Shown here in pieces: positions 1 through 64,000 of a stretch of 64,000 bases of DNA; within the stretch, counting starts at the first letter, position 1, and each line of letters opens with the position of its first letter. The DNA comes from Oligoflexia bacterium (GTDB lineage: Bacteria; Bdellovibrionota_C; UBA2361; JBGSMV01): contig JAIBBU010000005.1 in the NCBI GenBank assembly GCA_019694515.1, positions 62,001 through 126,000 on the forward strand. The letters are read 5' to 3'. Below the pieces are notes generated by a model. That model had not been told where the DNA came from. It did not search any database and worked only from the letters and a program-made list of their open reading frames with translations. The translations under genes and the position numbers were made by a program.

Positions 1-637
1 GCTCCAGCGCATTCTTAGCTTCTAGCCACTGCGGTCCAATATCATCGGGACCTACCAGCACCATGCCCACAATTGGGCCATCTTGAGCGTCGGCCTTAAT
101 CCCATCGATTAAAGCGGTGAAAGCCTCTCCATTTGGATAAGAGGCCCGCCCATCCGCCGATACAAACAATCGGGCGACGCGCGCTAAATGAGGAAGATTG
201 AGAAGCGATTCGGGAATCTCTTCTCGATTTGGAAATTGATCTGGATCCGTGAAGAGCAGACCCCAACCGATAATCGGATAGCGCCCTGGAACCTGCGGAT
301 CTTCGACAGTGGATCTCAAAATTCGGGAGCTCGATGAAGATGCGGTGAGAAACCCAACTAGCTTCTCCACGTCATCAAGCGGGATACCAGGGCTGTGTTG
401 ATTCAGCTCCTGCATCACCGCTCGATCGAGATCGATTATCTCTCTTAAAGTCCGAATCTGATCGCGCTCAGCCGCAGCGAGTTCTTCTAAGGGGCGCTGA
501 TAGAGCTCTTCGATCGAACGTCCCGCCAAGTTGGAGAAAGTGAGTCTCTCGGTCGCAGCAGCACCCAGCTCCAAGCGCCCTAGGGGCGCACCTGGTAATA
601 ACGATCGGTTGGGCCCCGCAGGGGTTAAATCACTCAC
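1..637 (-). CDS. Partial protein of unknown function (3' end outside window)
   Basis: The minus strand is open from a GTG at 635-637 to the window edge, giving 212 codons without a stop. The GTG is preceded by a good ribosome binding site (AAGGAA, complement of 646-651) with 8 nt spacing; an in-frame stop lies further upstream, so the start is well bounded. The visible protein is charged and helical in its first half (LAAAERDQIRTLREIIDLD) and mixed alpha/beta in the second half (VARLFVSADGR, IVGMVLVGPDDIG). There is no signal peptide or membrane segment in the visible part. I do not recognise the family. It diverges from the MarR-like gene, and its ribosome binding site overlaps the -35 box of that gene's promoter. 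Confidence 0.65.
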   Translation of the reverse strand, partial: MSDLTPAGPNRSLLPGAPLGRLELGAAATERLTFSNLAGRSIEELYQRPLEELAAAERDQIRTLREIIDLDRAVMQELNQHSPGIPLDDVEKLVGFLTASSSSSRILRSTVEDPQVPGRYPIIGWGLLFTDPDQFPNREEIPESLLNLPHLARVARLFVSADGRASYPNGEAFTALIDGIKADAQDGPIVGMVLVGPDDIGPQWLEAKNALE

Positions 638-649
638 CGCCCTAGTTCC

Positions 650-679
650 TTGCAATTCCGAAAAGGACCCCGTTATAAT
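650..679 (+). promoter_or_regulatory. Sigma70-type promoter of the tandem MarR gene
   Basis: TTGCAA (650-655) and a perfect TATAAT (674-679) are separated by 18 bp. The predicted start of transcription is near 686, about 36 nt before the ATG at 723. The -35 box overlaps the ribosome binding site of the divergent gene, so the two genes may interfere with each other. Confidence 0.65.
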
Positions 680-722
680 TCATGCTATAAGCACCAAATT
701 TTACTTTTTTCATGCAAATCAC

Positions 723-1907
723 ATGACTTCCAAATCACTCTCAGTTGCGGCCGCGGTATGGGAAGGCATCCTCAAACTTCAGCGTAAGACTCGACTACTG
801 GCGGTGATCGAAGGGCTCGCTCCGGGGGAGGCCGGCCCTGGACTAAGCTACAACGAAGGCTTGTTGCTTCACATCCTTCAAACTACCCCTAATAAGAATG
901 TAAAGGAGATCTCGGAACTACTCCACCTGGAGCGGAGCTGGGTCTCACGCTTGGTGCAGGGGCTGGAGAAACGGGGCCTTCTACGGGCGCGGCCATCTAG
1001 CGAGGACAAAAGAAACAAGCTTCTGACTATTACCGCTAAGGGGGAGAGCGCGATTGTGGCTTTAAGCGCCTTCCGATTACGTGTCATGGACCAGGCCCTT
1101 GCGGACCTTTCTTCTAAGGAACGTCAGGAGCTGGCCAAACTGACCGAGGTCCTTGCGGATGGCTTCAAGGCTCCCAGATTGTTTTCCGAGCTGGGAGGAG
1201 ATCCCGTAGATGCTGAATTAGCTCGGCTTAGCTGGGAGATCGGAGTGTTGGGTGACGATTATATGCATAGCGGCATGAACGTCACGCAGTATCAGATCTT
1301 GTGGATGCTAGGATGTTATCAAGAACGCTTCGTGTCGGCTTCGGAGCTGCATCAATATCTGCCCTTTGATATGAGCACCGTTTCCCGAACATTGGTCGCG
1401 TTTGAGGAAGAGGGGTTAGTTGAACGTGAAAAGTTAGGTCGTGACCGCCGCGCTAACTCGGTGACTCTGGAGCGTAAAGGCCAACAAAAACTCAGAGCCA
1501 ATCTGGAGTGTGCCGCAGAAAATATCGCGCGCGCTTCTAACGGGCAGCCCGGCATGTTGGAGCGCCTGGCTGAATTGCTGAATCGTGCGACACAGGTCAC
1601 GCCGGAGCGCCATAGGGACCGCATTAAGACGCTCGAGCTATACCCAGCTGAAGCAGGCGAAATGCTGAAAGATTTCGAGGCCTATTGTACAAACAAATTG
1701 GGCCGTACACCGATCGGGCCTTCCAAACGCGGTTCACGCAAACAACGCTTCGCCCTATGCCAGGACCGCCAGCTGATGGGAGTACTGGAGATCGAGCGCG
1801 CCGAGGAGAGCGGTACGATCAGCAGCTTTTTAATGGCGGGAGAGATGCTTCCCGAACGGGAGTGCGCCAAGGTTCTCAAGAACTTTTTTAAGCCCGAAGC
1901 GGAATAG
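723..1907 (+). CDS. Tandem MarR-type transcriptional regulator
   Basis: A 394-residue protein with two MarR-like winged helix-turn-helix domains in one chain. In the first, the recognition helix region is near residues 60-85 (ISELLHLERSWVSRLVQGL) and the wing near 92-104 has the Asp-x-Arg signature (EDKRNKLLTIT). In the second, the helix is near 205-228 (DMSTVSRTLVAFEEEGL) and the wing near 239-253 reads GRDRRANSVTLERKG. A further domain of about 100 residues at the C-terminus is unassigned. Most MarR proteins are about 140-180 residues and act as homodimers, so this could be a covalent pseudo-dimer. I chose ATG 723 because it follows the promoter at 650-679; the longer open frame from 531 would begin upstream of that promoter. 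It precedes MIP18 and acyl-CoA dehydrogenase genes. Confidence 0.8.
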   Translation: MTSKSLSVAAAVWEGILKLQRKTRLLAVIEGLAPGEAGPGLSYNEGLLLHILQTTPNKNVKEISELLHLERSWVSRLVQGLEKRGLLRARPSSEDKRNKLLTITAKGESAIVALSAFRLRVMDQALADLSSKERQELAKLTEVLADGFKAPRLFSELGGDPVDAELARLSWEIGVLGDDYMHSGMNVTQYQILWMLGCYQERFVSASELHQYLPFDMSTVSRTLVAFEEEGLVEREKLGRDRRANSVTLERKGQQKLRANLECAAENIARASNGQPGMLERLAELLNRATQVTPERHRDRIKTLELYPAEAGEMLKDFEAYCTNKLGRTPIGPSKRGSRKQRFALCQDRQLMGVLEIERAEESGTISSFLMAGEMLPERECAKVLKNFFKPEAE

Positions 1908-1946
1908 CGCTCTTCCGGGAGGGCGAGCTTTTCAAGCCTGTTTACC

Positions 1947-1963
1947 AGCAGGCTATTCCTGCT
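1947..1963. promoter_or_regulatory. Perfect inverted repeat between MarR and MIP18 genes
   Basis: AGCAGG (1947-1952) and CCTGCT (1958-1963) form a perfect 6-bp inverted repeat around CTATT. It lies in the 68-nt gap between the regulator and the MIP18 gene. It could be an operator or a weak attenuator; there is no T-tract behind it. Confidence 0.35.
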
Positions 1964-1975
1964 AGACTGAGTTAG

Positions 1976-2275
1976 ATGATGCCAACACGTGACCAAATTA
2001 TTGAAGTGCTGAAAACGGTGGAAGACCCCGAGCTTTTCCTCGATATCTGGTTCCTTGGCTTAATATATAATATCGATATCGACCCCATAGCGCATAAAGT
2101 CACCATTGAGATGACCTTTACATCCGCGATGTGCCCCGCCGGACCGATGCTTAAGGAAGAGGTGCAAACCAAGGTCAAATCACTGGAAGGGGTGGAGCAG
2201 GCCGAAGTTAAGATCACATTCAGCCCACCCTGGGAACCAAGTGAGGATGTAAAGGCAACTTTAGGATTGATTTGA
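1976..2275 (+). CDS. MIP18/DUF59 family Fe-S assembly protein (SufT/PaaD-like)
   Basis: A 99-residue protein made only of a MIP18 (DUF59) domain. It begins with the helix IIEVLKTVEDPELFLDI, followed by the strand GLIYNIDID, and carries the conserved single Cys in the loop MCPAGPM near residue 49. Family members help assemble or transfer iron-sulfur clusters; PaaD of the phenylacetate pathway shares the domain. The stop overlaps the ATG of the next gene by one base (TGATG), so the two are probably co-translated. ATG codons at 1976 and 1979 are both possible starts. The partner protein is unknown. Confidence 0.8.
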   Translation: MMPTRDQIIEVLKTVEDPELFLDIWFLGLIYNIDIDPIAHKVTIEMTFTSAMCPAGPMLKEEVQTKVKSLEGVEQAEVKITFSPPWEPSEDVKATLGLI

Positions 2276-3321
2276 TGGCCTTCGAACTGTCACAGGACCA
2301 GCGCGCCCTCGCTGATTTGCTGGTCAAATTCTGCTCTACCGAGCTCACCTCGGAGTATATCCGAAAGCGTTTCGAATCGGACCAGATTACAGATCAGAAA
2401 TTACGTACCAAGCTCGCGGAGCTGGGAATTTTCGAGTTATTCGATCAGTTTCCACCTGTAGCATCGGCTCTAATGGATCTGGGAATTGTCGCAGGCTGCT
2501 GCGGATTCAGTTTAATGCCTGAGAGTTTGATCGAGAACCTATTCGCTGGACCTTTTTTGGCGAGCTGTCTTTTAGGCGAGCCAGAGCGCGCGAAGCTAGC
2601 TGACTTTGTGCAGCTCCAGGAACTCTGCCGGGGTAGTTTGTTGGGTACGGTCGGAGCTGCGGTTGTCAGCAAGAATGCGGACGCAGAGCTGCGGCTTGTA
2701 CCGCAGGCGGGACAAGCTCGGTATCTGCTACTACTGAATGATGCCGGGGCGCAGGTAGTGACACTGGTAGATCTGAAGAGTCCTGGAGTGACATTGGCAC
2801 CCGAGCAGGTGCTGGATCGAACGTTGCGACGCAGTAGGATTAGCCTGCAGGGAGTACGTGGACTTGACCTGAAGTGTCGCAGCAATCCATTTCGGGCCTT
2901 TGCTTTTCTCAAAGCCTGCGAGAGCATTGGAGCCGCCCGGCGTGCGGTCGAGATGACGGCCGCGTATGTGAAAGAACGCCGGCAATTCGACTCCCCAATC
3001 GGCGCTTTTCAGGCGGTGCAACACCGCCTGGCGGATATGTATCTCAAGCTTGAGGCCCTGCAAGCCCTAAGTCGCTTTGCCGGGTGGGCGCATGGTAATT
3101 CCATAGAGCAATTTGATTTATCTGCTGCGGCGCTGATTGCACAAACGGCCGAACATACACCCTGGATCCTGGAGTCGGCGATTCAGTTGCACGGGGGCAT
3201 CGGCTTTACCTGGGAGTATGATCTGCATTTGTTACTCAGGCGGGTTCAAACCAACAGCGCGCTATATGGTCCCCCCGCCGACAATAACGAACACCTAATT
3301 GAATTGGCACGCAACCAATAA
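2275..3321 (+). CDS. Acyl-CoA dehydrogenase family protein
   Basis: A 348-residue flavoprotein of the acyl-CoA dehydrogenase family, expected to form a 2,3-enoyl-CoA with FAD as cofactor. The C-terminal four-helix domain is clear: GAARRAVEMTAAYVKERRQF near residues 222-241, FQAVQHRLADMYLKLEAL, and QLHGGIGFTWEYDLHLLLRR near residues 304-323. The Glu of GFTWEYD sits where the catalytic base of medium-chain dehydrogenases lies. The N-terminal helical domain is short and divergent. At about 350 residues it is slightly smaller than the usual 380, as in the CaiA/FadE subgroups. It starts inside the stop of the MIP18 gene. The substrate is unknown. Confidence 0.85.
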   Translation: MAFELSQDQRALADLLVKFCSTELTSEYIRKRFESDQITDQKLRTKLAELGIFELFDQFPPVASALMDLGIVAGCCGFSLMPESLIENLFAGPFLASCLLGEPERAKLADFVQLQELCRGSLLGTVGAAVVSKNADAELRLVPQAGQARYLLLLNDAGAQVVTLVDLKSPGVTLAPEQVLDRTLRRSRISLQGVRGLDLKCRSNPFRAFAFLKACESIGAARRAVEMTAAYVKERRQFDSPIGAFQAVQHRLADMYLKLEALQALSRFAGWAHGNSIEQFDLSAAALIAQTAEHTPWILESAIQLHGGIGFTWEYDLHLLLRRVQTNSALYGPPADNNEHLIELARNQ

Positions 3322-3493
3322 AAAGAGCAGTAGTTTGCAGATGTGCTCAAGACTGCCAGTGCTATCGTTCTAAGCCTCGTGCGGATCACCTGCTCGCACA
3401 ATGCTTCTAGCTGAACATCGGGCGATGATCGCTGGCCTCAAATTGCGCGGAAAATTCTCCCAACACTATCAGCACAGCGTACCTTACGACTTA

Positions 3494-3714
3494 ATGGTAG
3501 GGTTTGTTTCGTCGCCCCAGAGCGGGCTCCTCGCAATGACGGAGATAGCATGCAGTCCTGTCATTGCGAGCGGAGCGAAGCAAACCCTAACGCTGAGGCA
3601 CGCTTTACCCTACCCAGTAATGAGTTGAAGAGAGATCCCTCACTCCCCCATCGCTGGGTATTTGCACTGTGAGGCAAAATGGTAGGGATCGCTTCGCTTC
3701 GCTCGCAATGACGG
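3494..3714. repeat. Cluster of GC-rich palindromic repeats (REP-like)
   Basis: The 432-bp gene-free stretch 3322-3753 holds three related units. CTCGCAATGAC (3530-3540) is the exact reverse complement of GTCATTGCGAG (3560-3570). Outer arms TAGGGTTTG (3498-3506) and CAAACCCTA (3581-3589) extend the palindrome. A third copy (about 3684-3714) carries GGGATCGCTTCGCTTCG then CTCGCAATGACGG. The motif TCATTGCGAGCGAAGCGAAGC is, to my knowledge, a recurring intergenic element in many bacterial genomes. I see no gene here. Confidence 0.75.
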
Positions 3715-3753
3715 AAGGGTAAACTCAGCTCACCATGACAGATACTTTGAGTT

Positions 3754-4314
3754 CTAACTCTCCAGCAGCTCGCAAAAAATGTGCACTAGGGTAATGTGAC
3801 ATTCCTGAATGCGCTCCGTCTCCGAGGCAGGCACAATAATAGCGAGATCGGATTGGTTCTTGAGTTCGCCACCATCCTTGCCCAAAAGGCCCAGGCGAAA
3901 AGTGCCCAGTTTCCCGGCAGCCTTAAAGGCATTAATCACATTCTTAGAGGCCCCGGAGGTTGAAAATCCGACTAAGGTATCACCCGGTCTGCAAAAGGTC
4001 TCAACTTGGCGCTGAAAACCCGTCTCGAAATCGTAGTCATTCGCCCAGCAGCTCATGGTCGCGGGATCTAATAGATGCATCGCACGCATCCCAGGACGCT
4101 CGCGTTTGAAGCGTGCGACCAGCTCCTCGACAAAATGCATCGCATCGCATGCCGAGCCGCCGTTTCCACAGGTATAAACTGTCCCACCGCTTTTCACCGT
4201 CTTGAGCAGCTGCTCAGCGGCTTGTTGGATTTTATCCAGAAGGTGCGGCGCGCCTGCAATTTGGGTTTTGATCTCTGCCGATCGCAGCAGCATGGTCTTG
4301 ATTCGACTTTGCAT
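3754..4314 (-). CDS. gmhA: Phosphoheptose isomerase (SIS domain)
   Basis: A 186-residue single SIS-domain protein that should convert sedoheptulose 7-phosphate to D-glycero-D-manno-heptose 7-phosphate for the LPS inner core. Signatures are TCGNGGSACDAMHFVEEL near residues 47-64 (phosphate loop and catalytic region), LVGFSTSGASKNVINAF and the C-terminal ECHITLVHIFCELLE. The length matches GmhA; the homologous DiaA initiator regulator is the main alternative, but the RFKRERPG stretch following the first motif favours GmhA. The ATG at 4312-4314 is preceded by GGAA; an in-frame GTG lies immediately upstream. No other heptose or LPS gene adjoins it. Confidence 0.88.
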   Translation of the reverse strand: MQSRIKTMLLRSAEIKTQIAGAPHLLDKIQQAAEQLLKTVKSGGTVYTCGNGGSACDAMHFVEELVARFKRERPGMRAMHLLDPATMSCWANDYDFETGFQRQVETFCRPGDTLVGFSTSGASKNVINAFKAAGKLGTFRLGLLGKDGGELKNQSDLAIIVPASETERIQECHITLVHIFCELLES

Positions 4315-4354
4315 CACACTGTTTCCGGGATGATTAGCACTAATACGCTGGACT

Positions 4355-6001
4355 TTAGGCGATCACCGAGTTCTTCACAAGTTCTCTATACCATTGCGGA
4401 AGCAGAGGTTCTGAATCGACGGTTTTAGCCCCCAAATGTTTAGCGATGAAGCCCCCTTCTTCTAGCTTCTTTTGTAGTTGAGGCAAGCGCTCCGAAACAA
4501 ATGCCGCAGCATCTCCGTCGCCGAGGCCGATGTTAATGTATAGTTCACCGCCATGATTGCGCAGATCCAGCTGAACCTGGCCCATGGCCGGAAGGGGCAG
4601 CCGGACGCTAACCTGGTCCGCGCCATGCTGTTTATCCCTGCGCTTCTTCTCTTCTTCGTCTTCGATCCGAATTTTTGATGCCAGCACCTCCCAGGCTCCG
4701 AAGCAACCTTGGTGGATGGAGGGAATCAGATGATATTGGGGCTGACCAATTGACTGCATCAGTGGATTTAGCTGCGCCAGCGCTTCCTTGGCTCCGTGAA
4801 GCTGCTCCATGTTGCGCAGTATCGCATGCGCCTCCGTTTTCGATTCAATCTCGGTCTCGCTTCCCGCATATTGTTTGCGCAGATTTTCAACCAGCTGCTT
4901 AGCTTTAGTCAGCGCTTCTTTGGGATCTTTTTCCGGAGTATGAAGATCATGCAGCTGCTTAAGTTCTACAACCACGGCCCGCACAAGCTCCGCGAAGGTT
5001 TTATCATCGCCCGCCTTGGCACTGAGCTGTTCCTCCGGTAGGAATGCTGAAAGGGTCTTGATTAGAATCAGGATTGGGTGCTCGGGTGATTCCGGAGTTC
5101 GGAGCGCGGCACTCAAAACCTTAAGCGCTCTTGCGTCCGACGTTTCAAGCGCCATTAACGAAGCCTCAGTGTAAATCTGGAGGTCCTTAACGCTGGGCTG
5201 TAGCGCGCGTGTTTCCGTTGACTGCTTCGAGGAGCTGGCAGACATTGACTTGGGTAGTGCAGCGGTGTCGGCATCAGGCGAGTCGATCGCCGCGCCAATG
5301 TACTCCTCAAGCGCACGCAAAAATCGCACTCTGGGCTGCTGCTGTACGGTCTGCTCTGCGCTCTTCAGCTCAAAGCGAATGATGTCACGTAATCTCTCAG
5401 GGACCGGGAGCGCCGCATGCTTGATCGCGCTTTCGAGTTTTTGCGGGCTGACAAAGGTGTGGTCGCTCAGTATGAAACTTTCGTCAATGAGCTGACGCAG
5501 CGCTGTTTCCAATTTATGCATTATCGGAGGACTGGCGGTATTAGCAGGGGCGGGGGGAGCAGCAGTGCGGCTCTCCGCCAGCTTGGCAAACTGGGGCGGC
5601 AGGTTTTCGAGCGCCGGGGGAGTCGTTAGAAGATCGGTCGGTGAGAGCTCTGGCAACACGGCTTTAATGATGGCCTGGAAGAGCTTGCTTTCGAGATCGC
5701 GGGATCTACCGGCGATCGCCGGTGCGCCGTGTTCCAGCAGTTTCAATAGCAGCATCTCGTTATGTTCGAGCACCTCGACGGTGATACGCTCGCCGGTCTT
5801 TACGTTGGGCGGAAGTGCGGCTGAAAAGAACTGTCCGGCTAGATTCAGACTAGGATTACCATGCGGGTCGGTTGCCACGAGCAGGTCCAAGATCGTACCG
5901 ACCGGGAGAATCTGCCGTAAACGCTCGATCCCGCCGACGGCCTGTGCGGGAACCGTCTGGGGCAGGGCAATTACGCCGGTTAGGGGTAGCTGGAATGACA
6001 T
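4355..6001 (-). CDS. FliK-like (flagellar hook-length control type) protein
   Basis: A 548-residue soluble protein. The C-terminal 90 residues fit the FliK C-terminal pattern: VRLPLPAMGQVQLDLRNHGG, then IGLGDGDAAAFVSERLPQLQKKLEEGGF. The middle is Ala, Glu, Lys and Pro rich and helical, as in FliK molecular rulers. The N-terminus (TGVIALPQTVPAQAVGGIERL) lacks a signal peptide. FliK sets flagellar hook length and is exported by the flagellar type III apparatus. No flagellar operon lies nearby, so the real role could differ; many orphan FliK-C proteins are annotated only by this domain. The gene is transcribed towards gmhA. Confidence 0.55.
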   Translation of the reverse strand: MSFQLPLTGVIALPQTVPAQAVGGIERLRQILPVGTILDLLVATDPHGNPSLNLAGQFFSAALPPNVKTGERITVEVLEHNEMLLLKLLEHGAPAIAGRSRDLESKLFQAIIKAVLPELSPTDLLTTPPALENLPPQFAKLAESRTAAPPAPANTASPPIMHKLETALRQLIDESFILSDHTFVSPQKLESAIKHAALPVPERLRDIIRFELKSAEQTVQQQPRVRFLRALEEYIGAAIDSPDADTAALPKSMSASSSKQSTETRALQPSVKDLQIYTEASLMALETSDARALKVLSAALRTPESPEHPILILIKTLSAFLPEEQLSAKAGDDKTFAELVRAVVVELKQLHDLHTPEKDPKEALTKAKQLVENLRKQYAGSETEIESKTEAHAILRNMEQLHGAKEALAQLNPLMQSIGQPQYHLIPSIHQGCFGAWEVLASKIRIEDEEEKKRRDKQHGADQVSVRLPLPAMGQVQLDLRNHGGELYINIGLGDGDAAAFVSERLPQLQKKLEEGGFIAKHLGAKTVDSEPLLPQWYRELVKNSVIA

Positions 6002-6127
6002 CCTGGAAACAGCCTCAAATCAAATCTGCCGGTGATGCTTTCGGGAATCGCTCTATTCCCTCTATTCTGTTATCGTCAGCCTCAACGTTTTTTTTGAGCA
6101 GCATCTTAATCGAAAAAGGCACTGAAC

Positions 6128-6547
6128 ATGGCGATTTCACTGACTTTACATATCGTTGGCATCACGCTCTGGTTTGGCGGGCTAATTATTTTGAGCTCTA
6201 TGATGCGTCGGGTGAAAAGTATGTCTACCGAGGCTGGATCCGAACTCAGCGCTGTCTTTTCCCGCGCGCTCAGAGCCTTCGTCTTCGGCGGTTGTGTTTT
6301 AACCGTATGCACTGGCTTATTTCAGCTCGTGCACGGCGGGGTAGGAATGTATTTTTCGCAGGGTTGGTTCCACAGCAAACTTACCCTGGCAATAGTGGCG
6401 GTCGTGATCACGGTCATGCTCAGTCTAGAAATAAAACGGCTGTCGGACCGTTCGCGAGCCGGTCGATTGTTGATTTTGCATGCTGCCAGCGGCGCAATCT
6501 TGATTGCAGCTGTTGGCCTCACGATCTTTCACCGCCTGTTTGTTTAG
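6128..6547 (+). CDS. Four-TM CopD/HemJ-like membrane protein
   Basis: A 139-residue integral membrane protein with four predicted segments, near residues 3-23, 48-68, 83-103 and 115-136. The start LHIVGITLWFGGLIIL has the His and Trp seen at the beginning of CopD- and HemJ-type proteins, and GWFHSKLTLAIVAVV has the conserved His and Lys of the third helix. HemJ is a protoporphyrinogen oxidase and CopD is linked to copper uptake; I cannot tell which applies. The stop is only 12 nt before sppA, so the two are likely co-transcribed. Confidence 0.65.
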   Translation: MAISLTLHIVGITLWFGGLIILSSMMRRVKSMSTEAGSELSAVFSRALRAFVFGGCVLTVCTGLFQLVHGGVGMYFSQGWFHSKLTLAIVAVVITVMLSLEIKRLSDRSRAGRLLILHAASGAILIAAVGLTIFHRLFV

Positions 6548-6559
6548 GAATGGAATCAC

Positions 6560-7465
6560 ATGCGCGCTTATTTTTTATGGCTGGCCAAATTCATTACGAT
6601 TGTAGTTTTACTGGTGGTCGTACTGCCGCTGCTGCTCAGCGCGATCGCTGCAGTTGTCGATAACACTTCCGATAGCGGAAGTTCGCATTTAAGTGTGGCG
6701 GTAATCGAAATGAATGGCATGATTACCGACTCTAAAGAGACGCTCGAGCAGCTGCATAAGCAAATCAGCAACGACAAAGTTAAGGGTATTGTCCTGCGCG
6801 TAGACTCGCCGGGCGGCGCGGTAGGGCCATCGCAGGAGATTTTTTCTGCAGTACAGCGCCTAAAAAAAGAGAAGCCGATCGTCGTTTCGATGGGCAGCGT
6901 GGCCGCTTCGGGCGGATTATATGTCTCGTTAGCAGCCTCGAAGATTTATTGTCAGCCGGGCACAATCACTGGATCCATCGGTGTAATTTTGCAGGTGCCT
7001 AACTTCACCAAGATTGCTTCACAGGTCGGCGTGGAAATGGTCACGGTAAAGAGTGGGAAACTGAAAGATGTGGGAAATACTTTCAGGCCGATGACCGATG
7101 AGGAAAGGGAATTTTTACAGGGCACGGTCAACGAAAGCTACACTGCCTTCGTTCAAGCAGTGGTGGACGGCAGAGGGATTCCTCGCGAGAAGGTGCTGCA
7201 ATTTGCGGACGGGCGGATCATACTTGGCTCCAAAGCGGTGGAGCTGGGGCTGGTGGATGGATTTGGCGATGTATACGACGCCGCACGGACAGTATTTGAA
7301 CTTGCCGGCACTCCACTCAAAGAGACCGAGCATCCCAAACTTATCTATCCCGCCGAGAAGTTCGCGGAGGTCAAAAGACTTCTCGGAACGGTCAGTTCGA
7401 TCGGTTCAATGCTCTCGGAAGCATCACATGCCAGCGCTCCCCGGATGCAATATTTAATGAATTAA
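6560..7465 (+). CDS. sppA: Signal peptide peptidase SppA, 36-kDa type (S49)
   Basis: A 301-residue membrane-anchored serine protease that degrades cleaved signal peptides. An N-terminal membrane anchor (about 9-33) precedes one S49 domain. The catalytic Ser is in GSVAASGGLYVS (about S117) and the Lys in KSGKLKDVG (about K169); a spacing of 52 agrees with the Ser/Lys dyad of Bacillus SppA. The substrate strand VKGIVLRVDSPGGAVGPS and GTITGSIGV are typical. The length fits the short, single-domain type found in Gram-positives, archaea and many Gram-negatives. The gene converges on the histidine kinase gene with a 15-bp gap. Confidence 0.9.
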   Translation: MRAYFLWLAKFITIVVLLVVVLPLLLSAIAAVVDNTSDSGSSHLSVAVIEMNGMITDSKETLEQLHKQISNDKVKGIVLRVDSPGGAVGPSQEIFSAVQRLKKEKPIVVSMGSVAASGGLYVSLAASKIYCQPGTITGSIGVILQVPNFTKIASQVGVEMVTVKSGKLKDVGNTFRPMTDEEREFLQGTVNESYTAFVQAVVDGRGIPREKVLQFADGRIILGSKAVELGLVDGFGDVYDAARTVFELAGTPLKETEHPKLIYPAEKFAEVKRLLGTVSSIGSMLSEASHASAPRMQYLMN

Positions 7466-7480
7466 AGCGTGACTGGCGCT

Positions 7481-9925
7481 TCAGGCATTCGCAGCTTTTT
7501 TGGGCCTTTCTTTAGTGGCGCGCTTGCCCGAATTGCTGCGTTCCACAACCCATTTGGTAAGCATTGGATATTGGAGCGGTTTCTGGAAAAATTTGATTAC
7601 TCCGCGCTCCAGCAAGTTATGCACGGCTGAATCCTGAATATATCCCGATAGCACGATCACTTGCGCCGCAGGATCAATGCGGCGCAGTTCATCAAATGCA
7701 GCCGTCCCGTCCATGTTTGGCATCTTCATATCTAAAATAATCAGATCAACCAGGGCGTAGTTATGCTCATACCACTTAAGTGCTTCGAAGGGAGAAGTGA
7801 ATCCCTGCACCTGAAAGCCCGCTTTCTCCAAGAAAATGCGGGTTAGCTCCACCAGCGGTGCTTCGTCGTCCAACACCATCACCAGTCCTGCCCCCGTGCT
7901 AATCGATACATCCGATTGTGTGCTCATAGTCAATTCTCCTGACGCCAAACGCGGGAAATAAAGAGTGAAGGTTGAGCCCCGTCCCGGCGCCGACTCGACC
8001 TCGATCCAACCCCCATGATTTTGCATAATGCCGTAGACCATGGGCAAACCCAGTCCATTTCCACCGTCTGTGCGGGTAGTGAAGAATGGTTCGAAAATTT
8101 TATCGAGATTTTCAGAAGGAATCCCGATGCCGCTGTCACGCACTGAAATTGTAACGAAATCGCCCGGCACCGCCCGACGGTTGAGCTTGTCAGCATTCGC
8201 CACGTTCTTGACGCCAAATGAAATCTTGATGCGCCCGCCCTGGGGCATGGCTTTTTGTGCATTTAACAAGAGATTGATCAAGACCTGCTGAAGCTGGGCC
8301 TCATCAGCGCGCACGTAAAAATTCTCGTCGCTGCTTTGTTCTTCGATCGTGGTCTTGCCATCGATGATGCGCCCGATAAATTGGATGATTCGCCGCACGC
8401 TATCCTGGACACATAGATTGCCCAGATTGTATTTGCCTTGGCGGGCGAATCCCAGCAGCTGCTCAACTAACGATGATGCCTTCTCGCAGCCGTCTAGTGC
8501 CACCGCGACCGATCGTTCGAGCTCCTTTTGGCTGGGCTTGTGCAGTTGCAGCAGCTGCAGATGACCAACGACTGCACCCAGAGCATTGTTCAAATCGTGC
8601 GCCACTCCGGCAGCTAACTGACCAATCGCCTCCATCTTCTGAGCCTGCAGCAGCTGCCGTTGCAGCTTGATGCCATCTTGCTCCGCCTTGAGCCGTTCCA
8701 GTTCGGCCCCGGCGCGAGCCGCAAATATTCGCAGAATTGAGCGCGCCGGCCCCCAATCGGAGAGCGGCTTGTCATTCCATACGGCAATCACTCCCGAGGC
8801 GTTACCGGAGGCCGAATAGATCGGCAGGCCCAGGTATCCCTCGGCTCCGCTCTGCGCCAAATAATGGTCGGAGGGGAAGAGTTTCTGCAGATCGGCAGGA
8901 ATGTGGGTCATGCTGCTCCCTAAAACCTGCTCACTCGGAGTTCCAGCCAGTTTGAAGGAGAAATTGTCGAGAAAGTGGTCCTCCCACCACACCGCCAAGG
9001 TATCGACTAGCGCCGGATCACGCTCTGAAACGCGGCCCAAGAAGGCGTACTTCGTCCCGAGCGCTTTGGCCAAATGAAAGGCAGCCGAGCGAAAGAAATC
9101 CTCAGCGGTCGTTCCCGCGGTGCCTTCAACCGTCGTGTGCAGCGCTTCTTCAGCCCGCTTGATTTCGGTAATATCGGTTATTACGCTCAGCACCTGGGGA
9201 GCGCCGTGCTCCGGAGATAGCAAAGGCTTCTTAATAACATTAACCCACAACGACTCCTGCGAGCGCGGAACTGAGACGCGCTCCTCAGTTACTTCCAACG
9301 GCTTGAGAGATTGCAGCACTTCCTGATCCTCGCGGAGGTAGCGCGAGGCGTCGCGGTGCTGCATAAATTCGTAGGGCGTCTTACCCAGCAGCTCCTCACG
9401 GCTGACGCGGCAGAAATCCACGAAGGACTTATTGGCCAGCGTGTAGCGACCTGAGCTGTCGCGCGTGAAGACCCAATTCGGCATCGTGTCTATGACATCG
9501 CGCAAGAACTCCCGCTGCTTAACCAGGGCAGCTTCAGCCGCCTTTCGATCGGTGACATCTATCACCGCGGCTAACGTACCAATTACCGCTCCTGAGCTGT
9601 CTTTCATCGGCGCGGCGCTGATCGACGCCCAGAAGGTAGAACCGTCCTTTCGAAGCAGCGGCAACTCGTAATCATCCGAATGCCCATCACAACGACGGGC
9701 CGTTTGCTCCCTTAGAAATGCGTCATGTTCCGGGGCTAATAAAGTGGAGGAAACCTGCCGCCCCACAAGCTCCTCGACCCCAAATCCGGTCATCTCGCAT
9801 AGCTTGGCGTTCACATGCAGGACGACCTCGTCGAGGTCGCAGAACCCGATGCCTTGCGGAAGGGCATCCAGCAGATCGATCATCTTAAGCTCAGTTCCCA
9901 GGAATTTCTTTGTGTTCTCAGCCAT
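7481..9925 (-). CDS. Soluble hybrid sensor histidine kinase (PAS-PAS-GAF-HisKA-HATPase-REC)
   Basis: An 814-residue signalling protein without membrane segments, so the stimulus is probably intracellular. In order: PAS (about 15-135, [20 protein letters not shown]), PAS (about 140-265, [17 protein letters not shown]), a GAF-like domain (about 275-420), HisKA with the phospho-accepting His in [18 protein letters not shown], HATPase_c ([53 protein letters not shown]) and a C-terminal receiver ([32 protein letters not shown], with the phospho-Asp in LDMKMP). The last Lys-rich residues ([14 protein letters not shown]) form a tail. No output regulator is adjacent. Confidence 0.9.
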
Positions 9926-10043
9926 TCCCGAGGCTAAGTATATCAGTTTTTAAGCGCTTTTATTTTAGGCTTTTGGAAATTTCCCAGCGGCAGGGGCCGG
10001 TCCGGCTAAATCCCTGAATTTTCAGACGATTTAATGAAAAGGG

Positions 10044-10421
10044 CTAGATTCGGCCCAAATTGCGGATCAGCTCCATCATGCGCTCATGCATGCTGCTCAG
10101 CATCTTGGTGAACATAGTGAAAATGCGCTCGGCTTTTTGATATATCGCTTGGGCTGCCGCGATTCTGCTTTCATCTCCCGAAGAAAGCGCACTCATATAT
10201 TGCTTCTCAGCCTGCTGCATTGCCGAGCCCATGACTCCGGCCTGCGTTGCCATCGTAGCCGACTCATCATCCGTTGGGAGGCCGGTATTATTCAACATTT
10301 TTTCAGCATAGAGTGCTGCACGTCCGTTTTCACCACCCACATCGCTACGGGCTTTGCTGATTAGCGCAGCCCAATTATTCAATCCCTGATCTGAAGAACC
10401 TGCCGATGACACCTCTGTCAT
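10044..10421 (-). CDS. Small helical protein of unknown function
   Basis: A 125-residue protein, predicted almost all helical after a Ser/Gly-rich start. The C-terminal part (EKQYMSALSSGDESRIAAAQ, then AERIFTMFTKMLSSMHERMM) looks amphipathic and Met-rich. I chose the ATG at 10419-10421 because a strong ribosome binding site (GGTGAGG) lies 6 nt upstream; an in-frame GTG at 10445 lacks one. There is no signal peptide or membrane segment. The helical end loosely resembles small export-apparatus or needle-type proteins, but I cannot assign a family. Confidence 0.6.
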   Translation of the reverse strand: MTEVSSAGSSDQGLNNWAALISKARSDVGGENGRAALYAEKMLNNTGLPTDDESATMATQAGVMGSAMQQAEKQYMSALSSGDESRIAAAQAIYQKAERIFTMFTKMLSSMHERMMELIRNLGRI

Positions 10422-10586
10422 AATTGCCTCACCAAAACTTTTCACCTGACTGTTCGCGAGTTATCCACAGAAGTTTCTTCGAAAGCGCTGATTTTTTGAG
10501 AAAGACTGTTGATCGATCCGGACAATCAATATACATAGAAAACGATCTCGCCGCTCTTAACCCTTCGAATTTTTGTGAGGTACCAG

Positions 10587-11066
10587 ATGACCACGCAGCA
10601 TATACCGAGCCGTTCTATCGAACTCAGCCCCGAAGGCCGCAAGAATAGATTGGCGGATGTCGTCCCGGCCACGGCTCGCTTTGGCAACAACTTCGCAGAT
10701 TTCAGGGTAAAGGAAGATTTTGTCGTCCATATCGGCCGTTTTTGTGCGAGTGGGATTACGGATCTGACGATCTTTACGATCGGCTCGAGAATTTGCCACA
10801 CCTTCAGTCTTGGACAAGATGGCATGTGGTCGGAAGGACGGGCCAGCTTGGTCGGGAACGACGGTCGCCCCACTGCTGAAACGGTGGAAGGCGACGCGGC
10901 GCCGTTGACGGCCGATCGAGCCTTAATCTTGTGTGACTCGCATAATCGCCTGCAGGAGCGGGACGCTGTCTCCCTAATCAGTAATTTTTGTGCCCGCGCT
11001 CCTATTCAGCAGCCTAGTGTAGATCTAACTTCAGCAACATTCTCGGGCGAAAGCGCGGCCTATTAA
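10587..11066 (+). CDS. Hypothetical protein
   Basis: A 159-codon frame with a good ribosome binding site (GAGG, 6 nt before ATG 10587). The sequence shows no recognised motif, signal peptide or membrane helix. The complementary strand holds a shorter frame (10557-10817, 86 codons) with plausible helical composition (YPEICEVVAKASRGRDDI) but only a TTG start and no clear ribosome binding site, so the coding strand is not settled. I prefer the plus strand because its frame is longer and better initiated. Confidence 0.4.
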   Translation: MTTQHIPSRSIELSPEGRKNRLADVVPATARFGNNFADFRVKEDFVVHIGRFCASGITDLTIFTIGSRICHTFSLGQDGMWSEGRASLVGNDGRPTAETVEGDAAPLTADRALILCDSHNRLQERDAVSLISNFCARAPIQQPSVDLTSATFSGESAAY

Positions 11067-11107
11067 CTGCGACGGACTTAAATTTAGCTCCGCTCGAGGT
11101 TTTGTGC

Positions 11108-12622
11108 TTAAGCCTCAGCAATTCGTCTCGTAACGGAGCCTAGCGCGGCTTCAACACTAATGCGCTCCTGCTTTGTGGTATCACGATCGCGAATCGTGAC
11201 GGTCTGATCCTGCAGCGTCTGATGATCGACTGTTAGACAGTAGGGAGTCCCCACCTCGTCGTGCCGCGCATAGCGTTTTCCGATTGATTGCTGCTCGTCA
11301 TAGCTCGCATTGATTCCGGATTTGAAAAACTGTTGCACAATACCGCGCGCCACCTCTGGCAGTCCCTCCTTCTTCATTAGCGGCAGCACTGCCACCTTGA
11401 TCGGAGCTAATCGCGGATTTAGCTTCAAAATTACCCGAGTTTTACCTTCACCTTCGGCATCCGTGCCTTGCTCTTCGGCGTAGGCATCGCACAGGTACAT
11501 CAATACCGCGCGGGTCAGTCCCGACGCCGGCTCGATTACATACGGGATATAGCGCCAGCCCATTTTGCCGGTAGCAGGGTCCGGCTTCTGCTGATCAAAG
11601 TAGGAGAGCTTTGCTCCCGACTCTTCGCCATGGCGTGTCAGATCGTAGTTGGTACGGGAAGCAATGCCCTCCAACTCGTCCCAGCCCCATGGATACTGAA
11701 ACTCTATATCTGCACAGGCCGAGGCGTAGTGCGCCAGCTCAGATTTTTCATAAAATCTGGCACGGAATCCCTCTTTGTTGTTGGCAAAGTGTTTCCACCA
11801 CGCCAAGCGCGTCTTGACCCAGTAATCATGCCATTCTGACTCGCTGCCCGGCTCCACAAAATATTCCATCTCCATCTGCTCGAACTCACAGGTGCGGAAG
11901 ATGAACTTCTCGGTCACGATTTCGTTGCGGAAAGCTTTACCTTGTTGCGCAATGCCAAAGGGCACTTTCATCGAGGTGCTCTGCTGCACATTCAAAAACT
12001 GAACGAACATGCCTTGGGCGGTCTCGGGACGGAGATATATAGCGCTGGGTGCCAAGGCCGCTTCGATTTTTTCCCGCAGCTCCTGGCGTCCCAGGGCCTT
12101 GCCTTCAACCTCATCGATAAAACTCTCGAGCGCATCGACAGGTCCAATGGAGGTTCTAAACATCATATTGAACTGGCGCTCATCGGACAGACGCGGGCCT
12201 CCGCAGTTCGGGCATACGTAACCGCGCTGAGCAACCTCAGCTTTGAGCGTCCTGCCGTCCTTACGGCCGCCTTCGCGGAACTCCACCTGAGTGCCGGCGG
12301 CCGCTTTAGGAGCTTTATCCGCACGAAATCTCTCTTTACAGTTAAGACAGTCGACAAGCGGATCGGAGAAGCAGGCCAAATGACCGCTGGATTTCCAGAC
12401 GTTGGGGTGCATAAAGATCGAGGCATCCATGCCCACAATATCCTCCCGCTCATGCACCATCGCCTTCCACCACTCGGCTGCAATATTGCGCTTCAGCTCT
12501 ACGCCTAACGGCCCGTAGTCATAGGCGCTCTTCAAGCCGCCATATATTTCACTGCTCTGGAAGATGAATCCGCGGCGTTTGCAAAGCGAAACGACCTTAT
12601 TCAACAGCTCACTATCTGCCAT
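11108..12622 (-). CDS. glyQS: Glycyl-tRNA synthetase, class II homodimeric type
   Basis: A 504-residue class II synthetase that charges tRNA-Gly in the cytosol. Motifs include YDYGPLGVELKRNIAAEWW near residues 30-48, LRPETAQGMFVQFLNV, the motif 2 region GKAFRNEIVTEKFIFRTCEF, EQMEMEYFVEPG, and the C-terminal anticodon-binding domain (APIKVAVLPLMKKEG). Zinc-type cysteines occur in DCLNCKERF and CPNCGG. This is the single-chain alpha2 enzyme of archaea, eukaryotes and some bacteria rather than the tetrameric GlyQ/GlyS type. The start lies 25 nt after the stop of the fadJ-like gene, so it is the last gene of an ileS-fadJ-glyQS operon. Confidence 0.93.
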   Translation of the reverse strand: MADSELLNKVVSLCKRRGFIFQSSEIYGGLKSAYDYGPLGVELKRNIAAEWWKAMVHEREDIVGMDASIFMHPNVWKSSGHLACFSDPLVDCLNCKERFRADKAPKAAAGTQVEFREGGRKDGRTLKAEVAQRGYVCPNCGGPRLSDERQFNMMFRTSIGPVDALESFIDEVEGKALGRQELREKIEAALAPSAIYLRPETAQGMFVQFLNVQQSTSMKVPFGIAQQGKAFRNEIVTEKFIFRTCEFEQMEMEYFVEPGSESEWHDYWVKTRLAWWKHFANNKEGFRARFYEKSELAHYASACADIEFQYPWGWDELEGIASRTNYDLTRHGEESGAKLSYFDQQKPDPATGKMGWRYIPYVIEPASGLTRAVLMYLCDAYAEEQGTDAEGEGKTRVILKLNPRLAPIKVAVLPLMKKEGLPEVARGIVQQFFKSGINASYDEQQSIGKRYARHDEVGTPYCLTVDHQTLQDQTVTIRDRDTTKQERISVEAALGSVTRRIAEA

Positions 12623-12647
12623 CCGACCCTTCTAGATAAATTCCATC

Positions 12648-14771
12648 TTAGATAAAACCCATCCCGGAGCCGGCGCGTCTTTCAATCCCCGGAGCAGGAG
12701 TAAACCGGGCTCCATGCAGTTTTTCCAGTTCACGCAGCTTTGCCAATACGGCTGTGGGCCCGAGCCGTTGCGCATAGTAGAGCAACCCACCCCGGAAAGG
12801 CGGGAACCCCATTCCCATGACGGTTCCCAGATCGATCTGCTCCGAGGCCTCCTTGCCAGGGACTCCGGCGACTCCGTCATCGAGGCAGCGCACGGCCTCA
12901 TTGATCAAGGCAAAAATTAGTCGATCCGAGATCGTTTGCAGGTCCGCGCCGGTTAGCGCAGGCTGCAGGCCGAGTGCGCTTCGCAGCTCGGCCCAAGGCA
13001 CACTATCTTTACCCTCGAAATTGTAGAACCCGGCACCGCTCTTTTTCCCTTTACGGCCGAGCTGCACCAGTCTGGCCGCGTGTCCTGGTCCACGCATCCG
13101 TTCGCCGTAGCCCTTGAGCATGATCTCCTGCACATGCATGGCGACATCCAAGCCTACCTCATCCAATAACCTTAGCGGTCCCATCGGCATACCGAACTGC
13201 GTTGCGGCTTTATCCACGTCGGAAATTTCATATTGTTCAAGCAAAAAAGCGGCTTCATTCAGATAGGGGGCCAAAATACGATTCACCAAGAACCCGGGCA
13301 CGTCCTTGACCACAATCGGAAATTTACCCAGTTTAGTAGCCAAGGCCGCCACAATGGCCAGCGTTTTGTCGTTCGTCTTAGCGCCGCTAATCACCTCGAC
13401 CAGCGGCATTTTTGGCACGGGGTTGAAAAAATGCATTCCGGCAACTCGTTCTGGTGCCGGAATGGCACTCGCAATTTCTGTGACCGATAGGGACGACGTG
13501 TTCGTGGTAATAATGGCATCCTGCGGCATCAAGGCCGCAAGCTCTGTGAGGATCTTTTGTTTGATCTGCAAATCCTCGAAGATGGCCTCAATCGCAAAAT
13601 TGCAGTTCCCGGTGTTGGTCGAAGGACTGCTGGCCAATTCGATGCGATTTAAAATAAAGCTGCGTTCCTGGTCGGAGAGATGTTTAATCTGGTCGAGATA
13701 TTTGCGGATTTGATCGCCGGCTTTGCTCAAGGCTTCGTCGGTGGTGTCGCGCAGAATGACTCCACAGTCGTTGCGCGCCAATATTCCGGCGATTCCGGCA
13801 CCCATGACCCCAGCACCGACAACAATCGCCTGAATGGCGTCCGCAGCCTTGCGTCCGGCCTTGCCGATGGCTTTCGACGCTTCGCTCAGGAAGAATAAAC
13901 GAATCAGCGATTTACTTTCAGCAGTAGCGATGAGCCGCCCAAGCTCTCTAGCTTCCAGCTTCAGCCCGGCTTCGATCCCATTTTCAAGACCGTAGATACA
14001 GCACTTGAGCGCTGCCGGCGGCGCCGGATAAAATCCGTGGGTTTCCTTGTCAATGCCCTTCGCCGCGTTCTTTTCCACCATCCCGCGACCCAAGCGGGTG
14101 TTGGTGAGCAACCGATCTCTAAAGCTGATGCGATGTCGATGCACAGCCGCACTGCCAATCACAATCAGGTTGGCGCGATCCATCAGCTTTTCAACCGTCA
14201 CAATCTCATCGACAAGACCACAGGCCAGCGCCTGTTTGGGACGCAGAGTTTTGCCAGCTAAAATGATATCCAAGGCCTTAGGAAGACCCACCAAGCGTGG
14301 CAGCCGCTGGGTACCGCCGAAACCGGGAAGAATCCCCAAGCGGATCTCAGGCAATCCAATCTGAGAGCTCTTATGATCTGAAATAAGACGGTAGCGGCAT
14401 GCCAGCACCATTTCGCAACCGCCGCCGACACACGGACCGCTAATTGCGGCAATGGTAGGGAAGGGCATGTTTGCGATCTCGTCGAAGACCATCTGCCCCT
14501 CACGCGCTAGTTTTTCGCCCAAGGCCGGATCGGTCACATCACGGATTAGATTGATATCCGCCCCGGCTGTGAACATCTCTGGACCCGGCCCGGCGATAAT
14601 CAACCCGCTCGGTCTTTCCGCCCGCACCTTTTGCAACAGCTCATGCAGTGACTCAATACGCTGCGCAGTAATTGTAACGACCCGTTCTTGCGGGTCGCCT
14701 AGGCGAATTACAGCCACACCGCTGGCTAGATACTCCAAGACTGCCCGGCCTGTAGCGGCACTATGCGGCAT
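12648..14771 (-). CDS. fadJ: Fused enoyl-CoA hydratase/3-hydroxyacyl-CoA dehydrogenase (FadJ/FadB-like)
   Basis: A 707-residue multifunctional beta-oxidation enzyme. The N-terminal crotonase domain (about 1-200) has both catalytic Glu positions, in VGGGCEMVLACRYRL and GLPEIRLGILPGFGGTQRL. The Rossmann domain (about 320-500) has IVVGAGVMGAGIAGILARND and the catalytic-His motif MHFFNPVPKMPLVEVISG. Two C-terminal 3HCDH domains follow (VKDVPGFLVNRILAPYLNEA; MGMGFPPFRGGLLYYAQRLG). It should hydrate 2-enoyl-CoA and oxidise the 3-hydroxyacyl-CoA with NAD. The matching thiolase is not adjacent. Its ATG shares one base with the ileS stop (TAATG). FadB and FadJ cannot be distinguished safely by sequence reading. 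Confidence 0.88.
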   Translation of the reverse strand: MPHSAATGRAVLEYLASGVAVIRLGDPQERVVTITAQRIESLHELLQKVRAERPSGLIIAGPGPEMFTAGADINLIRDVTDPALGEKLAREGQMVFDEIANMPFPTIAAISGPCVGGGCEMVLACRYRLISDHKSSQIGLPEIRLGILPGFGGTQRLPRLVGLPKALDIILAGKTLRPKQALACGLVDEIVTVEKLMDRANLIVIGSAAVHRHRISFRDRLLTNTRLGRGMVEKNAAKGIDKETHGFYPAPPAALKCCIYGLENGIEAGLKLEARELGRLIATAESKSLIRLFFLSEASKAIGKAGRKAADAIQAIVVGAGVMGAGIAGILARNDCGVILRDTTDEALSKAGDQIRKYLDQIKHLSDQERSFILNRIELASSPSTNTGNCNFAIEAIFEDLQIKQKILTELAALMPQDAIITTNTSSLSVTEIASAIPAPERVAGMHFFNPVPKMPLVEVISGAKTNDKTLAIVAALATKLGKFPIVVKDVPGFLVNRILAPYLNEAAFLLEQYEISDVDKAATQFGMPMGPLRLLDEVGLDVAMHVQEIMLKGYGERMRGPGHAARLVQLGRKGKKSGAGFYNFEGKDSVPWAELRSALGLQPALTGADLQTISDRLIFALINEAVRCLDDGVAGVPGKEASEQIDLGTVMGMGFPPFRGGLLYYAQRLGPTAVLAKLRELEKLHGARFTPAPGIERRAGSGMGFI

Positions 14772-17700
14772 TATTTCTTCCTCATGCTTATTTCCAATGG
14801 TCCACCCGAAAGCTCGACCTGCAGAGCATGCTTGCTCTGCTCAATGGCCGTTAACGAAAGCTGCCCGAGGGTCTCATTTTCGATCAAGCTGCGATTGGCT
14901 TCGATCGCTCGGTTGAGCTCCGCCGACTCAGTCTTTAGGCCCAGTTCAATGCGGTCCTGTACTGCGAAGCCGGAATCCTTCCGCAGCACCTGGCATTGTC
15001 GCAGGATATCTCTAATCCACCCCTCCTGCTCGAGCTCTTTTGTGATAGTAGTGTCGAGCGCCACAAATAGCTGCTGCTCCTCGGCGAAGACCAGTTTGGG
15101 GCGCGCACGTGATTTAACCACAAATATAGCGGCTGGCAGAGGCAGGGCTGCACCCTTGATCTTTACCTCGGCACCCTCGCGCTGAGCTGCAAGAGCCGCT
15201 TCCAGCTCCGCTCCGGAAAGGGCATTCACTAGTGGTACCACCTTGCCGACATCCCCCTTTAGCACCGGACCGGCTTTCTTCAGATCAAGCTCGAGATACC
15301 GATCGAACACCTCAGAGGTATCTTTCAGAATCCGGAGCGCTTTGACATTAAGCTCGTTTTGCACCAGCTCCGACATTTCGCTCAATGCCGCTACCTGCTC
15401 GGATGGCGCCACAACAAAGAGAGTCGAAAGCGGCTGCCGCACCTTGACCTGCGCTTCCGAGCGCAATCTCAGGGCTAGATTAATGACCGCCTGCACTCGG
15501 GTGCTTTTTACAATTAGCTCGGGATTGCTCCACTCTGCCGCAAGCTCCGGCCACATCGCATGGTGTACCGAGTGCGGCGCCTTTGGATCGAAGCGCCGGA
15601 TTGATTGTTGCCATATCTCCTCGGTCATAAACGGCACGATTGGCGACATCACGATCGTTGCTGTACGCAGTGCCTGAAACAGTGTCCAATACCCGGCCAA
15701 CTTATCGCCACCATCTTCCGACTTCCAGAAGCGTCGGCGGTTAGCACGGATATACCAGTTAGATACACTCTCCGCGAAGGTTTCGAATTCGCGTACGACC
15801 TGGGAGGCCGAAAATTCCTCATATGCCGTGAGCGCTGCCGCTGCGAATTGATGAGTACGGGCCAGAAGCCAGCGATCCATCTCAGTCAAATTAGACTTCA
15901 CCGCTGCAGGCATGCCATTGCCGGTTTCGATCTGCGGTCCATCAATGGACGCGTAAGTCAGGAAAAACGAGTGTATATTCCACAGCGCAATGAGCTGGCG
16001 CCGAGCTTCATCGCCGCGTCCATACCCGAAGCGGATGTCATTAGCCGGGTTCTGGCTGGCAAAATAATAGCGCATCGTGTCGACGCCCATTTTCTCAGCC
16101 GCCTCATCGAACCGAATCATGTAGCCGGTTTTGGAAAACTTAGCTCCGGTCTCCGCCAGCATGCGCTCATAGGTCAGTACACGTTTGTAGGGAGCGCGCC
16201 CGCTAAGAGTGACCCCCATAAACAGCATGGAGTAAAACCATAAGCGCACCTGTTCGGTCATCTCGCAGATCCAATCCGCGGGCTGCCAATTCTTGCGGCC
16301 CTCTTCGCTATCGAAGTATCCGCGCGTGGTGTAGGGCACGATGCCTGCGTCCAACCAACAGTCGCCGACCTCGGCCACCCGTGAAACCTTCTCTTTGCAC
16401 TTCGGACAGTTAATCTTGATCTGGTCGATCCAGGGGCGGTGCAGCTCCGGAACATCAGCCAAAGAATCACCGCTTAATTCGGCCAAATGCTGCTTGGATT
16501 GAACGACAGTCAAAGTGCCGCACTTATTGCAGGGGTAAAAGGGCAGGGGCAATCCCCAAAACCTCTTTCGGGAGATGCACCAATCACCCATGTTCTTGAG
16601 CCAATCCTCCATGCGCTTTCCGACATGCTCCGGCTGCCAATGCACCTCCGCGGCAGCCTTGATCGCCTGAGGACGGATCTCCTTGGACGAGATGTACCAC
16701 TCGTCTACCAGCCTAAACAGCAGTTCGTGTTTACAACGCCAGCACACAGGGTAGCTGTGCGCATGCATGTATTTCTTGAAAAGCTTGCCTTGTTGCGCCA
16801 ATGCGGAAGCGATCTCTTCCGCAACTTTGTGCGCATTCTTCCCCTCGAGCCATCCAAAGCCTGCCGGATAATCGCCTTTTTCATCCACCGGGCAGATCGT
16901 GTGAATGCCCGTGTCTTTGGCTACCTCAAAGTCCTCACGTCCGCAGCCCGGAGCCATGTGCACCACCCCGGTTCCCTCTTTGGCATCGATATCCTTCCAC
17001 GGTACGATTTGATGCTTGAAGCCCTGCTGCACCGCCAATTCCGGGAAGGTCGGCTCATACTCTAAACCGAGCAGCTCGGCGCCTTTGAACGTCTTTAGCA
17101 CCGTAAATTTCTTGCCCTTCCAGCCCTTCAGCACTTCATCGCACAAAATCAAAGGCAGCGGCTCGCCGTCCATTTTGATCTGGCTGTACTTAAGCTCAGG
17201 ATTCACGGCCAAGGCCGTGTTAGCCGGCAGTGTCCAAGGCGTGGTGGTCCACACCAAAATGTTGGAGTCGAGTTTAGGGACCTTCAACTTGATGAATACC
17301 GCCAAGTGCTCCAAGGTCTTGTAGGAGCCCGCCATCTCATGCTCAGAAAGGCTGGTGCCGCAGCGCGTACACCATGGCATCGGAAGTCCGGATTTATAAA
17401 GCCAGCCGTTATCAGCGCATTTCTTTAGGAAGTACCAGATGCCCTGAATGTTTGAATCTCGGTGGGTGTAATATGAATCATCCCAGCGCATCCATTGACC
17501 CAGGCGGATCGATTGCTCGGTCTGGATCTTTGAAAATTTCTCGATGCGCGCTTTGCATGCTGCACTAAATTGCGCCAAGCCGAATGCTTCGATATCGGGC
17601 TTGCCGTTGAAGCCCAGCTCCTTTTCGACCTCGACTTCTACCCACAGCCCTTGACAGTCAAAGCCATTCTGGAAAAAAGATCCTTCACCACGCAGGCAGT

Positions 17701-17938
17701 GATAGCGAATAAAGATATCTTTTAGCGAACGGCCCCAAGCGTGATGCACGCCCATGGGGTTGTTGGCAGTAATAGGTCCATCAAGGAAACGAAATTCCTT
17801 GCGATTCTTGCTGGCGGCTACCAGCTCTTCAAAGGTTCGATGCTTGGCCCAAAACTCCAGAATGCGATGTTCAAGGGCAACTAAATTTGGGGAGGTAGAG
17901 GTGTTCTGTTCGGTTGTTTCGGGGGCACTAACGCTCAT
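14771..17938 (-). CDS. ileS: Isoleucyl-tRNA synthetase (class I)
   Basis: A 1055-residue class Ia synthetase. The HIGH signature appears as HHAWG (in NPMGVHHAWGRSLKDIFIRY, about residue 62), and the KMSKS loop as KFSKT (AETGAKFSKTGYMIRFDEAA). Editing-domain stretches include LVWTTTPWTLPANTALAVN and the metal-binding-like PWCTRCGTSLSEHEM, CWRCKHELLF, CNKCGTL and CPKCKEK. The anticodon-binding domain follows, ending with an IleRS-type C-terminal domain. It belongs to the long, divergent IleRS branch with NPMGVHHAWG rather than the E. coli type. It is the first gene of a three-gene operon. Class I ValRS is a less likely alternative. Confidence 0.85.
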   Translation of the reverse strand: MSVSAPETTEQNTSTSPNLVALEHRILEFWAKHRTFEELVAASKNRKEFRFLDGPITANNPMGVHHAWGRSLKDIFIRYHCLRGEGSFFQNGFDCQGLWVEVEVEKELGFNGKPDIEAFGLAQFSAACKARIEKFSKIQTEQSIRLGQWMRWDDSYYTHRDSNIQGIWYFLKKCADNGWLYKSGLPMPWCTRCGTSLSEHEMAGSYKTLEHLAVFIKLKVPKLDSNILVWTTTPWTLPANTALAVNPELKYSQIKMDGEPLPLILCDEVLKGWKGKKFTVLKTFKGAELLGLEYEPTFPELAVQQGFKHQIVPWKDIDAKEGTGVVHMAPGCGREDFEVAKDTGIHTICPVDEKGDYPAGFGWLEGKNAHKVAEEIASALAQQGKLFKKYMHAHSYPVCWRCKHELLFRLVDEWYISSKEIRPQAIKAAAEVHWQPEHVGKRMEDWLKNMGDWCISRKRFWGLPLPFYPCNKCGTLTVVQSKQHLAELSGDSLADVPELHRPWIDQIKINCPKCKEKVSRVAEVGDCWLDAGIVPYTTRGYFDSEEGRKNWQPADWICEMTEQVRLWFYSMLFMGVTLSGRAPYKRVLTYERMLAETGAKFSKTGYMIRFDEAAEKMGVDTMRYYFASQNPANDIRFGYGRGDEARRQLIALWNIHSFFLTYASIDGPQIETGNGMPAAVKSNLTEMDRWLLARTHQFAAAALTAYEEFSASQVVREFETFAESVSNWYIRANRRRFWKSEDGGDKLAGYWTLFQALRTATIVMSPIVPFMTEEIWQQSIRRFDPKAPHSVHHAMWPELAAEWSNPELIVKSTRVQAVINLALRLRSEAQVKVRQPLSTLFVVAPSEQVAALSEMSELVQNELNVKALRILKDTSEVFDRYLELDLKKAGPVLKGDVGKVVPLVNALSGAELEAALAAQREGAEVKIKGAALPLPAAIFVVKSRARPKLVFAEEQQLFVALDTTITKELEQEGWIRDILRQCQVLRKDSGFAVQDRIELGLKTESAELNRAIEANRSLIENETLGQLSLTAIEQSKHALQVELSGGPLEISMRKK

Positions 17939-18019
17939 AGATGGGCTAAGATACTACGATTTATTGCCTTTTTTCAAACCCAGATATCGAAATTCTAGGT
18001 GACTAGATGATTAATTTAC

Positions 18020-18048
18020 TTGGCTCAAGGGTCTGAGGTAACTATAGG
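18020..18048 (+). promoter_or_regulatory. Candidate promoter of the dehydrogenase-paaABCD operon
   Basis: TTGGCT (18020-18025) and TATAGG (18043-18048) are 17 bp apart, about 70 nt upstream of the dehydrogenase ATG at 18117. Both boxes match sigma70 consensus at four of six positions. The assignment rests on this match only. Confidence 0.4.
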
Positions 18049-18116
18049 GCGGCTCTCAACGGTAGCTGACGCGCACCGGCTGAGCTTCGCAAAAACCGCG
18101 CTCGGGGAGAAACTGA

Positions 18117-19319
18117 ATGAAGGCAGCAGTGGCATTCGAAAAAGACCAAGATACGGAGTTCAGACGCGAAATCCTAAGTCCTGCGGAGTGCCGCGCCCTA
18201 GTCGACTCCCTGCGCGAGCAGGTCTATGTCTACCGATACACGCACCTAGTTCACGGGTGGGTCTTAGCGATCGGTACCCATATCGGGACCATTGCGCCCG
18301 CAATGGGCAGGCCGCTATCACTCGGCGGATTTCGTATCGTGCCGGAGGCTCGAGCCCAACTGCCTGGTTTTCTGCCTGAAAGGGAGGCGATCGAACTCAG
18401 CGTGGGGATGGAAGAAAAAGTCTTCTGGTCAAAGATTGCCCAGGTCGGCGGACCGCGCGGTCTCAAGAACCTCCAGCGGATTGTGGGCGGCAAATGTGTG
18501 CTGCTGGCTCCAGGCGGACGGGTGGGCGAAGCGCTCGATCTTGAGGCGCTTCAGTTTGCCGTTAGCTGTATGCACGATTTCGAAGCGCATAGCGGCATCT
18601 CGATCGTGACCGGACAGGATCTGGGCCACGGTCAGCTAAGTCAGGGCGGCCAAACCTCGCTTGAATTTCTGCGTGACAACTTTCATGGCTCCGTGATCGC
18701 GGATACCGGCAAGCCTACCGCCGAAGGCAACTTCTACATGCTCAAGGGTACGCTGAACGCATTTGATATTCCAATTAGCAGTGCGCGCATCGGCATAATC
18801 GGTGCTGGAAATATCGGCGAACACTTGATCAAGCGCCTTGTGCAGCATGGCGGCTCAGTTGTGGTGCTTGAGTCTTTACCTGCCAAGCAACAAAAGCTGA
18901 CTGCGCAGGGATTGAAAGTTTACGGTCAGGAACAGAAACAGGAGTTCTTGGGGCTGTCAGTCGATGCATTGGCAGTTAATGCCAACGGCGGAACCCTCGA
19001 CGACGAAGCCGTAAATCAGATCTGCTCCAATCCAGAGATCAAGATTATTTGTGGATGTGAAAATTTGGCTATGCCCAATAGCGCCAACGAAGCCAAGCTC
19101 TTGGCGGCAAGAAAAGTTTACTGTCATACCGAGCTTTGCGGAATGATGGGGTACCTGACTGCGGTCGAGGAATATCTGGCCAGAACAGCCGGCCAGCTGG
19201 TCAAGATTGAAGAGATGTATGAAGCCGCCGCTCAACTAGAAAATATCGGTTTCAAAGGTGCACGCGGAGTGCTTGAATCGGGCTATACCCGGTCCTTAAT
19301 GGAGCTGCTCCGCGGCTAA
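18117..19319 (+). CDS. Glu/Leu/Phe/Val dehydrogenase-family protein (divergent)
   Basis: A 400-residue protein whose C-terminal Rossmann fold is clear: ISSARIGIIGAGNIGEHLIK near residues 222-241, then LAVNANGGTLDDEAVNQICS and IKIICGCENLAMP. That order matches the ELFV amino-acid dehydrogenases. The Lys of RIVGGKCVLLAPGG and the Asp of IVTGQDLGHG align by eye with the catalytic Lys and Asp of leucine dehydrogenase. The N-terminal domain is divergent, and the usual second Lys is not in its expected place. Such enzymes oxidatively deaminate L-amino acids to 2-oxo acids. It lies 39 nt upstream of paaA on the same strand, which makes a phenylalanine-type substrate attractive but unproven. Confidence 0.65.
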   Translation: MKAAVAFEKDQDTEFRREILSPAECRALVDSLREQVYVYRYTHLVHGWVLAIGTHIGTIAPAMGRPLSLGGFRIVPEARAQLPGFLPEREAIELSVGMEEKVFWSKIAQVGGPRGLKNLQRIVGGKCVLLAPGGRVGEALDLEALQFAVSCMHDFEAHSGISIVTGQDLGHGQLSQGGQTSLEFLRDNFHGSVIADTGKPTAEGNFYMLKGTLNAFDIPISSARIGIIGAGNIGEHLIKRLVQHGGSVVVLESLPAKQQKLTAQGLKVYGQEQKQEFLGLSVDALAVNANGGTLDDEAVNQICSNPEIKIICGCENLAMPNSANEAKLLAARKVYCHTELCGMMGYLTAVEEYLARTAGQLVKIEEMYEAAAQLENIGFKGARGVLESGYTRSLMELLRG

Positions 19320-19358
19320 TCTGGTTCGGCCCCTACACCCTATGATAGAGTAGCAGCT

Positions 19359-20297
19359 ATGGATGAAACGGCGCAGATCGAGAACTTTGAGCGGCGCATC
19401 GCCGCCGGGGAGTCAATCGAACCAAAAGATTGGATGCCTGAACGATTCAGAAAACAGCTGACCCGCATGATCTCACAGCATGCGCACTCTGAAATCGTAG
19501 GAATGCTCCCTGAGGGTGCTTGGATCACAAGAGCCCCAACACTGCGCCGCAAGATCACACTCCTGGCTAAGGTGCAGGACGAAGGTGGTCATGGATTATA
19601 CCTGTACTGCGCTGCAGAAACACTCGGAGCAGATCGGTCGGAATTAATCGACCAGCTGCTGGCAGGCAAAGCCAAATACTCCAGTATCTTTAATTATCCG
19701 ACGCTGTCTTGGGCAGACATCGGAGTAATCGGCTGGTTCGTGGACGGCGCCGCGATTGTCAATCAAACCATGCTGGCAAAAGCCTCTTACGGTCCATACT
19801 CGCGTGCGATGATCCGAATCTGTAAAGAGGAGAATTTCCACAAAAAGCAGGGCTTCGAGATCGTGGCAACGCTGGCGGCTGGCACCCCCGCGCAGCACGC
19901 CATGGTACAGGATGCCGTAAATCGCTGGTGGTGGCCCTCCCTCATGATGTTCGGTCCGCATGACGCAGATTCTCCAAATTCAGCCGAACTTAAACGCTGG
20001 GGGATTAAACGCCGCAGCAATGATGAGCTGCGACAACGTTTCGTCGATATGACCGTGCCGCAGGCTCAGGCGGTAAATTTAACTCTGCCGGACCCCGAGC
20101 TCCGTTATAATGCGGCGACCGATCAATGGCATTTTGGCGAAATTAATTGGGAGGAATTCCACCGCGTAATAAATGGGGACGGCCCCTGCAACAAGGAGCG
20201 GCTTCAGGCGCGCCGCGATGCGCACGAGAATGGCCGCTGGGTGAGGGAAGCCGCGGAAGCATACGCCGCTAAGCAGCAGCGCATGCAGGCCGCCTAA
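19359..20297 (+). CDS. paaA: Phenylacetyl-CoA 1,2-epoxidase catalytic subunit PaaA
   Basis: A 312-residue diiron oxygenase subunit that forms ring-1,2-epoxyphenylacetyl-CoA from phenylacetyl-CoA and O2. Both Glu-x-x-His diiron motifs are visible: [18 protein letters not shown] near residues 74-91 and [14 protein letters not shown] near 154-167. Other PaaA hallmarks are [17 protein letters not shown] near residues 46-62, the run [14 protein letters not shown] and the end region [19 protein letters not shown]. The length matches the family. It is the first gene of paaABCD, and paaB follows after 11 nt. Confidence 0.96.
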
Positions 20298-20308
20298 GGA
20301 GACTTATT

Positions 20309-20620
20309 ATGAGCAAGACGGAAGCAACCTTGAACGGCGATTCGCAGTGGCCGCTTTGGGAGGTGTTTGTACAGGGACCGGAGGGTGAGCCGCACTCGCA
20401 TGCCGGAAGCTTACATGCGCCTGACGCAGCGCTAGCACTCCAAAATGCACGCGACGTCTACTCACGACGCGGCGGGGTTTCCAGTATTTGGGTCGTACCG
20501 GCAAAGGACATTATAGCATCGAGCTCTGCCGAAAACGGTCTGATGTTCGAGCCCATGGACTCCAAGGTTTACCGGCATGCTCAATTCTACAAAGTTCCGC
20601 GTGGGGTCAAGAATTTATGA
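20309..20620 (+). CDS. paaB: Phenylacetyl-CoA epoxidase subunit PaaB
   Basis: A 103-residue PaaB subunit, required for electron transfer and complex integrity of the epoxidase. It has WPLWEVFVQGPEGEPHSHAG near residues 13-32, the block LHAPDAALALQNARDVYSRR near 33-52, IWVVPAKDI, and the C-terminal YRHAQFYKVPRGVKNL. The ribosome binding site AAGGAG precedes the start. Its stop overlaps the paaC ATG (ATGA). Length and motifs leave little room for another call. Confidence 0.95.
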   Translation: MSKTEATLNGDSQWPLWEVFVQGPEGEPHSHAGSLHAPDAALALQNARDVYSRRGGVSSIWVVPAKDIIASSSAENGLMFEPMDSKVYRHAQFYKVPRGVKNL

Positions 20621-21369
20621 ACGCCGATCTTTTTAATTTTGTAGCAGGACTGGCAGACGATCGATTGGTGCTGGGGCACCGCCTTTCTGAATGGTGCGGC
20701 CATGCTCCTATTTTGGAAGAGGATATCGCCCTAGCGAACATCGCGTTAGATCTGATCGGCCAGGCTCAGAACTTTTTGAAACTGGCCGGCGATATCGAGG
20801 GCGCCGGAAGAAATGAGGATCAGCTAGCGTACTTTCGGGACCCGGCGCAGTTTTTGAACCTGCAGCTGGTTGAACAGCCTAATGGCGACTTTGCCTTCAC
20901 GATTGCACGCCAGGCGATCTTTGATTGCTGGAGCGTCTATCTATTAGAGGCACTAAGCAGCTCAAGCCATCAGGAATTGGCGGCTTTATGTGTACGTGCT
21001 GCCAAAGAAGATCGCTACCACTGGAAACATTCTAGCACCTGGGTACAGCGGCTAGGGGATGGCACGGCCGAATCGCATCAACGTATGCAAAGCGCATTCG
21101 ATGCGCTGTGGAGTTTCACGCCGGAGCTTTTTCAGGCCACAGCGGCTCAACAAAAGCTCGTTGCGGCCGGCTTAATCCCCAATCTGAGCTCGTTGGAGAG
21201 CCAATGGAGAAAGGCCATGAATGAGCTGCTCGAAATGGCAACCTTAAAGGTTCCCACGGTTGGCGCAGCGGCGGGTCGACCAGCCCGTTCTCAGCACACC
21301 GCGCACCTCGCGCCGATGCTCAGTGAAATGCAAGGTCTAGCGCGCGCTTTCCCCGGCGCGGCTTGGTGA
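20617..21369 (+). CDS. paaC: Phenylacetyl-CoA epoxidase structural subunit PaaC
   Basis: A 250-residue PaaC, the non-catalytic partner of PaaA with a ferritin-like helical fold. Hallmarks are DDRLVLGHRLSEWCGHAPIL near residues 15-34, EEDIALANIALDLIGQAQNF near 35-54, the DQLAYFRD block and AAKEDRYHWKHSSTWVQRLG. The frame is open further upstream, but ATG 20617 overlaps the paaB stop by four bases (ATGA) and gives the family N-terminus, so I use it. The stop overlaps paaD by one base. Confidence 0.95.
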   Translation: MNADLFNFVAGLADDRLVLGHRLSEWCGHAPILEEDIALANIALDLIGQAQNFLKLAGDIEGAGRNEDQLAYFRDPAQFLNLQLVEQPNGDFAFTIARQAIFDCWSVYLLEALSSSSHQELAALCVRAAKEDRYHWKHSSTWVQRLGDGTAESHQRMQSAFDALWSFTPELFQATAAQQKLVAAGLIPNLSSLESQWRKAMNELLEMATLKVPTVGAAAGRPARSQHTAHLAPMLSEMQGLARAFPGAAW

Positions 21370-21854
21370 TGTTACCCTCGCACGAGCAGGTCTGGCGTGA
21401 ACTTGCCACGATTCCCGACCCGGAGATACCAGCAATTAGCATCGTTGACCTCGGCATCGTCCGCGATGTGCAGGTCGATGGGGGAGCGGTGCGAATTTCA
21501 ATTACGCCGACCTATTCGGGCTGCCCGGCGATGCGCTTGATTGAGGATCAGATCAAGGAGCTGCTTACTCAGGATGGCTTTTCCTGCATCGAGGTTAAGA
21601 CCGTCTATGCGCCGGCCTGGACCACCGACTGGCTCAGCCCAGACGCTAAGCAGCGACTCAAAGCAAGCGGGATTGCCCCTCCTCAGCCGGCCACAGAGCT
21701 GGTTGCCGGTCCTAAACGCCGGCAGCCCCTCGCTTGCCCTTTTTGCGACAGCACTCAAACCGAGCTGCGCAGCGAATTCGGTCCCACCGCCTGCAAGGCC
21801 ATCTATTTTTGCAATTCCTGCAGGCAACCGTTCGAGCATTTCAAGAATTTTTAG
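21369..21854 (+). CDS. paaD: Phenylacetate pathway Fe-S assembly protein PaaD
   Basis: A 161-residue PaaD. The N-terminal MIP18 domain (about 1-95) contains TIPDPEIPAISIVDLGIVRD and the loop TYSGCPAMRLIEDQI with the conserved Cys. The C-terminal part is a zinc-ribbon-like module with two Cys pairs, CPFCDST and FCNSCRQPFEHFKNF. PaaD matures the iron-sulfur cluster of the PaaE reductase in the epoxidase system. Its ATG shares a base with the paaC stop (TGATG). No paaE follows: the next gene is on the opposite strand, its stop only 10 nt away. Confidence 0.95.
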   Translation: MLPSHEQVWRELATIPDPEIPAISIVDLGIVRDVQVDGGAVRISITPTYSGCPAMRLIEDQIKELLTQDGFSCIEVKTVYAPAWTTDWLSPDAKQRLKASGIAPPQPATELVAGPKRRQPLACPFCDSTQTELRSEFGPTACKAIYFCNSCRQPFEHFKNF

Positions 21855-21864
21855 AGCTCGCGGC

Positions 21865-23550
21865 CTATCGCGCCGCCTTCTTCCGGACCAAGCTAATCGA
21901 TTGCCGTACCATCTCAATCGGCGCTCCCCGGCCGGTCTGGGTCCAAAGCTCATACAGTCGCTGTCCGTCTTGATTGGTGACGTTGGCGTCACGCAGCGCC
22001 TCAATATATTCGCGCGGGGTGCTTTGATAGTTCAAAGTGACGAGTGCACGTGCTGCTCCGGTCGGGACATCCCACTGGGAATCGTCCCAATATTGCCCAT
22101 CCTTGTAGCTCCATCCGATGACCGCAGCTCCGGCAGCGCTATAGGCCAGATTATTGAAGCCGCGCGGCGGGATGCGATTGTCCTTGAAGATTGCGTTCGC
22201 CAGCGACATGCGCGCCGCTTTGGGACCGGCATCGAGTTGTGTAAGCTGAGCCGCCTGATTATCCAGCCCCATTTCCATTTCATAAACCACAGTGGAAGCG
22301 CTATCGAGGGTGGCGGTATTAAGATCGTAAGCCCCGTGCTCTGCCAACAACTTGCCGTGACGGTCGAGAAATTTCACATTCAGCCAAATGCGGCGTCCCT
22401 CGGAGTGCCCGGTAGGGAGTTTATGCCCGCTTTGATTAATTACTCTAACTTTGAGGTTTTTCCCGCGCCGCGAAACTTTCAGCAGTGCGGCATTTCTCAG
22501 CATCTGGAGTGAACTCTTTCGCACGCGTGCAATGGCGGCCTGATCCACCGCTGGATTGCCGATATTATCGGCGGCGATCATGTCGAGTACCGCGACAGCC
22601 GCACCGGCAAACTCGTGCGAACGAAGATCTTTGCGGGTTGGACCAAAAGCCGCGGCCTTACCGACCGAACGCGGCATATGACAATCCTGGCAGGTCTTTA
22701 CCACATCGGCGTCTTTGCCCCCGAACCGCCCCGCCATGTTGACCCCGCGCTGCGCGAAGCTGCTAAGCTTCCATTCTGAATAGGTCCGCTGCAGCGGGAA
22801 CTGAGTATGCGGATCAGAACTCGTGGAGTGCTCCCCAAGGGTATTATAGATAAAACTGTAACCGTCGGCGCGATCGATCTCTGGGTTTCCGATATCATGG
22901 CAGGTTCCGCAGAAATCTCCGCTCTGATGAAAAGGAGAATAGGCGGCTTCATGTAATGGCCGCGCGTCAGGCCGCGGCGCGCGCCGCACCCCCTCAGGAT
23001 CCTGTACAAACTGGCCATTACCGTACGTGAGCGGTGGATCTTGCAGACTAGCCAATAAGGCCAGATCGCTGGAGGGGCTCTTCCCGGGTTTATAGATCGG
23101 ATCAACCAGGGAGTGGCAAAAGTGGCAGTTGATCCCGTCGCGATCCCGTTCCGTTAGCGCTGAGCCATCGGTGATATTGGCATTGCCATCGGCAATGCTG
23201 AGGGGCACATGACAGCGCTGGCAATAATAGCCCACACTGGTTACGTCCTGTTCCGCGGTCGTAAGCTGCGCCTTCCAGAGAGGGTCACGTCCTGCATGCG
23301 CCATCATACTCCCCGCCCATGAGGGACTCGGCCCGCTGGTCTTTCCGGTCTGACCGTGACACTCGGAGCACGCCGAGGAGGAGAGGAAGTTCTCTAGGTT
23401 AAGATCACCAACCTGCGTTCCGGGGATGTGAAAATCCTGCAGTGTCCCCGCAAAAACCGCCAAGCCCGCATGGGCAACCGCGCCGAGCGCAAATATAACC
23501 AACAGGGAGCCGAGTGATACGCCTAGGACCTTTAAAATTCTTCGTCGCAT
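21865..23550 (-). CDS. Secreted pentaheme c-type cytochrome
   Basis: A 561-residue exported protein. An N-terminal signal or anchor segment (about 7-30, VLGVSLGSLLVIFALGAVA) is followed by five CxxCH haem sites: CSECH, CQRCH, CHFCH, CGTCH and CQDCH. The first four lie in the first half with many His residues. The C-terminal half (from about 350) is beta-rich, with KVRVINQSGHKLPTGHSEGR and AALLKVSRRGKN, resembling domains of cytochrome c-554-like proteins. It probably carries electrons in the periplasm. The partner is unknown. It is divergent from the sugar dehydrogenase gene, whose product also needs an electron acceptor. Confidence 0.85.
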   Translation of the reverse strand: MRRRILKVLGVSLGSLLVIFALGAVAHAGLAVFAGTLQDFHIPGTQVGDLNLENFLSSSACSECHGQTGKTSGPSPSWAGSMMAHAGRDPLWKAQLTTAEQDVTSVGYYCQRCHVPLSIADGNANITDGSALTERDRDGINCHFCHSLVDPIYKPGKSPSSDLALLASLQDPPLTYGNGQFVQDPEGVRRAPRPDARPLHEAAYSPFHQSGDFCGTCHDIGNPEIDRADGYSFIYNTLGEHSTSSDPHTQFPLQRTYSEWKLSSFAQRGVNMAGRFGGKDADVVKTCQDCHMPRSVGKAAAFGPTRKDLRSHEFAGAAVAVLDMIAADNIGNPAVDQAAIARVRKSSLQMLRNAALLKVSRRGKNLKVRVINQSGHKLPTGHSEGRRIWLNVKFLDRHGKLLAEHGAYDLNTATLDSASTVVYEMEMGLDNQAAQLTQLDAGPKAARMSLANAIFKDNRIPPRGFNNLAYSAAGAAVIGWSYKDGQYWDDSQWDVPTGAARALVTLNYQSTPREYIEALRDANVTNQDGQRLYELWTQTGRGAPIEMVRQSISLVRKKAAR

Positions 23551-23657
23551 GTTGGTATTAGGGGTATGTCGCGGAGTATTTCGAATAGATTTATCACATG
23601 CTATCTAACTAAAAAAGCCGGGGGAGACCCGCAAATAACTGAGGATTTATTTGAAAT

Positions 23658-24818
23658 ATGCGTTACTTCGGAAGTTTCAAAGCGTTGAGCATCTTCGCGG
23701 TTGTGCTTTCCAGTCTGCCTTTATTTGCCTCCATCGGTGCGGCCCAGACCGTAACCCTAACCAAGGTCTTTAGCCACCTAAAGGAGCCGACCTGTCTGAC
23801 TAATGCCGGGGACGGGTCAAATCGACTTTTTGTTGCTGAGCGGCGCGGAGTGGTGCGTATTTTTGACGGCACCAAACTTCTGAGCCGCCCTTTCTTAAAT
23901 ATTCGTGAGAAGACGGTAACCAATAGTAACGAACGCGGCTTGCTCGCGATCGCTTTTGATCCGCAATTCAGCACCAACGGCTACTTTTACGTCAGCTATA
24001 CGAATTTGGATCATGACGGCATATTTTCGCGTTTTAAGGTCAGCCGGAATAACCCGAATGTCGCGGATCCTCATTCCGAGCATGTGCTGCTCCGCAATGA
24101 ACACAGCAAGAGACTGAATCATTATGGCGGCGATATGCACTTCGGCAGCGATGGCTATCTCTATCTATCGATTGGTGACGGGGGCTATACCTGGCCAGAA
24201 CCCGGGGATCCAGAGCACCATGCTCAAAGCTTGCGCAGCATTCAGGGGAAGATCTTGCGCATTGATGTGAGCGGCGCACGCCATTACCGCGTTCCCGCGG
24301 ATAACCCCTTTGTGGGCCGCGCGGGCGCACGCGCAGCTATCTGGGCTTATGGATTTAGAAATCCTTGGAAATTCTCCTTTGACCCGGAGAGCGGGCGGTT
24401 ATTCGTGGGCGATGTGGGGCACTATCTCGCCGAAGAAGTCGATATTGTCGAGAAGGGTGGAGACTACGGCTGGAGCATCAAAGAGGGAGTAAACTGCTAC
24501 AACGCGGATAGCTGCAATGAGGAGGGCTTAACCGACCCCATTCACCAATATGTGCACTCTGCGGCCAACGGAAACGCGATTATTGGCGGATATGTCTATC
24601 GCGGTGCCAGCATCCCGGAGCTGGTGGGGAAATATGTATACACCGATTTCGTCGGCGGCAAGGTCTGGACCCTGACCGAGCATGATGACGGCTGGCACAA
24701 CGCGCACCTTCTGACGACCGATCTGCTGGTTTCCTCCTTTGGTGAGGATGAAGCACACGAGCTTTACCTGGTAACTTACACCGGCACTGTTTATCGTTTT
24801 GATCCCGTTACACCATAG
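23658..24818 (+). CDS. PQQ-dependent sugar dehydrogenase-like secreted protein
   Basis: A 386-residue protein of the glucose/sorbosone dehydrogenase (GSDH, HHIP-like) beta-propeller family. A signal peptide (about 1-29, ending SIGAAQ) is followed by propeller stretches: EPTCLTNAGDGSNRLFVAER, GLLAIAFDPQFSTNGYFYVS, HYGGDMHFGSDGYLYLSIGD, AIWAYGFRNPWKFSFDPESG and LFVGDVGHYLAEEVDIVEKG. Members oxidise aldoses or similar alcohols in the periplasm with PQQ. No PQQ synthesis genes are in the window. The substrate is unknown. Confidence 0.85.
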   Translation: MRYFGSFKALSIFAVVLSSLPLFASIGAAQTVTLTKVFSHLKEPTCLTNAGDGSNRLFVAERRGVVRIFDGTKLLSRPFLNIREKTVTNSNERGLLAIAFDPQFSTNGYFYVSYTNLDHDGIFSRFKVSRNNPNVADPHSEHVLLRNEHSKRLNHYGGDMHFGSDGYLYLSIGDGGYTWPEPGDPEHHAQSLRSIQGKILRIDVSGARHYRVPADNPFVGRAGARAAIWAYGFRNPWKFSFDPESGRLFVGDVGHYLAEEVDIVEKGGDYGWSIKEGVNCYNADSCNEEGLTDPIHQYVHSAANGNAIIGGYVYRGASIPELVGKYVYTDFVGGKVWTLTEHDDGWHNAHLLTTDLLVSSFGEDEAHELYLVTYTGTVYRFDPVTP

Positions 24819-24889
24819 CCCGCATAAATTATTGGGAGAGCTCCGATCCGAAAGCTAGCTCTGGCCAGGATCGTTTGTACCCAGGCTGG

Positions 24890-25384
24890 CTAGAAATTTC
24901 CGTGTTCCAGTGCCTCGCTGAATACCGTAGCAATTCGCCCCGAGGCAAATCCGGCCTGGTAACGCAGCGCTTCAGAAAGTACTGCGCCAAGGTACTGGGC
25001 GAGTTCCTGTTGGAGTCGGACCGGCACAGCAATCCTCAAGTCATCATAACCGCTATGCTCTGTAATTAAAGAAGGGTGCTCCTCAAAGATTACGCGCGCA
25101 GCAATCTGAGCCAATTCCCCGGCATTCTCACTCAGCTGCTGACACAAAGGCTGATTATTGGGATGTCCGAAACAGCTCGGGATGGCACTGCTCAGCAAAC
25201 GTTCGAAAGCCTGCTGTAAAGCGGCCTCCGTTACCGGGACGGAGCGTTGCTCTGCGCCAGGGACCGGCGGAAGTGTGAGAGGTTTTTCATCCTGCCGCTC
25301 CGCGCCCGATTTGCGAAACCAGCCAAGATAGCGAACCAGATCTTCCTTGACTCGTTCTAGCCGGCCGCGGTCCTGCTCTCGCAT
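24890..25384 (-). CDS. Hypothetical protein
   Basis: A 164-residue soluble protein. The first 40 residues are charged (DRGRLERVKEDLVRYLGWF) with a Pro-rich linker (KPLTLPPVPGAE), and the rest is predicted helical (ALQQAFERLLSSAIPSCFG; LRIAVPVRLQQELAQYLGAV). There is no signal peptide or membrane segment and I do not recognise the family. Its 3' end lies 71 bp from the converging sugar dehydrogenase gene. Confidence 0.6.
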   Translation of the reverse strand: MREQDRGRLERVKEDLVRYLGWFRKSGAERQDEKPLTLPPVPGAEQRSVPVTEAALQQAFERLLSSAIPSCFGHPNNQPLCQQLSENAGELAQIAARVIFEEHPSLITEHSGYDDLRIAVPVRLQQELAQYLGAVLSEALRYQAGFASGRIATVFSEALEHGNF

Positions 25385-25539
25385 ACGTACTCACCTTAAT
25401 TCAACGTATAAACACCCTGCTGTCTATGGGTTATGGGTTCTTTGTCGCGACAGGTCGCCTCGCCATAAACCTTCGATAATACTTGCGCATTTGGCTAAGG
25501 CTCGCCCCTGCGGTAAAGTTTGAATAGAGAGGTGACCTT

Positions 25540-25740
25540 ATGATGAGTTCAAACAGCGAGCGTGGGGCACTACACCTTTTCGGTATGTTGGGATTTGTAC
25601 TGCTACTCGGAGTAATTGCTTTTTGTCTAATGGAGTGGCAAGCGGTCAGTCAGCACGAAGCGCATATTCGAAATCTCTATCACCGCATTGATCAGCTTGA
25701 AACCCGCATCAAGGTGGTCGAGGGTCGTCAAGGTTTCTAA
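25540..25740 (+). CDS. Small single-TM protein with short coiled coil
   Basis: A 66-residue protein. A membrane segment lies near residues 12-32 (HLFGMLGFVLLLGVIAFCLM), followed by a short heptad-like helix (IRNLYHRIDQLETRIKVVEG). A strong ribosome binding site (AGAGAGGTGA) precedes the paired ATG codons at 25540 and 25543, which supports real translation. Size and layout resemble FtsB/FtsL- or LapA-like small membrane proteins, but no diagnostic motif is present. Confidence 0.65.
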   Translation: MMSSNSERGALHLFGMLGFVLLLGVIAFCLMEWQAVSQHEAHIRNLYHRIDQLETRIKVVEGRQGF

Positions 25741-25817
25741 GCGCACACACCCTCCGGTACTTGAGAGCGCCTCGTTCTTCCCTAGCTAAACCTACACATT
25801 AAAGCGGCCAGCTCATA

Positions 25818-26687
25818 ATGCTGCATAGAAGAGTCATGCCGCACCAAGAGCAACACCGCGTCACGAGCAGAGCGAAGCGCAGTTCGACGGAGATCCTGGA
25901 GGGCTATCTGCGGAGAGAGGCGCGCGCAGAACAAGCTGCGCCCGACTCTGATCCAGCCCCTCTGACTGGACAGCTCCCGGTGTTGGACTGGGAAACCCTG
26001 CCGGCGGCGCCGCCCAAGCAGGATCGCTTGCAATCCGACCGCAATCGGACCTTCATCTCGATTGGACCCGAAACCGGCAATCCGGCGACGCTGCGGACAA
26101 GAGCGGCCTCGATCATAGCGGTGCTTCGTAAGCGCTTACACCAGGGCTCCGAATGGTTAAAAGAGCGCTTAAGTAACGGACTCGGCGATGAATCAGAGCT
26201 GCTGCTGAAGGAAACCAGACGCCTGTTAAATCTCCAGCATTTAGACGAGCTGCTGCAGCCCAAACTCGATCCTAAATTTTCCTGGCGGGGTGCGGGACGT
26301 TCGATGCTGGCCGGAGCGCTGGCCGCAGTTTCGCCCTGGATAGAAAATAAGGAAACTCTGGCTGTAGCAGCGGGATTGGCGCTGTCTTCCGCGACATTGG
26401 CCGTTGCGGGGGCCGGCACGGGGGCTACGGTACTCGGAGCTGTCACGGCATTTTATGCCTCACTTTGCACCACACAATTCGCATTTCAGATGGTACGGGC
26501 TAAAACACCGCAACAATCACAGCTAGCATTTAAATGGCTTGGAAAGGCGGTATTACTTGGAGCGGCGGCCAGTGTCAGCGGGCAATTGATTTTTGGAACT
26601 GTGGGATGTGCCCTGGTATTGGCATCGCTTAGCGCCCGTTATGTCACAATGCTGCTCGGTGCACTTGGAAATCGTGACGACCTATAA
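25818..26687 (+). CDS. Membrane protein of unknown function
   Basis: A 289-residue protein. The N-terminal 150 residues are polar and charged (STEILEGYLRREARAEQ; LLLKETRRLLNLQHLDELL). The C-terminal part contains about three to four hydrophobic segments, near 167-183, 185-225, 245-262 and 262-280 (ALSSATLAVAGAGTGATVLG; WLGKAVLLGAAASVSGQLIF). An alternative start is the ATG seven codons in (25836). I do not recognise the family. The next gene, a flippase-like protein, follows after 90 nt on the same strand. Confidence 0.55.
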   Translation: MLHRRVMPHQEQHRVTSRAKRSSTEILEGYLRREARAEQAAPDSDPAPLTGQLPVLDWETLPAAPPKQDRLQSDRNRTFISIGPETGNPATLRTRAASIIAVLRKRLHQGSEWLKERLSNGLGDESELLLKETRRLLNLQHLDELLQPKLDPKFSWRGAGRSMLAGALAAVSPWIENKETLAVAAGLALSSATLAVAGAGTGATVLGAVTAFYASLCTTQFAFQMVRAKTPQQSQLAFKWLGKAVLLGAAASVSGQLIFGTVGCALVLASLSARYVTMLLGALGNRDDL

Positions 26688-26777
26688 ACAGCCACCCCCA
26701 GGACTGCCCAAGAAAAGCGCCGCTGCGGCGGAGATCTATACAGATTAGCCCGTTCAGTTTACGCTACCCCCCAGCCT

Positions 26778-27899
26778 ATGGCAGAGGAGCGGCGCGGCAA
26801 AAAACGAAAATACATGGCCATCAGTTTGGTGGTCACAGTTGCGATCTTTTGGATACTCTTTCGCTTCGTATCTCCGCAACAGGTATACGATCTGCTGAAG
26901 GGCGCCGATCGCAGTGCAGTCCTGATGTTCGTGGCTCTATCCTTCCTGATGAGTTTTTGCCGCGCCTGGCGTTATCAGATGCTCTTGAAGCTCTCAGGCT
27001 ACTCTCCGCATTTGTTCGTAGTTTACTTGGTTGTGCTGGTCGGGAATTTCTTCTCCGACCTGCTACCGGCGCGGTTAGGCTCCCTAATCTATGTTTTTAT
27101 TATCACCACCCGGCTGGGCGTACCCTTTGGAGCTGCCATGTCGAGCTTCGCGGTGGCCTTTCTATTCGATATGCTGTCTTTAGCGCCGCTTTTGATCCTA
27201 ATAGCGATCGGTGTGGGAGGAGGGGAAAGCATCTCGATCGGCCTAATCGCCGGTGCGGGCTTGGTCGTAGCGGTTGTCGCCTCGTTATTGCTCAAGTATC
27301 TGCCGCATCTCTTTGATTGGCTCTCAAATTTTGTAACCCGAGTGCGGTTCTTATCTGAGCAAAAACGCCAAAAATTTGCTCATTCCTTTCATGCCAGCGC
27401 CGCAGAGATCCAAAAGACCTTGGAAGCCGGCGTGCTGACGAGGGTCTTTCTGCTTTCGCTGGTGATCCGGACCATTAAGTATGGCGCTCAGTACATGTTC
27501 CTCTTTGCCTTGCTGCGTCCGATGGGATACGAGATCGCGACTTTGAGCATACCGAAGGTCTTTTTGGGAATCAGCGCATCCGAAACTGCTGCCGGAGTGC
27601 CTTTCGCGGGGGTCGGAGGTTTCGGCATTTACGAAGGAACGTGGGCACTCGTATTTCAGTTGTTGGGACTTTCGTCGGATCTAGCCACGATTACCGGAAT
27701 CGCGGTGCACCTATGCATTCAGTTTTGGGGCTACCTGCTGGGAGCAATTGCGCTGGGTATTCTACTTTTGCCCGCGCTTAGAACCGAAGAAGCGCCCTCC
27801 TTTTCCGGCCAGGCTCGAGACCACGCCTTATGGTTTTACGGGAAACTGGCTGCCTGTCTGATTTTACTCGGCCTTTCTTTCAGCTTTTTCGAACGCTAA
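26778..27899 (+). CDS. Flippase-like / lysylphosphatidylglycerol synthase TM-type protein (UPF0104)
   Basis: A 373-residue polytopic protein with about eight membrane helices. Family-type stretches are LMSFCRAWRYQMLLKLSGY near 55-73, NFFSDLLPARLGSLIYVFI near 91-109 and ETAAGVPFAGVGGFGIYEGT near 270-289, matching the AglD/MprF-N (UPF0104) pattern. Members are linked to lipid or lipid-linked glycan translocation. The two downstream minus-strand genes are large membrane proteins, compatible with envelope glycan work. Its 3' end overlaps the converging gene by 20 bp. Confidence 0.78.
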   Translation: MAEERRGKKRKYMAISLVVTVAIFWILFRFVSPQQVYDLLKGADRSAVLMFVALSFLMSFCRAWRYQMLLKLSGYSPHLFVVYLVVLVGNFFSDLLPARLGSLIYVFIITTRLGVPFGAAMSSFAVAFLFDMLSLAPLLILIAIGVGGGESISIGLIAGAGLVVAVVASLLLKYLPHLFDWLSNFVTRVRFLSEQKRQKFAHSFHASAAEIQKTLEAGVLTRVFLLSLVIRTIKYGAQYMFLFALLRPMGYEIATLSIPKVFLGISASETAAGVPFAGVGGFGIYEGTWALVFQLLGLSSDLATITGIAVHLCIQFWGYLLGAIALGILLLPALRTEEAPSFSGQARDHALWFYGKLAACLILLGLSFSFFER

Positions 27900-29604
27900 G
27901 TTCGATCTCCGCCACATTCCAGTTAAAACGCGGACTGTTTCCCATCTGCTCGATTCTTATGCAGCGCACTGGATGGGGCGCGCTTAACTTAACCGTGACC
28001 CGACTCTGCTCACCAAAATAAGGAAAACCTTTCGGAGTAAACAATATTTCGCCCTGCCAATCCGGGCTGAAATATACCAGCTCTAAACTTCCACAGCTGA
28101 GCCCCGCGCTGATTTTCAACCCGCGGGGGAAATCAGTGCGATATGCACCTGGATCCAATCGAATCCCATCTATCGGCAGCAGCTCCGGAAGGGCAATTTG
28201 GATCCACTCCACGCCAAACTGTCCTCCGTAAGGATACCAGGTCGTCTTTGGATCGCCGTCCACCAGATTGGAGGCCAGAGATTGATTCTGCGACACAGTA
28301 ATATCGGCAGCATACTCTTTCAGAGATCCAAAGCTGTAGGGACGGTTGATCGCAGCCAGGTCCGAGCCCTGCTGGCTCGCTATAAAGAGGGAGGGAGAGA
28401 TGAACTCCGCGCTAGGTGCTAAACCTCCACGCTTCAGCAGGTCCTGTCGCCCCTGCGCGGTCATAACTGGATAATTCGAAAAGTTGCTTACTCCGAGCAG
28501 TGCAATGATAAAGAGCGCGCCCAGGCTCCAGAGCGGGGCAAGGCGGGTCGGGGCGGAGCTCCCTAGCCAGATCGAGGCCAGAAGGACGCCGCCCACCGAT
28601 ACTATCACAGCTAACGGATAGAGGCTTAGCCCGGGGAGCAGCCGGCTAATGCTAGCCAGTGGTGCAATTTGACTATACAGCGGCGGCACCAGGGACCCGT
28701 CCAGTAGCAGACAAACTGCCAGCACCAAAACCGCAGACGGAACCACAGACCAGAAAGATCGCTTTAGCAAGCGGCGCTCTACCAACATCCCCAAGATCGC
28801 CAAGACCAAAAGCATCATCCCGGTGTGTGATGCCAGTTCTCGTATATAGCTGCGATCCAATATGGGGATGGGCGACTCGGGACCGAGCAAACTATAGAGC
28901 CCTTCGGAGGTGTTATATCCGGGCACTACATGTGCGGAGGGCGGATAGTCGGGAAATTCAGCCGTATCGATCCAAAAAGCGCGCAATGCGGGAACAGTCA
29001 CCGCGAACCAGATAGAGACGGAACGGCCCATCGCTAGAGCCAACGCTACACCCCCTAGAGCAAGCGGCAGAGCAAACTGGTCGGCATCTAGTGCCAAAAG
29101 AGTACTCAATATCAGAATCGGCAAAACCATTCCGCTCTTTGACTCCGCACGCAACAGAACAAATATAAATAACGGCAGCCAGCAGAATGCAGCAATTACA
29201 ATGGTATCCAGCCCAAAAAGAATTGGTATGGCCGCGCTCCCCGCAATACCCCACACCGCGGGCCAAAGTTCGGCAGTAGAGCTTTGCGGAGCCCGTATGG
29301 TGCGTGCCACCAAGTACCCGCCGGAGGCCACAAAACCCAACATCAGCGAGGCCACAACTTCCTGGCCGTAACCGTTCCACACCGCGACCCAGAGCGGATT
29401 TAGTCGCCAGGCCAGATAGGCATTGCTGTATTTATTGACGATCGTAAAAAGCCCGCCGCTCGAGATCTCGTTAAGCAAAAAGCCCGAATCGGGATAGGGG
29501 GAGGAGACATAAAAGGCATAGGCCAGTCCAAATAATGTTGCCAAGACAAAAGCAGTGGCGCCAACCAAACATACGACGATGCCAATTATCCACCCGCGAC
29601 CCAT
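27880..29604 (-). CDS. Polytopic membrane protein with C-terminal discoidin-like domain
   Basis: A 574-residue protein. About eleven to twelve hydrophobic segments fill the first 400 residues (WIIGIVVCLVGATAFVLATL at the start). The C-terminal 150 residues are soluble and beta-rich, with SLASNLVDGDPKTTWYPYGG and WIQIALPELLPIDGIRLDPG, the pattern of an F5/8 type C (discoidin) carbohydrate-binding fold. The ATG at 29602-29604 overlaps the stop of the upstream gene (TAATG), so I use it rather than the earlier in-frame codon at 29622. A GT-C type glycosyltransferase or glycan-related role is possible but no catalytic motif was identified. Confidence 0.65.
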   Translation of the reverse strand: MGRGWIIGIVVCLVGATAFVLATLFGLAYAFYVSSPYPDSGFLLNEISSGGLFTIVNKYSNAYLAWRLNPLWVAVWNGYGQEVVASLMLGFVASGGYLVARTIRAPQSSTAELWPAVWGIAGSAAIPILFGLDTIVIAAFCWLPLFIFVLLRAESKSGMVLPILILSTLLALDADQFALPLALGGVALALAMGRSVSIWFAVTVPALRAFWIDTAEFPDYPPSAHVVPGYNTSEGLYSLLGPESPIPILDRSYIRELASHTGMMLLVLAILGMLVERRLLKRSFWSVVPSAVLVLAVCLLLDGSLVPPLYSQIAPLASISRLLPGLSLYPLAVIVSVGGVLLASIWLGSSAPTRLAPLWSLGALFIIALLGVSNFSNYPVMTAQGRQDLLKRGGLAPSAEFISPSLFIASQQGSDLAAINRPYSFGSLKEYAADITVSQNQSLASNLVDGDPKTTWYPYGGQFGVEWIQIALPELLPIDGIRLDPGAYRTDFPRGLKISAGLSCGSLELVYFSPDWQGEILFTPKGFPYFGEQSRVTVKLSAPHPVRCIRIEQMGNSPRFNWNVAEIELSVRKS

Positions 29605-31799
29605 TACAGCAATCTCTCCCACGGTTTACCTGCACGGATCGAAATCTCTGCCCCGGGTGTGCATGCGGTTACCCTGATCAGCACCGCCGACGCTCCGACT
29701 TTGGCTGGTGAAAGTGCGCACGCAGAACTTTTTAGAAAAGGCAGATAGTTAAACTTCAGCACGGCCTCAGCAGAATCCATCCTTACTACTAGGCCCCCTG
29801 AATCCTGTGACAACACCGCACCGCTTCCACTCAAAAAATAGGATGGTTGCCAACGCACCCGCTTGTAGAGAGTGAAGGCGCCAGCCGCGCCCAGCGGGAG
29901 ATACGACTCGGGATGCGCATCCAGCAGACCCCGCCAATCGGCTTCGTGCGCAGCTACTACCGAGACATTCATTAGCTCGAAATACTCCTCAATCCCGGGG
30001 ATACCGCGAGACTTATACTCCTCCGGCACCAATTCAGTGTACGACCAGCGTGAGTGCGTGGGAGCCGCCGTCAGCAACGGTTTCCCAGTGCTAAAAACTA
30101 GTGGCGCAATATGGCCGCCATCCAGCTCATGCAAGACAAAGCCGGTAAAAGCAATGCGCCCGGTTGCGGCGTTTTCTCGGATTAACTTGGCTAACTTGGC
30201 CGAGCTAGCGCTGTTTAGCCCAAACCGCTCATACGAGCGGTTTTGCGAAATCCAGGCACTCACAAAGATACCGCAAACCAAGCATGCGATCGTCAAGGCT
30301 CCCAGCATCCTTTCGCCGGGTCGCGCGCCTTCCGATGCACACCGCCGCAACAGCTCTGCAATCGCCGCACCCGCGGGGACACAAAGGAGCAAGCAGGCGA
30401 GCATCATCATGCGTTCCAATTCATATTGCGGTTTTAGCTGTGAGACCGCTGCGCCCAGGAGCACTCCTTCCAGCATCATCAAAATAAAGACACTGCGAAC
30501 TCTGCGTCCCCCTAGCAGAGCCAGCCCCGGCAGAGCAAAGACAAAGACTAACGGATTGGTGGATGACGCCGCTTCGCGCAACTTCCGCACGCCCGCTTTG
30601 AAATTGATCGACTTGTTGCTGCTCGCAGCCAGCGCCGTGTCCCAGTGCTGATCTGGATCGGGGATCTGACCGATCTCCTGACCGTGTCCACTAAGCGCAT
30701 CGCCCTCTTCTCCGAGGGTGATAAATTTATCGACCTTTGAGACCTTCCAAAAAAGTACTCCCCACGGCAAATTAATCATCATTAGGAGACACAGCACGGT
30801 CCAAAATTGCCAGCGCCTAAGAAGCTGGATCATGTTTGGCGCAGCCACTAGTAGCAGCGGAATAAAAAAAAGCGCCATCAAAGGCCAGCAGAGTGCCAGC
30901 GAACCCAAAATCACTACCGTCAAGCAGCTTAGCAGTGACAGCTTACCCCGGCGCTCTATAAATCGCGCCGATAGGCAAAACACCGCCGGTACTAACGCTG
31001 CAGAAGTAACGAAACCCATCGCCCCATACTTCAGCACCCACCGATACCAAACCAAGCTAAAGCATAACGAAAGAATTGCAGCGCAGCTTCCAGCCAATCG
31101 ATCTAGATCCAGCATGCGAGCACCGCAGTACACTGACAGCGGAAGCACGGCGAAGGCCACCAAAGCTACAAGCAGCGTATAACTCTGCTCCAGCGGCCAG
31201 GCTTCGATCAGCGGCCAGAACAACAGGTAAAGATTTAAAATGCCGGTGCCAAAAAAATCGCGCCATTCGATTCCGCCGTTCCAGAGGGGAAGATAGTGCG
31301 GGATATTGGGGAAGTTATCCTTCAGCAGCTGCAGGCGGAAGAACACTGAAGAATGATCATCAGAGACTAACTGCCGAGTCCCGACATAACTAAAGAACCA
31401 CCACCCCAAAAATATCGGCGCTAAGAGCGCCAGCACCGAGAGCAGGTGCGGCAGGCGTCGCAACACCAAGAAGCTGCCTAACGTTAGAAGCAATATCTCC
31501 CCACGCACGGCTAATCCAGGATAAAAGCCGTAGGGGCGGGTGACCCAATCGGAAATCAACACCAACGGCAATACCGCCGCACTTCCCATTGCGGTGATCT
31601 GCCAAGTTCCAGACCTACGGGCTGAGAAGCCCGCGCATAGAGCCAGGGTCAAACAGAGTAGTGTACCCACTCCATATTTCGCCAGCGCCAGGGAAGAGTG
31701 ATGATCCCAAAGTCGAAAGGAGCCCGACAGTGCCATCAGCACCGCCGTCACCAGCGCAAAGGTAGCAATATGGGAAGCTCGACTAGGCTGCTGTTCCAC
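29604..31799 (-). CDS. Large polytopic membrane protein (GT-C/YfhO-like)
   Basis: A 731-residue protein with about twelve or more membrane segments followed by a soluble C-terminal region of about 200 residues. The first large loop (DDHSSVFFRLQLLKDNFPNI; YLPLWNGGIEWRDFFGTGIL) has the acidic and aromatic residues seen after the first helices of GT-C glycosyltransferases and YfhO-type proteins. The C-terminal part (IPGIEEYFELMNVSVVAAHE; GAAGAFTLYKRVRWQPSYFL) also resembles YfhO-like proteins. It is coupled to the discoidin-like membrane gene, so both may handle the same lipid-linked sugar. This call is based on overall architecture. Confidence 0.6.
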   Translation of the reverse strand: MEQQPSRASHIATFALVTAVLMALSGSFRLWDHHSSLALAKYGVGTLLCLTLALCAGFSARRSGTWQITAMGSAAVLPLVLISDWVTRPYGFYPGLAVRGEILLLTLGSFLVLRRLPHLLSVLALLAPIFLGWWFFSYVGTRQLVSDDHSSVFFRLQLLKDNFPNIPHYLPLWNGGIEWRDFFGTGILNLYLLFWPLIEAWPLEQSYTLLVALVAFAVLPLSVYCGARMLDLDRLAGSCAAILSLCFSLVWYRWVLKYGAMGFVTSAALVPAVFCLSARFIERRGKLSLLSCLTVVILGSLALCWPLMALFFIPLLLVAAPNMIQLLRRWQFWTVLCLLMMINLPWGVLFWKVSKVDKFITLGEEGDALSGHGQEIGQIPDPDQHWDTALAASSNKSINFKAGVRKLREAASSTNPLVFVFALPGLALLGGRRVRSVFILMMLEGVLLGAAVSQLKPQYELERMMMLACLLLCVPAGAAIAELLRRCASEGARPGERMLGALTIACLVCGIFVSAWISQNRSYERFGLNSASSAKLAKLIRENAATGRIAFTGFVLHELDGGHIAPLVFSTGKPLLTAAPTHSRWSYTELVPEEYKSRGIPGIEEYFELMNVSVVAAHEADWRGLLDAHPESYLPLGAAGAFTLYKRVRWQPSYFLSGSGAVLSQDSGGLVVRMDSAEAVLKFNYLPFLKSSACALSPAKVGASAVLIRVTACTPGAEISIRAGKPWERLL

Positions 31800-31811
31800 T
31801 CGTGCAGCAGT

Positions 31812-33452
31812 CTAGCGAGTATTGTCTGAGGCTGCCAGATCCGCTGCAGATTTTTCAGCGGTTCTAGATGGAGCGGCCTTACTGATGGTGTCCAATGCCC
31901 GTCGCAGGGCGCGCTCCGGCACCGCGACGATTTGGGTCAGATTTTTTAGCTTCGACACAAGTTTGCTGGCGTCGACGCGCTGCACGCTCAGATTCTGCTT
32001 CTTGGCGAGCGCTACCGCCACCCCGGCGCTCTGTCCCAGAACCATGAATGTGGGCTCCATGCGCACCGAGCTAAATGCAATATGGCTACTGGAAAGCGCC
32101 ACGGGTACTAATAAATTTTCAGCCTGATCTGCTTTCGGGAGAATAGCCCGATATGGAATCTGATAAGGGGTGACGCGCTGCCAAACCCAACCTTCATGGC
32201 GCAGCGAATGATCGGAGAGTTTTAGGCGCTGCACATGATGCGCCTCAATCGGACAGGAGCCGACACCGATGGGGTCAGGCTGAATGACAGTATGGCTCAG
32301 ATCCTGCTGCCTGAGGACAAAAGCGCCAACCAGCCGGCGTGCCTCGCGCACGTAGAGCTGATATGGCCAGTTGGCATTGTCCTTAAATTCATCGGCGCAC
32401 AGTCCGCATTTTGCCAGCACCTCGCGCGCATGCCCGGGAACTGCGCGATCATGCGCCAAAAAATAGAGCAAACCCTGGGTGTAATCACGATGGCGACGGC
32501 GAATCTCCTCGCGCTGCGCTGGAGCAGCCTCCGGATACTCCCAGCTAGCTCCGATCATATTGGTAGAAAATGGTCCGCGATTATTGATGTCGAATTTGTT
32601 ACTAGGGATCTTAAGGAAGCGCAGCAGCTCGCTGAGTTTGAGGTTGTGCTTGGTGTGTAGATATTGCGCCAAAAGCAGGTAATCTTCCCGCTGATAGGAA
32701 GCAGGCGGCTCAATCTCGCGAAAGTTGCCGGCTTCGCAGCTTAAACAGACGCGATAATTATATGAAGGGAGCTTGTAATCGGCGCTCCCCAGCGCCGCCG
32801 GATCGCCGGCGTTTACATAAGGCAACAACGCCCCATCCGCGCCCAGCCCGCTCATGCGGGGCGGGAATTGGTCCCGCTCAGCAAAAGGGGCCACTCCCGC
32901 CAATGTTTCTCCGTACTCCGAGCTGGACTCCCGGCCCAACGCGTAGGAGATCCCGGCCTTTGCCATCAGATCTCCCTCATAGGAGGCATCAATAAAATAG
33001 TGCGCACTGAGCTGCGTAGATTGACCCAGCTGGACTGCGGCAATGCGCTTGCCGGCCTTCGACACCGTGTTCAACGCAACACCCAAAAACGCGGTAACTC
33101 CTGCTTCCCGCAGGTACTGATTGAAGAGCTCCTCCGCAATGTGTGGCTCTACGCGCCACTCCACACGTTTGCCGTAGCGGGCGCCGTTACGAACAAAAAA
33201 ATCCTTCGACATCCCGCCGATAACTTCTTTAATGCATTTATCGGTTCCCCCCAAACCGCTGGCCATCATTCCGCCGATGTGCCGAGTCGGCTCAACCAAT
33301 GCCACGTTTAGTCCTTCTTTCTTCGCGGCAACCGCTGCCATCACACCTGCCGGTGTGCCGCCGTAGACCAGCAGGTCATAAGTTTGGGCGGCTGCAACAG
33401 CTCGGAAGCAGGCCGCCAGGGCAAGCAAGAAGCGAAATAGGGTCCTTTGCAT
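31812..33452 (-). CDS. Exported FAD-dependent oxidoreductase
   Basis: A 546-residue protein of the FAD_oxidored family. The ATG at 33450-33452 yields a signal peptide (MQRTLFRFLLALAACFRAVA) directly before the dinucleotide fold YDLLVYGGTPAGVMAAVAAK; the open frame extends upstream but would bury the signal peptide. Further FAD-type motifs are LVEPTRHIGGMMASGLGGTD, HYFIDASYEGDLMAKAGISY and, near the end, FMVLGQSAGVAVALAKKQNL. Family members are often secreted and found with carbohydrate genes, but substrates are mostly unknown. It lies 12 nt upstream of the GT-C-like gene on the same strand. Confidence 0.8.
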   Translation of the reverse strand: MQRTLFRFLLALAACFRAVAAAQTYDLLVYGGTPAGVMAAVAAKKEGLNVALVEPTRHIGGMMASGLGGTDKCIKEVIGGMSKDFFVRNGARYGKRVEWRVEPHIAEELFNQYLREAGVTAFLGVALNTVSKAGKRIAAVQLGQSTQLSAHYFIDASYEGDLMAKAGISYALGRESSSEYGETLAGVAPFAERDQFPPRMSGLGADGALLPYVNAGDPAALGSADYKLPSYNYRVCLSCEAGNFREIEPPASYQREDYLLLAQYLHTKHNLKLSELLRFLKIPSNKFDINNRGPFSTNMIGASWEYPEAAPAQREEIRRRHRDYTQGLLYFLAHDRAVPGHAREVLAKCGLCADEFKDNANWPYQLYVREARRLVGAFVLRQQDLSHTVIQPDPIGVGSCPIEAHHVQRLKLSDHSLRHEGWVWQRVTPYQIPYRAILPKADQAENLLVPVALSSSHIAFSSVRMEPTFMVLGQSAGVAVALAKKQNLSVQRVDASKLVSKLKNLTQIVAVPERALRRALDTISKAAPSRTAEKSAADLAASDNTR

Positions 33453-33511
33453 TTGATAAGAACGTATTGGAACTGCGTGTCTACGGCAAGCGCTGCTTTG
33501 AGCGCTAAAGA

Positions 33512-35212
33512 TTAGGTGGATGCCTGATCGCCATCGACTTCCCGCTGGCCTCCCGGCATTGGCACCAGCTGCACGTGGCGTCGATCTATGGGCTGACGGC
33601 GAAATTGCTCCACAGCGGCGTGCAGCCATGCATCGTCAAAGCGTAGCCCGATATTAGGCAGCAACAGATGCATCACCCGCAGATCATGTGATTTTAGGAT
33701 TCTGTCCTTTACGACTGTGGGACCGTCCGGCCGGCTCATGCGATCGCCGTTAATCATGTGATAGCGCGGACCGTCGACTTCGATTGCCAGATTCGGTTCT
33801 AAAAGAAAATCCAGATGAAATCCATGCAGCTGCACTTCACTGCGCACACCGGGATATAGGCGTTGTAGCGCCAATCCGATCTGTTCTTGAGGTGCACTGT
33901 TGATCGGCTGAAAGACATAACCATCCTGCTCCTCCATATTCAGCGCGGTTACCGCCCGTAGTTCCGCGGTGCGCCGCATCAATTCAGCGGCCTGCCGCAC
34001 CAAACCACCCTCCGAGCGCGAGAAGCGCTGCGTGCTGAGCTCCGGTTTATAGTGATACCAAAGCGGGTCGAAGAGCTCGCGGTCGCCGAGATAAGCAAAC
34101 GCCCATAGGGAAGCAGCTAACGAAAACGATCGGGACCGGTCCGGCGCGCGGTCTACAAGCTGCTGCTGGATAATGCGAAAGGCCCTTCTATCAGGGGCAT
34201 TCAGCCGTGCCAGTCCGTAGCATAGATTCACCAGGTCCACGACCGACAGCTCCGCGGGATGGTTCAGGGCAGCTCGAACCAAGCCCTCGCGCAGGTTGCG
34301 CCGGTCGTGGCGTCCCTTGCCACACGCCAAAACATAATTACCAATCGCGGCCAGATTCTGCGGTTGAGCGCGCTCCTGTGGATCCATTTCAGTTAGCGCC
34401 ACGGCAGTGCGGTGGAAGATTGCGGGATAACGGGGCGGCTTCGGATTGGCACACTCCGCCAGACTTATACAGACATCTGCGAGCTGTTCTTCGGAGATGT
34501 GAGAACCGGGTTCAAGCAGCGGGTTCAAAATCAGCCTCCACAGCGCATTGCGCTGCCCAAAGTCGAGGCGCCCCGCTTCTTCACAGCTCTCCGCCCGGCT
34601 TAAAGCCCGCACAAACCAGGCAATATCACTAGAATTGGCCTCCCCCAGTTTGGCCGGGAATACCTCGCACAACCGCGCAAATAGTCCGGACTGGACCATG
34701 CGCGCGGAGGTCATCGCCATCAGTACATTGGCCAGTTCGCGCGCGCCGAAATCCTCCAATCGCTCAACCGCCGGAACAAAGAAATCACCAAGGATTTTTT
34801 TTGCCGCAACAGCAATTTCACGCTGCGGGCCCGAGGCTGTGCCATTCTCATTGCGCAAGATTGCCTCATAGGAAAGATTTCTAACTTGAAGCACAATCGT
34901 AGCTAGATTGACAGGATCCAAACGATCGGCATGCCGGCTGTAAGCTCCTAAAATTGAAAGCCGGTCAAGCACACTGCGATCAGAGTCAGCAGCCAGCGCC
35001 AAAATCTGATTGTTAAAGCGCACCACTCCTGGACCAACGATGCGCCTCCCGTTGACCACGAAATCTCTATTCCCAACACGAGAAAGCTGCTGCCTGGACA
35101 AATCAATCTCAAGCTCATCGGCTCCTTCCCGGCGCAGCTCGGCGATCTCCTTCCGCGCTGTGCGTTGAATCGATCGGATTCGATCCTCAGTATGTCGTTG
35201 TTGACGTCCCAT
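33512..35212 (-). CDS. OPR/FASTK-like helical-repeat protein with C-terminal RAP domain
   Basis: A 566-residue protein. A series of degenerate helical repeats (about 80-430) share a pattern of Leu-Ala and Leu-Ala-Arg cores: LANVLMAMTSARM, DIAWFVRALSRAES, QLADVCISLAECANP, NLAAIGNYVLACGKG, DLVNLCYGLARLNAP and LAASLWAFAYLG. The C-terminus is a RAP domain, with HLDFLLEPNLAIEVDGPRYH and VVKDRILKSHDLRVMHL. This architecture is known from eukaryotic organelle RNA-processing proteins (FASTK, OPR) and a few bacteria. The RAP fold resembles Vsr-type endonucleases. The ATG at 35212 is one option; the frame is open to 35308. An RNA-binding or RNA-cleaving role is inference. Confidence 0.7.
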   Translation of the reverse strand: MGRQQRHTEDRIRSIQRTARKEIAELRREGADELEIDLSRQQLSRVGNRDFVVNGRRIVGPGVVRFNNQILALAADSDRSVLDRLSILGAYSRHADRLDPVNLATIVLQVRNLSYEAILRNENGTASGPQREIAVAAKKILGDFFVPAVERLEDFGARELANVLMAMTSARMVQSGLFARLCEVFPAKLGEANSSDIAWFVRALSRAESCEEAGRLDFGQRNALWRLILNPLLEPGSHISEEQLADVCISLAECANPKPPRYPAIFHRTAVALTEMDPQERAQPQNLAAIGNYVLACGKGRHDRRNLREGLVRAALNHPAELSVVDLVNLCYGLARLNAPDRRAFRIIQQQLVDRAPDRSRSFSLAASLWAFAYLGDRELFDPLWYHYKPELSTQRFSRSEGGLVRQAAELMRRTAELRAVTALNMEEQDGYVFQPINSAPQEQIGLALQRLYPGVRSEVQLHGFHLDFLLEPNLAIEVDGPRYHMINGDRMSRPDGPTVVKDRILKSHDLRVMHLLLPNIGLRFDDAWLHAAVEQFRRQPIDRRHVQLVPMPGGQREVDGDQAST

Positions 35213-35436
35213 AACGCTTAATATCGGCAGACTCTGCCCTTTATCCGCGACCACGCGGTGTCTGCAGCTTAAAAGAACTGCAGCGACGAAACTACCAGAG
35301 TACCGCAATAAGATTTCTCATTCTACCGCGAAGCCAATTTTTAAGCGGTTTGATTAAGATCTCACTTGCCTGTAAAATTAAGAGGGCTTTGGAGATGGTC
35401 GTATTCGGGGCGGGGGCCTCGTTCGGGGGAAGGGGG

Positions 35437-37263
35437 ATGTTCGGTCGAGTTGTTACGCCGTGCGTGGCGTGCTGTGTGCTCTTCGCAACTGCACTTTGGG
35501 CTCAGACCCCTGAAGTTGTCGCTAATCACTATATTATTCAAACGCTCCCCGTGACAGACGGGGCCGCGCTTTCAAGTTCCACCTATCAGACTCTCAGAGA
35601 TTTTCAAAACGCGAGACTGGTCGTACCGAATCACGCTGTCGCCAGCTACGTAAACGAGGGGCAGCGCCGCCCCTATGATCCAATTATGGCCGCTCTGGAC
35701 TGCGCGCAGATCCAGCGCGACTTAACTGTTCAGAGCTGCGAACCGGATCTCATCCGCTATTTCGACGCGCAGCCCAATGACCCGTATTTCGCACAGCAAT
35801 GGTCGTTAACCGACACCGAGCTGGGCAGTAATGCGGCGGCAGGGTGGGAATTCAACACCGGATCGCCTGATACAATCGTGGCCGTAATCGATTCCGGAAT
35901 CAATTTCTTACATCCCGATCTAACTCCGAGCTTGTACGTAAATCGCAATGAGCTGCCGCGCAATGGGAAGGATGATGATGGCAACGGCTACGTCGACGAT
36001 TTCATCGGTGCTAATACTTTTTATCATGACAATAACCCATGGGATTGCGACGGACACGGCTCACATGTCTCGGGCATTATCGCCGCACAGGGCAATAACG
36101 GCTTGGGCATCGCAGGCGTTAATTGGAACTCCAGGATTCTCATGGTCAGTCCTTCTGAATGCGGCGGCTTCGGCTTCGCCACCTCAGACTCGATTGCGGC
36201 CCTCGATTACCTCTATGATCTCAAGAAGAATCGCGGGGTGAATATCCGCTTCGTAAACGCTTCCTACGGAAGTTCGCTTTACAGCGCTGCGGAATTTGCG
36301 GCGATCAAGCGCTTAGCCAGTGTCGATATTGGTCTGATAGCCGCTGCGGGAAACGGGGGCTTTGACCAAGTCGGAGATAACCTGGATCTCAAGCCGCACT
36401 ATCCTGCCTCCTATGGGCTTGAGAACATCATCGCTGTTGCCAATTTCGGCCTCGATGGCGAACTTGATGACAGCTCAAACTTCGGCCCTCATTCGGTCGA
36501 TATTGCCGCTCCCGGAAATGAAATTTTAAGCACCGTAGCCGCCGTCGGCACACTCTACGAACAGTACGACTATAAATCGGGCACTTCGATGGCGGCGCCG
36601 CATGTTACCGGGGCATTGGCGCTGCTCGTTTCGCAACGCCCGCAGCTCTCCGTAAGCCAAGCCGCAGAGCTGCTGCGCCAGTCGGCTCGTCCGCGCGCAG
36701 CTCTAGCCGGTCTCGTGCGAAGCGCCGGGACATTAGATTTGGCGGCGCTCCTTAGCAGCCCAGATCCGCTCGATCAGTGTCCAGCTGACTCGGGGAAAAT
36801 GTGGCCGGGCAGCTGTGGATGCGGTGTGATTGAAAGCTATGCCGATTCCGATCTGGATAACACTCCCGACTGTATCGATGGGTGTCCCAATAGCAGGCAA
36901 AAGAGCGCACCTGGTATCTGCGGGTGCGGTTTCTCCGACTATGATTCGAATCGCAATGGCCAGCCGGATTGTTTTGAACTGAATCTCTCAAGCTTAACTC
37001 CGCCACCACCGGTAGTGGAGCTACGGGGCCGCCGAATCCTAGTGACTCTGGCGGCACATCCTGGCGCGAAGCTGATCTTGCATCTAAAGCCGCTTTCCGA
37101 TTCCGATGCCCGCCCCAGAACCGTGATAGTGACGGGGGAACAATATCTGAGTCCGCGGCTAAAGAAGGGCAGCCGCTGGCAAATTAGCTACATTTTCAAA
37201 CAAAGCAGCCCGTCGCGGCAGCAATCGCTTGAAAGTAAGCGGCTGCGAATCAAGATTCCCTAA
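35437..37263 (+). CDS. Secreted subtilisin-like serine protease (S8) with TSP3-like repeats
   Basis: A 608-residue protease. The signal peptide is MFGRVVTPCVACCVLFATAL, ending near WAQ. The catalytic triad is in VAVIDSGINFLHPDL (Asp), CDGHGSHVSGIIAAQGNNG (His) and YKSGTSMAAPHVTGALALL (Ser), with the oxyanion Asn region AAAGNGGF. The C-terminal part has two Cys- and Asp-rich modules (CPADSGKMWPGSCGCG; DSDLDNTPDCIDGCPN) like calcium-binding thrombospondin type 3 repeats, then a beta-rich tail. It probably works outside the cell and needs calcium. The ATG at 35437 gives the cleanest signal peptide; ATG 35395 is an alternative. Confidence 0.9.
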   Translation: MFGRVVTPCVACCVLFATALWAQTPEVVANHYIIQTLPVTDGAALSSSTYQTLRDFQNARLVVPNHAVASYVNEGQRRPYDPIMAALDCAQIQRDLTVQSCEPDLIRYFDAQPNDPYFAQQWSLTDTELGSNAAAGWEFNTGSPDTIVAVIDSGINFLHPDLTPSLYVNRNELPRNGKDDDGNGYVDDFIGANTFYHDNNPWDCDGHGSHVSGIIAAQGNNGLGIAGVNWNSRILMVSPSECGGFGFATSDSIAALDYLYDLKKNRGVNIRFVNASYGSSLYSAAEFAAIKRLASVDIGLIAAAGNGGFDQVGDNLDLKPHYPASYGLENIIAVANFGLDGELDDSSNFGPHSVDIAAPGNEILSTVAAVGTLYEQYDYKSGTSMAAPHVTGALALLVSQRPQLSVSQAAELLRQSARPRAALAGLVRSAGTLDLAALLSSPDPLDQCPADSGKMWPGSCGCGVIESYADSDLDNTPDCIDGCPNSRQKSAPGICGCGFSDYDSNRNGQPDCFELNLSSLTPPPPVVELRGRRILVTLAAHPGAKLILHLKPLSDSDARPRTVIVTGEQYLSPRLKKGSRWQISYIFKQSSPSRQQSLESKRLRIKIP

Positions 37264-37294
37264 GTACCCGGCATAGCGCATACTTGCTGCTCGA

Positions 37295-38095
37295 ATGAAA
37301 GAAGCGACGGCCTCTAAAACACATAAACCAGCGCACCTCAGCCGCAAGGAAGAGCAGCGTATCATCGGCCGAAATGCCTGCCACGCGGTCTTTGCCGCCC
37401 GGCCCGGTCAGATCAGAAAGGTTTACCTGCAAAAAGAATTGCGGGCAGAATTCGGGAAGCTGCTCGATCTGTGCGTCAAGACCAAGATCGGATTTAAGAT
37501 TGTGTCGGCTGAAGAGCTGCAGAAGATCTCGGCATCGGAGCATCACGAGGGCGTGTGTGTGGTCGCCGATCGACGCGATTTTCTGGACCAGCAGCAGATC
37601 TGCGAAGCATTAAAGAGCGATCTTCCCAAGATCTCGATTCTCATTCTGGACGGGGTCGAGAATCCCCACAACTTCGGCGCAATCGTAAGAACCGCTGCCT
37701 ATTTCGGCGCGGGTGCGGTACTGGTAGGGAGTGACTCGAGCTTGACGATCTCAAGCGCGGTCTATCGCACCTCGGAAGGAGGCTGCGAACACACACTCTT
37801 GGGCAAACTGAGCGATCTAAAGAAGTTCTTGGATTGGGCCCGTGAGCAAGGTTTTTCCGTATATGCCGCAGTTCCGCGCTCCGCCCTCCGGCTGGGCAGA
37901 TCACGGCTCGCCGCTAAATCGATCGTGCTACTAGGCGCTGAACGTGAAGGTCTGCCGGCGCGAACTGTAAGCATGGCTGACCGCACCATTTCGATTCCTG
38001 ACAGCGGCACGGCCGGAATTGACAGTTTGAATGTGGGGGTCGCTGCCTCAATTTTCCTTTGGGAACACGCGCGCGTGGGCGGGATTAAAGGTTAA
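37295..38095 (+). CDS. TrmH/RlmB-type 23S rRNA or tRNA 2'-O-methyltransferase (SPOUT)
   Basis: A 266-residue SPOUT methyltransferase. The N-terminal substrate-binding domain starts at IIGRNACHAVFAARPGQIRK (about 23-42), and the SpoU domain shows motif 1 (LILDGVENPHNFGAIVRTA), motif 2 (SIVLLGAEREGLPA) and motif 3 (IPDSGTAGIDSLNVGVAASI). It methylates 2'-hydroxyls of ribose in rRNA or tRNA with S-adenosylmethionine. The N-terminal domain makes RlmB-like activity likely, but TrmH-type paralogues with other targets exist, so I give no symbol. The Lys-rich N-terminal tail fits an RNA-binding extension. Confidence 0.85.
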   Translation: MKEATASKTHKPAHLSRKEEQRIIGRNACHAVFAARPGQIRKVYLQKELRAEFGKLLDLCVKTKIGFKIVSAEELQKISASEHHEGVCVVADRRDFLDQQQICEALKSDLPKISILILDGVENPHNFGAIVRTAAYFGAGAVLVGSDSSLTISSAVYRTSEGGCEHTLLGKLSDLKKFLDWAREQGFSVYAAVPRSALRLGRSRLAAKSIVLLGAEREGLPARTVSMADRTISIPDSGTAGIDSLNVGVAASIFLWEHARVGGIKG

Positions 38096-38109
38096 GGCGC
38101 GGCCAAGCT

Positions 38110-38952
38110 TCAATTACAATATTTGGCTTTTTCCGCCAACGCTGCGGGCATCCAGCTCCTAAGCTGCTCTACTCTGGTTTCATGACTGGGATGGGTAGAC
38201 ATAAATTGCAGCGGTTGCCCCGCAGCGGAAGCTTTCTCCATGCGCTCCCAGAAGCGCGGCGCTTCTTCGGGGTCGAAACAGGCGCGCGCCATATAGATTA
38301 GTCCCATATAATCGGCTTCGCTTTCGTGCTTTCGGGAAAACGGCAGAAGTATCCCAAACTGCGCTCCTAAGCCGAACGCTCCCATGACCGCGCGTCTGCG
38401 CTCCGGGTCCATTTCATTTACGGCCATGCCCAGCGCTAGCTGTCCGTACTGCGCCAGCTGTTCATGAGCCATGCGCTCAGCCCCGTGTCGCGCAATTGCG
38501 TGCGCAATTTCGTGTCCCAGCACTACCGCCAGTCCTGCGGCATCGTGAGCTACCGGCAGGATGCCAGTATATACAGCGACCTTTCCGCCGGGCAGACAGA
38601 AAGCATTAACCTGTTCGGAATCGATCACGGCGAACTGCCAATCGAAGCTCTCATTCTCCGTGGCGCGCGCGATGCGCTCGCCCACCGAACGCACCAAATC
38701 AACTTGGGGGCCGGCTTGAACCACCTGCGACTGCATCAACACCTGCTCATACGATTGCAGTCCCAACGCCATCTCAGTTTGAGGATCGATCCCTACAAGC
38801 TGTCTGCGGCCCGTCAATGGCACCTCTTCCTGATGGCTGAAATAATAAAAGAGCGCGAAGAGCGCAAAAAGAATGATCGGAAATAACTTAAAGCCGCGGC
38901 GGGGATAGGCCCCCCCGGAATACTGATCCTGATATGATCCAAAAATCGGCAT
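38110..38952 (-). CDS. M48 family zinc metalloprotease, membrane-anchored
   Basis: A 280-residue protein. A single membrane segment near residues 21-39 (LFPIILFALFALFYYFSH) is followed by an M48 domain with the zinc motif HEIAHAIARHGAERM and the third ligand region SRKHESEADYMGLIYMARAC. The C-terminal MSTHPSHETRVEQLRSWMP is typical of the BepA/LoiP-like peptidases that maintain outer-membrane proteins. The ATG at 38950-38952 overlaps the stop of the upstream E2 gene (TAATG), so the two are probably co-translated; I see no clear functional link between them. Confidence 0.88.
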   Translation of the reverse strand: MPIFGSYQDQYSGGAYPRRGFKLFPIILFALFALFYYFSHQEEVPLTGRRQLVGIDPQTEMALGLQSYEQVLMQSQVVQAGPQVDLVRSVGERIARATENESFDWQFAVIDSEQVNAFCLPGGKVAVYTGILPVAHDAAGLAVVLGHEIAHAIARHGAERMAHEQLAQYGQLALGMAVNEMDPERRRAVMGAFGLGAQFGILLPFSRKHESEADYMGLIYMARACFDPEEAPRFWERMEKASAAGQPLQFMSTHPSHETRVEQLRSWMPAALAEKAKYCN

Positions 38953-40106
38953 TACCAACTCTGCAATGATTGAGCAAAACTCGTCAAAAATTGATTGGCT
39001 TCGAAGCCATTCAATACCCGGTGGTCAATCGTAAGGGTAGCATAAATACATGGACGCACTATGAGCTGGTCGGCTTCATCAACCAGCACGCGCTTCTCTA
39101 GTTTGCCAATCCCCAGAATCGCCGACTGTGGCTGATTGATGATAATCGGAGTCGCGAACAAGCTGCCGCTAACGCCATGATTAGAGATTGTAAAGGTGCC
39201 GGATTGCAGCTCTTTGGGCTGAACCTGGTTACGGCGCGCACGCTCCGTTATATCAGTAAGCGCCTGCGCCGTGGCAGCTAGATCAAGCTTTTCCGCAGCG
39301 CTGATTACCGGCACTAAAAGCCCGCCATTATCTACCGCCACAGCTATTCCGATATTGCAGCTATCGAAGATCTCGAGCCCCTGGTCATGCCAGCGGCTAT
39401 TGGCTGCGGGGACCTTCTGAATAGCGGCGCAGGCTGCGCGCACAAAATAGGCCGTATAGGTAAGCTTAGCGCCCTGAGCCTCGAACGCCGCCCGATTCTT
39501 CTCGCGGTGAATTACTATTCGTGAAAGGTCAATTTCGAAGACCGAGGTCACATGCGGAGCAGTATGCAGCAGGCTCTGCACCATATGAGACGCAATCATC
39601 CGCCGCATCGGAGAATGCGGCTGCATGCGGGAGGGGAGGGCGGCCGCACTGGATGCACCGCGCTGTTCAATGAACGCCGTGACATCCTGATAGGTCAGGC
39701 GTCCACCGCGGCCCGTACCGTGGATTTGATCAGCGGACAGCCCGTGCTCGTTTAGCAACTTTCTCACAGCCGGGCTAAGGTCAGCCGTCGGATCGGCCGC
39801 AGCTTTGACGGCAGAAGGCAAGGGCGTGTCGCGCACAGCCGGACCTTCGATCAGCCCGGAAGCGCTCGGGGCAATCAACCCCAGAAGGTCTCCCGGTTGA
39901 AGCGCGGATCCCTCGGGAATCGCAATTCGTTCCAGCCGGCCGGCGGCGGGGGAGGCGATCTCTACACTGACCTTATCGGTGCTGATCTCTACCAATGGCT
40001 CGTGCTGTTTAACCAGTTCACCAGGCTGCTTAAGCCACCTGCCAACGATCGATTGGGTGCCTTCTTGCTGCTCAGCTGGAAATCGGATCTCAATTAAGTC
40101 ACTCAT
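38952..40106 (-). CDS. 2-oxo acid dehydrogenase E2 (dihydrolipoamide acyltransferase)
   Basis: A 384-residue E2 subunit. The single lipoyl domain (about 1-80) has the lipoylated Lys in VEISTDKVSVEIASPAAG, the subunit-binding domain (about 108-145) has SPAVRKLLNEHGLSADQIHG, and the catalytic domain follows. The active-site stretch reads TIDHRVLNGFEANQFL: the catalytic His is present, but Asn stands where most E2 proteins have Asp (HxxxDG). It transfers acyl groups from E1 to CoA. The fused E1 gene lies just upstream, and an E3 is not adjacent. Branched-chain or aromatic 2-oxo acids are likely substrates by inference. Confidence 0.88.
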   Translation of the reverse strand: MSDLIEIRFPAEQQEGTQSIVGRWLKQPGELVKQHEPLVEISTDKVSVEIASPAAGRLERIAIPEGSALQPGDLLGLIAPSASGLIEGPAVRDTPLPSAVKAAADPTADLSPAVRKLLNEHGLSADQIHGTGRGGRLTYQDVTAFIEQRGASSAAALPSRMQPHSPMRRMIASHMVQSLLHTAPHVTSVFEIDLSRIVIHREKNRAAFEAQGAKLTYTAYFVRAACAAIQKVPAANSRWHDQGLEIFDSCNIGIAVAVDNGGLLVPVISAAEKLDLAATAQALTDITERARRNQVQPKELQSGTFTISNHGVSGSLFATPIIINQPQSAILGIGKLEKRVLVDEADQLIVRPCIYATLTIDHRVLNGFEANQFLTSFAQSLQSW

Positions 40107-40111
40107 AGCAG

Positions 40112-42175
40112 TTAAAGCTCCAGAATGGCCGCCAGCCGCTGCATAATTTTTTCGACACTTGGAACCACCTGTTCCATTAGTGCAAGGTTATGCGGTATGG
40201 GCAAATCCTCTACCGCCAGCCGCTCGACCGGCGCATCCAAATTGAAGAAACTCTCCTGCGCCAGCACCGCGGCGATCTCGGCGCCAAATCCTGCCGTAAT
40301 CCCATCTTCGTGCACAATCAAGCAGCGCCGCGTCTTCTTTACCGATGCAAGCACAGTCTCCCGATCCCAGGGGGAAATAGAGCGCAGGTCCAGCACCTCG
40401 ACCTGCTCACCGAATTCCTCCGCCGCCGCCTCGCACCTCTCAACCATTGCTCCCCAGGTGATACAGCTCAGTGCGCTGCCCGGACGTACGATCTTGGCTT
40501 TACCCAGCGGCACCACATATTCATCGCCGGGGTAGGGGCGTCTAGACCAGGCATGGTCCAGCATGGCACGATGTTCAAAAAATATAGTCGGATTGTCACT
40601 TCGTAATGCCGAACGCAGCAGACCTACCGCGTCTTCGGCATTAGATGGCATCACCACCTGCCAGCCGATCGCATGCGCCCAAATTACCTCGTCGCTGACC
40701 GAGTGCCATGGATCACCGCACTTAAAATAACCTCCCGGCATCCGCACCACGATTGGTGCTGCAAATCGATTATTGGTGCGCCAGCGCATTGTTCCGCAAT
40801 TGTGCAGCTGCTCGGTTGCTGGATCCGCATACTTGCGGAATTGGATTTCTGCCACGGGCAGCAGACCCGCGATCGCCATCCCGACGGCACGGCCCACGAT
40901 ACCTTCTTCAGAGAGACTCGTATCGAAAACACGTTGCTCGCCGAAAGCCTCCTGCAATCCGAGAGTGGCCGCATGTACACCGCCTTTAGGCCCCACATCC
41001 TCCCCAAAAACCAGCATGCGCGGATTCGTCTTGAGCTCATGCTCCAAGGTACGCCGAATAGCGGTCACCATATTGATCCGGGTAGGCTCCGAGACCGGAG
41101 CAAGGGTACCCGCCTGCGCGAAAAAGCCAGCTCTGCGCACTCCCCCGCAGGCTGCCAATTCAGGCGACCCGTCCTCCCAGGTCTCGGAAAAGACATAGCG
41201 CTTAATACGGCTGCTATCGGGCTGCGGTCGCGCCAAGGCCTCTTCTAACCCTGCAGCTACGGCCTGTTCCACCTCTTTTTCGATCTTGGCCCACTCTGAT
41301 GGGGAGAGCCCCTGAGTCAGCACAAAGCTTTTTAGCTTGGGCAGAGGATCCATCGCACTTTCGGATTCCAGCGTGAGAGGGGACTTGTAGGCCTGCGTAT
41401 CCTGCCCCGAGTGGCCCGAGAGGCGCGGGACGGTGAGCCGCACTAGCGCCGGCCCCTTCCACTCCCGCACGTACGAAACCGCTGCGGTCAGGAGCGCGGA
41501 GCTCTGCTGTGGCTCGGTACCGTCACCATCAAAGATCTTGAGATTTTGAAAAGCGCCAAGATTTTTGGCGATATTTCCGCCTGGGGTCTGGAATGCGCTA
41601 GGCACTGAGATCCCGTAACCGTTGTCTTCGACGTAAAACAATAGCGGCAGCTTGAGCGTGGTGGCGATCGTAAGCGCCGACCAAAAACCGTTGGTCGCTA
41701 CGGAGGCTTCTCCGCCCAACACCACCGAGATCGAGCCTTGGCAAGCCTGCTCCTTTAGAACGCGTGCGCGATACAGGAGCGACTGCGCCCAGCCCGCGGC
41801 GGGGGTATATTGAGATCCCACATCTCCGGACATCGGCAGTACGATGGGACCAGATTCACGCGGCAAATTGCATACGACACCGATGTCTCTTCCATCGGAG
41901 AACCCGCCTGAGCGCATGAGCGGGCCGGCAAACGCGTCTGCGACGGAGAGCCCTAAGGTTAAGAGTAGAGGTCGCGACCGGTAATACGCACTAGCGGCAT
42001 CATGACGGTGATCAAGAAGGGCGCCCAAAATGATTTGGGACATGTCATGTCCACGAGCTGAAAATTGATAGAGCACCTTGCGTTCTGGCAGGAGCCGCTG
42101 CTCCTCAATGGCATCAATCGCTCTGGAGGTGAGAGTTAGTCGGACAATCCTGTGCCAATCAATTTCAGCAGCCAT
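40112..42175 (-). CDS. Fused E1 alpha-beta subunit of 2-oxo acid dehydrogenase
   Basis: A 687-residue ThDP-dependent enzyme with both E1 subunits in one chain. The alpha part (about 1-335) has RGHDMSQIILGALLDHRHDA and the ThDP site GGEASVATNGFWSALTI with EDNGYGISVPS. The beta part (about 355-687) has MLVFGEDVGPKGGVHAATLG, QRVFDTSLSEEGIVGRAVGM and FRKYADPATEQLHNCGTMRW. Together with the E2 gene downstream this forms a branched-chain-type 2-oxo acid dehydrogenase. ATG 42175 is chosen because the upstream extension to 42289 looks non-coding. Fused E1 chains exist in several bacterial groups. Confidence 0.87.
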   Translation of the reverse strand: MAAEIDWHRIVRLTLTSRAIDAIEEQRLLPERKVLYQFSARGHDMSQIILGALLDHRHDAASAYYRSRPLLLTLGLSVADAFAGPLMRSGGFSDGRDIGVVCNLPRESGPIVLPMSGDVGSQYTPAAGWAQSLLYRARVLKEQACQGSISVVLGGEASVATNGFWSALTIATTLKLPLLFYVEDNGYGISVPSAFQTPGGNIAKNLGAFQNLKIFDGDGTEPQQSSALLTAAVSYVREWKGPALVRLTVPRLSGHSGQDTQAYKSPLTLESESAMDPLPKLKSFVLTQGLSPSEWAKIEKEVEQAVAAGLEEALARPQPDSSRIKRYVFSETWEDGSPELAACGGVRRAGFFAQAGTLAPVSEPTRINMVTAIRRTLEHELKTNPRMLVFGEDVGPKGGVHAATLGLQEAFGEQRVFDTSLSEEGIVGRAVGMAIAGLLPVAEIQFRKYADPATEQLHNCGTMRWRTNNRFAAPIVVRMPGGYFKCGDPWHSVSDEVIWAHAIGWQVVMPSNAEDAVGLLRSALRSDNPTIFFEHRAMLDHAWSRRPYPGDEYVVPLGKAKIVRPGSALSCITWGAMVERCEAAAEEFGEQVEVLDLRSISPWDRETVLASVKKTRRCLIVHEDGITAGFGAEIAAVLAQESFFNLDAPVERLAVEDLPIPHNLALMEQVVPSVEKIMQRLAAILEL

Positions 42176-42339
42176 ACGGTAACCCCAATGCTTGCCATGT
42201 TTGGGAACGCATTGCAAAAGGGGATTTAGCTGATTTGACGCCCACTCCCACAAAACCATTTTATCTAATAGCTGGTACCGCTTTAGCAATTAAGCCGCCG
42301 TTTCTAAAGATTGTCTAAAATTCGCCGACCCTTAGAGGT

Positions 42340-42573
42340 ATGGCCAATTCGATCATTGCCGCAGGACTTTCTGGAATCAAAGCAGGGCTCGCCGCCGCGG
42401 CCGAGGATGCCGATCGGGCCAGTAAGGCCTTCCTTCCCGGCAATGAAAATGCAGATGAATTTGTAACGGCAGCCATCGGCCTTGAGCAGGACCAGAGGCA
42501 GGTACAAGCCTCAGCCAAAGTGGTCAAGGTTGGCGATAATTTGAATCAGGCGATTCTCGATATCCTGGCCTGA
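42340..42573 (+). CDS. Small protein with flagellar rod (FlgB/FlgC-type) end signatures
   Basis: A 77-residue, all-helical protein. The N-terminus (SIIAAGLSGIKAGLAAAAED) and the C-terminus (LEQDQRQVQASAKVVKVGDN, then LNQAILDILA) resemble the two terminal helices of flagellar rod and hook proteins, with the intervening domain missing. Similar short proteins are known in bacterial genomes as flagellar basal body rod C-terminal-domain proteins. No flagellar genes adjoin it; a FliK-like gene lies at 4355-6001. It diverges from the E1 gene. Its function is unknown. Confidence 0.6.
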   Translation: MANSIIAAGLSGIKAGLAAAAEDADRASKAFLPGNENADEFVTAAIGLEQDQRQVQASAKVVKVGDNLNQAILDILA

Positions 42574-42794
42574 AGCTCCTCACCTTTCAGAACACGCTGA
42601 AACCGATCCTGCCGGAAAGAAAGCGCTCGTCCGCAGGAAGCGGACCCCCGAAGGAAATAAATCCATAGCGCTTCCCTCTGTACTAGCGCGCCGCAGGCGT
42701 GATGACTGTTCTTACTTAGGGAGAAGCTGCGCCTCGCCGACTATGGAACTCCTAGATCCCCCCACCATCACGGCGATGACTTTTGGGCACCGCT

Positions 42795-43316
42795 TTAATG
42801 GCCAAGATGGGCCAGCGGGAGTGACGACGTAAGAAAGGCGACCACTGCAAAGGCTGCCAACAGCATTAACGCCGGCGCTGTCCACCATAGAAGCGTTCTG
42901 ATGATCCGGCGCCGCAGAGCGCGCAGATCTCCGGTCGGACTCTTCAGATAGGCCGACTCCGGGGCGATTTGCCCCAGCGGGATATTAGTCTCAATCACAT
43001 CAGAGCTAGCACCGCGCTCGGGATTCAATTCCCAACGGCTCCAAACCTTAACCCGGCGGCCATTGCTTAGGGTGTGGATCAATTCGCCTTCCCAGTATCC
43101 GCGTTCAAGCAGCTGCTGATTAATTTCTGGCAGCGGATCAGGAAATACGGTCGAAAGCAGAAGATGTGAAACGTTTCCGACGGCCTGCTCAGCTGCCCAC
43201 CCATAGCGGCGCTCCGCAGCGGTGTTCCAGGCTTTGATCTCCCCCTCCAAACCCCGCACAAAAACAGAGTTGGCAGAACGGTTCAGCCAGTCCTTTTGTA
43301 ATTCCCGCGCCTTCAT
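42795..43316 (-). CDS. PAS-domain protein with C-terminal membrane segment
   Basis: A 173-residue protein. The first 110 residues form a PAS domain (SANSVFVRGLEGEIKAWNTA; AERRYGWAAEQAVGNVSHLL; GYWEGELIHTLSNGRRVKVW). A basic stretch (LRALRRRIIRTLLWW) leads into one hydrophobic segment near 143-165. No kinase, cyclase or methyl-accepting domain follows, so it ends where a sensor would normally continue. It could be a stand-alone sensor or the remnant of a larger one. Confidence 0.6.
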   Translation of the reverse strand: MKARELQKDWLNRSANSVFVRGLEGEIKAWNTAAERRYGWAAEQAVGNVSHLLLSTVFPDPLPEINQQLLERGYWEGELIHTLSNGRRVKVWSRWELNPERGASSDVIETNIPLGQIAPESAYLKSPTGDLRALRRRIIRTLLWWTAPALMLLAAFAVVAFLTSSLPLAHLGH

Positions 43317-43497
43317 CGTTGTAGCTATTTATAAGATCTTGAGAGCTGAGTATACCGCTCTTTCGACTCGATATGAAATCCTAATATACCCCCATACCAG
43401 CCAAATCCGCGATCGGCTCGGCTGCGTTTCGGAACGCGGCTACTGCGGCAGCGCTCTAAGGCGCGGGCTGCGCAGGGCGGTGCAATTGAGGTAACGA

Positions 43498-43926
43498 CTA
43501 GAAAGGACGTGCTAGTTTCGGACCATTGTAAGGGTCCTCCGATCTGGCGGCGCTCTGGTCCTCGACGGCTTTCTTCTGCCGCTCGATCTCGTTCTTTTTC
43601 AGGGTGGCCTGAGCTTCGGCGCTCATCGGGGCAGAGCCCGGAGCAAAGCCAAAGCCCCGATTCAGGACAGGGGGCACAAACGGCTCCTTCGGTTTGGCCG
43701 CGTCTTCCTTTAATTGGGCCTCCTCGCCAAGCTCGTTGGCTGCCTCGAGCTCTTCTTCCCGTTCCTTGAGCTTTTTGGCTTTAAGCAGCTTGGCCTTCTT
43801 GGCCTGCTGCTGACGTGCAGCCTCCCGTCGACGGGCCGCGGCCTCCGATTCCAACCGGCGCCGACGCTCCTCCTCCATACGGCGCTTGCGCTGCTCTTCT
43901 AAGTATTTAGGATCCCAAAAGCTCAT
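43498..43926 (-). CDS. Highly charged coiled-coil protein of unknown function
   Basis: A 142-residue protein. Residues 8-75 are almost wholly Arg, Lys, Glu, Ala and Gln (RRRLESEAAARRREAARQQQ), predicting one long charged helix; the rest is Pro/Phe-containing and probably unstructured (PPVLNRGFGFAPGSAPMSAE). The ATG at 43924-43926 follows GGAG. An inverted repeat lies immediately upstream (43934-43971). I recognise no family; composition alone supports no function. Confidence 0.6.
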   Translation of the reverse strand: MSFWDPKYLEEQRKRRMEEERRRRLESEAAARRREAARQQQAKKAKLLKAKKLKEREEELEAANELGEEAQLKEDAAKPKEPFVPPVLNRGFGFAPGSAPMSAEAQATLKKNEIERQKKAVEDQSAARSEDPYNGPKLARPF

Positions 43927-43933
43927 GTTTAGG

Positions 43934-43971
43934 ACACTCCATTTAAGGCTATTACCCATGTTATGGAGTGT
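43934..43971. promoter_or_regulatory. Perfect 9-bp inverted repeat upstream of the charged-helix gene
   Basis: ACACTCCAT (43934-43942) and ATGGAGTGT (43963-43971) are exact inverted copies separated by 20 bp. The right arm extends into the leader of the gene starting at 43926. It could be an operator or a leader stem. Confidence 0.4.
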
Positions 43972-44060
43972 AAATCTAGCTGGTGCCATTGCACGATCTA
44001 GCCCCTGAGCGGCCCGTGGGAGCGCTTTTGGGTGCGGGGAGAATCGCTCTAGATTAACGC

Positions 44061-44096
44061 AAAATCCCGGAGGCTCTCGTTAGAGAACACTCCAGG
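44061..44096 (-). terminator. Candidate intrinsic terminator downstream of the small acidic gene
   Basis: On the minus strand CCTGGAG and CTCCGGG (complement of 44066-44072 and 44090-44096) pair with one U-G wobble, around an inner CTCT/AGAG stem. ATTTT follows. A second hairpin (44106-44136) of the same type lies between it and the gene end at 44161, also with one wobble that pairs only on the minus strand. Confidence 0.5.
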
Positions 44097-44160
44097 TAAA
44101 ACCTCCCAGGAGCGGCTCACCACAAGGTGCTCCCGGTACTTTTGCTCTCGGGCCCTGTTC

Positions 44161-44442
44161 TTAGGCTTCAGTATCCAGACCCCGTTGTTCGTCAGAGTCT
44201 GGCTCCTTTTCAACCTGTTGGATCCCTAGTGCGGGCTTGTCGGATTTCGTTTCAAGTACCGGCTTTTCGCGCGGTTCTGAAATTCTCGTCTCTTCCGGTG
44301 CTGGCTGTTGTTTGGTCGACAACCTTACCTGAACAGCGTCTCCGGAGACTTTGGCAGTGGGTTCGGCCTTGGTTCTTACAGCTTCGGTGCTAAGCGGCTG
44401 GTCTAATGGTGCAACACGGGACTCAATTCCCCCTGATCTCAT
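44161..44442 (-). CDS. Small hydrophilic, probably disordered protein (FlgM-like start)
   Basis: A 93-residue, Glu-, Lys-, Pro- and Thr-rich protein with almost no hydrophobic core (STKQQPAPEETRISEPREKP). The start MRSGGIESRVAPLDQPLS and the later GDAVQVRLST loosely recall anti-sigma factor FlgM, but the characteristic C-terminal helices are not convincing. A strong ribosome binding site (AAGGAG) sits 9 nt before the ATG at 44440-44442, so translation is likely. Two hairpins follow it. The paaG gene diverges on the other side. Confidence 0.55.
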   Translation of the reverse strand: MRSGGIESRVAPLDQPLSTEAVRTKAEPTAKVSGDAVQVRLSTKQQPAPEETRISEPREKPVLETKSDKPALGIQQVEKEPDSDEQRGLDTEA

Positions 44443-44540
44443 ACAGCTAATCTCCTTATTAGAAACCTGTCTTTCCTTGACGCCCGTATCGAGCATCCAC
44501 TCAAACATTCGACCTATTGGGGGGTGGTCTTAATGAACCG

Positions 44541-44577
44541 GCTCTATTTTAGAGCAGCCCCATTAAAATTAGGGCTG
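44541..44577. promoter_or_regulatory. Two adjacent inverted repeats upstream of paaG
   Basis: GCTCTA/TAGAGC (44541-44546, 44550-44555) and CAGCCC/GGGCTG (44555-44560, 44572-44577) are perfect 6-bp repeats 46-82 nt before the paaG ATG. A T7 run follows at 44593-44599. They may be an operator or attenuator for the paaG-Z operon; no activity is established. Confidence 0.35.
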
Positions 44578-44622
44578 GGCCGGAAAACTTTCTTTTTTTC
44601 AGGAAGTTAGTAGGATTGGGCC

Positions 44623-45414
44623 ATGGCCAGTGAGCACCTAATAGTAGAGGATCGGGAGGGCGTTAGAACGATTAAACTCAATCGCCCCGAGGTCTTAAAT
44701 AGCTTCAATCGGCGCATGTCGGCTGAGTTGCTGGAGGCTTTGCAGGGTGCCGCTGACTCGCGTGAGATCCGGGCACTTCTCCTAACCGGCGAGGGGCGCG
44801 CCTTCTGCGCCGGTCAGGATCTAGCCGAAGTCGCACCATCCCGCGACGGAACCTTGCCGGAGCTTGGGGAGATTGTGCGAAGCTGCTACAACCCCGTAAT
44901 CAGCGCCCTCAGGGATCTGCCTAAGCCAGTTGTGTGCGCAGTCAACGGAATCGCGGCCGGAGCTGGCGCTAACTTAGCTTTGGCATGTGATCTGGTGCTC
45001 GCCTCTCACGGCGCTACTTTTATTCAAGCCTTCTCGAAGATTGGACTAATTCCCGACAGCGGCGGAACTTTCTTTCTCCCGCGGCTGGTCGGACTTGGCC
45101 GCGCCACCGCACTGGCGATGCTGGCCGAAAGGCTGCCGGCGGAAGAGGCGTTGCGGCTCGGGTTGATCTACAAGCTCTTTGTGCCGCAGGAACTTCTGCC
45201 GGAAGCCACGAAACTTGCCATGTACCTGGCGCAGCAGCCCACGCGCGGTTTTGCAGCCTTGAAAAAGGCTCTGAATCAAAGTTTCTCCAATTCGCTTAAA
45301 GAACAGCTGGAGCTGGAGGCGCAGCTTCAGGGCGAATGCGGCCGCAGCGCCGACTACAAAGAGGGAGTCTCCGCCTTCCTGGGAAAGCGCTCTCCGCAAT
45401 TCAAGGGTGAATAA
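44623..45414 (+). CDS. paaG: 1,2-epoxyphenylacetyl-CoA isomerase PaaG
   Basis: A 263-residue crotonase-fold enzyme that converts ring-1,2-epoxyphenylacetyl-CoA into the oxepin-CoA and shifts double bonds. The oxyanion stretches are LLTGEGRAFCAGQDLAEV near residues 53-70 and VNGIAAGAGANLALACDLV, and the diagnostic PaaG block is FSKIGLIPDSGGTFFLPRLV, with the catalytic Asp in PDSGG. The TAA stop overlaps the paaH ATG (TAATG). It begins the operon paaG-H-I-J-Y-Z. Confidence 0.93.
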   Translation: MASEHLIVEDREGVRTIKLNRPEVLNSFNRRMSAELLEALQGAADSREIRALLLTGEGRAFCAGQDLAEVAPSRDGTLPELGEIVRSCYNPVISALRDLPKPVVCAVNGIAAGAGANLALACDLVLASHGATFIQAFSKIGLIPDSGGTFFLPRLVGLGRATALAMLAERLPAEEALRLGLIYKLFVPQELLPEATKLAMYLAQQPTRGFAALKKALNQSFSNSLKEQLELEAQLQGECGRSADYKEGVSAFLGKRSPQFKGE

Positions 45415-46613
45415 TGACTACGGGTGCACCTTTGGCCTTGCTTACTAACGAGTCTTCGGTCGGCGTAATTGGTGCCGGCGCCATGGGCTCCGGGATCGCA
45501 CAGCTCGCCGCGAGCTACGGTCATAACGTCGCCTTAGCAGATATTACCTCCACTGCACTGCAGCGCGCACGCGGCGCAATTGAGAAGAACCTTAAGGGTC
45601 AGGTTGAAAAAGGGCGGATTGAAGAGGCCCAAGCGCGTTCGATTCTCGGTCGCATCACTTTTACTGAGGAGATTAATACCTGCGCCATTTGTCCCATCGT
45701 AATCGAGGCGGTGATCGAAGATTTAGCTTTGAAGCAGGAGCTGTTTAAACGGCTGGATGAGGTGGCGTCCGCTGATACGATTCTAGCTACGAATACATCC
45801 TCGCTTTCAGTGGCCTCGATCGCTTCCGCCTGCAAGAAGAAGCAAAGCCGCGTGTTGGGTTTGCATTTTTTCAATCCGCCCATGGTGTTGCCGCTGGTGG
45901 AGATCATCCCCTCACTGAGCACGGACCCGCGCGTTGTAGACACGACTAAAGCTTTGGTCACAGGCTGGGGCAAGACTGCTGTTGTGGCGAGGGATCTGCC
46001 TGGGTTTATCGTCAACCGTATTGCCCGGCCGTTCTATGGCGAAGCGCTTAGAATATTTGAAGAAGGGATGGCGGATCGCGCCACGATCGATTGGGCCATG
46101 CGAGAAATCGGCGGCTTCAAGATGGGGCCTTTCGAGCTGATGGATTTCATCGGTAACGACATTAACTACAAAGTCAGTGAATCGGTATTTGAGGCCTTCT
46201 ATTACGACCCGCGCTATCGGCCCTCGATTACTCAGAAACGACTGGTAGAATCCGGTCGTTTGGGACGGAAGACTTTACAGGGGCATTACTGTTACAAACC
46301 GGACGCACCCGGACCGGCGCCGAAGCAGGATGAGACGCTGGGGAAAGAGATTTTCATGCGGATCCTTGCAATGCTGATCAACGAGGCGGTCGATGCGGTT
46401 TTCATGCAGGTAGCCAGCCCCGCCGACATCGATCTGGCGATGGTCAAGGGAGTTAATTATCCCAAGGGCCTGCTAAAATGGGCTGATGAAATTGGTTTAA
46501 AAAAGATTTTGAACAAGCTCGAGAGTCTGCAAGAAGAGTACGGAGAGGATCGCTACCGGGCTAGCGCTTTAATGAAGCGCATGACCAAGAAACCTCAGAA
46601 ATTTTTCAGCTGA
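45414..46613 (+). CDS. paaH: 3-hydroxyadipyl-CoA dehydrogenase PaaH
   Basis: A 399-residue NAD-dependent 3-hydroxyacyl-CoA dehydrogenase. The Rossmann fold begins with VGVIGAGAMGSGIAQLAASY near residues 16-35, the catalytic region is LGLHFFNPPMVLPLVEIIPS, and the C-terminal domain starts with DLPGFIVNRIARPFYGEALR. It should oxidise 3-hydroxyadipyl-CoA to 3-oxoadipyl-CoA. The protein is about 100 residues longer than a minimal dehydrogenase, with a second C-terminal 3HCDH-like copy (MVKGVNYPKGLLKWADEIGL), as in PaaH of E. coli. The paaI ATG follows after 6 nt. Confidence 0.92.
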   Translation: MTTGAPLALLTNESSVGVIGAGAMGSGIAQLAASYGHNVALADITSTALQRARGAIEKNLKGQVEKGRIEEAQARSILGRITFTEEINTCAICPIVIEAVIEDLALKQELFKRLDEVASADTILATNTSSLSVASIASACKKKQSRVLGLHFFNPPMVLPLVEIIPSLSTDPRVVDTTKALVTGWGKTAVVARDLPGFIVNRIARPFYGEALRIFEEGMADRATIDWAMREIGGFKMGPFELMDFIGNDINYKVSESVFEAFYYDPRYRPSITQKRLVESGRLGRKTLQGHYCYKPDAPGPAPKQDETLGKEIFMRILAMLINEAVDAVFMQVASPADIDLAMVKGVNYPKGLLKWADEIGLKKILNKLESLQEEYGEDRYRASALMKRMTKKPQKFFS

Positions 46614-46619
46614 GCCGGC

Positions 46620-47042
46620 ATGCAGCAGCAGGCGGAAAAAGTAGTTAAGACCATGCTGGAAAAAGATGCCTACAGCCGCTGGCTGGGGATCGAACTAGTC
46701 AAAATCGCTCCCGGTACCGCTGTAGTGCGGATGAAGGTGCGAGGCGAAATGCTGAACGGCTTTGGCGTTTGTCACGGAGGGATTACCTATGCTTTGGCTG
46801 ATTCAGCCTTCGCCTTCGCCGCCAACACGCAGGGTCGCATCTCGATGAGTATTCAAAACTCGATTTCCTATACCCGCCAGGTCCAGCTCGATGATCTGCT
46901 AACTGCGAGCGCTGTAGAATCAAGCCCGGGGGACAAGATCGCGGTCTATGATGTAATCGTTACCAACCAGCGGAATGAAGAGGTGGCTCTTTTTAGAGGT
47001 ACAGTTTACCGCACATCCAAGGAGCTGATTGCGCATGCCTGA
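46620..47042 (+). CDS. paaI: Hotdog-fold thioesterase PaaI
   Basis: A 140-residue PaaI-type hotdog thioesterase. The active-site segment is GFGVCHGGITYALADSAFAF near residues 48-67, with the Asp in ADSAFAFA; the strand AVESSPGDKIAVYDVIVTN follows. It probably hydrolyses blocked CoA thioesters and frees CoA when the pathway stalls. It lies inside the paa operon, and its last codons overlap paaJ by eight bases (ATGCCTGA). Confidence 0.93.
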   Translation: MQQQAEKVVKTMLEKDAYSRWLGIELVKIAPGTAVVRMKVRGEMLNGFGVCHGGITYALADSAFAFAANTQGRISMSIQNSISYTRQVQLDDLLTASAVESSPGDKIAVYDVIVTNQRNEEVALFRGTVYRTSKELIAHA

Positions 47043-48243
47043 AGCATTCATAGTTGATGGAATTAGAACTCCGATTGGGAGTTTCTGTGGATCCCTCTCG
47101 GGCGTGCGCGCCGACGACTTAGCTGCGCATGTAATTAAAGAGCTGCTGTCCCGCCACCCGGCTTTGGCGCCCGGAATGATTGAGGATGTGATCTTGGGGT
47201 GCGCCAATCAAGCTGGAGAAGACAATCGCAACGTGGCGCGCATGGCTTTACTACTAGCAGGGCTGCCTGCCAGCGTTCCAGGCGAAACTGTTAACCGCTT
47301 ATGCGCCTCCGGTATGTGCGCTTCGATCAACGCTGCGCATTCGATTATGGCCGGGGAGGGCGATCTCTTCATCGCCGGCGGCGTCGAGAGCATGACCCGC
47401 GCGCCCTACGTGCTTTCCAAGGGGGCCACCCCTTTTGCCAGAAATGCCGAACTTTTCGACACCTCGATTGGCTGGCGCTTTATAAATCCTAAGCTCCGCG
47501 AACAATATGGGACAGACTCGATGGGGGAGACAGCCGAAAACTTGGCGGCGAAATATCAGATTGCGCGGCTCGATCAGGATCGCTTTGCTGCGTGGTCGCA
47601 GCACAAGGCCGCGGCCGCCAAAGCATCCGGACGGCTGGGGAAAGAGATCTGCGCCATCACGATCGCGGCTGGCAAGGAACAGCGCCGCTTTGAGCACGAT
47701 GAATTTATCCGTCCCGATTCTAATGCTGAGATTCTGGCGAAGCTGAAGCCAGCCTTCAGAACTGACGGTAAAGGCACGGTGACCGCCGGAAACTCCTCCG
47801 GTCTCAACGACGGGGCCTGCGCACTTTTGATCTCTTCCGAAAAGTCTTTGAACAGTCTCGCCGCAAAACCGCTGGCCCGCATCCGATCAAGCGCCACTGC
47901 CGGAGTGGAGCCCCGTATTATGGGTATTGGCCCGGTTGAAGCCAGCCACAAAGCGCTCAGGCGTGCCGGCTTAAAGCTTTCCGAGGTCGAAGTCATCGAG
48001 ATCAACGAAGCTTTCGCCGTGCAGGTTCTGGCCTGCTGCCGGGAACTCGGATTGGCGGATAACGACCCACGTATTAATCCTAACGGCGGCGCCATCGCGC
48101 TCGGACATCCTCTGGGCATGTCGGGCGCGCGCCTGCTGCTTAGTGCAGCTCGGGAACTCGAGGCCAGCCAGAAGAAACTTGCGCTTTGCACAATGTGTGT
48201 TGGCGTCGGACAGGGCGTAGCGGTGGTCTTGGAGAGGGTTTGA
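47035..48243 (+). CDS. paaJ: 3-oxoadipyl-CoA/3-oxo-5,6-dehydrosuberyl-CoA thiolase PaaJ
   Basis: A 402-residue thiolase. The nucleophilic Cys is in VNRLCASGMCASINAAHSIM near residues 85-104, the catalytic His in NGGAIALGHPLGMSGARLLL, and the C-terminal Cys in LCTMCVGVGQGVAVVLE. It cleaves the ring-derived 3-oxoacyl-CoA to acetyl-CoA and the shorter acyl-CoA. In most thiolases the nucleophile motif continues with GLQAV; here it is GMCAS. ATG 47035 follows GGAG and overlaps the end of paaI. The position next to paaY and paaZ supports the PaaJ call. Confidence 0.93.
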   Translation: MPEAFIVDGIRTPIGSFCGSLSGVRADDLAAHVIKELLSRHPALAPGMIEDVILGCANQAGEDNRNVARMALLLAGLPASVPGETVNRLCASGMCASINAAHSIMAGEGDLFIAGGVESMTRAPYVLSKGATPFARNAELFDTSIGWRFINPKLREQYGTDSMGETAENLAAKYQIARLDQDRFAAWSQHKAAAAKASGRLGKEICAITIAAGKEQRRFEHDEFIRPDSNAEILAKLKPAFRTDGKGTVTAGNSSGLNDGACALLISSEKSLNSLAAKPLARIRSSATAGVEPRIMGIGPVEASHKALRRAGLKLSEVEVIEINEAFAVQVLACCRELGLADNDPRINPNGGAIALGHPLGMSGARLLLSAARELEASQKKLALCTMCVGVGQGVAVVLERV

Positions 48244-48245
48244 AC

Positions 48246-48833
48246 ATGTCCAACATTTGGGAGATCGACGGCTTTAAGCCTGTAATCCATGAGAGCGCGT
48301 TCGTGCACCCCAATGCTACTGTCACGGGCAATGTCGTGATCGGTCGCGATGTCTACATTGGGCCCGGGGCAGCTATTCGCGGCGACTGGGGTGAAATTTT
48401 GATCGAGGACGGCTGCAACGTGCAGGAAAATTGCACTTTGCACATGTTCCCGGGGCTGCGAACCTGGCTAAAGCGCGACGCTCATATCGGCCATGGTGCG
48501 GTAATCCATGGCGCCCTGATCGGTGAAAATGTGCTGATCGGGATGAACGCGGTGGTAATGGACAACGTCGAGATCGGCGAAAGCAGCATCATCGGCGCCT
48601 TGAGCTTTGTACCTCAGGATATGCAGATCCCGGCACGCCAGCTCGCCGCCGGCGCACCCGCTAAGATCATCAAAGAACTGACGGACGAAATGATCGCATG
48701 GAAACGCGAAGGCACACGGCTGTACCAGGCGCTTCCGGAGAAATGCCGCAATAGCTTAAAGCCTTGTGAACCGCTGCGTGAGGTACCAGTCAATCGATCT
48801 TCTCAACCTCGTCTCTATCAGCCCCGTAAATAA
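48246..48833 (+). CDS. paaY: Hexapeptide-repeat protein PaaY (gamma-carbonic-anhydrase-like fold)
   Basis: A 195-residue left-handed beta-helix protein. Hexapeptide repeats run from ESAFVHPNATVTGNVVIG to IGALSFVPQDMQIPARQL, with HMFPGLRTWLKRDAHIGHGA and GENVLIGMNAVVMDNVEIGE between them. PaaY acts as a thioesterase for CoA by-products in phenylacetate catabolism. The His-rich centre fits the gamma-carbonic-anhydrase/PaaY family. ATG 48246 starts three bases after the paaJ stop. The longer upstream frame is out of register with this start context. Confidence 0.92.
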   Translation: MSNIWEIDGFKPVIHESAFVHPNATVTGNVVIGRDVYIGPGAAIRGDWGEILIEDGCNVQENCTLHMFPGLRTWLKRDAHIGHGAVIHGALIGENVLIGMNAVVMDNVEIGESSIIGALSFVPQDMQIPARQLAAGAPAKIIKELTDEMIAWKREGTRLYQALPEKCRNSLKPCEPLREVPVNRSSQPRLYQPRK

Positions 48834-48851
48834 AGTTTGGAGAAAGGCAGC

Positions 48852-50894
48852 ATGCAACTAGAATCTTACGTAGAGGGTCATTGGTACCGCGGCACCGGTC
48901 AGCCTCAACAGAGTTTCAATGCCGTTACCGGCGAACCCTTAGCTGAAATCACCAGCAACGGCGTCGATTATAAGGGCACCCTTGATTTTGCCCGAAAGCA
49001 GGGGGCCGCGGCTCTAGGCGCAATGACATTCCATGCGCGTGCGCGCATGTTGAAGTCGCTGGCGCAGTATTTGAACAGCCGCAAATCGGAGCTCTATAAG
49101 TTGGCCCCGGCTTCGGGCGCCACCAAAGGCGACGCTTGGCTGGATATCGACGGCGGCATCGGTACGCTTTTTGCCTTCGCCAGCAAAGGCAAGAAAGAAT
49201 TCCCGGATCAAACTTTTTACGTGGAGGGCGAGGCTGAACAGATCTCACGGACCGGAACTTTTATCGGTCACCATCTCTGCGTGCCGCTGCAGGGCGCGGC
49301 TGTGCATATCAACGCCTTTAATTTCCCTTGTTGGGGAATGTTGGAAAAGCTTGCCTGCAATCTACTGGCCGGAGTGCCGGCGATCGTCAAACCCGCCAGC
49401 GTGACGGCGTACCTAACCGAAGCCATGGTGCGTCAGATCATTGAGTCCGGAATTCTGCCACCCGGCGCACTGCAGCTGATTTGCGGCAGCATCGGCGACC
49501 TGTTCGATCATCTCACCTGTCAGGATGTAGTGACCTTCACCGGTTCGGCAGCAACCGGTAGGAAATTGAAACAACATCCGGCGATTCTACAGAACTCGGT
49601 GCGCTTCAATATGGAGGCAGATTCGCTGAACTTCTCAATGCTGGGATCGGATGCAGTGCCCGGCACCCCTGAATTTGATCTGTTCATAAAGGAAGTCAGC
49701 AAGGAGATTACGGTCAAAGCCGGCCAGAAGTGCACGGCGATTCGCCGCACGATCGTGCCCAGCAGTCTGGCAGGGGAAGTTTTGGAGGCGCTGAAAAAGC
49801 GGCTCAGCAGCGTAACCGTCGGAGATCCTGCGAATGACAAGGTACGGATGGGGCCGCTGGTAAGCCGGGAGCAGCTTGCTGACGTACAAGCACGCATTGG
49901 GGAGCTCCGGCGCGCAGGGGAATTGGTTTATGGCTCTCTGGATAACCTCCAACTTTTGGGCGGCTCGAAAGAAAAGGGCGCTTTCTGTGCGCCGACTCTG
50001 ATTTACTGCAGCGATCCGCTGAAACATCCGGAGCCGCACGAGATTGAGGCTTTTGGTCCGGTCAGCACGATTATGCCTTACCAGGGGGTTGAGCAGGCGG
50101 TCGAACTAGCCAAGCTCGGCCGCGGCAGCCTGGTTGGCTCTCTCTTTACAGCTGACGATCAGACTGCCCGCACGGTAGTGCTGGGAACGGCTGCGTACCA
50201 TGGGCGCCTGATGTTGATTAACCGCTCGAGTGCGGCCGAATCTACGGGGCACGGTTCGCCATTACCGCATTTGGTGCATGGCGGCCCGGGCCGAGCCGGC
50301 GGCGGAGAAGAGATGGGGGGTAAACGCGGCGTGCTCCACTATATGCAGCGCACAGCGCTGCAAGGATCGCCGAGCACTTTGAGCGCCGTCATGGGGCAGT
50401 ACCTAAAGGGAGCAGATCGGCACTCCGATCGGGTACATCCGTTCCGTAAGTACTTCGAAGAGCTGAAAATTGGCGAGGCGCTGATTACGCACCGCCGTAC
50501 CATTACCGAGGCGGATGTAGTCAATTTCGCCGGTATTAGCGGAGATTTTTTTTACGCTCATATGGACGACATCGCGGCCCGACAATCCCTGTTTGAACGA
50601 CGGGTTGCCCACGGCTATTTCGTAATCGCCGCCGCTGCCGGCCTTTTTGTCGATCCGGCACCGGGCCCGGTCTTGGCGAATTACGGGATGGAAGGGCTGC
50701 GTTTCGTGAAGCCCGTTTATATCGGGGACTCCATTTACGTGAAGCTCACCTGCAAGTCAAAAACCGCCAAGGATGTGCCGGACGGGGTCACACCTCAGGG
50801 GGTAGTGGCGTGGGACGTGGAAGTTCTGAACCAGGCTGACGAAGCTGTAGCGCTCTACACGATTCTAACCCTCGTAAAGCGCACGATTTTTTGA
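48852..50894 (+). CDS. paaZ: Oxepin-CoA hydrolase / 3-oxo-5,6-dehydrosuberyl-CoA semialdehyde dehydrogenase PaaZ
   Basis: A 680-residue bifunctional enzyme that opens the oxepin ring and oxidises the resulting aldehyde. The N-terminal aldehyde dehydrogenase (about 1-515) has the general-base Glu in [15 protein letters not shown] and the nucleophilic Cys in [16 protein letters not shown]. The C-terminal MaoC-type R-hydratase (about 540-680) has [20 protein letters not shown] and [16 protein letters not shown]. The C-terminal lyase module in the same chain matches typical PaaZ. The ATG at 48852 follows GGAGAAAGG. It is the last recognised gene of the operon. Confidence 0.95.
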
Positions 50895-50947
50895 GCGTGC
50901 TATCGTTCAGCATGGCGCCTTTGCCGAAAGATCCTTAGAATGCGCCA

Positions 50948-51139
50948 ATGGACGACGAAACTGAAAGAGGTTCGGCCTTAGCTGAAGAGCTGCGGGATCT
51001 AAAGGCAAAAATATTCTCCGCCGTGGCGCAAAGGGAACGCATGCCTCAACCGCTTTTTTGGTCGCTTTTTAATTCCCGCCTGCACGATATAAAACGGCGC
51101 AAGAATCTGGGACGGATCCTAGAAGAACTGCTGGACTAA
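50948..51139 (+). CDS. Small helical protein of unknown function
   Basis: A 63-residue, charged protein predicted to be two helices (SALAEELRDLKAKIFSAVAQ; SLFNSRLHDIKRRKNLGRIL). It has no signal peptide or membrane segment. The ribosome binding site is weak, and no family is recognised. It begins 53 nt after paaZ on the same strand, but its composition gives no link to phenylacetate catabolism. Confidence 0.45.
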   Translation: MDDETERGSALAEELRDLKAKIFSAVAQRERMPQPLFWSLFNSRLHDIKRRKNLGRILEELLD

Positions 51140-51165
51140 ATTTGAACTGAAACGCTTTTTGCCGT

Positions 51166-51186
51166 TGGCGGCGGTCGTCGCCGCCA
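51166..51186. promoter_or_regulatory. Perfect 8-bp hairpin after the 63-residue gene
   Basis: TGGCGGCG (51166-51173) pairs perfectly with CGCCGCCA (51179-51186) around GTCGT. No T-tract follows in either direction, so it is not a canonical terminator; it may still slow transcription between the paa operon region and the SH3 gene. Confidence 0.4.
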
Positions 51187-51322
51187 GTCATGCCAGTTAA
51201 CAAAAATGCTTGCTCAGAGGGGAGAGAGCCGGTATTAAGCATGTCGTGCTACCTTTTGTCCCACCAAGCTCGATCCTCTGGAAAGATAGCGATCCTGAGA
51301 AACCTATAACTTTGGGAATATT

Positions 51323-51865
51323 ATGAACCTCCTAATTAACATCAAGTTCGTTAGGGCGACTCTGCTCCCCAGAGCTCTCTTGTTTACTGCCTTCTGCTTA
51401 GTGCTGAGTTCAATCGCGCTCGATGCCGCCGCCGCTTCGGGCAGCGACACCATTTTTGTGCAAACGCGCGCGGCAAAGCTGCGCGGTCAGCCACAGATGT
51501 GGGGCAGCGCTGTCAGTGACCTGGCTTACGGGGACAGGCTGCAGGTGCTGGATCAGGGCTCCGACTCAGGGTGGCTCAAGGTTCGCACCGCCGGCGGCGC
51601 ACAGGGATACATACATAGCTCGGCCGTCTCGACGAAGAAGGTAATCCTCAGCTCCCGTACCGGCATGCAAAGCAATGCCGCCGACATGTCCGATGTGGTG
51701 TTAGCAGGAAAGGGCTTCAATCGCCAAGTTGAAGAAGAGTATGCTCGTGCGCAGGGCTTCGATTTTTCACAGGTGAACAAGGTCGAAAAGATCAAAGTTA
51801 ACAGCTCGGAGCTTGCGCAGTTTGTAAAAGCGGGCCGCTTGCAGCCGACTAAGAGGGAGGGCTAG
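51323..51865 (+). CDS. Exported bacterial SH3-domain protein
   Basis: A 180-residue protein with a signal peptide (about 13-38, LLPRALLFTAFCLVLSSIAL) and one bacterial SH3-type domain (about 45-105: DTIFVQTRAAKLRGQPQMWG; LAYGDRLQVLDQGSDSGWLK; GGAQGYIHSSAVSTKKV). Such domains bind cell-wall or protein ligands outside the membrane. The C-terminal 70 residues (EEEYARAQGFDFSQVNKVEK) are unassigned. It is 2 nt upstream of an M48 lipoprotein gene and probably works with it. Confidence 0.8.
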   Translation: MNLLINIKFVRATLLPRALLFTAFCLVLSSIALDAAAASGSDTIFVQTRAAKLRGQPQMWGSAVSDLAYGDRLQVLDQGSDSGWLKVRTAGGAQGYIHSSAVSTKKVILSSRTGMQSNAADMSDVVLAGKGFNRQVEEEYARAQGFDFSQVNKVEKIKVNSSELAQFVKAGRLQPTKREG

Positions 51866-51867
51866 AA

Positions 51868-52758
51868 ATGAAGAACTTTATCCTCTGCGCTTTGACTGTA
51901 GCCCTCGCCGGCTGCTCTCCTCAAGCCAAACAGCTTGGCGCCTCATTGCTGAGCCAGACGGGCTTGGTCTCTGAAAGCCAGGCTAACACGGCCTTTAGTG
52001 TCGGCGAGAAACTGAGCAAAGCGGCCGGGCCATTAACCGAAGAACAGGAATATTATCTTGGTCGCGGCGTCTCAGCCATGATCCTGGCGCAATATCCGCT
52101 CTATCAGAATCAAGCCGTAACCAGCTATGTCAATCGCGTTGGCAACGCCGTAGCTGCCGTTTCAGACCGGCCCGAAACTTTCTCGGGTTATCACTTTGCG
52201 ATACTTGATACATCCGAGGTCAACGCAATTTCAGCTCCGGGCGGATTCGTTTTCGTTTCGCGCGGTTTTCTGCGTCAAATTCCGGATGAGGACGCGCTTG
52301 CCGCGGTCCTAGCGCACGAGGTGGGACATGTGGTTAAAGGTCACGGCGTTAACGCAATTTCTAAAGCGAACCTGACTGAAGCCTTAACCATGGTAGGCAA
52401 AGAAGCTGCCTCAAGTTACGGGGCACCAGAGGTCCAAGCCCTGACGGCCGCTTTTGGTGACAGCGTCAAAGATGTCTTCAATACCCTGATCAAGAATGGC
52501 TACAGCCGCTCGCAGGAGTACGAGGCGGATGAATATGCCGTGACGCTGCTCGGCCGCGTCGGCTACTCCCAAGGTTCATTAGTGCAGATGTTGGAGGTGC
52601 TGCAATCCGCTGGGGAGCAAAAGGGCGGCTGGTATGATACCCATCCAAGCGCGCGTAAACGCATCAGTGAGGTCAAAGACCTCGATATCGCGCTCAGCAC
52701 GAACACTCCCGGATACGAGACCCGCACTGCGCGCTATAAGAAGAACGTAAAGCTGTGA
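51868..52758 (+). CDS. M48 family metalloprotease lipoprotein
   Basis: A 296-residue lipoprotein. The lipobox is LAGC (about residues 13-16). The M48 zinc motif is in AAVLAHEVGHVVKGHGV and the third ligand region in GYSRSQEYEADEYAVTLLGR; the segment SEVNAISAPGGFVFVSRGFL is also typical. It probably works in the periplasm or on the outer membrane on misfolded envelope proteins, like BepA or YggG. It is translationally close to the SH3 protein, and its stop lies inside a 16-bp tandem repeat that ends just before the cyclase gene. Confidence 0.88.
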   Translation: MKNFILCALTVALAGCSPQAKQLGASLLSQTGLVSESQANTAFSVGEKLSKAAGPLTEEQEYYLGRGVSAMILAQYPLYQNQAVTSYVNRVGNAVAAVSDRPETFSGYHFAILDTSEVNAISAPGGFVFVSRGFLRQIPDEDALAAVLAHEVGHVVKGHGVNAISKANLTEALTMVGKEAASSYGAPEVQALTAAFGDSVKDVFNTLIKNGYSRSQEYEADEYAVTLLGRVGYSQGSLVQMLEVLQSAGEQKGGWYDTHPSARKRISEVKDLDIALSTNTPGYETRTARYKKNVKL

Positions 52759-52808
52759 GGCAGTAAAGCTGTGAGGCAGTAAAGCTGTGAGGCAGTAAAG
52801 CTGTGAGA
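52747..52808 (+). repeat. 16-bp tandem repeat spanning a stop codon and the next ribosome binding site
   Basis: The unit GTAAAGCTGTGAGGCA is repeated exactly at 52747-52762, 52763-52778 and 52779-52794, then partly at 52795-52808. The first copy contains the M48 stop codon; the last partial copy leads to the cyclase ATG at 52811. Each copy carries GTGAGG, and the 16-bp unit shifts frame, so copy number changes the junction without altering either protein. Confidence 0.85.
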
Positions 52809-52810
52809 CC

Positions 52811-54913
52811 ATGACCTACCACGGCACTGGTCGTCGAAAAATCGCCGGGCTGCTGGTAATATCACTGCTCAGCGCGCTGCTTAGCGCAGTTGGGATCCAT
52901 TACAATTGGCTGCAGGAGCTTGAAAGCCGCACCTGGGATTGGCGGCTACGCTTGAGCGCGCCCGCAGTTCCCCATGATCCGCAGATCAAGATAATCGCCG
53001 TAGATCAGGCCGCCCTTGATTCTAGAGCTGCCGACCAGGTTGTCTGGCCATGGCCGCGCTCGATGTATGTGCCGGTGCTCAAATATTTGGAGCTCAGCGG
53101 CGCCGCCGGCGTCGCTTTTGACATTATCTTCTCCGAAGGCGGTTGTTATCAGGTAACGGACGACCGCGCTTTTGCAGAAGCCGTAGCCCAAAGCTCCATT
53201 CCGGTAATCTCATCAGTTGTGGCTAGCCCCAATCCCCCCAAACAAACGATCGACACTCCGCTCGAATTTAAGCGCAAGATTGAGCTTAATACGGAGCAAA
53301 GCCACTTTGACCGGCGCTACTTAGCCCACCCTCGCACCCCACAGGCGAACTCTATGGTACTGCCGATTCCAGAGCTGCTCTCCGCGAGCGCGGGCTTTGG
53401 CGCCGTCACCCAGCAGCCCGATAGCGACGGTGTGTTTCGTCACATCTTGCCCGGAGTTAAATATCGCGATCTCCCGATCCTGGCGCTGCCGTTTGCGCTC
53501 TACGAACGTATTACACCGGCTGGAGAGCAGCGAGAAATTACACCGTTCTTAGATCAAGAAGGTCGCGCGGCCCTTCGATTCCCTGGCGCCGCACATACCT
53601 ATCAAACTATTTCAATCGACGCGGTAATCGAGAGCTACCGCCGTGTCACTGAGCATGCAGCCGATCCTCCGCCGGTGCCGTTAGAGCTATTTAAAGATGC
53701 AGCTGTATTCATCGGATTAACCGCACCCGGTCTGATGGATCTGCGTGCCACCCCCTTGGATGCACGACTCTCTGGGGTGGAATATAACGCGGCAGCTCTA
53801 GACAATCTCCGACACGGACACTTTGCAAAGAAACTAGGCTTGGCCCCAGCGCTGCTGGCAGTAATCCTGGCACTGCTCTGTTTGAACGCCGCAATTCTCT
53901 TCTCCCGCAACACCATGGGGGCGCTCTTCTGGGCGTTGCTGATCTTCGCGGCGATGCTCGGTGGGGCGGGGTTGTTTGCCGGATACGGGATATGGATGCC
54001 GCTTCTCTGGCCACTCCTCAGTATGGTGGGTGCCATGCTTGCGGCGCTGCGGCTTCAATACCAGCTCGAGGGCCGGCAGCTGCAATTTATCCGCAATGCA
54101 TTCAGACATTACGTGAGCCCTGATGTAATTGAAAAGATTTCGGCTGATCCAACGGCGCTCTCTCTAGGCGGCGAGAAGCGGGAGCTCACGATCTTTTTTT
54201 CAGATATCGCCAATTTTTCCAGTATCTCGGAAAGACTTGACCCGGCCAAGTTGGCAAAACTACTGAACCGCTACCTTGAGGCGATGACGACTGTGATCCT
54301 CGAGCATCGCGGCACGCTTGATAAATATATCGGCGATGGGATTGTGGCATTTTGGAATGCTCCAATCGACGTGCCGAATCATCCGAGTCTCGCCGTACAG
54401 GCCGCTTTGGAATGTCAGGCCCGGCTGAAAGCGCTCAATCCAGATTTTGAAGCTGATTTCGGGACCGCTTTGAAGACCCGTATCGGTATCCATACGGACA
54501 GCGCCAGCGTCGGCAATTTCGGCTCACAGTCGCGTTTCGATTATACTGTTATGGGAGATGCGGCCAACCTGGCTTCTCGTCTGGAAGGAGTAAATAAGGT
54601 TTTTGGTACTGAGATCCTGGCCTCAGAGAATTGCATTCAGGGCTGCTCCGGCATCCATGCACGTCGAATTGGCGCAGTCAGAGTGGTAGGTCGGGCGGAG
54701 AGCATTGCCGTGTATGAGCCCTTAGGAGCAGCGTCCGGAGATACATTTTCCCGGGCATTGGCATGCTTCGAAGCCGGCGAATTTGCAAAGGCCGCTCAAC
54801 TATTTTCGTCACTAGCCCGCGATCCAGTGGCACAAGCGTATTTAAAGCGCATACAGTCGGAACAACCGGCCGCATCCGGATGGAGCGCGGTGTGGATTCT
54901 AACTAATAAGTAA
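52811..54913 (+). CDS. CHASE2-domain adenylate/guanylate cyclase (class III)
   Basis: A 700-residue receptor cyclase. An N-terminal membrane segment (about 11-30) leads to a CHASE2 sensor (about 35-330, periplasmic; DWRLRLSAPAVPHDPQIKII near the start), three membrane helices (about 335-415) and a C-terminal class III cyclase domain (about 440-640). Metal-binding Asp residues are in ELTIFFSDIANFSSISERLD and DKYIGDGIVAFWNAPIDVPN; the later block TRIGIHTDSASVGNFGS and FDYTVMGDAANLASRLEGV is typical. Adenylate or guanylate specificity cannot be decided by eye. A tandem repeat forms its leader. Confidence 0.9.
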   Translation: MTYHGTGRRKIAGLLVISLLSALLSAVGIHYNWLQELESRTWDWRLRLSAPAVPHDPQIKIIAVDQAALDSRAADQVVWPWPRSMYVPVLKYLELSGAAGVAFDIIFSEGGCYQVTDDRAFAEAVAQSSIPVISSVVASPNPPKQTIDTPLEFKRKIELNTEQSHFDRRYLAHPRTPQANSMVLPIPELLSASAGFGAVTQQPDSDGVFRHILPGVKYRDLPILALPFALYERITPAGEQREITPFLDQEGRAALRFPGAAHTYQTISIDAVIESYRRVTEHAADPPPVPLELFKDAAVFIGLTAPGLMDLRATPLDARLSGVEYNAAALDNLRHGHFAKKLGLAPALLAVILALLCLNAAILFSRNTMGALFWALLIFAAMLGGAGLFAGYGIWMPLLWPLLSMVGAMLAALRLQYQLEGRQLQFIRNAFRHYVSPDVIEKISADPTALSLGGEKRELTIFFSDIANFSSISERLDPAKLAKLLNRYLEAMTTVILEHRGTLDKYIGDGIVAFWNAPIDVPNHPSLAVQAALECQARLKALNPDFEADFGTALKTRIGIHTDSASVGNFGSQSRFDYTVMGDAANLASRLEGVNKVFGTEILASENCIQGCSGIHARRIGAVRVVGRAESIAVYEPLGAASGDTFSRALACFEAGEFAKAAQLFSSLARDPVAQAYLKRIQSEQPAASGWSAVWILTNK

Positions 54914-54923
54914 CCACCTACTT

Positions 54924-54952
54924 TTGACTCCTTCTAATTTCCGCGCTAAAAC
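54924..54952 (+). promoter_or_regulatory. Sigma70-type promoter in front of the structured RNA
   Basis: TTGACT (54924-54929) and TAAAAC (54947-54952) are exactly 17 bp apart. The predicted start of transcription is near 54959. The first helix of the RNA candidate begins about 30 nt later. There is no open frame with a plausible start directly behind it, which fits an RNA promoter. Confidence 0.6.
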
Positions 54953-54991
54953 TGCATTCGCACTACGTCGTCGCATTGCACAAGGAAAGGG

Positions 54992-55329
54992 GCGGACTGA
55001 CACCTCTAGCGGACTCAAGACTTTATGCCGTACGGGGGAAAGTTAAGAGACGTTATGTGTCAGTTCGCTGTCAATTTGGGTTTGCCGTAGAGCCAAAGTC
55101 CTCGGGTCTCTCCACGTTCTAAGTATACCCGAGTCACTGCTCTACGGTTGCAGGGGGACGCGCTGCGCCACCGTACTCGAACGGTGCGCTTTCTGAGACG
55201 CTTTTCACCTAACGGTGAAGCTGGTGCCGCCATCGCAACTCGGGACCTGATCGGTCCAGTGCGAGGCATCAAGCAGCGATCAGAAATGTCACGGATCTAC
55301 TTCGCTCCGATCGTGACAGGCGCGTCCCC
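54992..55329 (+). ncRNA. Candidate structured non-coding RNA (unidentified class)
   Basis: Gene-free stretch 54914-55509. I find a dense set of nested helices: 54992-55003 with 55057-55068 (12 bp); 55004-55007 with 55046-55049; 55019-55024 with 55039-55044; 55085-55093 with 55139-55147 (9 bp perfect); 55101-55107 with 55127-55133 (7 bp); 55154-55164 with 55319-55329 (11 bp closing a junction) holding 55165-55174/55181-55189, 55193-55202/55275-55283, 55204-55209/55214-55219, 55223-55228/55265-55270, 55233-55237/55260-55264, 55243-55247/55253-55257 and 55287-55297/55309-55318. The wobble pairs I noted are G-U only if read on the plus strand. No match to RNase P, tmRNA, SRP or 6S landmarks was seen. 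Confidence 0.7.
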
Positions 55330-55366
55330 AGTGGGAGAGGCAAAGGTTACAAGCAATGCGGCACGT

Positions 55367-55381
55367 AGTGAATTTTTCACT
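55367..55381. terminator. Hairpin after the structured RNA, possible 3' end
   Basis: AGTGAA (55367-55372) and TTCACT (55376-55381) pair perfectly around TTT. The loop is T-rich but no T-tract follows, so termination here is only possible. It lies about 40 nt after the last helix of the RNA candidate. Confidence 0.35.
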
Positions 55382-55384
55382 CCC

Positions 55385-55426
55385 TGCTGTTTCCAATCTG
55401 CTATTTCCAATCCGCTATTTCCAATC
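55385..55426. repeat. Three 14-bp direct repeats
   Basis: TGCTGTTTCCAATC, TGCTATTTCCAATC and CGCTATTTCCAATC lie head to tail at 55385-55398, 55399-55412 and 55413-55426. They fall between the structured RNA candidate and the YitT gene and are too few and too close together for a CRISPR array. Confidence 0.7.
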
Positions 55427-55509
55427 TGGGCGGCCGCTAAGGCATGCATGATGTCATGCAGCTATTTAACTGCATTTACACCCCGGGTCGGGAACGTTAA
55501 CCTAGATAG

Positions 55510-56364
55510 ATGCCGGTGCTTCAAATAATGCTTAAGGCCCTTTTTCTAGCACTCGGTGTGCTCTCGGCCTGCTTTGGCATCAGAGGGTTTTTGGTACCCA
55601 GCGGTTTTATTGATGGGGGCATTACGGGCCTGTCGATGCTGGGTTCCCGCGTCACCGCTATACCTTTGAGCGCGCTGCTGATCCTGATTAACGCTCCGTT
55701 CTTGCTGATCGCTATTCGTCCGTTGGGCGTGCGATTTGTGCTGATTAGCGGCTGCTCGATTGCCGCTTTAGCGCTGGCGATTGAGGGTTTACAGCTGCCC
55801 GAAGTGACTTCTGATCATCTGCTGGCCGCCGTTTTCGGAGGAGTCTTTCTTGGTGCTGGTATTGGACTTTCAATCCGAGGCGGCGGTGTCTTGGACGGAA
55901 CCGAAATTCTGGCGCTGCTATTTAGCAAGCGTTTTGGGACTACAGTCGGCGATATCGTCTTGGTGTTGAATGTCGCGATCTTCGGCTGCGCGGCGGTATT
56001 CCTGGGGATCGAGCCGGCGCTATATTCAATGCTGACCTATTTCTCCGCATCCAAAACCGTTGACTTTCTAATCCACGGTATCGAAGAGTTTTATGGAGTC
56101 ATGATCGTTTCCTCGCGCAGCACAGAGGTTAAAACCGCGCTGATCGGGGAAGCCGAGCGGGGAGTGACCGTTTATCGAGGGCGGGGCGGGCGTTCCGATG
56201 TGGAGCAAGATATTCTGTTTTGCGTTGCGACGCGTTTGGAGATCCCAAGAATTATCCGGATGGTTCGAGCAATCGACGCCGACGCATTCTTTGTGACCCA
56301 TCATATTAGTGAAGTAGGGGGCGGATTAATAAAACGGCTGCCGCTGCCTTCCGGACACAGCTAA
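55510..56364 (+). CDS. YitT family membrane protein (DUF161/DUF2179)
   Basis: A 284-residue polytopic protein. Five to six membrane helices fill the first 190 residues, with the family stretches CFGIRGFLVPSGFIDGGITG near 22-41, GLSIRGGGVLDGTEILALLF and FSASKTVDFLIHGIEEFYGV. The soluble C-terminal DUF2179 domain (about 195-270) has VSSRSTEVKTALIGEAERGV, GVTVYRGRGG and DADAFFVTHHISEVGGG. Function is not established for the family; a transport role is often suggested. The structured RNA candidate lies upstream. Its stop overlaps that of the converging HEAT-repeat gene. Confidence 0.88.
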   Translation: MPVLQIMLKALFLALGVLSACFGIRGFLVPSGFIDGGITGLSMLGSRVTAIPLSALLILINAPFLLIAIRPLGVRFVLISGCSIAALALAIEGLQLPEVTSDHLLAAVFGGVFLGAGIGLSIRGGGVLDGTEILALLFSKRFGTTVGDIVLVLNVAIFGCAAVFLGIEPALYSMLTYFSASKTVDFLIHGIEEFYGVMIVSSRSTEVKTALIGEAERGVTVYRGRGGRSDVEQDILFCVATRLEIPRIIRMVRAIDADAFFVTHHISEVGGGLIKRLPLPSGHS

Positions 56365-58928
56365 CTTCGAGAGGCGGCGGCGCCTATCATGCGACCGCTG
56401 CCGATCTGCGCAGGAGAAATTTCGGCTGCGGCGCGATAGCTTTTCGCGCTGAATCTGATGTCTTTTAAACGGCCGTCCCGCGCTATTTCCAGTTTACGAA
56501 TCCAGGTGGAATCACGGGCCCCGATCACATGCCCAGCAGCCGCATGCGGAAAAATCGTACGGGTGCAATTTACTAAATTATCAGCTTCGCCCTCGAAATT
56601 AGCTCCCGTTCCGACTGCACAACTAACCAGATAAACCGTGCCGCCCGGCTTTAAACATCGCCCCGCATTCGCGGCACGAAATCTGTCGGCGTCCCCCAAA
56701 TCAAAAAATTGCGATTCCTCAGTTCCAGACCCCAAGCGCATCAATCTCTTCTTGCCATGCCCCGCCATGATCACGATCTCAGCTTGATTTGATTCTTCGG
56801 TATTGCTGCTTAGCACTTCAAGCAGCTCGGGATCATCAGAAGCCTCGAAGTAGCGCACCCGATAGTGCGGCATGAGCTCGTGAAGTTTCTCCGAGAACCC
56901 GAATAAAAATCCATTATAATCGTCCCGTGCCATTGTGACTAACATCACCGGGCGTCGATCAAGCGGATCGGGCCTCAGCCGTTCATTTACGATCGCAATT
57001 AGATCATCGGGCTTGAATCGAAAAGGTTGCGTGATCTTTAACTCAGCACAGCTCGCCAGCGCCCGAGTATAGCTTTCGATTTCGTGACGGCGGCTACCCC
57101 GCGAGTCTTCGGCCAAGAGGGCAAGACCTTTGAGCAATCCATCACGTGCTTGCTCGGTGTCGAATGCCGCGTTGGCGGATCGTCTGCGCTCAAGATCGCC
57201 GTATACCGGATCGCTGATAGTCTCCAGAACAGCACTAGCTGCGGAGGCGCTGCCCGCCAACATCAGGAGCCGCAGAGCGCTTTCGGAGATGTCGCTGCGC
57301 GAATCCCGGGCTGAATTTACACAGATGGCGAGAGCCCGCGCGGGGGCAGGGCTGGAGTGAATCAGTGCGCCGGCCGCCTCCAGCCGCACCTGTTCGTAAG
57401 GCGAGTCAAGGGCGGCTGTCACCAGATTCAAATCTTGTGGATCACGACCTACGGCCGTGTGCAGCTGAGTTAGCTCCAATTGGTACGCTGAGTCCGGCTG
57501 CGCTGGCAAATCCAGGTCATATTCGGCCGCTGCAACTGCCTGCTCAACCCGCTGAAGCTTGAGACGATGATTGAGTTGTTCAACAACCCCCCGCGCTTGC
57601 AGCTCTAACTTAGGCCAGGCGCCCGCCCGCGTCCTAAATTCTTCAAGCGCTGTTAGATCTGATCGCTCTCCGCAAACACCTAGAATATCAAGGGCGAGAT
57701 GGAGACTGGCGGGATCGGCGTCCTGATCGCGCAAGGTCGTGGCAGCCAGGCGCCGCGCCAAGAGCGGGGCTGCCTCGGCAACCCGCCTTCCCGCCAAGGA
57801 CTGCGCTGTTCCTCGCAGCTGCTGCGACTCAAGCAGTGATAAGAGCGCGCAATCGGTCTCCCAATCTCCGATCGCACAAAGTCCGCGCACCAACTGCTCT
57901 GTTGCGGGCACTGACTCGGCACCGCCACACAGCTCTCTAAGATATTCCTGTCGGCCTTCCTTTCCCGCGGCTCCGAGTAATCTAGCCGCAATCGTAATGC
58001 TTAAGGCTGCACCTTTGCGCTGCCCTGCCTTGGCGAGCCCCGTACGGATCTCAACCTGGAGCTCGTCACTTTCGGCTTCTGTTGCCAGCTGGTAGAGCGC
58101 TCGCACGATCCGGTCTTGCTGCTCAAGATCATTCGATGCACCAAGCAGCTTGAGCAGGTTCGGGACTGTCTTTGAAAGGCTCTGCAGACCGGCCACCTTC
58201 GTCACGCGAGATTGAATTTCTTCGGGCTGATCCTTTGCAGTGATAACCTCCAGTAAAGATCTCAAGTCTGACCATTCAAGATCAAGCGACTCTAATGTCC
58301 CCAAGGCCTGCCGGCGAAACTCCAGCGGAGCTTCTTTGGAGCGTGCAATCTCGATTAAAGCGCGTCGGGGATAATACCCACAAATTTCCGTGAAGAGATC
58401 GCTACGCAATGACATCGGTACACGTTCGTCAGTTAGCACATGGGCGATCGGGCGGTAATCGGCATCGGCGCGGGAGCGATCCGTGTTCATGGCGGAGAAG
58501 ACCTCAATTGCTCGGCGGCGCAGATACAGCGGAGCTTGGCCGTCCGCGATTAAATTGATCACCGCGGAGAGGGTCTCCGGCGCGTCAATCGCCGCAATAG
58601 CATCGAGTGCCGCAAGCTTGGCGCCAAGATTCCGCAAAGTGGTTGCGGAACGGAGCGTGGCGGTAAGCCCCGGGAGGGCCTCTCGACCGATTGCAGCAAG
58701 AGTCGTGGGCGCAACCGGATCCTTGCCCAGACTCGCGACTGCCACCCCAATCAGTGCCTGGCTCGGAGAGCTTCGCGATGGTCGCAGTGGTTCCAGGGCT
58801 GGAATTTCGGCCGGACGCTGCGGCGCGATATCTGAGACGATGCCGTGGGGCAAGCTGCCAGCAACGCTCTCAGAGTCCGTAGTTACGGCCGCGCTGGGTA
58901 TCGGCGTCTGTAGTAGTAGTCGCGGCAC
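56361..58928 (-). CDS. HEAT-repeat protein with C-terminal caspase-like (clan CD) domain
   Basis: An 855-residue protein without signal peptide or membrane segment. Residues about 60-600 form many degenerate HEAT-like helical pairs (LAALDAIAAIDAPETLSAVI; GTLESLDLEWSDLRSLLEVI; AAGALIHSSPAPARALAICV). The C-terminal 180 residues begin with PVMLVTMARDDYNGFLFGFS and carry a His-Gly motif in IVIMAGHGKKRLMRLG and a Cys in VYLVSCAVGTGANFEGEADN, spaced 46 residues apart, as in clan CD peptidases (caspase, CHAT, gingipain). A GTG at 58926-58928 follows GGAGG and is my start; TTG 58943 is an alternative. A scaffold-coupled protease is inference. Confidence 0.65.
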   Translation of the reverse strand: MPRLLLQTPIPSAAVTTDSESVAGSLPHGIVSDIAPQRPAEIPALEPLRPSRSSPSQALIGVAVASLGKDPVAPTTLAAIGREALPGLTATLRSATTLRNLGAKLAALDAIAAIDAPETLSAVINLIADGQAPLYLRRRAIEVFSAMNTDRSRADADYRPIAHVLTDERVPMSLRSDLFTEICGYYPRRALIEIARSKEAPLEFRRQALGTLESLDLEWSDLRSLLEVITAKDQPEEIQSRVTKVAGLQSLSKTVPNLLKLLGASNDLEQQDRIVRALYQLATEAESDELQVEIRTGLAKAGQRKGAALSITIAARLLGAAGKEGRQEYLRELCGGAESVPATEQLVRGLCAIGDWETDCALLSLLESQQLRGTAQSLAGRRVAEAAPLLARRLAATTLRDQDADPASLHLALDILGVCGERSDLTALEEFRTRAGAWPKLELQARGVVEQLNHRLKLQRVEQAVAAAEYDLDLPAQPDSAYQLELTQLHTAVGRDPQDLNLVTAALDSPYEQVRLEAAGALIHSSPAPARALAICVNSARDSRSDISESALRLLMLAGSASAASAVLETISDPVYGDLERRRSANAAFDTEQARDGLLKGLALLAEDSRGSRRHEIESYTRALASCAELKITQPFRFKPDDLIAIVNERLRPDPLDRRPVMLVTMARDDYNGFLFGFSEKLHELMPHYRVRYFEASDDPELLEVLSSNTEESNQAEIVIMAGHGKKRLMRLGSGTEESQFFDLGDADRFRAANAGRCLKPGGTVYLVSCAVGTGANFEGEADNLVNCTRTIFPHAAAGHVIGARDSTWIRKLEIARDGRLKDIRFSAKSYRAAAEISPAQIGSGRMIGAAASRS

Positions 58929-59128
58929 TAAACCTCCAATCAAACCTACCCAATGTTATGCGGCCAAGGGAGGGCAGAGTGCGGTCCGGCTAGCGGCGAT
59001 TTGCCTAGCGACTTCAGCTGGTTACTTCGACTGCGAAGGTTCGGATTGGCGCTCCTGGCTGGCCGCACAGCGATGCGCTGGATCTGACTTAAATTGAGTA
59101 ATCTAACTACCTGTTATATCAATAACGG

Positions 59129-59806
59129 ATGATTCCGATTAGCGATGCACTCACACAAATTATCGCCCGCAGCTCATTCCTGGAGTTTGGCCTGCATTAC
59201 AAGCTTTTGAATCTTACCCAGGTAGCGCGCTTCATTCGGCCGCAAATTGAGGCCCGCACCAAGAAAGATGTAAAAGAATCGGCCATCTTGATGGCACTCT
59301 CGCGCTTCCAGGGCGCAGTGGCGCGGCAAACAAAGCGCCGCGACGAGAGTTTTAAGATCGAGCAATTAAGTGTTCAAACCGATCTGGCGGTACTTAGTCT
59401 GGAGCGTAGCAGCGATAACCATAATCGCATCAGCAAGCTCTATGCGGAGATCCAAAAACGCCGCGGCTATCTGACGATCTGCGAAGGGCTCAGTGAGATC
59501 ACGGTCATAATCGAGAACGAATACCTGGCACTAGCGGAAAAGCTTCTAAAAACCCAGCTTGCCCAAGCGACCGGCGATGCGGCCGCTATTCGCATCAAAT
59601 TCGACCCGCGCTACTTAGAAACCCCTGGTTTTCTTTTCGTGATCCTGCAGCAGCTAGCGTTTCAGGGCATCAATCTGCTCGAAGTGGCCTCCACTAAGAC
59701 CGAATTTATCCTGTACTTGCGGATGCAGGACGTCCGGCTAGCGTTCGACTCACTACATAACAAGTTTCAACTGATGTGGCGGCTGCCTGAGAGTCGAGGA
59801 CGTTAA
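59129..59806 (+). CDS. ACT-domain-like protein of unknown function
   Basis: A 225-residue soluble protein. The N-terminal 100 residues are helical (FLEFGLHYKLLNLTQVARFI; ESAILMALSRFQGAVARQTK). The C-terminal 130 residues contain two ACT-like beta-alpha-beta halves: RGYLTICEGLSEITVIIENE and TPGFLFVILQQLAFQGINLL with VASTKTEFILYLRMQDVRLA. Such domains usually bind small ligands such as amino acids and regulate a partner. No enzyme is fused to it. The 3' end overlaps the stop of the converging Sel1 gene by 4 bp. Confidence 0.6.
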   Translation: MIPISDALTQIIARSSFLEFGLHYKLLNLTQVARFIRPQIEARTKKDVKESAILMALSRFQGAVARQTKRRDESFKIEQLSVQTDLAVLSLERSSDNHNRISKLYAEIQKRRGYLTICEGLSEITVIIENEYLALAEKLLKTQLAQATGDAAAIRIKFDPRYLETPGFLFVILQQLAFQGINLLEVASTKTEFILYLRMQDVRLAFDSLHNKFQLMWRLPESRGR

Positions 59807-61086
59807 CCCCGCAGATTTCTAAGCAGCGTGTCAGCTTCAGAGTTACCCAGCGCAGCCGCGCGCCGGAAATAATCGGCCGCGCGGCTGGTGTCGCGCAGCA
59901 CTCCATCGCCGTTCATATAAAGCTTGCCAAGCATCAAGAGCGCATTGGAATCGTTTTGTTCTGAGGCCTTTTCGAACCAGGCCCGCGCGGTGGCAAAATT
60001 CTTCTTCACCCCATCTCCGCGCGCGTACATGCGTCCGAGAGCGGTCTGCGCTTTAGCGTATCCGGATATAGCGAGCGGCTCCCAGATCTCCCGCGCACTA
60101 GCGTAGTCACTGCGGTTGGCGGCAGCCCGGCCGCGCTCAAAATCAGCGGCGCTATTGGAGCTGCTTGGAGCCGCCGGCGCCCGCACTGACAGATTGGGTT
60201 CCGGTACGTCAAGCTTAGCAGGCATGGCCGGTGCGGCAACTTTCGGAGCAGAAGGGGAGAAGGGGATCTGCAGATCCGGATTCTCCAGCACCGCCCGCTG
60301 CAGCGAGGGGTGCACGCGATCGAGCAGCACTGCCAGTGAGTCGCTCTTGCCCAACTGCTTACCATAGAAAAACAGCCGGATGAGTTTCTGAATCGCAGGT
60401 ATCTGCTCCTGCTCAATATTGCCGCTGTCCAGATCGGTGCGTGCCAGTAAATCAAGATCGGCGCGGCTTAACTTAGCTGCAGCGAATTCCTGTTCCATCT
60501 CGGCTGATGCCGCGCTGTTGGCCGTGACGGTCTGGCCGAATTCAAAACCACCGGCCTTAATCGATACGAAGCGGGAATTTGAAGGGGCGGCCTCGCTGTC
60601 GGCATTGAGATCTCCGCGATCCGCATCCGGAGCCGAAGGCTCATGCTCATGCAAGGCAGCCGCATCTTCGGAATCGGGAATTGCTGCTCCATCCTGCTGG
60701 TCGGCGGGCTGCGATCCGTCACCAAAAGTGGGCATTGGACCTTCCTGGTCCTCCGGCATCGCACCCATATCAGGCCCGGACGGCATTGCGCCCTGGGCCA
60801 GGGGCGCCAATTCCCCCACGATCTTGCGGAGCCCAAAGACCGGCTTATCAAAGCTCTGATAGGGCGAGCGGCTCTCCGCAGGAGCTGCCGCTTCTCCACC
60901 CAGCACTGATGCCACCCGTTCGCCTTCGGAGCCGCGATTTAGCTGGAAGAGCAGCGCACCGACGAGACCTCCAAGCAGCAGAACCAGTGCACCAAGAATC
61001 ATGAGCGCGTTATTTGAACCCCCTTTTTTCGGGGCGGAGTTGCTAGTTGAAGCAGGAGTGGAAGGGGGGGTACTTGTGTCTGTCAT
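59803..61086 (-). CDS. Membrane-anchored Sel1-repeat protein
   Basis: A 427-residue protein. One membrane helix near residues 28-48 (LMILGALVLLLGGLVGALLF) follows a short Ser/Thr/Pro-rich tail. A long acidic and Ala/Pro-rich linker comes next, then Sel1-like repeats at the end: YAKAQTALGRMYARGDGVKK and SNALLMLGKLYMNGDGVLRD, with AADYFRRAAALGNSEADTLL. Sel1 repeats usually bind protein partners in envelope or signalling complexes. No partner is identifiable nearby. It diverges from the GNAT gene across a palindromic region. Confidence 0.8.
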   Translation of the reverse strand: MTDTSTPPSTPASTSNSAPKKGGSNNALMILGALVLLLGGLVGALLFQLNRGSEGERVASVLGGEAAAPAESRSPYQSFDKPVFGLRKIVGELAPLAQGAMPSGPDMGAMPEDQEGPMPTFGDGSQPADQQDGAAIPDSEDAAALHEHEPSAPDADRGDLNADSEAAPSNSRFVSIKAGGFEFGQTVTANSAASAEMEQEFAAAKLSRADLDLLARTDLDSGNIEQEQIPAIQKLIRLFFYGKQLGKSDSLAVLLDRVHPSLQRAVLENPDLQIPFSPSAPKVAAPAMPAKLDVPEPNLSVRAPAAPSSSNSAADFERGRAAANRSDYASAREIWEPLAISGYAKAQTALGRMYARGDGVKKNFATARAWFEKASEQNDSNALLMLGKLYMNGDGVLRDTSRAADYFRRAAALGNSEADTLLRNLRG

Positions 61087-61170
61087 AGTGGGAAAAAATT
61101 CTACACGGTCCCGCGGGGACGATCTACACGCTATCGCGGGGCGCAGAGGTGAGAAACCTATTTAGAAATA

Positions 61171-61197
61171 TAACATGAATGTTAGTAATGTAACATT
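61171..61197. promoter_or_regulatory. Cluster of TAACATT half-sites (candidate operator)
   Basis: TAACAT (61171-61176) and ATGTTA (61179-61184) form a perfect palindrome with a GA centre; AATGTTA (61178-61184) also pairs with TAACATT (61191-61197). It lies in the AT-rich gap between the divergent Sel1 and GNAT genes, 51 nt before the GNAT ATG. Confidence 0.45.
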
Positions 61198-61247
61198 TAT
61201 CTAAATCTTCATGCTGGTGGCCTTCAACTTCTGCTATTTCCAAGCGG

Positions 61248-62204
61248 ATGCAGCACACACCCAGCACCATTACTCCTGCTTCAACCTGCGGCCAGCTATC
61301 GTTGCCCCGGCTGCCGTTGTGCAAGACCAGCCTGCCGTTAGATCAGATCGATTACGAGATCCCGAAAACGCTGCTACAGGAGATCTGCCAGCTATTGGAG
61401 AGCGCGCCACAGCTATGCTTTGACGCCCGAACCGAAGCGCCGCTACTCCAAGACATATCTAAGCGTGGAGCAGGGGAGTTGCTGCTCCAACGCAGCTTTG
61501 GGGCGATCGCGGGAATTGCGATCGCGGGCTCCTACGGCGTACGTGGCATCGTCACGCATTTTTGGCCCCCGCCGGGCGGACTCGGATCAGAGCTAAGCTC
61601 GATCCCGCTCCTTCAAAATGTGCTTCACGCCCTCAGAGAGCGGGGAATTAGACGGCTGCATGTGCTGGTAAACGATCAGAACAAATCAACCCTGCAGTTC
61701 TGGAGGGGACTGGGTTTTGCGGAATGTCCCGGCGAAAGGCTGATGCAGCGCCATCTGATCGGCATTCAACCGCCGCAGCACCCACATCCCGAGATTGACA
61801 TTAGACGGCTGCGATCTGCCGACTTGGATACCCTAGCTGAGCTGCTGCCCAGCGTGCCGGAACTTGCCTTCCAACCGTGGGAGCTTGAGGTACTCAGAGA
61901 CGGATGTGAAGACTCAGGCCGCGCCTACTTCGTGGCCGAGCATGCGGGGCAAATTGTCGGCGCGCTCATTGGCGGTACTTTCGGAATTAGAGGAACCATC
62001 AGCCATACCTGGGTCTCCGCCACATGCCGGGGCCGCGGAATTGGAGCCTCACTGGTGGAGGCGGCGCTGCATCAGCTGCGGGAGAACAACGCCAAAAGCG
62101 TGCATCTGATGTTGACTCCCGGGAATGATGCGGCCTATCAATTCTGGAGCGCGCTGGGCTTCCAAGAGATCCCGGGCGAGACATTTCTGGAGCTTGATAT
62201 ATGA
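61248..62204 (+). CDS. Tandem GNAT N-acetyltransferase-like protein
   Basis: A 318-residue protein with two GNAT halves. The first (about 45-165) has IAGIAIAGSYGVRGIVTHFW and LRERGIRRLHVLVNDQNKST with FWRGLGFAECPGERLMQRHL. The second (about 180-318) has the acetyl-CoA loop ATCRGRGIGASLVEAALHQL and the end FWSALGFQEIPGETFLELDI. The first half lacks a clear Arg-Gly acetyl-CoA loop, so it may be inactive or structural. The substrate is unknown. An M23 peptidase gene follows on the same strand after 19 nt. Confidence 0.8.
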   Translation: MQHTPSTITPASTCGQLSLPRLPLCKTSLPLDQIDYEIPKTLLQEICQLLESAPQLCFDARTEAPLLQDISKRGAGELLLQRSFGAIAGIAIAGSYGVRGIVTHFWPPPGGLGSELSSIPLLQNVLHALRERGIRRLHVLVNDQNKSTLQFWRGLGFAECPGERLMQRHLIGIQPPQHPHPEIDIRRLRSADLDTLAELLPSVPELAFQPWELEVLRDGCEDSGRAYFVAEHAGQIVGALIGGTFGIRGTISHTWVSATCRGRGIGASLVEAALHQLRENNAKSVHLMLTPGNDAAYQFWSALGFQEIPGETFLELDI

Positions 62205-62223
62205 AATCAACGGACGCCGAGAG

Positions 62224-62952
62224 ATGAAATCAGTGGTTGTCGCCTATCTTCGATCACAGCGCGGAAAGTTTCACTCCCTTCTGCCGCCCAAGGTGCTGCG
62301 AAGCGGAATCGCTGCGATTGATCTGTCGGCGCAGAACGCAAGGCTGCAAGCCTATGCGATCGGCGATCGCGCTGGTCAAACCGAGCTAATCACTGCGCTG
62401 ATTGGGGATCGCGGAGTGGGGGTCGGCGGCTATATGGAACGGCGCGCCTGGTATCAAAAAGCTGCGCACTTTCAGGCTGGAGCCGAGCCTCGCAATATCC
62501 ATCTCGGAGTGGATATCTGGGCGCCGGCCGGAACCGCTATATCTGCACCGCTTGCCGGCCGAATTCATAGTTTTAAAGACAATGCGCTCTATGGAGATTA
62601 TGGCCCGACCATAATTCTCGAGCATCGGCCAGCCGCAGGAATTTCGTTCTTCACCCTATATGGCCATCTTTCCCGTCAGTCGCTAAGCGGGCTGGTCAGC
62701 GGAGCTCAGATTGAGCCGGGAGAGCTGCTGGGTCACCTAGGCAGCCCCGGGGAAAATGGCGATTGGCCGCCCCATCTGCATTTTCAGATTATTTTAGACC
62801 TGCAGGGAAAATCAGGAGATTTTATGGGGGTCTGCACTGAGAGCCAGAGCGCGCTATACCGTGAAATTTGTCCCGATCCGAATCTAATCTTGGGCTTCAG
62901 CGAGCTAGAGAACGCCGATGCGACCTCCATCTGCGACTCTCAGCAGCGTTAA
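62224..62952 (+). CDS. M23 family (lysostaphin-type) metallopeptidase
   Basis: A 242-residue protein. The zinc motifs are HLGVDIWAPAGTAISAPLAG (His and Asp) near 100-119 and HLHFQIILD near 183-191, with the His of TLYGHLSRQSLSG between them, all as in M23 peptidases that cut peptidoglycan cross-links or glycine bridges. No signal peptide is evident, so it may act on a cytoplasmic substrate or rely on another route. Some bacterial M23 domains are fused to aminotransferases or kinases; here the domain stands alone. ATG 62224 is preceded by GAGAG. Confidence 0.82.
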   Translation: MKSVVVAYLRSQRGKFHSLLPPKVLRSGIAAIDLSAQNARLQAYAIGDRAGQTELITALIGDRGVGVGGYMERRAWYQKAAHFQAGAEPRNIHLGVDIWAPAGTAISAPLAGRIHSFKDNALYGDYGPTIILEHRPAAGISFFTLYGHLSRQSLSGLVSGAQIEPGELLGHLGSPGENGDWPPHLHFQIILDLQGKSGDFMGVCTESQSALYREICPDPNLILGFSELENADATSICDSQQR

Positions 62953-62992
62953 GCTCCCTTAAGCGCCTGTGTTTTTGAGCGGCGCACCTGTC

Positions 62993-63304
62993 TTAACAGT
63001 GCGATAACGACAAACTCGACCAATGATAGCTGTGACTAAGTGATGCACAAGCCGATGCGAGCTCCCCAAGCGCGGCGTCGTCTTTCGCCAGCACTTCCTG
63101 ATAAAGCGTCCCCAGCTGCCGGCCTCGGATTCCGATGTCGATCGGTCTGTCGGTGGCCAAACCCTCGATAGAATGACGCAGGTCGGGATAATGTTGGCCC
63201 AGCTGGTCAGCACGATTAAGAAGCGTTAAAAGCCCTTCGCATTCTGCGCTCTGCGCCGCTTGATTAACCAAGGTAGGGTTGTGCTGTGCGACATCGGGAT
63301 TCAT
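62993..63304 (-). CDS. Small hypothetical protein
   Basis: A 103-residue soluble protein, Ala- and Leu-rich, predicted helical (VNQAAQSAECEGLLTLLNRA; LGTLYQEVLAKDDAALGELA). The ATG at 63302-63304 is preceded by AAGGA at 9 nt, which supports this start over the earlier in-frame one at 63367. No family is recognised. Its 3' end lies 40 nt from that of the converging M23 peptidase gene. Confidence 0.5.
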   Translation of the reverse strand: MNPDVAQHNPTLVNQAAQSAECEGLLTLLNRADQLGQHYPDLRHSIEGLATDRPIDIGIRGRQLGTLYQEVLAKDDAALGELASACASLSHSYHWSSLSLSHC

Positions 63305-63434
63305 CTTGAGAGTCCTTTGATAGCTAAACTGATACGCATATTTAAAGGGAAGTTCGACAGACTGCACGTAAATATACGATTTTGTGCAGTTCCAGCCGGC
63401 TTTGTTAGATTCACAACGCGGCCCGGGCCTGCCC

Positions 63435-63468
63435 TAATTGACCGATAACTTCACTTATCGGTCAATTA
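63435..63468. promoter_or_regulatory. 14-bp perfect inverted repeat (candidate operator or bidirectional hairpin)
   Basis: TAATTGACCGATAA (63435-63448) is the exact reverse complement of TTATCGGTCAATTA (63455-63468), with CTTCAC between. A second hairpin, GGCCC/GGGCC, lies at 63485-63499. Both are in the 345-bp gene-free stretch 63305-63649, between divergent genes. The symmetry suggests a dimeric regulator site. No other gene is visible in the stretch. Confidence 0.55.
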
Positions 63469-63649
63469 TGCCTGGCTCTCAATCGGCCCTATTTGGGCCT
63501 TCGTCGGCCCTCCTCTGGCGATAATTCCGAGCTGAAAATGGCATTTCCTCATAGCCGCGCACGCTTCAAGCCCGCGGCAACTTTAGCCGATACTCGTCTG
63601 GGCGGTTTGGGGAAATCGCACGGCATAAGCCTGTTAAAGGGAAGCTGAT

Positions 63650-64000
63650 ATGAATAGGGAAAGATTCCTAATCCTAATCGTTTTTACGGCCACTCTGGCG
63701 ACATTTACAGCGCTGGGTGTACCGAGGCTAATGGAGCAACAGTCGGCGGGCCCGCTGCCCAACTCCATTCCAACTTCAGTCCCCGATACCTGTGCTCTAA
63801 CGGATGGATACACCCCAATATTTGACGCTGCTGGGCTAAATGCCATGCGGCAGCCCCGCACCACGATCGGATACATATTGTGTGCCGATATCGACCTCAC
63901 CGGCCCCGGCGGCATTGACCGGTGGGTACCGATCCCATATTTCAACGGAATTTTTGACGGCAATGGACATCGCATCTCGCATTTGACAGTTGATAGCAGT
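63650..64000 (+). CDS. Partial exported surface protein (GLUG-like repeats), 5' end only
   Basis: The frame is open from ATG 63650 to the window edge (117 codons) with a ribosome binding site AAGGGA. The N-terminus has a hydrophobic signal-like segment (FLILIVFTATLATFTALGV). The visible part contains IGYILCADIDLTGPGGIDRW and WVPIPYFNGIFDGNGHRISH, the pattern that precedes or forms GLUG-type and polymorphic surface-protein repeats. It probably continues as a large cell-surface or adhesin-like protein. Confidence 0.7.
   Translation, partial: MNRERFLILIVFTATLATFTALGVPRLMEQQSAGPLPNSIPTSVPDTCALTDGYTPIFDAAGLNAMRQPRTTIGYILCADIDLTGPGGIDRWVPIPYFNGIFDGNGHRISHLTVDSS

What the first reader, a model, noticed from the sequence alone, without database searches (positions are those of the whole stretch)
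33512..35212. Bacterial OPR/FASTK-like protein ending in a RAP domain
Seen: repeated helical cores with the pattern DIAWFVRALSRAES or DLVNLCYGLARLNAP, then a C-terminal stretch with LAIEVDGPRYH and DRILKSHDLRV. Established: OPR, FASTK and RAP proteins process or stabilise organellar RNAs in eukaryotes, and few bacterial examples are known. Inference: this could act on host or self RNA, or be an acquired gene.
Basis: partly seen in the sequence, partly recalled or inferred. Interest (0 to 1): 0.7.

Follow-up and report, generated by a model that had tools for sequence, protein, structure and literature searches.

The report
Bacterial solenoid protein with RAP-like nuclease domain
This bacterial gene encodes a chain of helical repeats ending in a nuclease-shaped domain, the same layout as proteins that process RNA in mitochondria and chloroplasts, and it belongs to a fast-evolving bacterial family that keeps the nuclease-site residues.

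Summary
In detail: a 566-aa minus-strand ORF (33512-35212) contains every quoted motif. Searched alone it hits no RAP, FAST or OPR model. It is tied in by a class-wide family: 18 of 45 genomes carry members, some with up to five copies, and this genome has three. A profile built without the window protein finds it at 73.8 bits (best of 1000 shuffles 8.6); the repeats alone score 23.4 bits (shuffles 8.3, unrelated HEAT proteins about 0). The family profile matches trypanosome RESC6 (1e-35), algal mL115 and ASA2, and human FASTKD4 (5e-9). Two other members pass Pfam's RAP cut-off. The modelled C-terminus has a restriction-endonuclease-like fold close to Toxoplasma RAP proteins, FASTKD4 and Vsr (Z 9-11). 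D468, E478, D480 and H485 are invariant in the 20 aligned domains. Gene composition is native, so recent acquisition is unlikely. Best reading: a cytosolic, sequence-selective RNA-binding solenoid with a probably active Vsr-like RNase domain acting on the cell's own transcripts (inferred). Main rival: a type III-secreted effector, since the genome has two non-flagellar T3SS-like gene sets and the best-known bacterial relatives (RipS/SKWP) are effectors. New variant of a known kind; bacterial OPR/RAP proteins were already reported.

The parts
33512..35212 (-). Whole gene: 566-aa alpha-solenoid plus RAP/Vsr-like protein (ATG at 35212; alternative TTG start at 35308)
   Evidence: leave-one-out family profile 73.8 bits
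33953..35023 (-). Helical-repeat (HPR/OPR/FAST_1-like) solenoid, residues about 64-420
   Evidence: All-helical AF2 single-sequence model, block pLDDT 58-86 over residues 71-190 but lower elsewhere; repeat-only profile 23.4 bits vs <=8.3 for shuffles; top Foldseek hits are RESC6, mitoribosomal OPR proteins, ASA2
34874..34918 (-). Repeat core 1 DPVNLATIVLQVRNL (res 99-113)
34703..34747 (-). Repeat core 2 GARELANVLMAMTSA (res 156-170)
34592..34636 (-). Repeat core 3 NSSDIAWFVRALSRA (res 193-207)
34451..34495 (-). Repeat core 4 SEEQLADVCISLAEC (res 240-254)
34322..34366 (-). Repeat core 5 QPQNLAAIGNYVLAC (res 283-297)
34202..34246 (-). Repeat core 6 SVVDLVNLCYGLARL (res 323-337)
34085..34129 (-). 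Repeat core 7 SFSLAASLWAFAYLG (res 362-376)
33611..33895 (-). RAP/Vsr-like restriction-endonuclease-fold domain (res about 440-534)
   Evidence: AF2 on a 7-row alignment, pLDDT 77.9, pTM 0.71; VIA-align Z 11.2 T. gondii RAP protein, 10.8 FASTKD4, 10.8 I-Bth0305I, 9.8/9.0 Vsr
33809..33811 (-). D468, predicted metal-binding Asp in strand 2 (Vsr D51 position, by spacing)
   Evidence: invariant in 20/20 aligned domains; Vsr D51/H69 pair from PMC11879112
33773..33781 (-). E478-V-D480, conserved ExD in strand 3
   Evidence: both acids invariant in 20/20
33758..33760 (-). H485, predicted equivalent of Vsr H69
   Evidence: invariant in 20/20
35350..37263 (+). Divergently transcribed neighbour, subtilisin-like protease by its motifs (context only)
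   Evidence: sequence read
31812..33452 (-). Downstream gene about 60 bp away, FAD-dependent-oxidoreductase-like with a signal-peptide-like start (context only)
   Evidence: sequence read; this neighbour was not seen at the other family loci read

Best explanation
The gene encodes a cytosolic protein in which tandem two-helix repeats form a solenoid that holds a particular single-stranded RNA, and the C-terminal Vsr-like RAP domain, with an intact D468/E478/D480/H485 site, cuts or trims that RNA in a metal-dependent way. Each paralogue (three in this genome) would recognise a different transcript of the bacterium itself, as HPR, OPR and FASTK proteins do in organelles. Shown here: ORF, repeats, nuclease-like fold, conserved residues, family membership, native composition, and (in syntenic relatives) faster divergence than the neighbouring gene. 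Inferred: RNA as ligand, cleavage, self target.
For: Leave-one-out profile 73.8 bits, repeats alone 23.4 bits. Family profile matches RESC6 1.2e-35, mL115 1e-17, ASA2 3e-16, FASTKD4 5e-9, all organellar and mostly RNA-associated. RAP domain model Z 10.8-11.2 to FASTKD4 and a T. gondii RAP protein. D, E, D and H invariant in 20/20 domains, whereas human FASTKD4 has Asn in place of the Vsr His and appears inactive (PMC11879112); FASTKD5 is a reported in vitro nuclease (cited in PMC12871924). Up to five paralogues per genome, and the same chromosomal slot next to an M48 peptidase gene in several genomes. Orthologue pairs show dN well below dS, with dS saturated. No phage, viral-contig or PADLOC match for this protein or, in phages, for relative L002. 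No apparent N-terminal signal peptide by eye (MGRQQRHTEDRIRSIQRTARKE).
Against: No RNA-binding or cleavage data exist for this family. The window protein itself scores below all Pfam RAP/FAST/OPR thresholds. Two of 26 members (L002 and the third own-genome copy L047) have lost the acidic residues, so cleavage is not a family-wide requirement. By sequence the C-terminal domain is nearer to bacterial endonuclease-like proteins (3hrl 0.0018, I-Bth0305I 0.009) than to eukaryotic RAP (0.64). Patchy distribution and rapid divergence also fit an effector or defence role.
Confidence: 0.5

Rival explanations
1. [quoted passage not shown]
For: The best-known bacterial proteins with this architecture are T3SS effectors (RipS/SKWP) or sit in an intracellular bacterium (OtRAP of Orientia) (PMC7729196; PMC4617103). 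This genome has three FlhA/SctV and three FliP/SctR genes and two short SctJ genes beside one FliF, i.e. a flagellum plus two T3SS-like sets. Named relatives occur in Endozoicomonas, a host-associated genus. Family genes diverge faster than neighbours (31-38% vs 73-77% identity).
Against: SctJ-like T3SS genes occur in nearly all 45 genomes of the class but the family in 18, so T3SS presence does not predict it. The T3SS genes lie on scattered contigs away from the RAP-like genes. No secretion signal was tested. Several copies sit in stable housekeeping-type loci.
Confidence: 0.27
2. It is a DNA-acting nuclease or a single-gene defence protein whose solenoid senses a phage or plasmid component and whose Vsr-like domain cuts DNA.
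For: The C-terminal domain is closest in sequence to DUF559/I-Bth0305I-type proteins; 20 of 26 members match the MTES_1575 nuclease model at E<=0.1; L004's nuclease domain weakly hits a candidate defence model, PDC-S37; fast divergence.
Against: The window protein has no PADLOC hit. The repeats match RNA-associated organellar solenoids. Loci read are beside housekeeping genes, not defence islands. The PADLOC hit covers only the nuclease domain of a 1550-position model.
Confidence: 0.13
3. It is a non-catalytic RNA or ribosome-assembly scaffold, like FASTKD4, ASA2 or the mitoribosomal RAP proteins, with the nuclease fold used only as a binding platform.
For: Many matched eukaryotic proteins are structural (mL115, mL116, ASA2); two family members have lost the site.
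Against: D, E, D and H are invariant in 20/20 aligned domains despite about 20% overall identity, which argues for retained catalysis in this copy.
Confidence: 0.1

Closest known systems
HPR/OPR proteins with a C-terminal RAP domain (apicomplexan, algal and kinetoplastid organelles; e.g. RESC6, mL115, T. gondii mitoribosomal RAP proteins)
   Same: Tandem two-helix repeats followed by a restriction-endonuclease-like C-terminal domain; significant profile and fold matches at family level
   Different: Bacterial and chromosomal, no organelle to target; repeat spacing 37-57 in this copy; no PPPEW motif; nuclease residues intact
FASTK family (FASTKD4, FASTKD5)
   Same: FAST_1-like repeats in relatives (L002 78.8 bits); RAP fold Z 10.8 to FASTKD4
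   Different: No FAST_2 match in any member; FASTKD4 lacks the Vsr-like His and seems inactive (PMC11879112), while D468/H485 are present here
Vsr, I-Bth0305I, DUF559 and MTES_1575 endonuclease-like domains
   Same: Fold (Z 9-11) and D...ExD...H residue pattern
   Different: Attached to a repeat solenoid instead of standing alone or on a helicase; below the gathering scores of the Pfam models
OtRAP of Orientia and RipS/SKWP effectors of Ralstonia (PMC7729196)
   Same: Bacterial proteins with repeat solenoids and, for OtRAP, a RAP domain
   Different: 37-aa repeats in L002 rather than 42-aa SKWP repeats; different lineage; secretion unproven here; not compared by sequence
DUF1601 repeat proteins (e.g. 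on Bradyrhizobium plasmids)
   Same: Relative L002 matches DUF1601 (4.6e-11) and Bradyrhizobium plasmid proteins
   Different: The window protein itself does not match DUF1601

Membership tests
RAP domain (PF08373) | Direct match of the protein to the Pfam model above 24.2 bits | tested here: not met
   No hit at E<=10; no PF08373 match in the genome
RAP domain (PF08373) | Homology to proteins that do pass the RAP cut-off | tested here: met
   L004 30.3 bits, L005 31.5 bits over cut-off 24.2; window protein aligns to L004 over repeats and domain, blastp 1e-8 on a small set; leave-one-out domain profile 38.2 bits
RAP domain (PF08373) | Restriction-endonuclease-like fold close to solved RAP domains | tested here: met
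   Z 11.2 T. gondii RAP protein, 10.8 FASTKD4; caveat: 4 of the 7 alignment rows were RAP-like gammaproteobacterial sequences
Vsr-like / PD-(D/E)XK endonuclease | Active-site D and H with the fold | tested here: met
   D468, E478, D480, H485 invariant in 20/20; Z 9.0-9.8 to Vsr, 10.8 to I-Bth0305I; residue equivalence by spacing, not by superposition
Vsr-like / PD-(D/E)XK endonuclease | Nuclease activity | not testable with these tools
   needs a biochemical assay
OPR | 38-40-aa repeats with PPPEW-type motif | tested here: not met
   Steps 57, 37, 47, 43, 40, 39; no PPPEW in the sequence
HPR | Regular 37-aa two-helix repeats | tested here: inconclusive
   Relative L002 has nine motif copies exactly 37 apart; window protein irregular
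FASTK family | FAST_1 + FAST_2 + RAP | tested here: not met
   FAST_1 only in relatives (8 of 26 at E<=0.1); FAST_2 in none
T3SS effector (RipS/SKWP-like) | Translocation by a T3SS | not testable with these tools
   T3SS-like genes present; translocation unknown
RNA-binding HPR/OPR/RAP protein | Binds RNA | not testable with these tools
   needs EMSA or CLIP-type data

The most novel reading that the evidence does not exclude
A native bacterial system of sequence-addressed RNA endonucleases: solenoid proteins that each select one own transcript and cut it with an active Vsr-like RAP domain, representing the prokaryotic stock from which the organellar HPR/OPR-RAP/FASTK proteins of eukaryotes derive.
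Probability: 0.1. Interest if true: 0.87.

Novelty: new variant of a known kind. Interest (0 to 1): 0.55.

Why it matters
RAP proteins are read as eukaryotic organellar RNA factors, and whether the RAP domain is a nuclease is still debated (PMC9181182, PMC11879112). A bacterial family with the same layout, clean 37-aa repeats in some members and an intact Vsr-like site offers prokaryotic proteins on which RNA recognition and RAP cleavage could be tested, and bears on where the organellar proteins came from.

Tried and rejected
Direct Pfam, NCBIfam and PDB phmmer searches of the single protein: nothing significant. Close relatives in genome contigs and viral contigs by peptide patterns: none. 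Phage records: none for relative L002. Recent acquisition by composition: rejected. Simple HEAT/armadillo explanation: three HEAT-type proteins of the same genome score about 0 with the repeat profile, although the low-confidence solenoid model also resembles importins, so fold alone would not decide. T3SS co-occurrence as a test of the effector idea: T3SS genes are nearly universal in the class, so uninformative. T4SS VirB4 and T6SS VipB: not found in this genome. Alignments A3/A4 as a pattern query: too divergent for the scan. Promoter/terminator scan: nothing above expectation worth reporting. No eukaryote-bacterium tree was made: the domain is about 100 aa at about 20% identity and no eukaryotic set was to hand. 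The FASTKD5 and HPR discovery papers were not held.

Full report
Observation. Taken alone it matches nothing useful: Pfam gives only PP_kinase_N 0.046 and MTES_1575 0.091, NCBIfam only chance-level hits, PDB phmmer nothing, and a PF08373 search of its own genome is negative.

Family. Searching genomes of the same class (45 held) found distant relatives, then RAP and FAST_1 hits, and with an alignment a family in 18 of 45 genomes. Copies reach five in one genome; the window's genome has three, on contigs 17, 30 and 67. Proteins with the same sequence in named records are MAGs labelled uncultured delta proteobacterium (L053), Deltaproteobacteria bacterium (L054) and uncultured bacterium (L048). 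L002 (744 aa) has nine motif copies exactly 37 residues apart and matches FAST_1 at 78.8 bits in seven stretches, DUF6832, DUF1601 and the solved RESC6 at 3.5e-31. L004 and L005 pass the RAP cut-off. The window protein aligns with L002 (1e-11), L004 (1e-8), L003 (6e-8) and L011 (4e-6) in a small all-against-all comparison.

Statistical tie. A profile of the other members finds the window protein at 73.8 bits; the best of 1000 shuffles scores 8.6. The C-terminal domain alone scores 38.2 (shuffles 4.0), the repeat region alone 23.4 (shuffles 8.3; three HEAT-type proteins of the same genome about 0). The family profile hits RESC6 1.2e-35, RESC8, mL115, T. gondii RAP proteins, ASA2 and FASTKD4 (9gek, 5e-9) in the PDB.

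Structure. Single-sequence AlphaFold2 gives an all-helical solenoid with block pLDDT 58-86 over residues 71-190 and lower values elsewhere, and an unresolved C-terminus (mean pLDDT 48.8). Foldseek ranks RESC6, mitoribosomal OPR proteins and ASA2 first; VIA-align puts mitoribosomal solenoid proteins (7pkt_R Z 15.3, 8a22_AO 14.7) and RESC6 (13.8) near the top, with importin-type HEAT proteins interleaved (8f19_A 14.9), so fold alone is weak here. With a 7-row alignment the C-terminal 124 residues fold with pLDDT 77.9 and pTM 0.71 as a restriction-endonuclease-like domain, matching a T. gondii RAP protein (Z 11.2), FASTKD4 (10.8), I-Bth0305I (10.8), Vsr (9.8, 9.0) and ASA2 (8.4). Four of the seven rows are RAP-like gammaproteobacterial sequences, so this model leans on them.

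Active site. In 20 aligned domains D468, E478, D480, H485 and G497 (window numbering) never change. Vsr pairs D51 with H69 (PMC11879112); the spacing D468-H485 (17) is close to D51-H69 (18). FASTKD4 has Asn570 opposite Asp523 and appears inactive (PMC11879112), while FASTKD5 is reported as a nuclease (PMC12871924). L002 and the third own-genome copy (L047) have lost the acidic residues, so some members cannot cut this way. By sequence the domain is nearer to bacterial DUF559/I-Bth0305I proteins (0.0018, 0.009) than to eukaryotic RAP (0.64).

Evolution. In five genomes of one genus a member sits beside the same M48 peptidase gene. Among three of these loci (L036, L037, L044) RAP-protein identity is 31-38% where the neighbour keeps 73-77%. 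dN is below dS in the pairs tested, but dS is saturated. The window gene's GC and codon usage are native.

Mechanism. The layout (sequence-reading solenoid plus nuclease-fold domain), cytosolic look, multiple divergent copies and intact site suggest RNA selection by the repeats and cleavage by the RAP-like domain, on the cell's own RNA. HPR proteins are reported to bind RNA and not DNA (PMC12691811). RNA as ligand, cleavage and self target are inference. The strongest rival is a secreted effector: T3SS-like genes (two SctJ, two SctV-like, two SctR-like genes beside the flagellar ones) are in the genome, and RipS/SKWP effectors share the architecture (PMC7729196). T3SS is nearly universal in the class, so this does not discriminate.

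Verdict. A divergent bacterial member of the HPR/OPR-like solenoid plus RAP/Vsr-like domain kind. It is not filed as an OPR, FASTK or Pfam RAP protein, since defining features of each were tested and not met for this sequence. Bacterial examples were known (Orientia, Ralstonia in PMC7729196; a few in PMC8190603); the class-wide, multi-copy, site-conserving family is, as far as I could find, undescribed.

Noticed in passing
G000 contigs C32, C57, C68, C84 (L088-L092, L097-L099): The genome carries a flagellum plus two non-flagellar T3SS-like gene sets scattered over contigs; one SctV-like gene sits at the end of a Tad-pilus cluster at a contig end.
   Followed up: partly
window 51868-52758 (+); L028, L036, L037, L044: An M48 peptidase lipoprotein in the window looks like the one that neighbours the RAP-like genes in another genus of the same order, but has no RAP-like neighbour here.
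   Followed up: partly
L032 (G006): Solenoid protein with nearly identical repeats (LNPQAIGNALYGLQSLDSSIVPRKLLEALSDKV) and a RAP-like C-terminus, probably recently amplified.
   Followed up: no
L049 (Salinisphaera sp. G21_0), L051 (Endozoicomonas acroporae): Neighbouring large solenoid genes in tandem, at least one per locus ending in a RAP-like domain, in named gammaproteobacteria.
   Followed up: partly
L055 1348-4620 (G016 C45): Two RAP-like family genes in tandem, their open frames about 70 bases apart.
   Followed up: no
L047 2806-4080: Third own-genome paralogue has the repeat region but lost the acidic nuclease residues; it lies beside two HEAT-type proteins.
   Followed up: partly
L033 (G033): A helicase-like ORF ends in the same kind of Vsr/RAP-like nuclease domain.
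   Followed up: no

Follow-up and report, generated by a model that had tools for sequence, protein, structure and literature searches.

The large structured RNAs known from bacteria beyond the translation machinery are few, and three that were recently solved are RNA-only assemblies (PMC12286853). Copies of OLE, and likewise of GOLLD, are joined by symmetric kissing loops, while phages and prophages are the typical carriers of ROOL and GOLLD, with tRNA islands often close by (PMC12286853). Here, we describe an intergenic element of about 415 nt within a 64-kb stretch of bacterial DNA (the window) that resembles GOLLD, ROOL, and OLE, RNAs of poorly understood function, in its large size, intergenic location, and multiple predicted helices. 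It also has a palindromic loop that recalls the kissing loops of OLE and GOLLD, and the favorable calculated self-duplex of this loop could allow homo-oligomers to form. However, GOLLD RNAs are longer (many over 800 nt; PMC12286853), and the window contains no tRNA and, according to ARAGORN, no tmRNA.

Other RNAs with joined ends offer further points of comparison. RNase P RNA is like the element in length, in the long helix closing its ends, and in its folding z-score, while tmRNA is similar in length and paired ends. In retron ncRNAs, an inverted repeat joins the ends and several hairpins lie within, and both features are also predicted for the element. However, it is about twice as long as a usual retron ncRNA, and the ten proteins encoded around it (48837-61086) include neither a reverse transcriptase nor a transposase according to Pfam.

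Predicted architecture of the element

A cyclase gene and a gene for a YitT-like membrane protein (yitT) border the 596-bp intergenic gap that holds the element, and both are encoded on the plus strand like the element itself (Table 1). The predicted fold is closed as a whole by helix P1, inside which the P2/P3 arm, the P4 hairpin, the P5 domain, and a joining strand follow one another, with mean pair probabilities of 0.9-1.0 for most helices. The helices named in an earlier note on this DNA reappear in this fold, though the boundaries given there (54992-55329) were too narrow and missed the outer 18-bp helix P1. A U-run at 55373-55377 marks the putative 3' limit, and yitT starts 140 nt past the end of P1. 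Immediately downstream of the element, a 14-nt unit (GCTATTTCCAATCTG-like) is repeated three times in tandem (55386-55428).

Table 1. Features of the locus and helices of the predicted plus-strand fold
Feature	Position	Strand	Details
Cyclase gene, upstream neighbor	52811-54913	+	CHASE2 and guanylate/adenylate cyclase domains (Pfam)
Possible promoter	54924-54952	+	TTGACT-17-TAAAAC; 9/12 match, -10 without final T
Whole element, best delimited	54959-55377	+	-192.7 kcal/mol, z about -8.4
P1, 5' strand	54961-54979	+	CACTACGT(C)GTCGCATTGC, single bulged C; 18-bp closing helix with 55353-55370, pair probability 0.98-1.0
P2/P3 arm	54981-55078	+	13-bp helix 54991-55003/55057-55069 including G54995-U55065, pair probability 1.0
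P3 apical loop	55025-55038	+	14 nt; palindrome CCGTACGG at 55028-55035
P4 hairpin	55084-55148	+	10-bp (55084-55093/55139-55148) and 7-bp helices, pair probability 0.97-0.98; 19-nt loop 55108-55126
P5 domain	55154-55329	+	11-bp helix 55154-55164/55319-55329 closes a four-way junction, within which a three-way junction is nested
Joining strand	55330-55352	+	AGTGGGAGAGGCAAAGGTTACAA, 23 nt, purine-rich, back to P1; candidate pseudoknot with 55108-55115
P1, 3' strand	55353-55370	+	GCAATGCGGCACGTAGTG; predicted pairing with 54961-54979
Possible 3' end	55371-55377	+	AATTTTT right behind P1; no classical terminator
yitT gene, downstream neighbor	55510-56364	+	YitT-like membrane protein with DUF2179 (Pfam)

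Two parts of the fold could mediate further contacts. The palindrome in the P3 loop is a self-complementary octamer (CCGUACGG), and the self-duplex of this loop is calculated at -16.0 kcal/mol. If the joining strand formed the candidate pseudoknot with the P4 loop, the duplex energy would be -11.4 kcal/mol, which is not significant (P=0.13).

We rejected a protein-coding gene as an explanation of the locus because the open reading frames that cross it (55148-55528 on the plus strand and 55060-55272 on the minus strand) do not match any protein family. The Rfam search suggested in the earlier note likewise gave no match at gathering thresholds, and permissive filters combined with a cutoff of E<=10 did not change this, using Rfam 15 with its coverage of, e.g., RNase P, tmRNA, group I/II introns, HEARO, GOLLD, ROOL, OLE, and riboswitches. 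RNase P RNA (RF00010; 276 bits) and tmRNA (RF00023; 141 bits) of this genome are encoded elsewhere, i.e., on contigs C46 and C26, respectively. At the tmRNA locus (L028 near 1380-1520, on contig C26 of genome G000), the 5' part of tmRNA, CTGATATTATGGGGGTGTAAAGGTATCGAC..., is present twice, about 110 nt apart.

Folding energy and strand

Folding energies were compared to those of dinucleotide shuffles. On the plus strand, the interval 54992-55329 reaches -157.8 kcal/mol (z -7.07), a value attained by 0 of 100 shuffles, and the z-score of about -8.4 for the P1-closed element was obtained for 54959-55378 with 60 shuffles. For 54953-55380, the z-score is -6.66 on the plus strand and -5.85 on the minus strand. 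By the same method, the RNase P RNA and tmRNA of this genome score -6.9 and -1.5, respectively.

When 340-nt windows over the 64 kb are corrected for composition, the locus ranks first. A scan of 350 kb of the genome in 420-nt plus-strand windows, 3279 in number, places it sixth, whereas it is less prominent in 300-nt windows, which are too short to include P1. The 420-nt windows ranked above it are either coding (L131:2521) or belong to a repeated palindrome family of different sequence (L125, L131:10291, and L120). Deep folding as such is therefore not unique in this genome, whose palindromic repeats fold as deeply though they are not known ncRNAs. Within the sample, however, few folds of this depth are branched, single-copy, and intergenic. 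Another intergenic region (L126:14950-15300; contig C30 of G000, about 34950-35300) also folds strongly into a branched structure with hairpins of 17 bp and 16 bp; it is not a member of the palindrome family and may be a second branched deep fold of this kind.

The earlier note had also pointed to G-U wobbles on the plus strand, which would be C-A mismatches on the minus strand. Four of the five G-U pairs that it listed are present in the minimum-energy fold, but U55203-G55220 is not, with 55220-55222 pairing to 55272-55274 instead. The asymmetry itself is real: G-U pairs make up 14 of 147 pairs in the plus-strand fold and 3 of 135 in the minus-strand fold. Base composition does not account for this difference, given that shuffles yield 18.7 and 14.7 G-U pairs on the plus and minus strand, respectively (P about 0.02, binomial calculation). 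We take this as moderate evidence for selection on an RNA encoded by the plus strand.

Candidate expression signals

The promoter proposed in the earlier note does exist at the position given, but it is weakly supported since an equally good score occurs in 6% of shuffles of 54900-54960 (P=0.06), and a stricter scan found neither a promoter nor a classical terminator at the locus. The start expected from this promoter (54958-54960) falls at the first base of P1 (54961), and AATTTTT follows right after P1. As expression signals, these two coincidences at either end of P1 are suggestive only.

Search for relatives

Roughly 680 genomes, among them the available ones of the same class, were searched by DNA comparison or with covariance models, and neither these searches nor those of phages and plasmids or limited pattern scans detected a homologue of the element. 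BLAST found none in 144 genomes and none in phages or plasmids. Two single-sequence covariance models representing the P5 domain (R1) and P2 to P4 (R2) found none in the available genomes of the same order and class or in some 380 genomes across the domain, keeping in mind that the reach of such models is limited, that diverged homologues could escape them, and that the nearest comparison is at the level of the order. Pattern scans of viral contigs (joining strand, P4 loop, and P1/P3 junction) and of GTDB genome contigs (joining strand) produced chance hits only. Short BLAST hits in genomes of the same order (e.g., L006, L012, L018, and L020), which cover joining strands or helix segments, were rejected because no such locus showed three of six tested motifs or the fold and several of them fall within or next to open reading frames.

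Synteny did not lead to the RNA either. In the same order and class, cyclase orthologues sharing 42-48% identity have other genes behind them and never the element, and a protein scan of genome contigs with the cyclase found nothing. At 22 loci with yitT homologues (close relatives of the species not among them), neither BLAST nor the models matched upstream, where the gap is mostly too short for the element. For the nearest yitT relatives (46-51% identity), which come from several unrelated genomes and, within the class, from two other families, the upstream gaps are too short. The yitT-like gene itself is uncommon in the class (two other genomes, ~50% identity) and has equally close relatives outside of it; it may therefore have been acquired horizontally. 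We also considered that the RNA had arrived together with yitT from the lineages of that gene's nearest relatives. However, R2 found nothing in the phylum of the nearest relative, and BLAST against 268 genomes of a second candidate donor phylum gave only two hits of 25-30 nt (E about 0.01, one genome each), so that this scenario was discarded.

Within its own genome, the element is single-copy by BLAST, R1, and R2 (assembly about 92% complete). With no homologue found and orthologous loci lacking it, we regard the element as single-copy and lineage-specific. The lack of homologues, and thus of an alignment in which covariation could show, counts against an independent RNA, as do the weak promoter, the lack of a classical terminator, the pseudoknot energy that falls short of significance, and the equally deep folding of the palindromic repeats in this genome.

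Discussion

Folding energy, strand asymmetry, intergenic position, and the lack of an Rfam match bear out the earlier suggestion of a structured plus-strand RNA of unknown class, and a functional plus-strand RNA at this locus appears likely to us. Nothing in particular speaks for a ribozyme, which had been proposed as one option. Our preferred reading, with a probability of roughly 0.55, is that 54959-55377 encodes a structured ncRNA that stands alone, exists in one copy, is independent of yitT, and is not the remnant of a mobile element. This reading draws on the z-scores, pair probabilities near 1, the G-U asymmetry, the lack of any protein family, the positions of the expected start and the U-run relative to P1, and the palindromic loop.

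The location of the element on the same strand as yitT, 140 nt ahead of its start and with no terminator found in between, could also indicate a long 5' leader (about 54959 through 55510) whose fold would regulate yitT expression in the manner of a riboswitch or attenuator. We consider this unlikely: the nearest yitT homologues are not preceded by the element, with 0 of 22 homologue loci giving a match and most gaps being too short, no riboswitch of Rfam matches, and P1 ties off the fold well ahead of yitT. With ends tied together by P1 and a closed multi-domain shape, the predicted structure is closer to free-standing structural RNAs than to leaders. P1 also constitutes a terminal inverted repeat, and the locus could be what is left of, or carried as cargo by, a mobile or palindromic element (MITE-like, retron-like, or of a similar kind), with a function at the level of DNA or of that element. 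This would fit its lineage-specific position, with other genes following the cyclase orthologues, and the abundance of other palindromic repeats in this genome; a near-copy, AACTGCATTYRCAC, also flanks the element (54950-54963 and 55468-55481), though a match of this size is expected by chance. Against such an origin, which we regard as quite improbable, stand the single copy, a sequence unrelated to the palindrome family of this genome, a fold that branches into several independent domains instead of forming a single long palindrome, the G-U asymmetry that indicates RNA, and the absence of reverse transcriptase and transposase genes among the neighbors scanned. That an unusually stable fold simply arose by chance in ordinary intergenic DNA and has no function would agree with the lack of homologues and the weak expression signals, but we give it very little credence in view of z-scores of -7 to -8.4, no shuffle out of 100 folding as deeply, several long and consistently nested helices, and the strand asymmetry.

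The palindrome family of this genome consists of MITE-like repeats of ~200 nt with ends TGTCATTGCGAGCGGAGCGAAGCAA...TTGCTTCGCTCCGCTCGCAATGACA that are scattered through the genome (window 3500-3710, L125:160-410, L131:10360-10600, L127:16780-17000, L120 about 280-480, and L127 about 18440-18640).

If the element is a free-standing RNA, its transcription would begin around 54959 just 5' of P1 and end in the U-run behind this helix. The transcript would then act in trans as a folded body and not through antisense pairing, most likely by self-assembly or by binding a partner via its exposed elements. More specifically, the P3 loop could form a symmetric kissing homodimer of 8 bp, and the purine-rich joining strand may pair with the P4 loop. 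We would only tentatively view the element as founding a hitherto undescribed class of bacterial RNAs that are large, closed, and built of multiple domains, possibly as an RNA-only homodimer held together via the P3 loop. With its sharply defined fold and a size small enough for probing or cryo-EM, it would be a tractable new case among such RNAs. Its host lineage has hardly any sequenced relatives, and restriction of the element to this one lineage would show that RNAs of this kind escape genome scans that depend on covariation.
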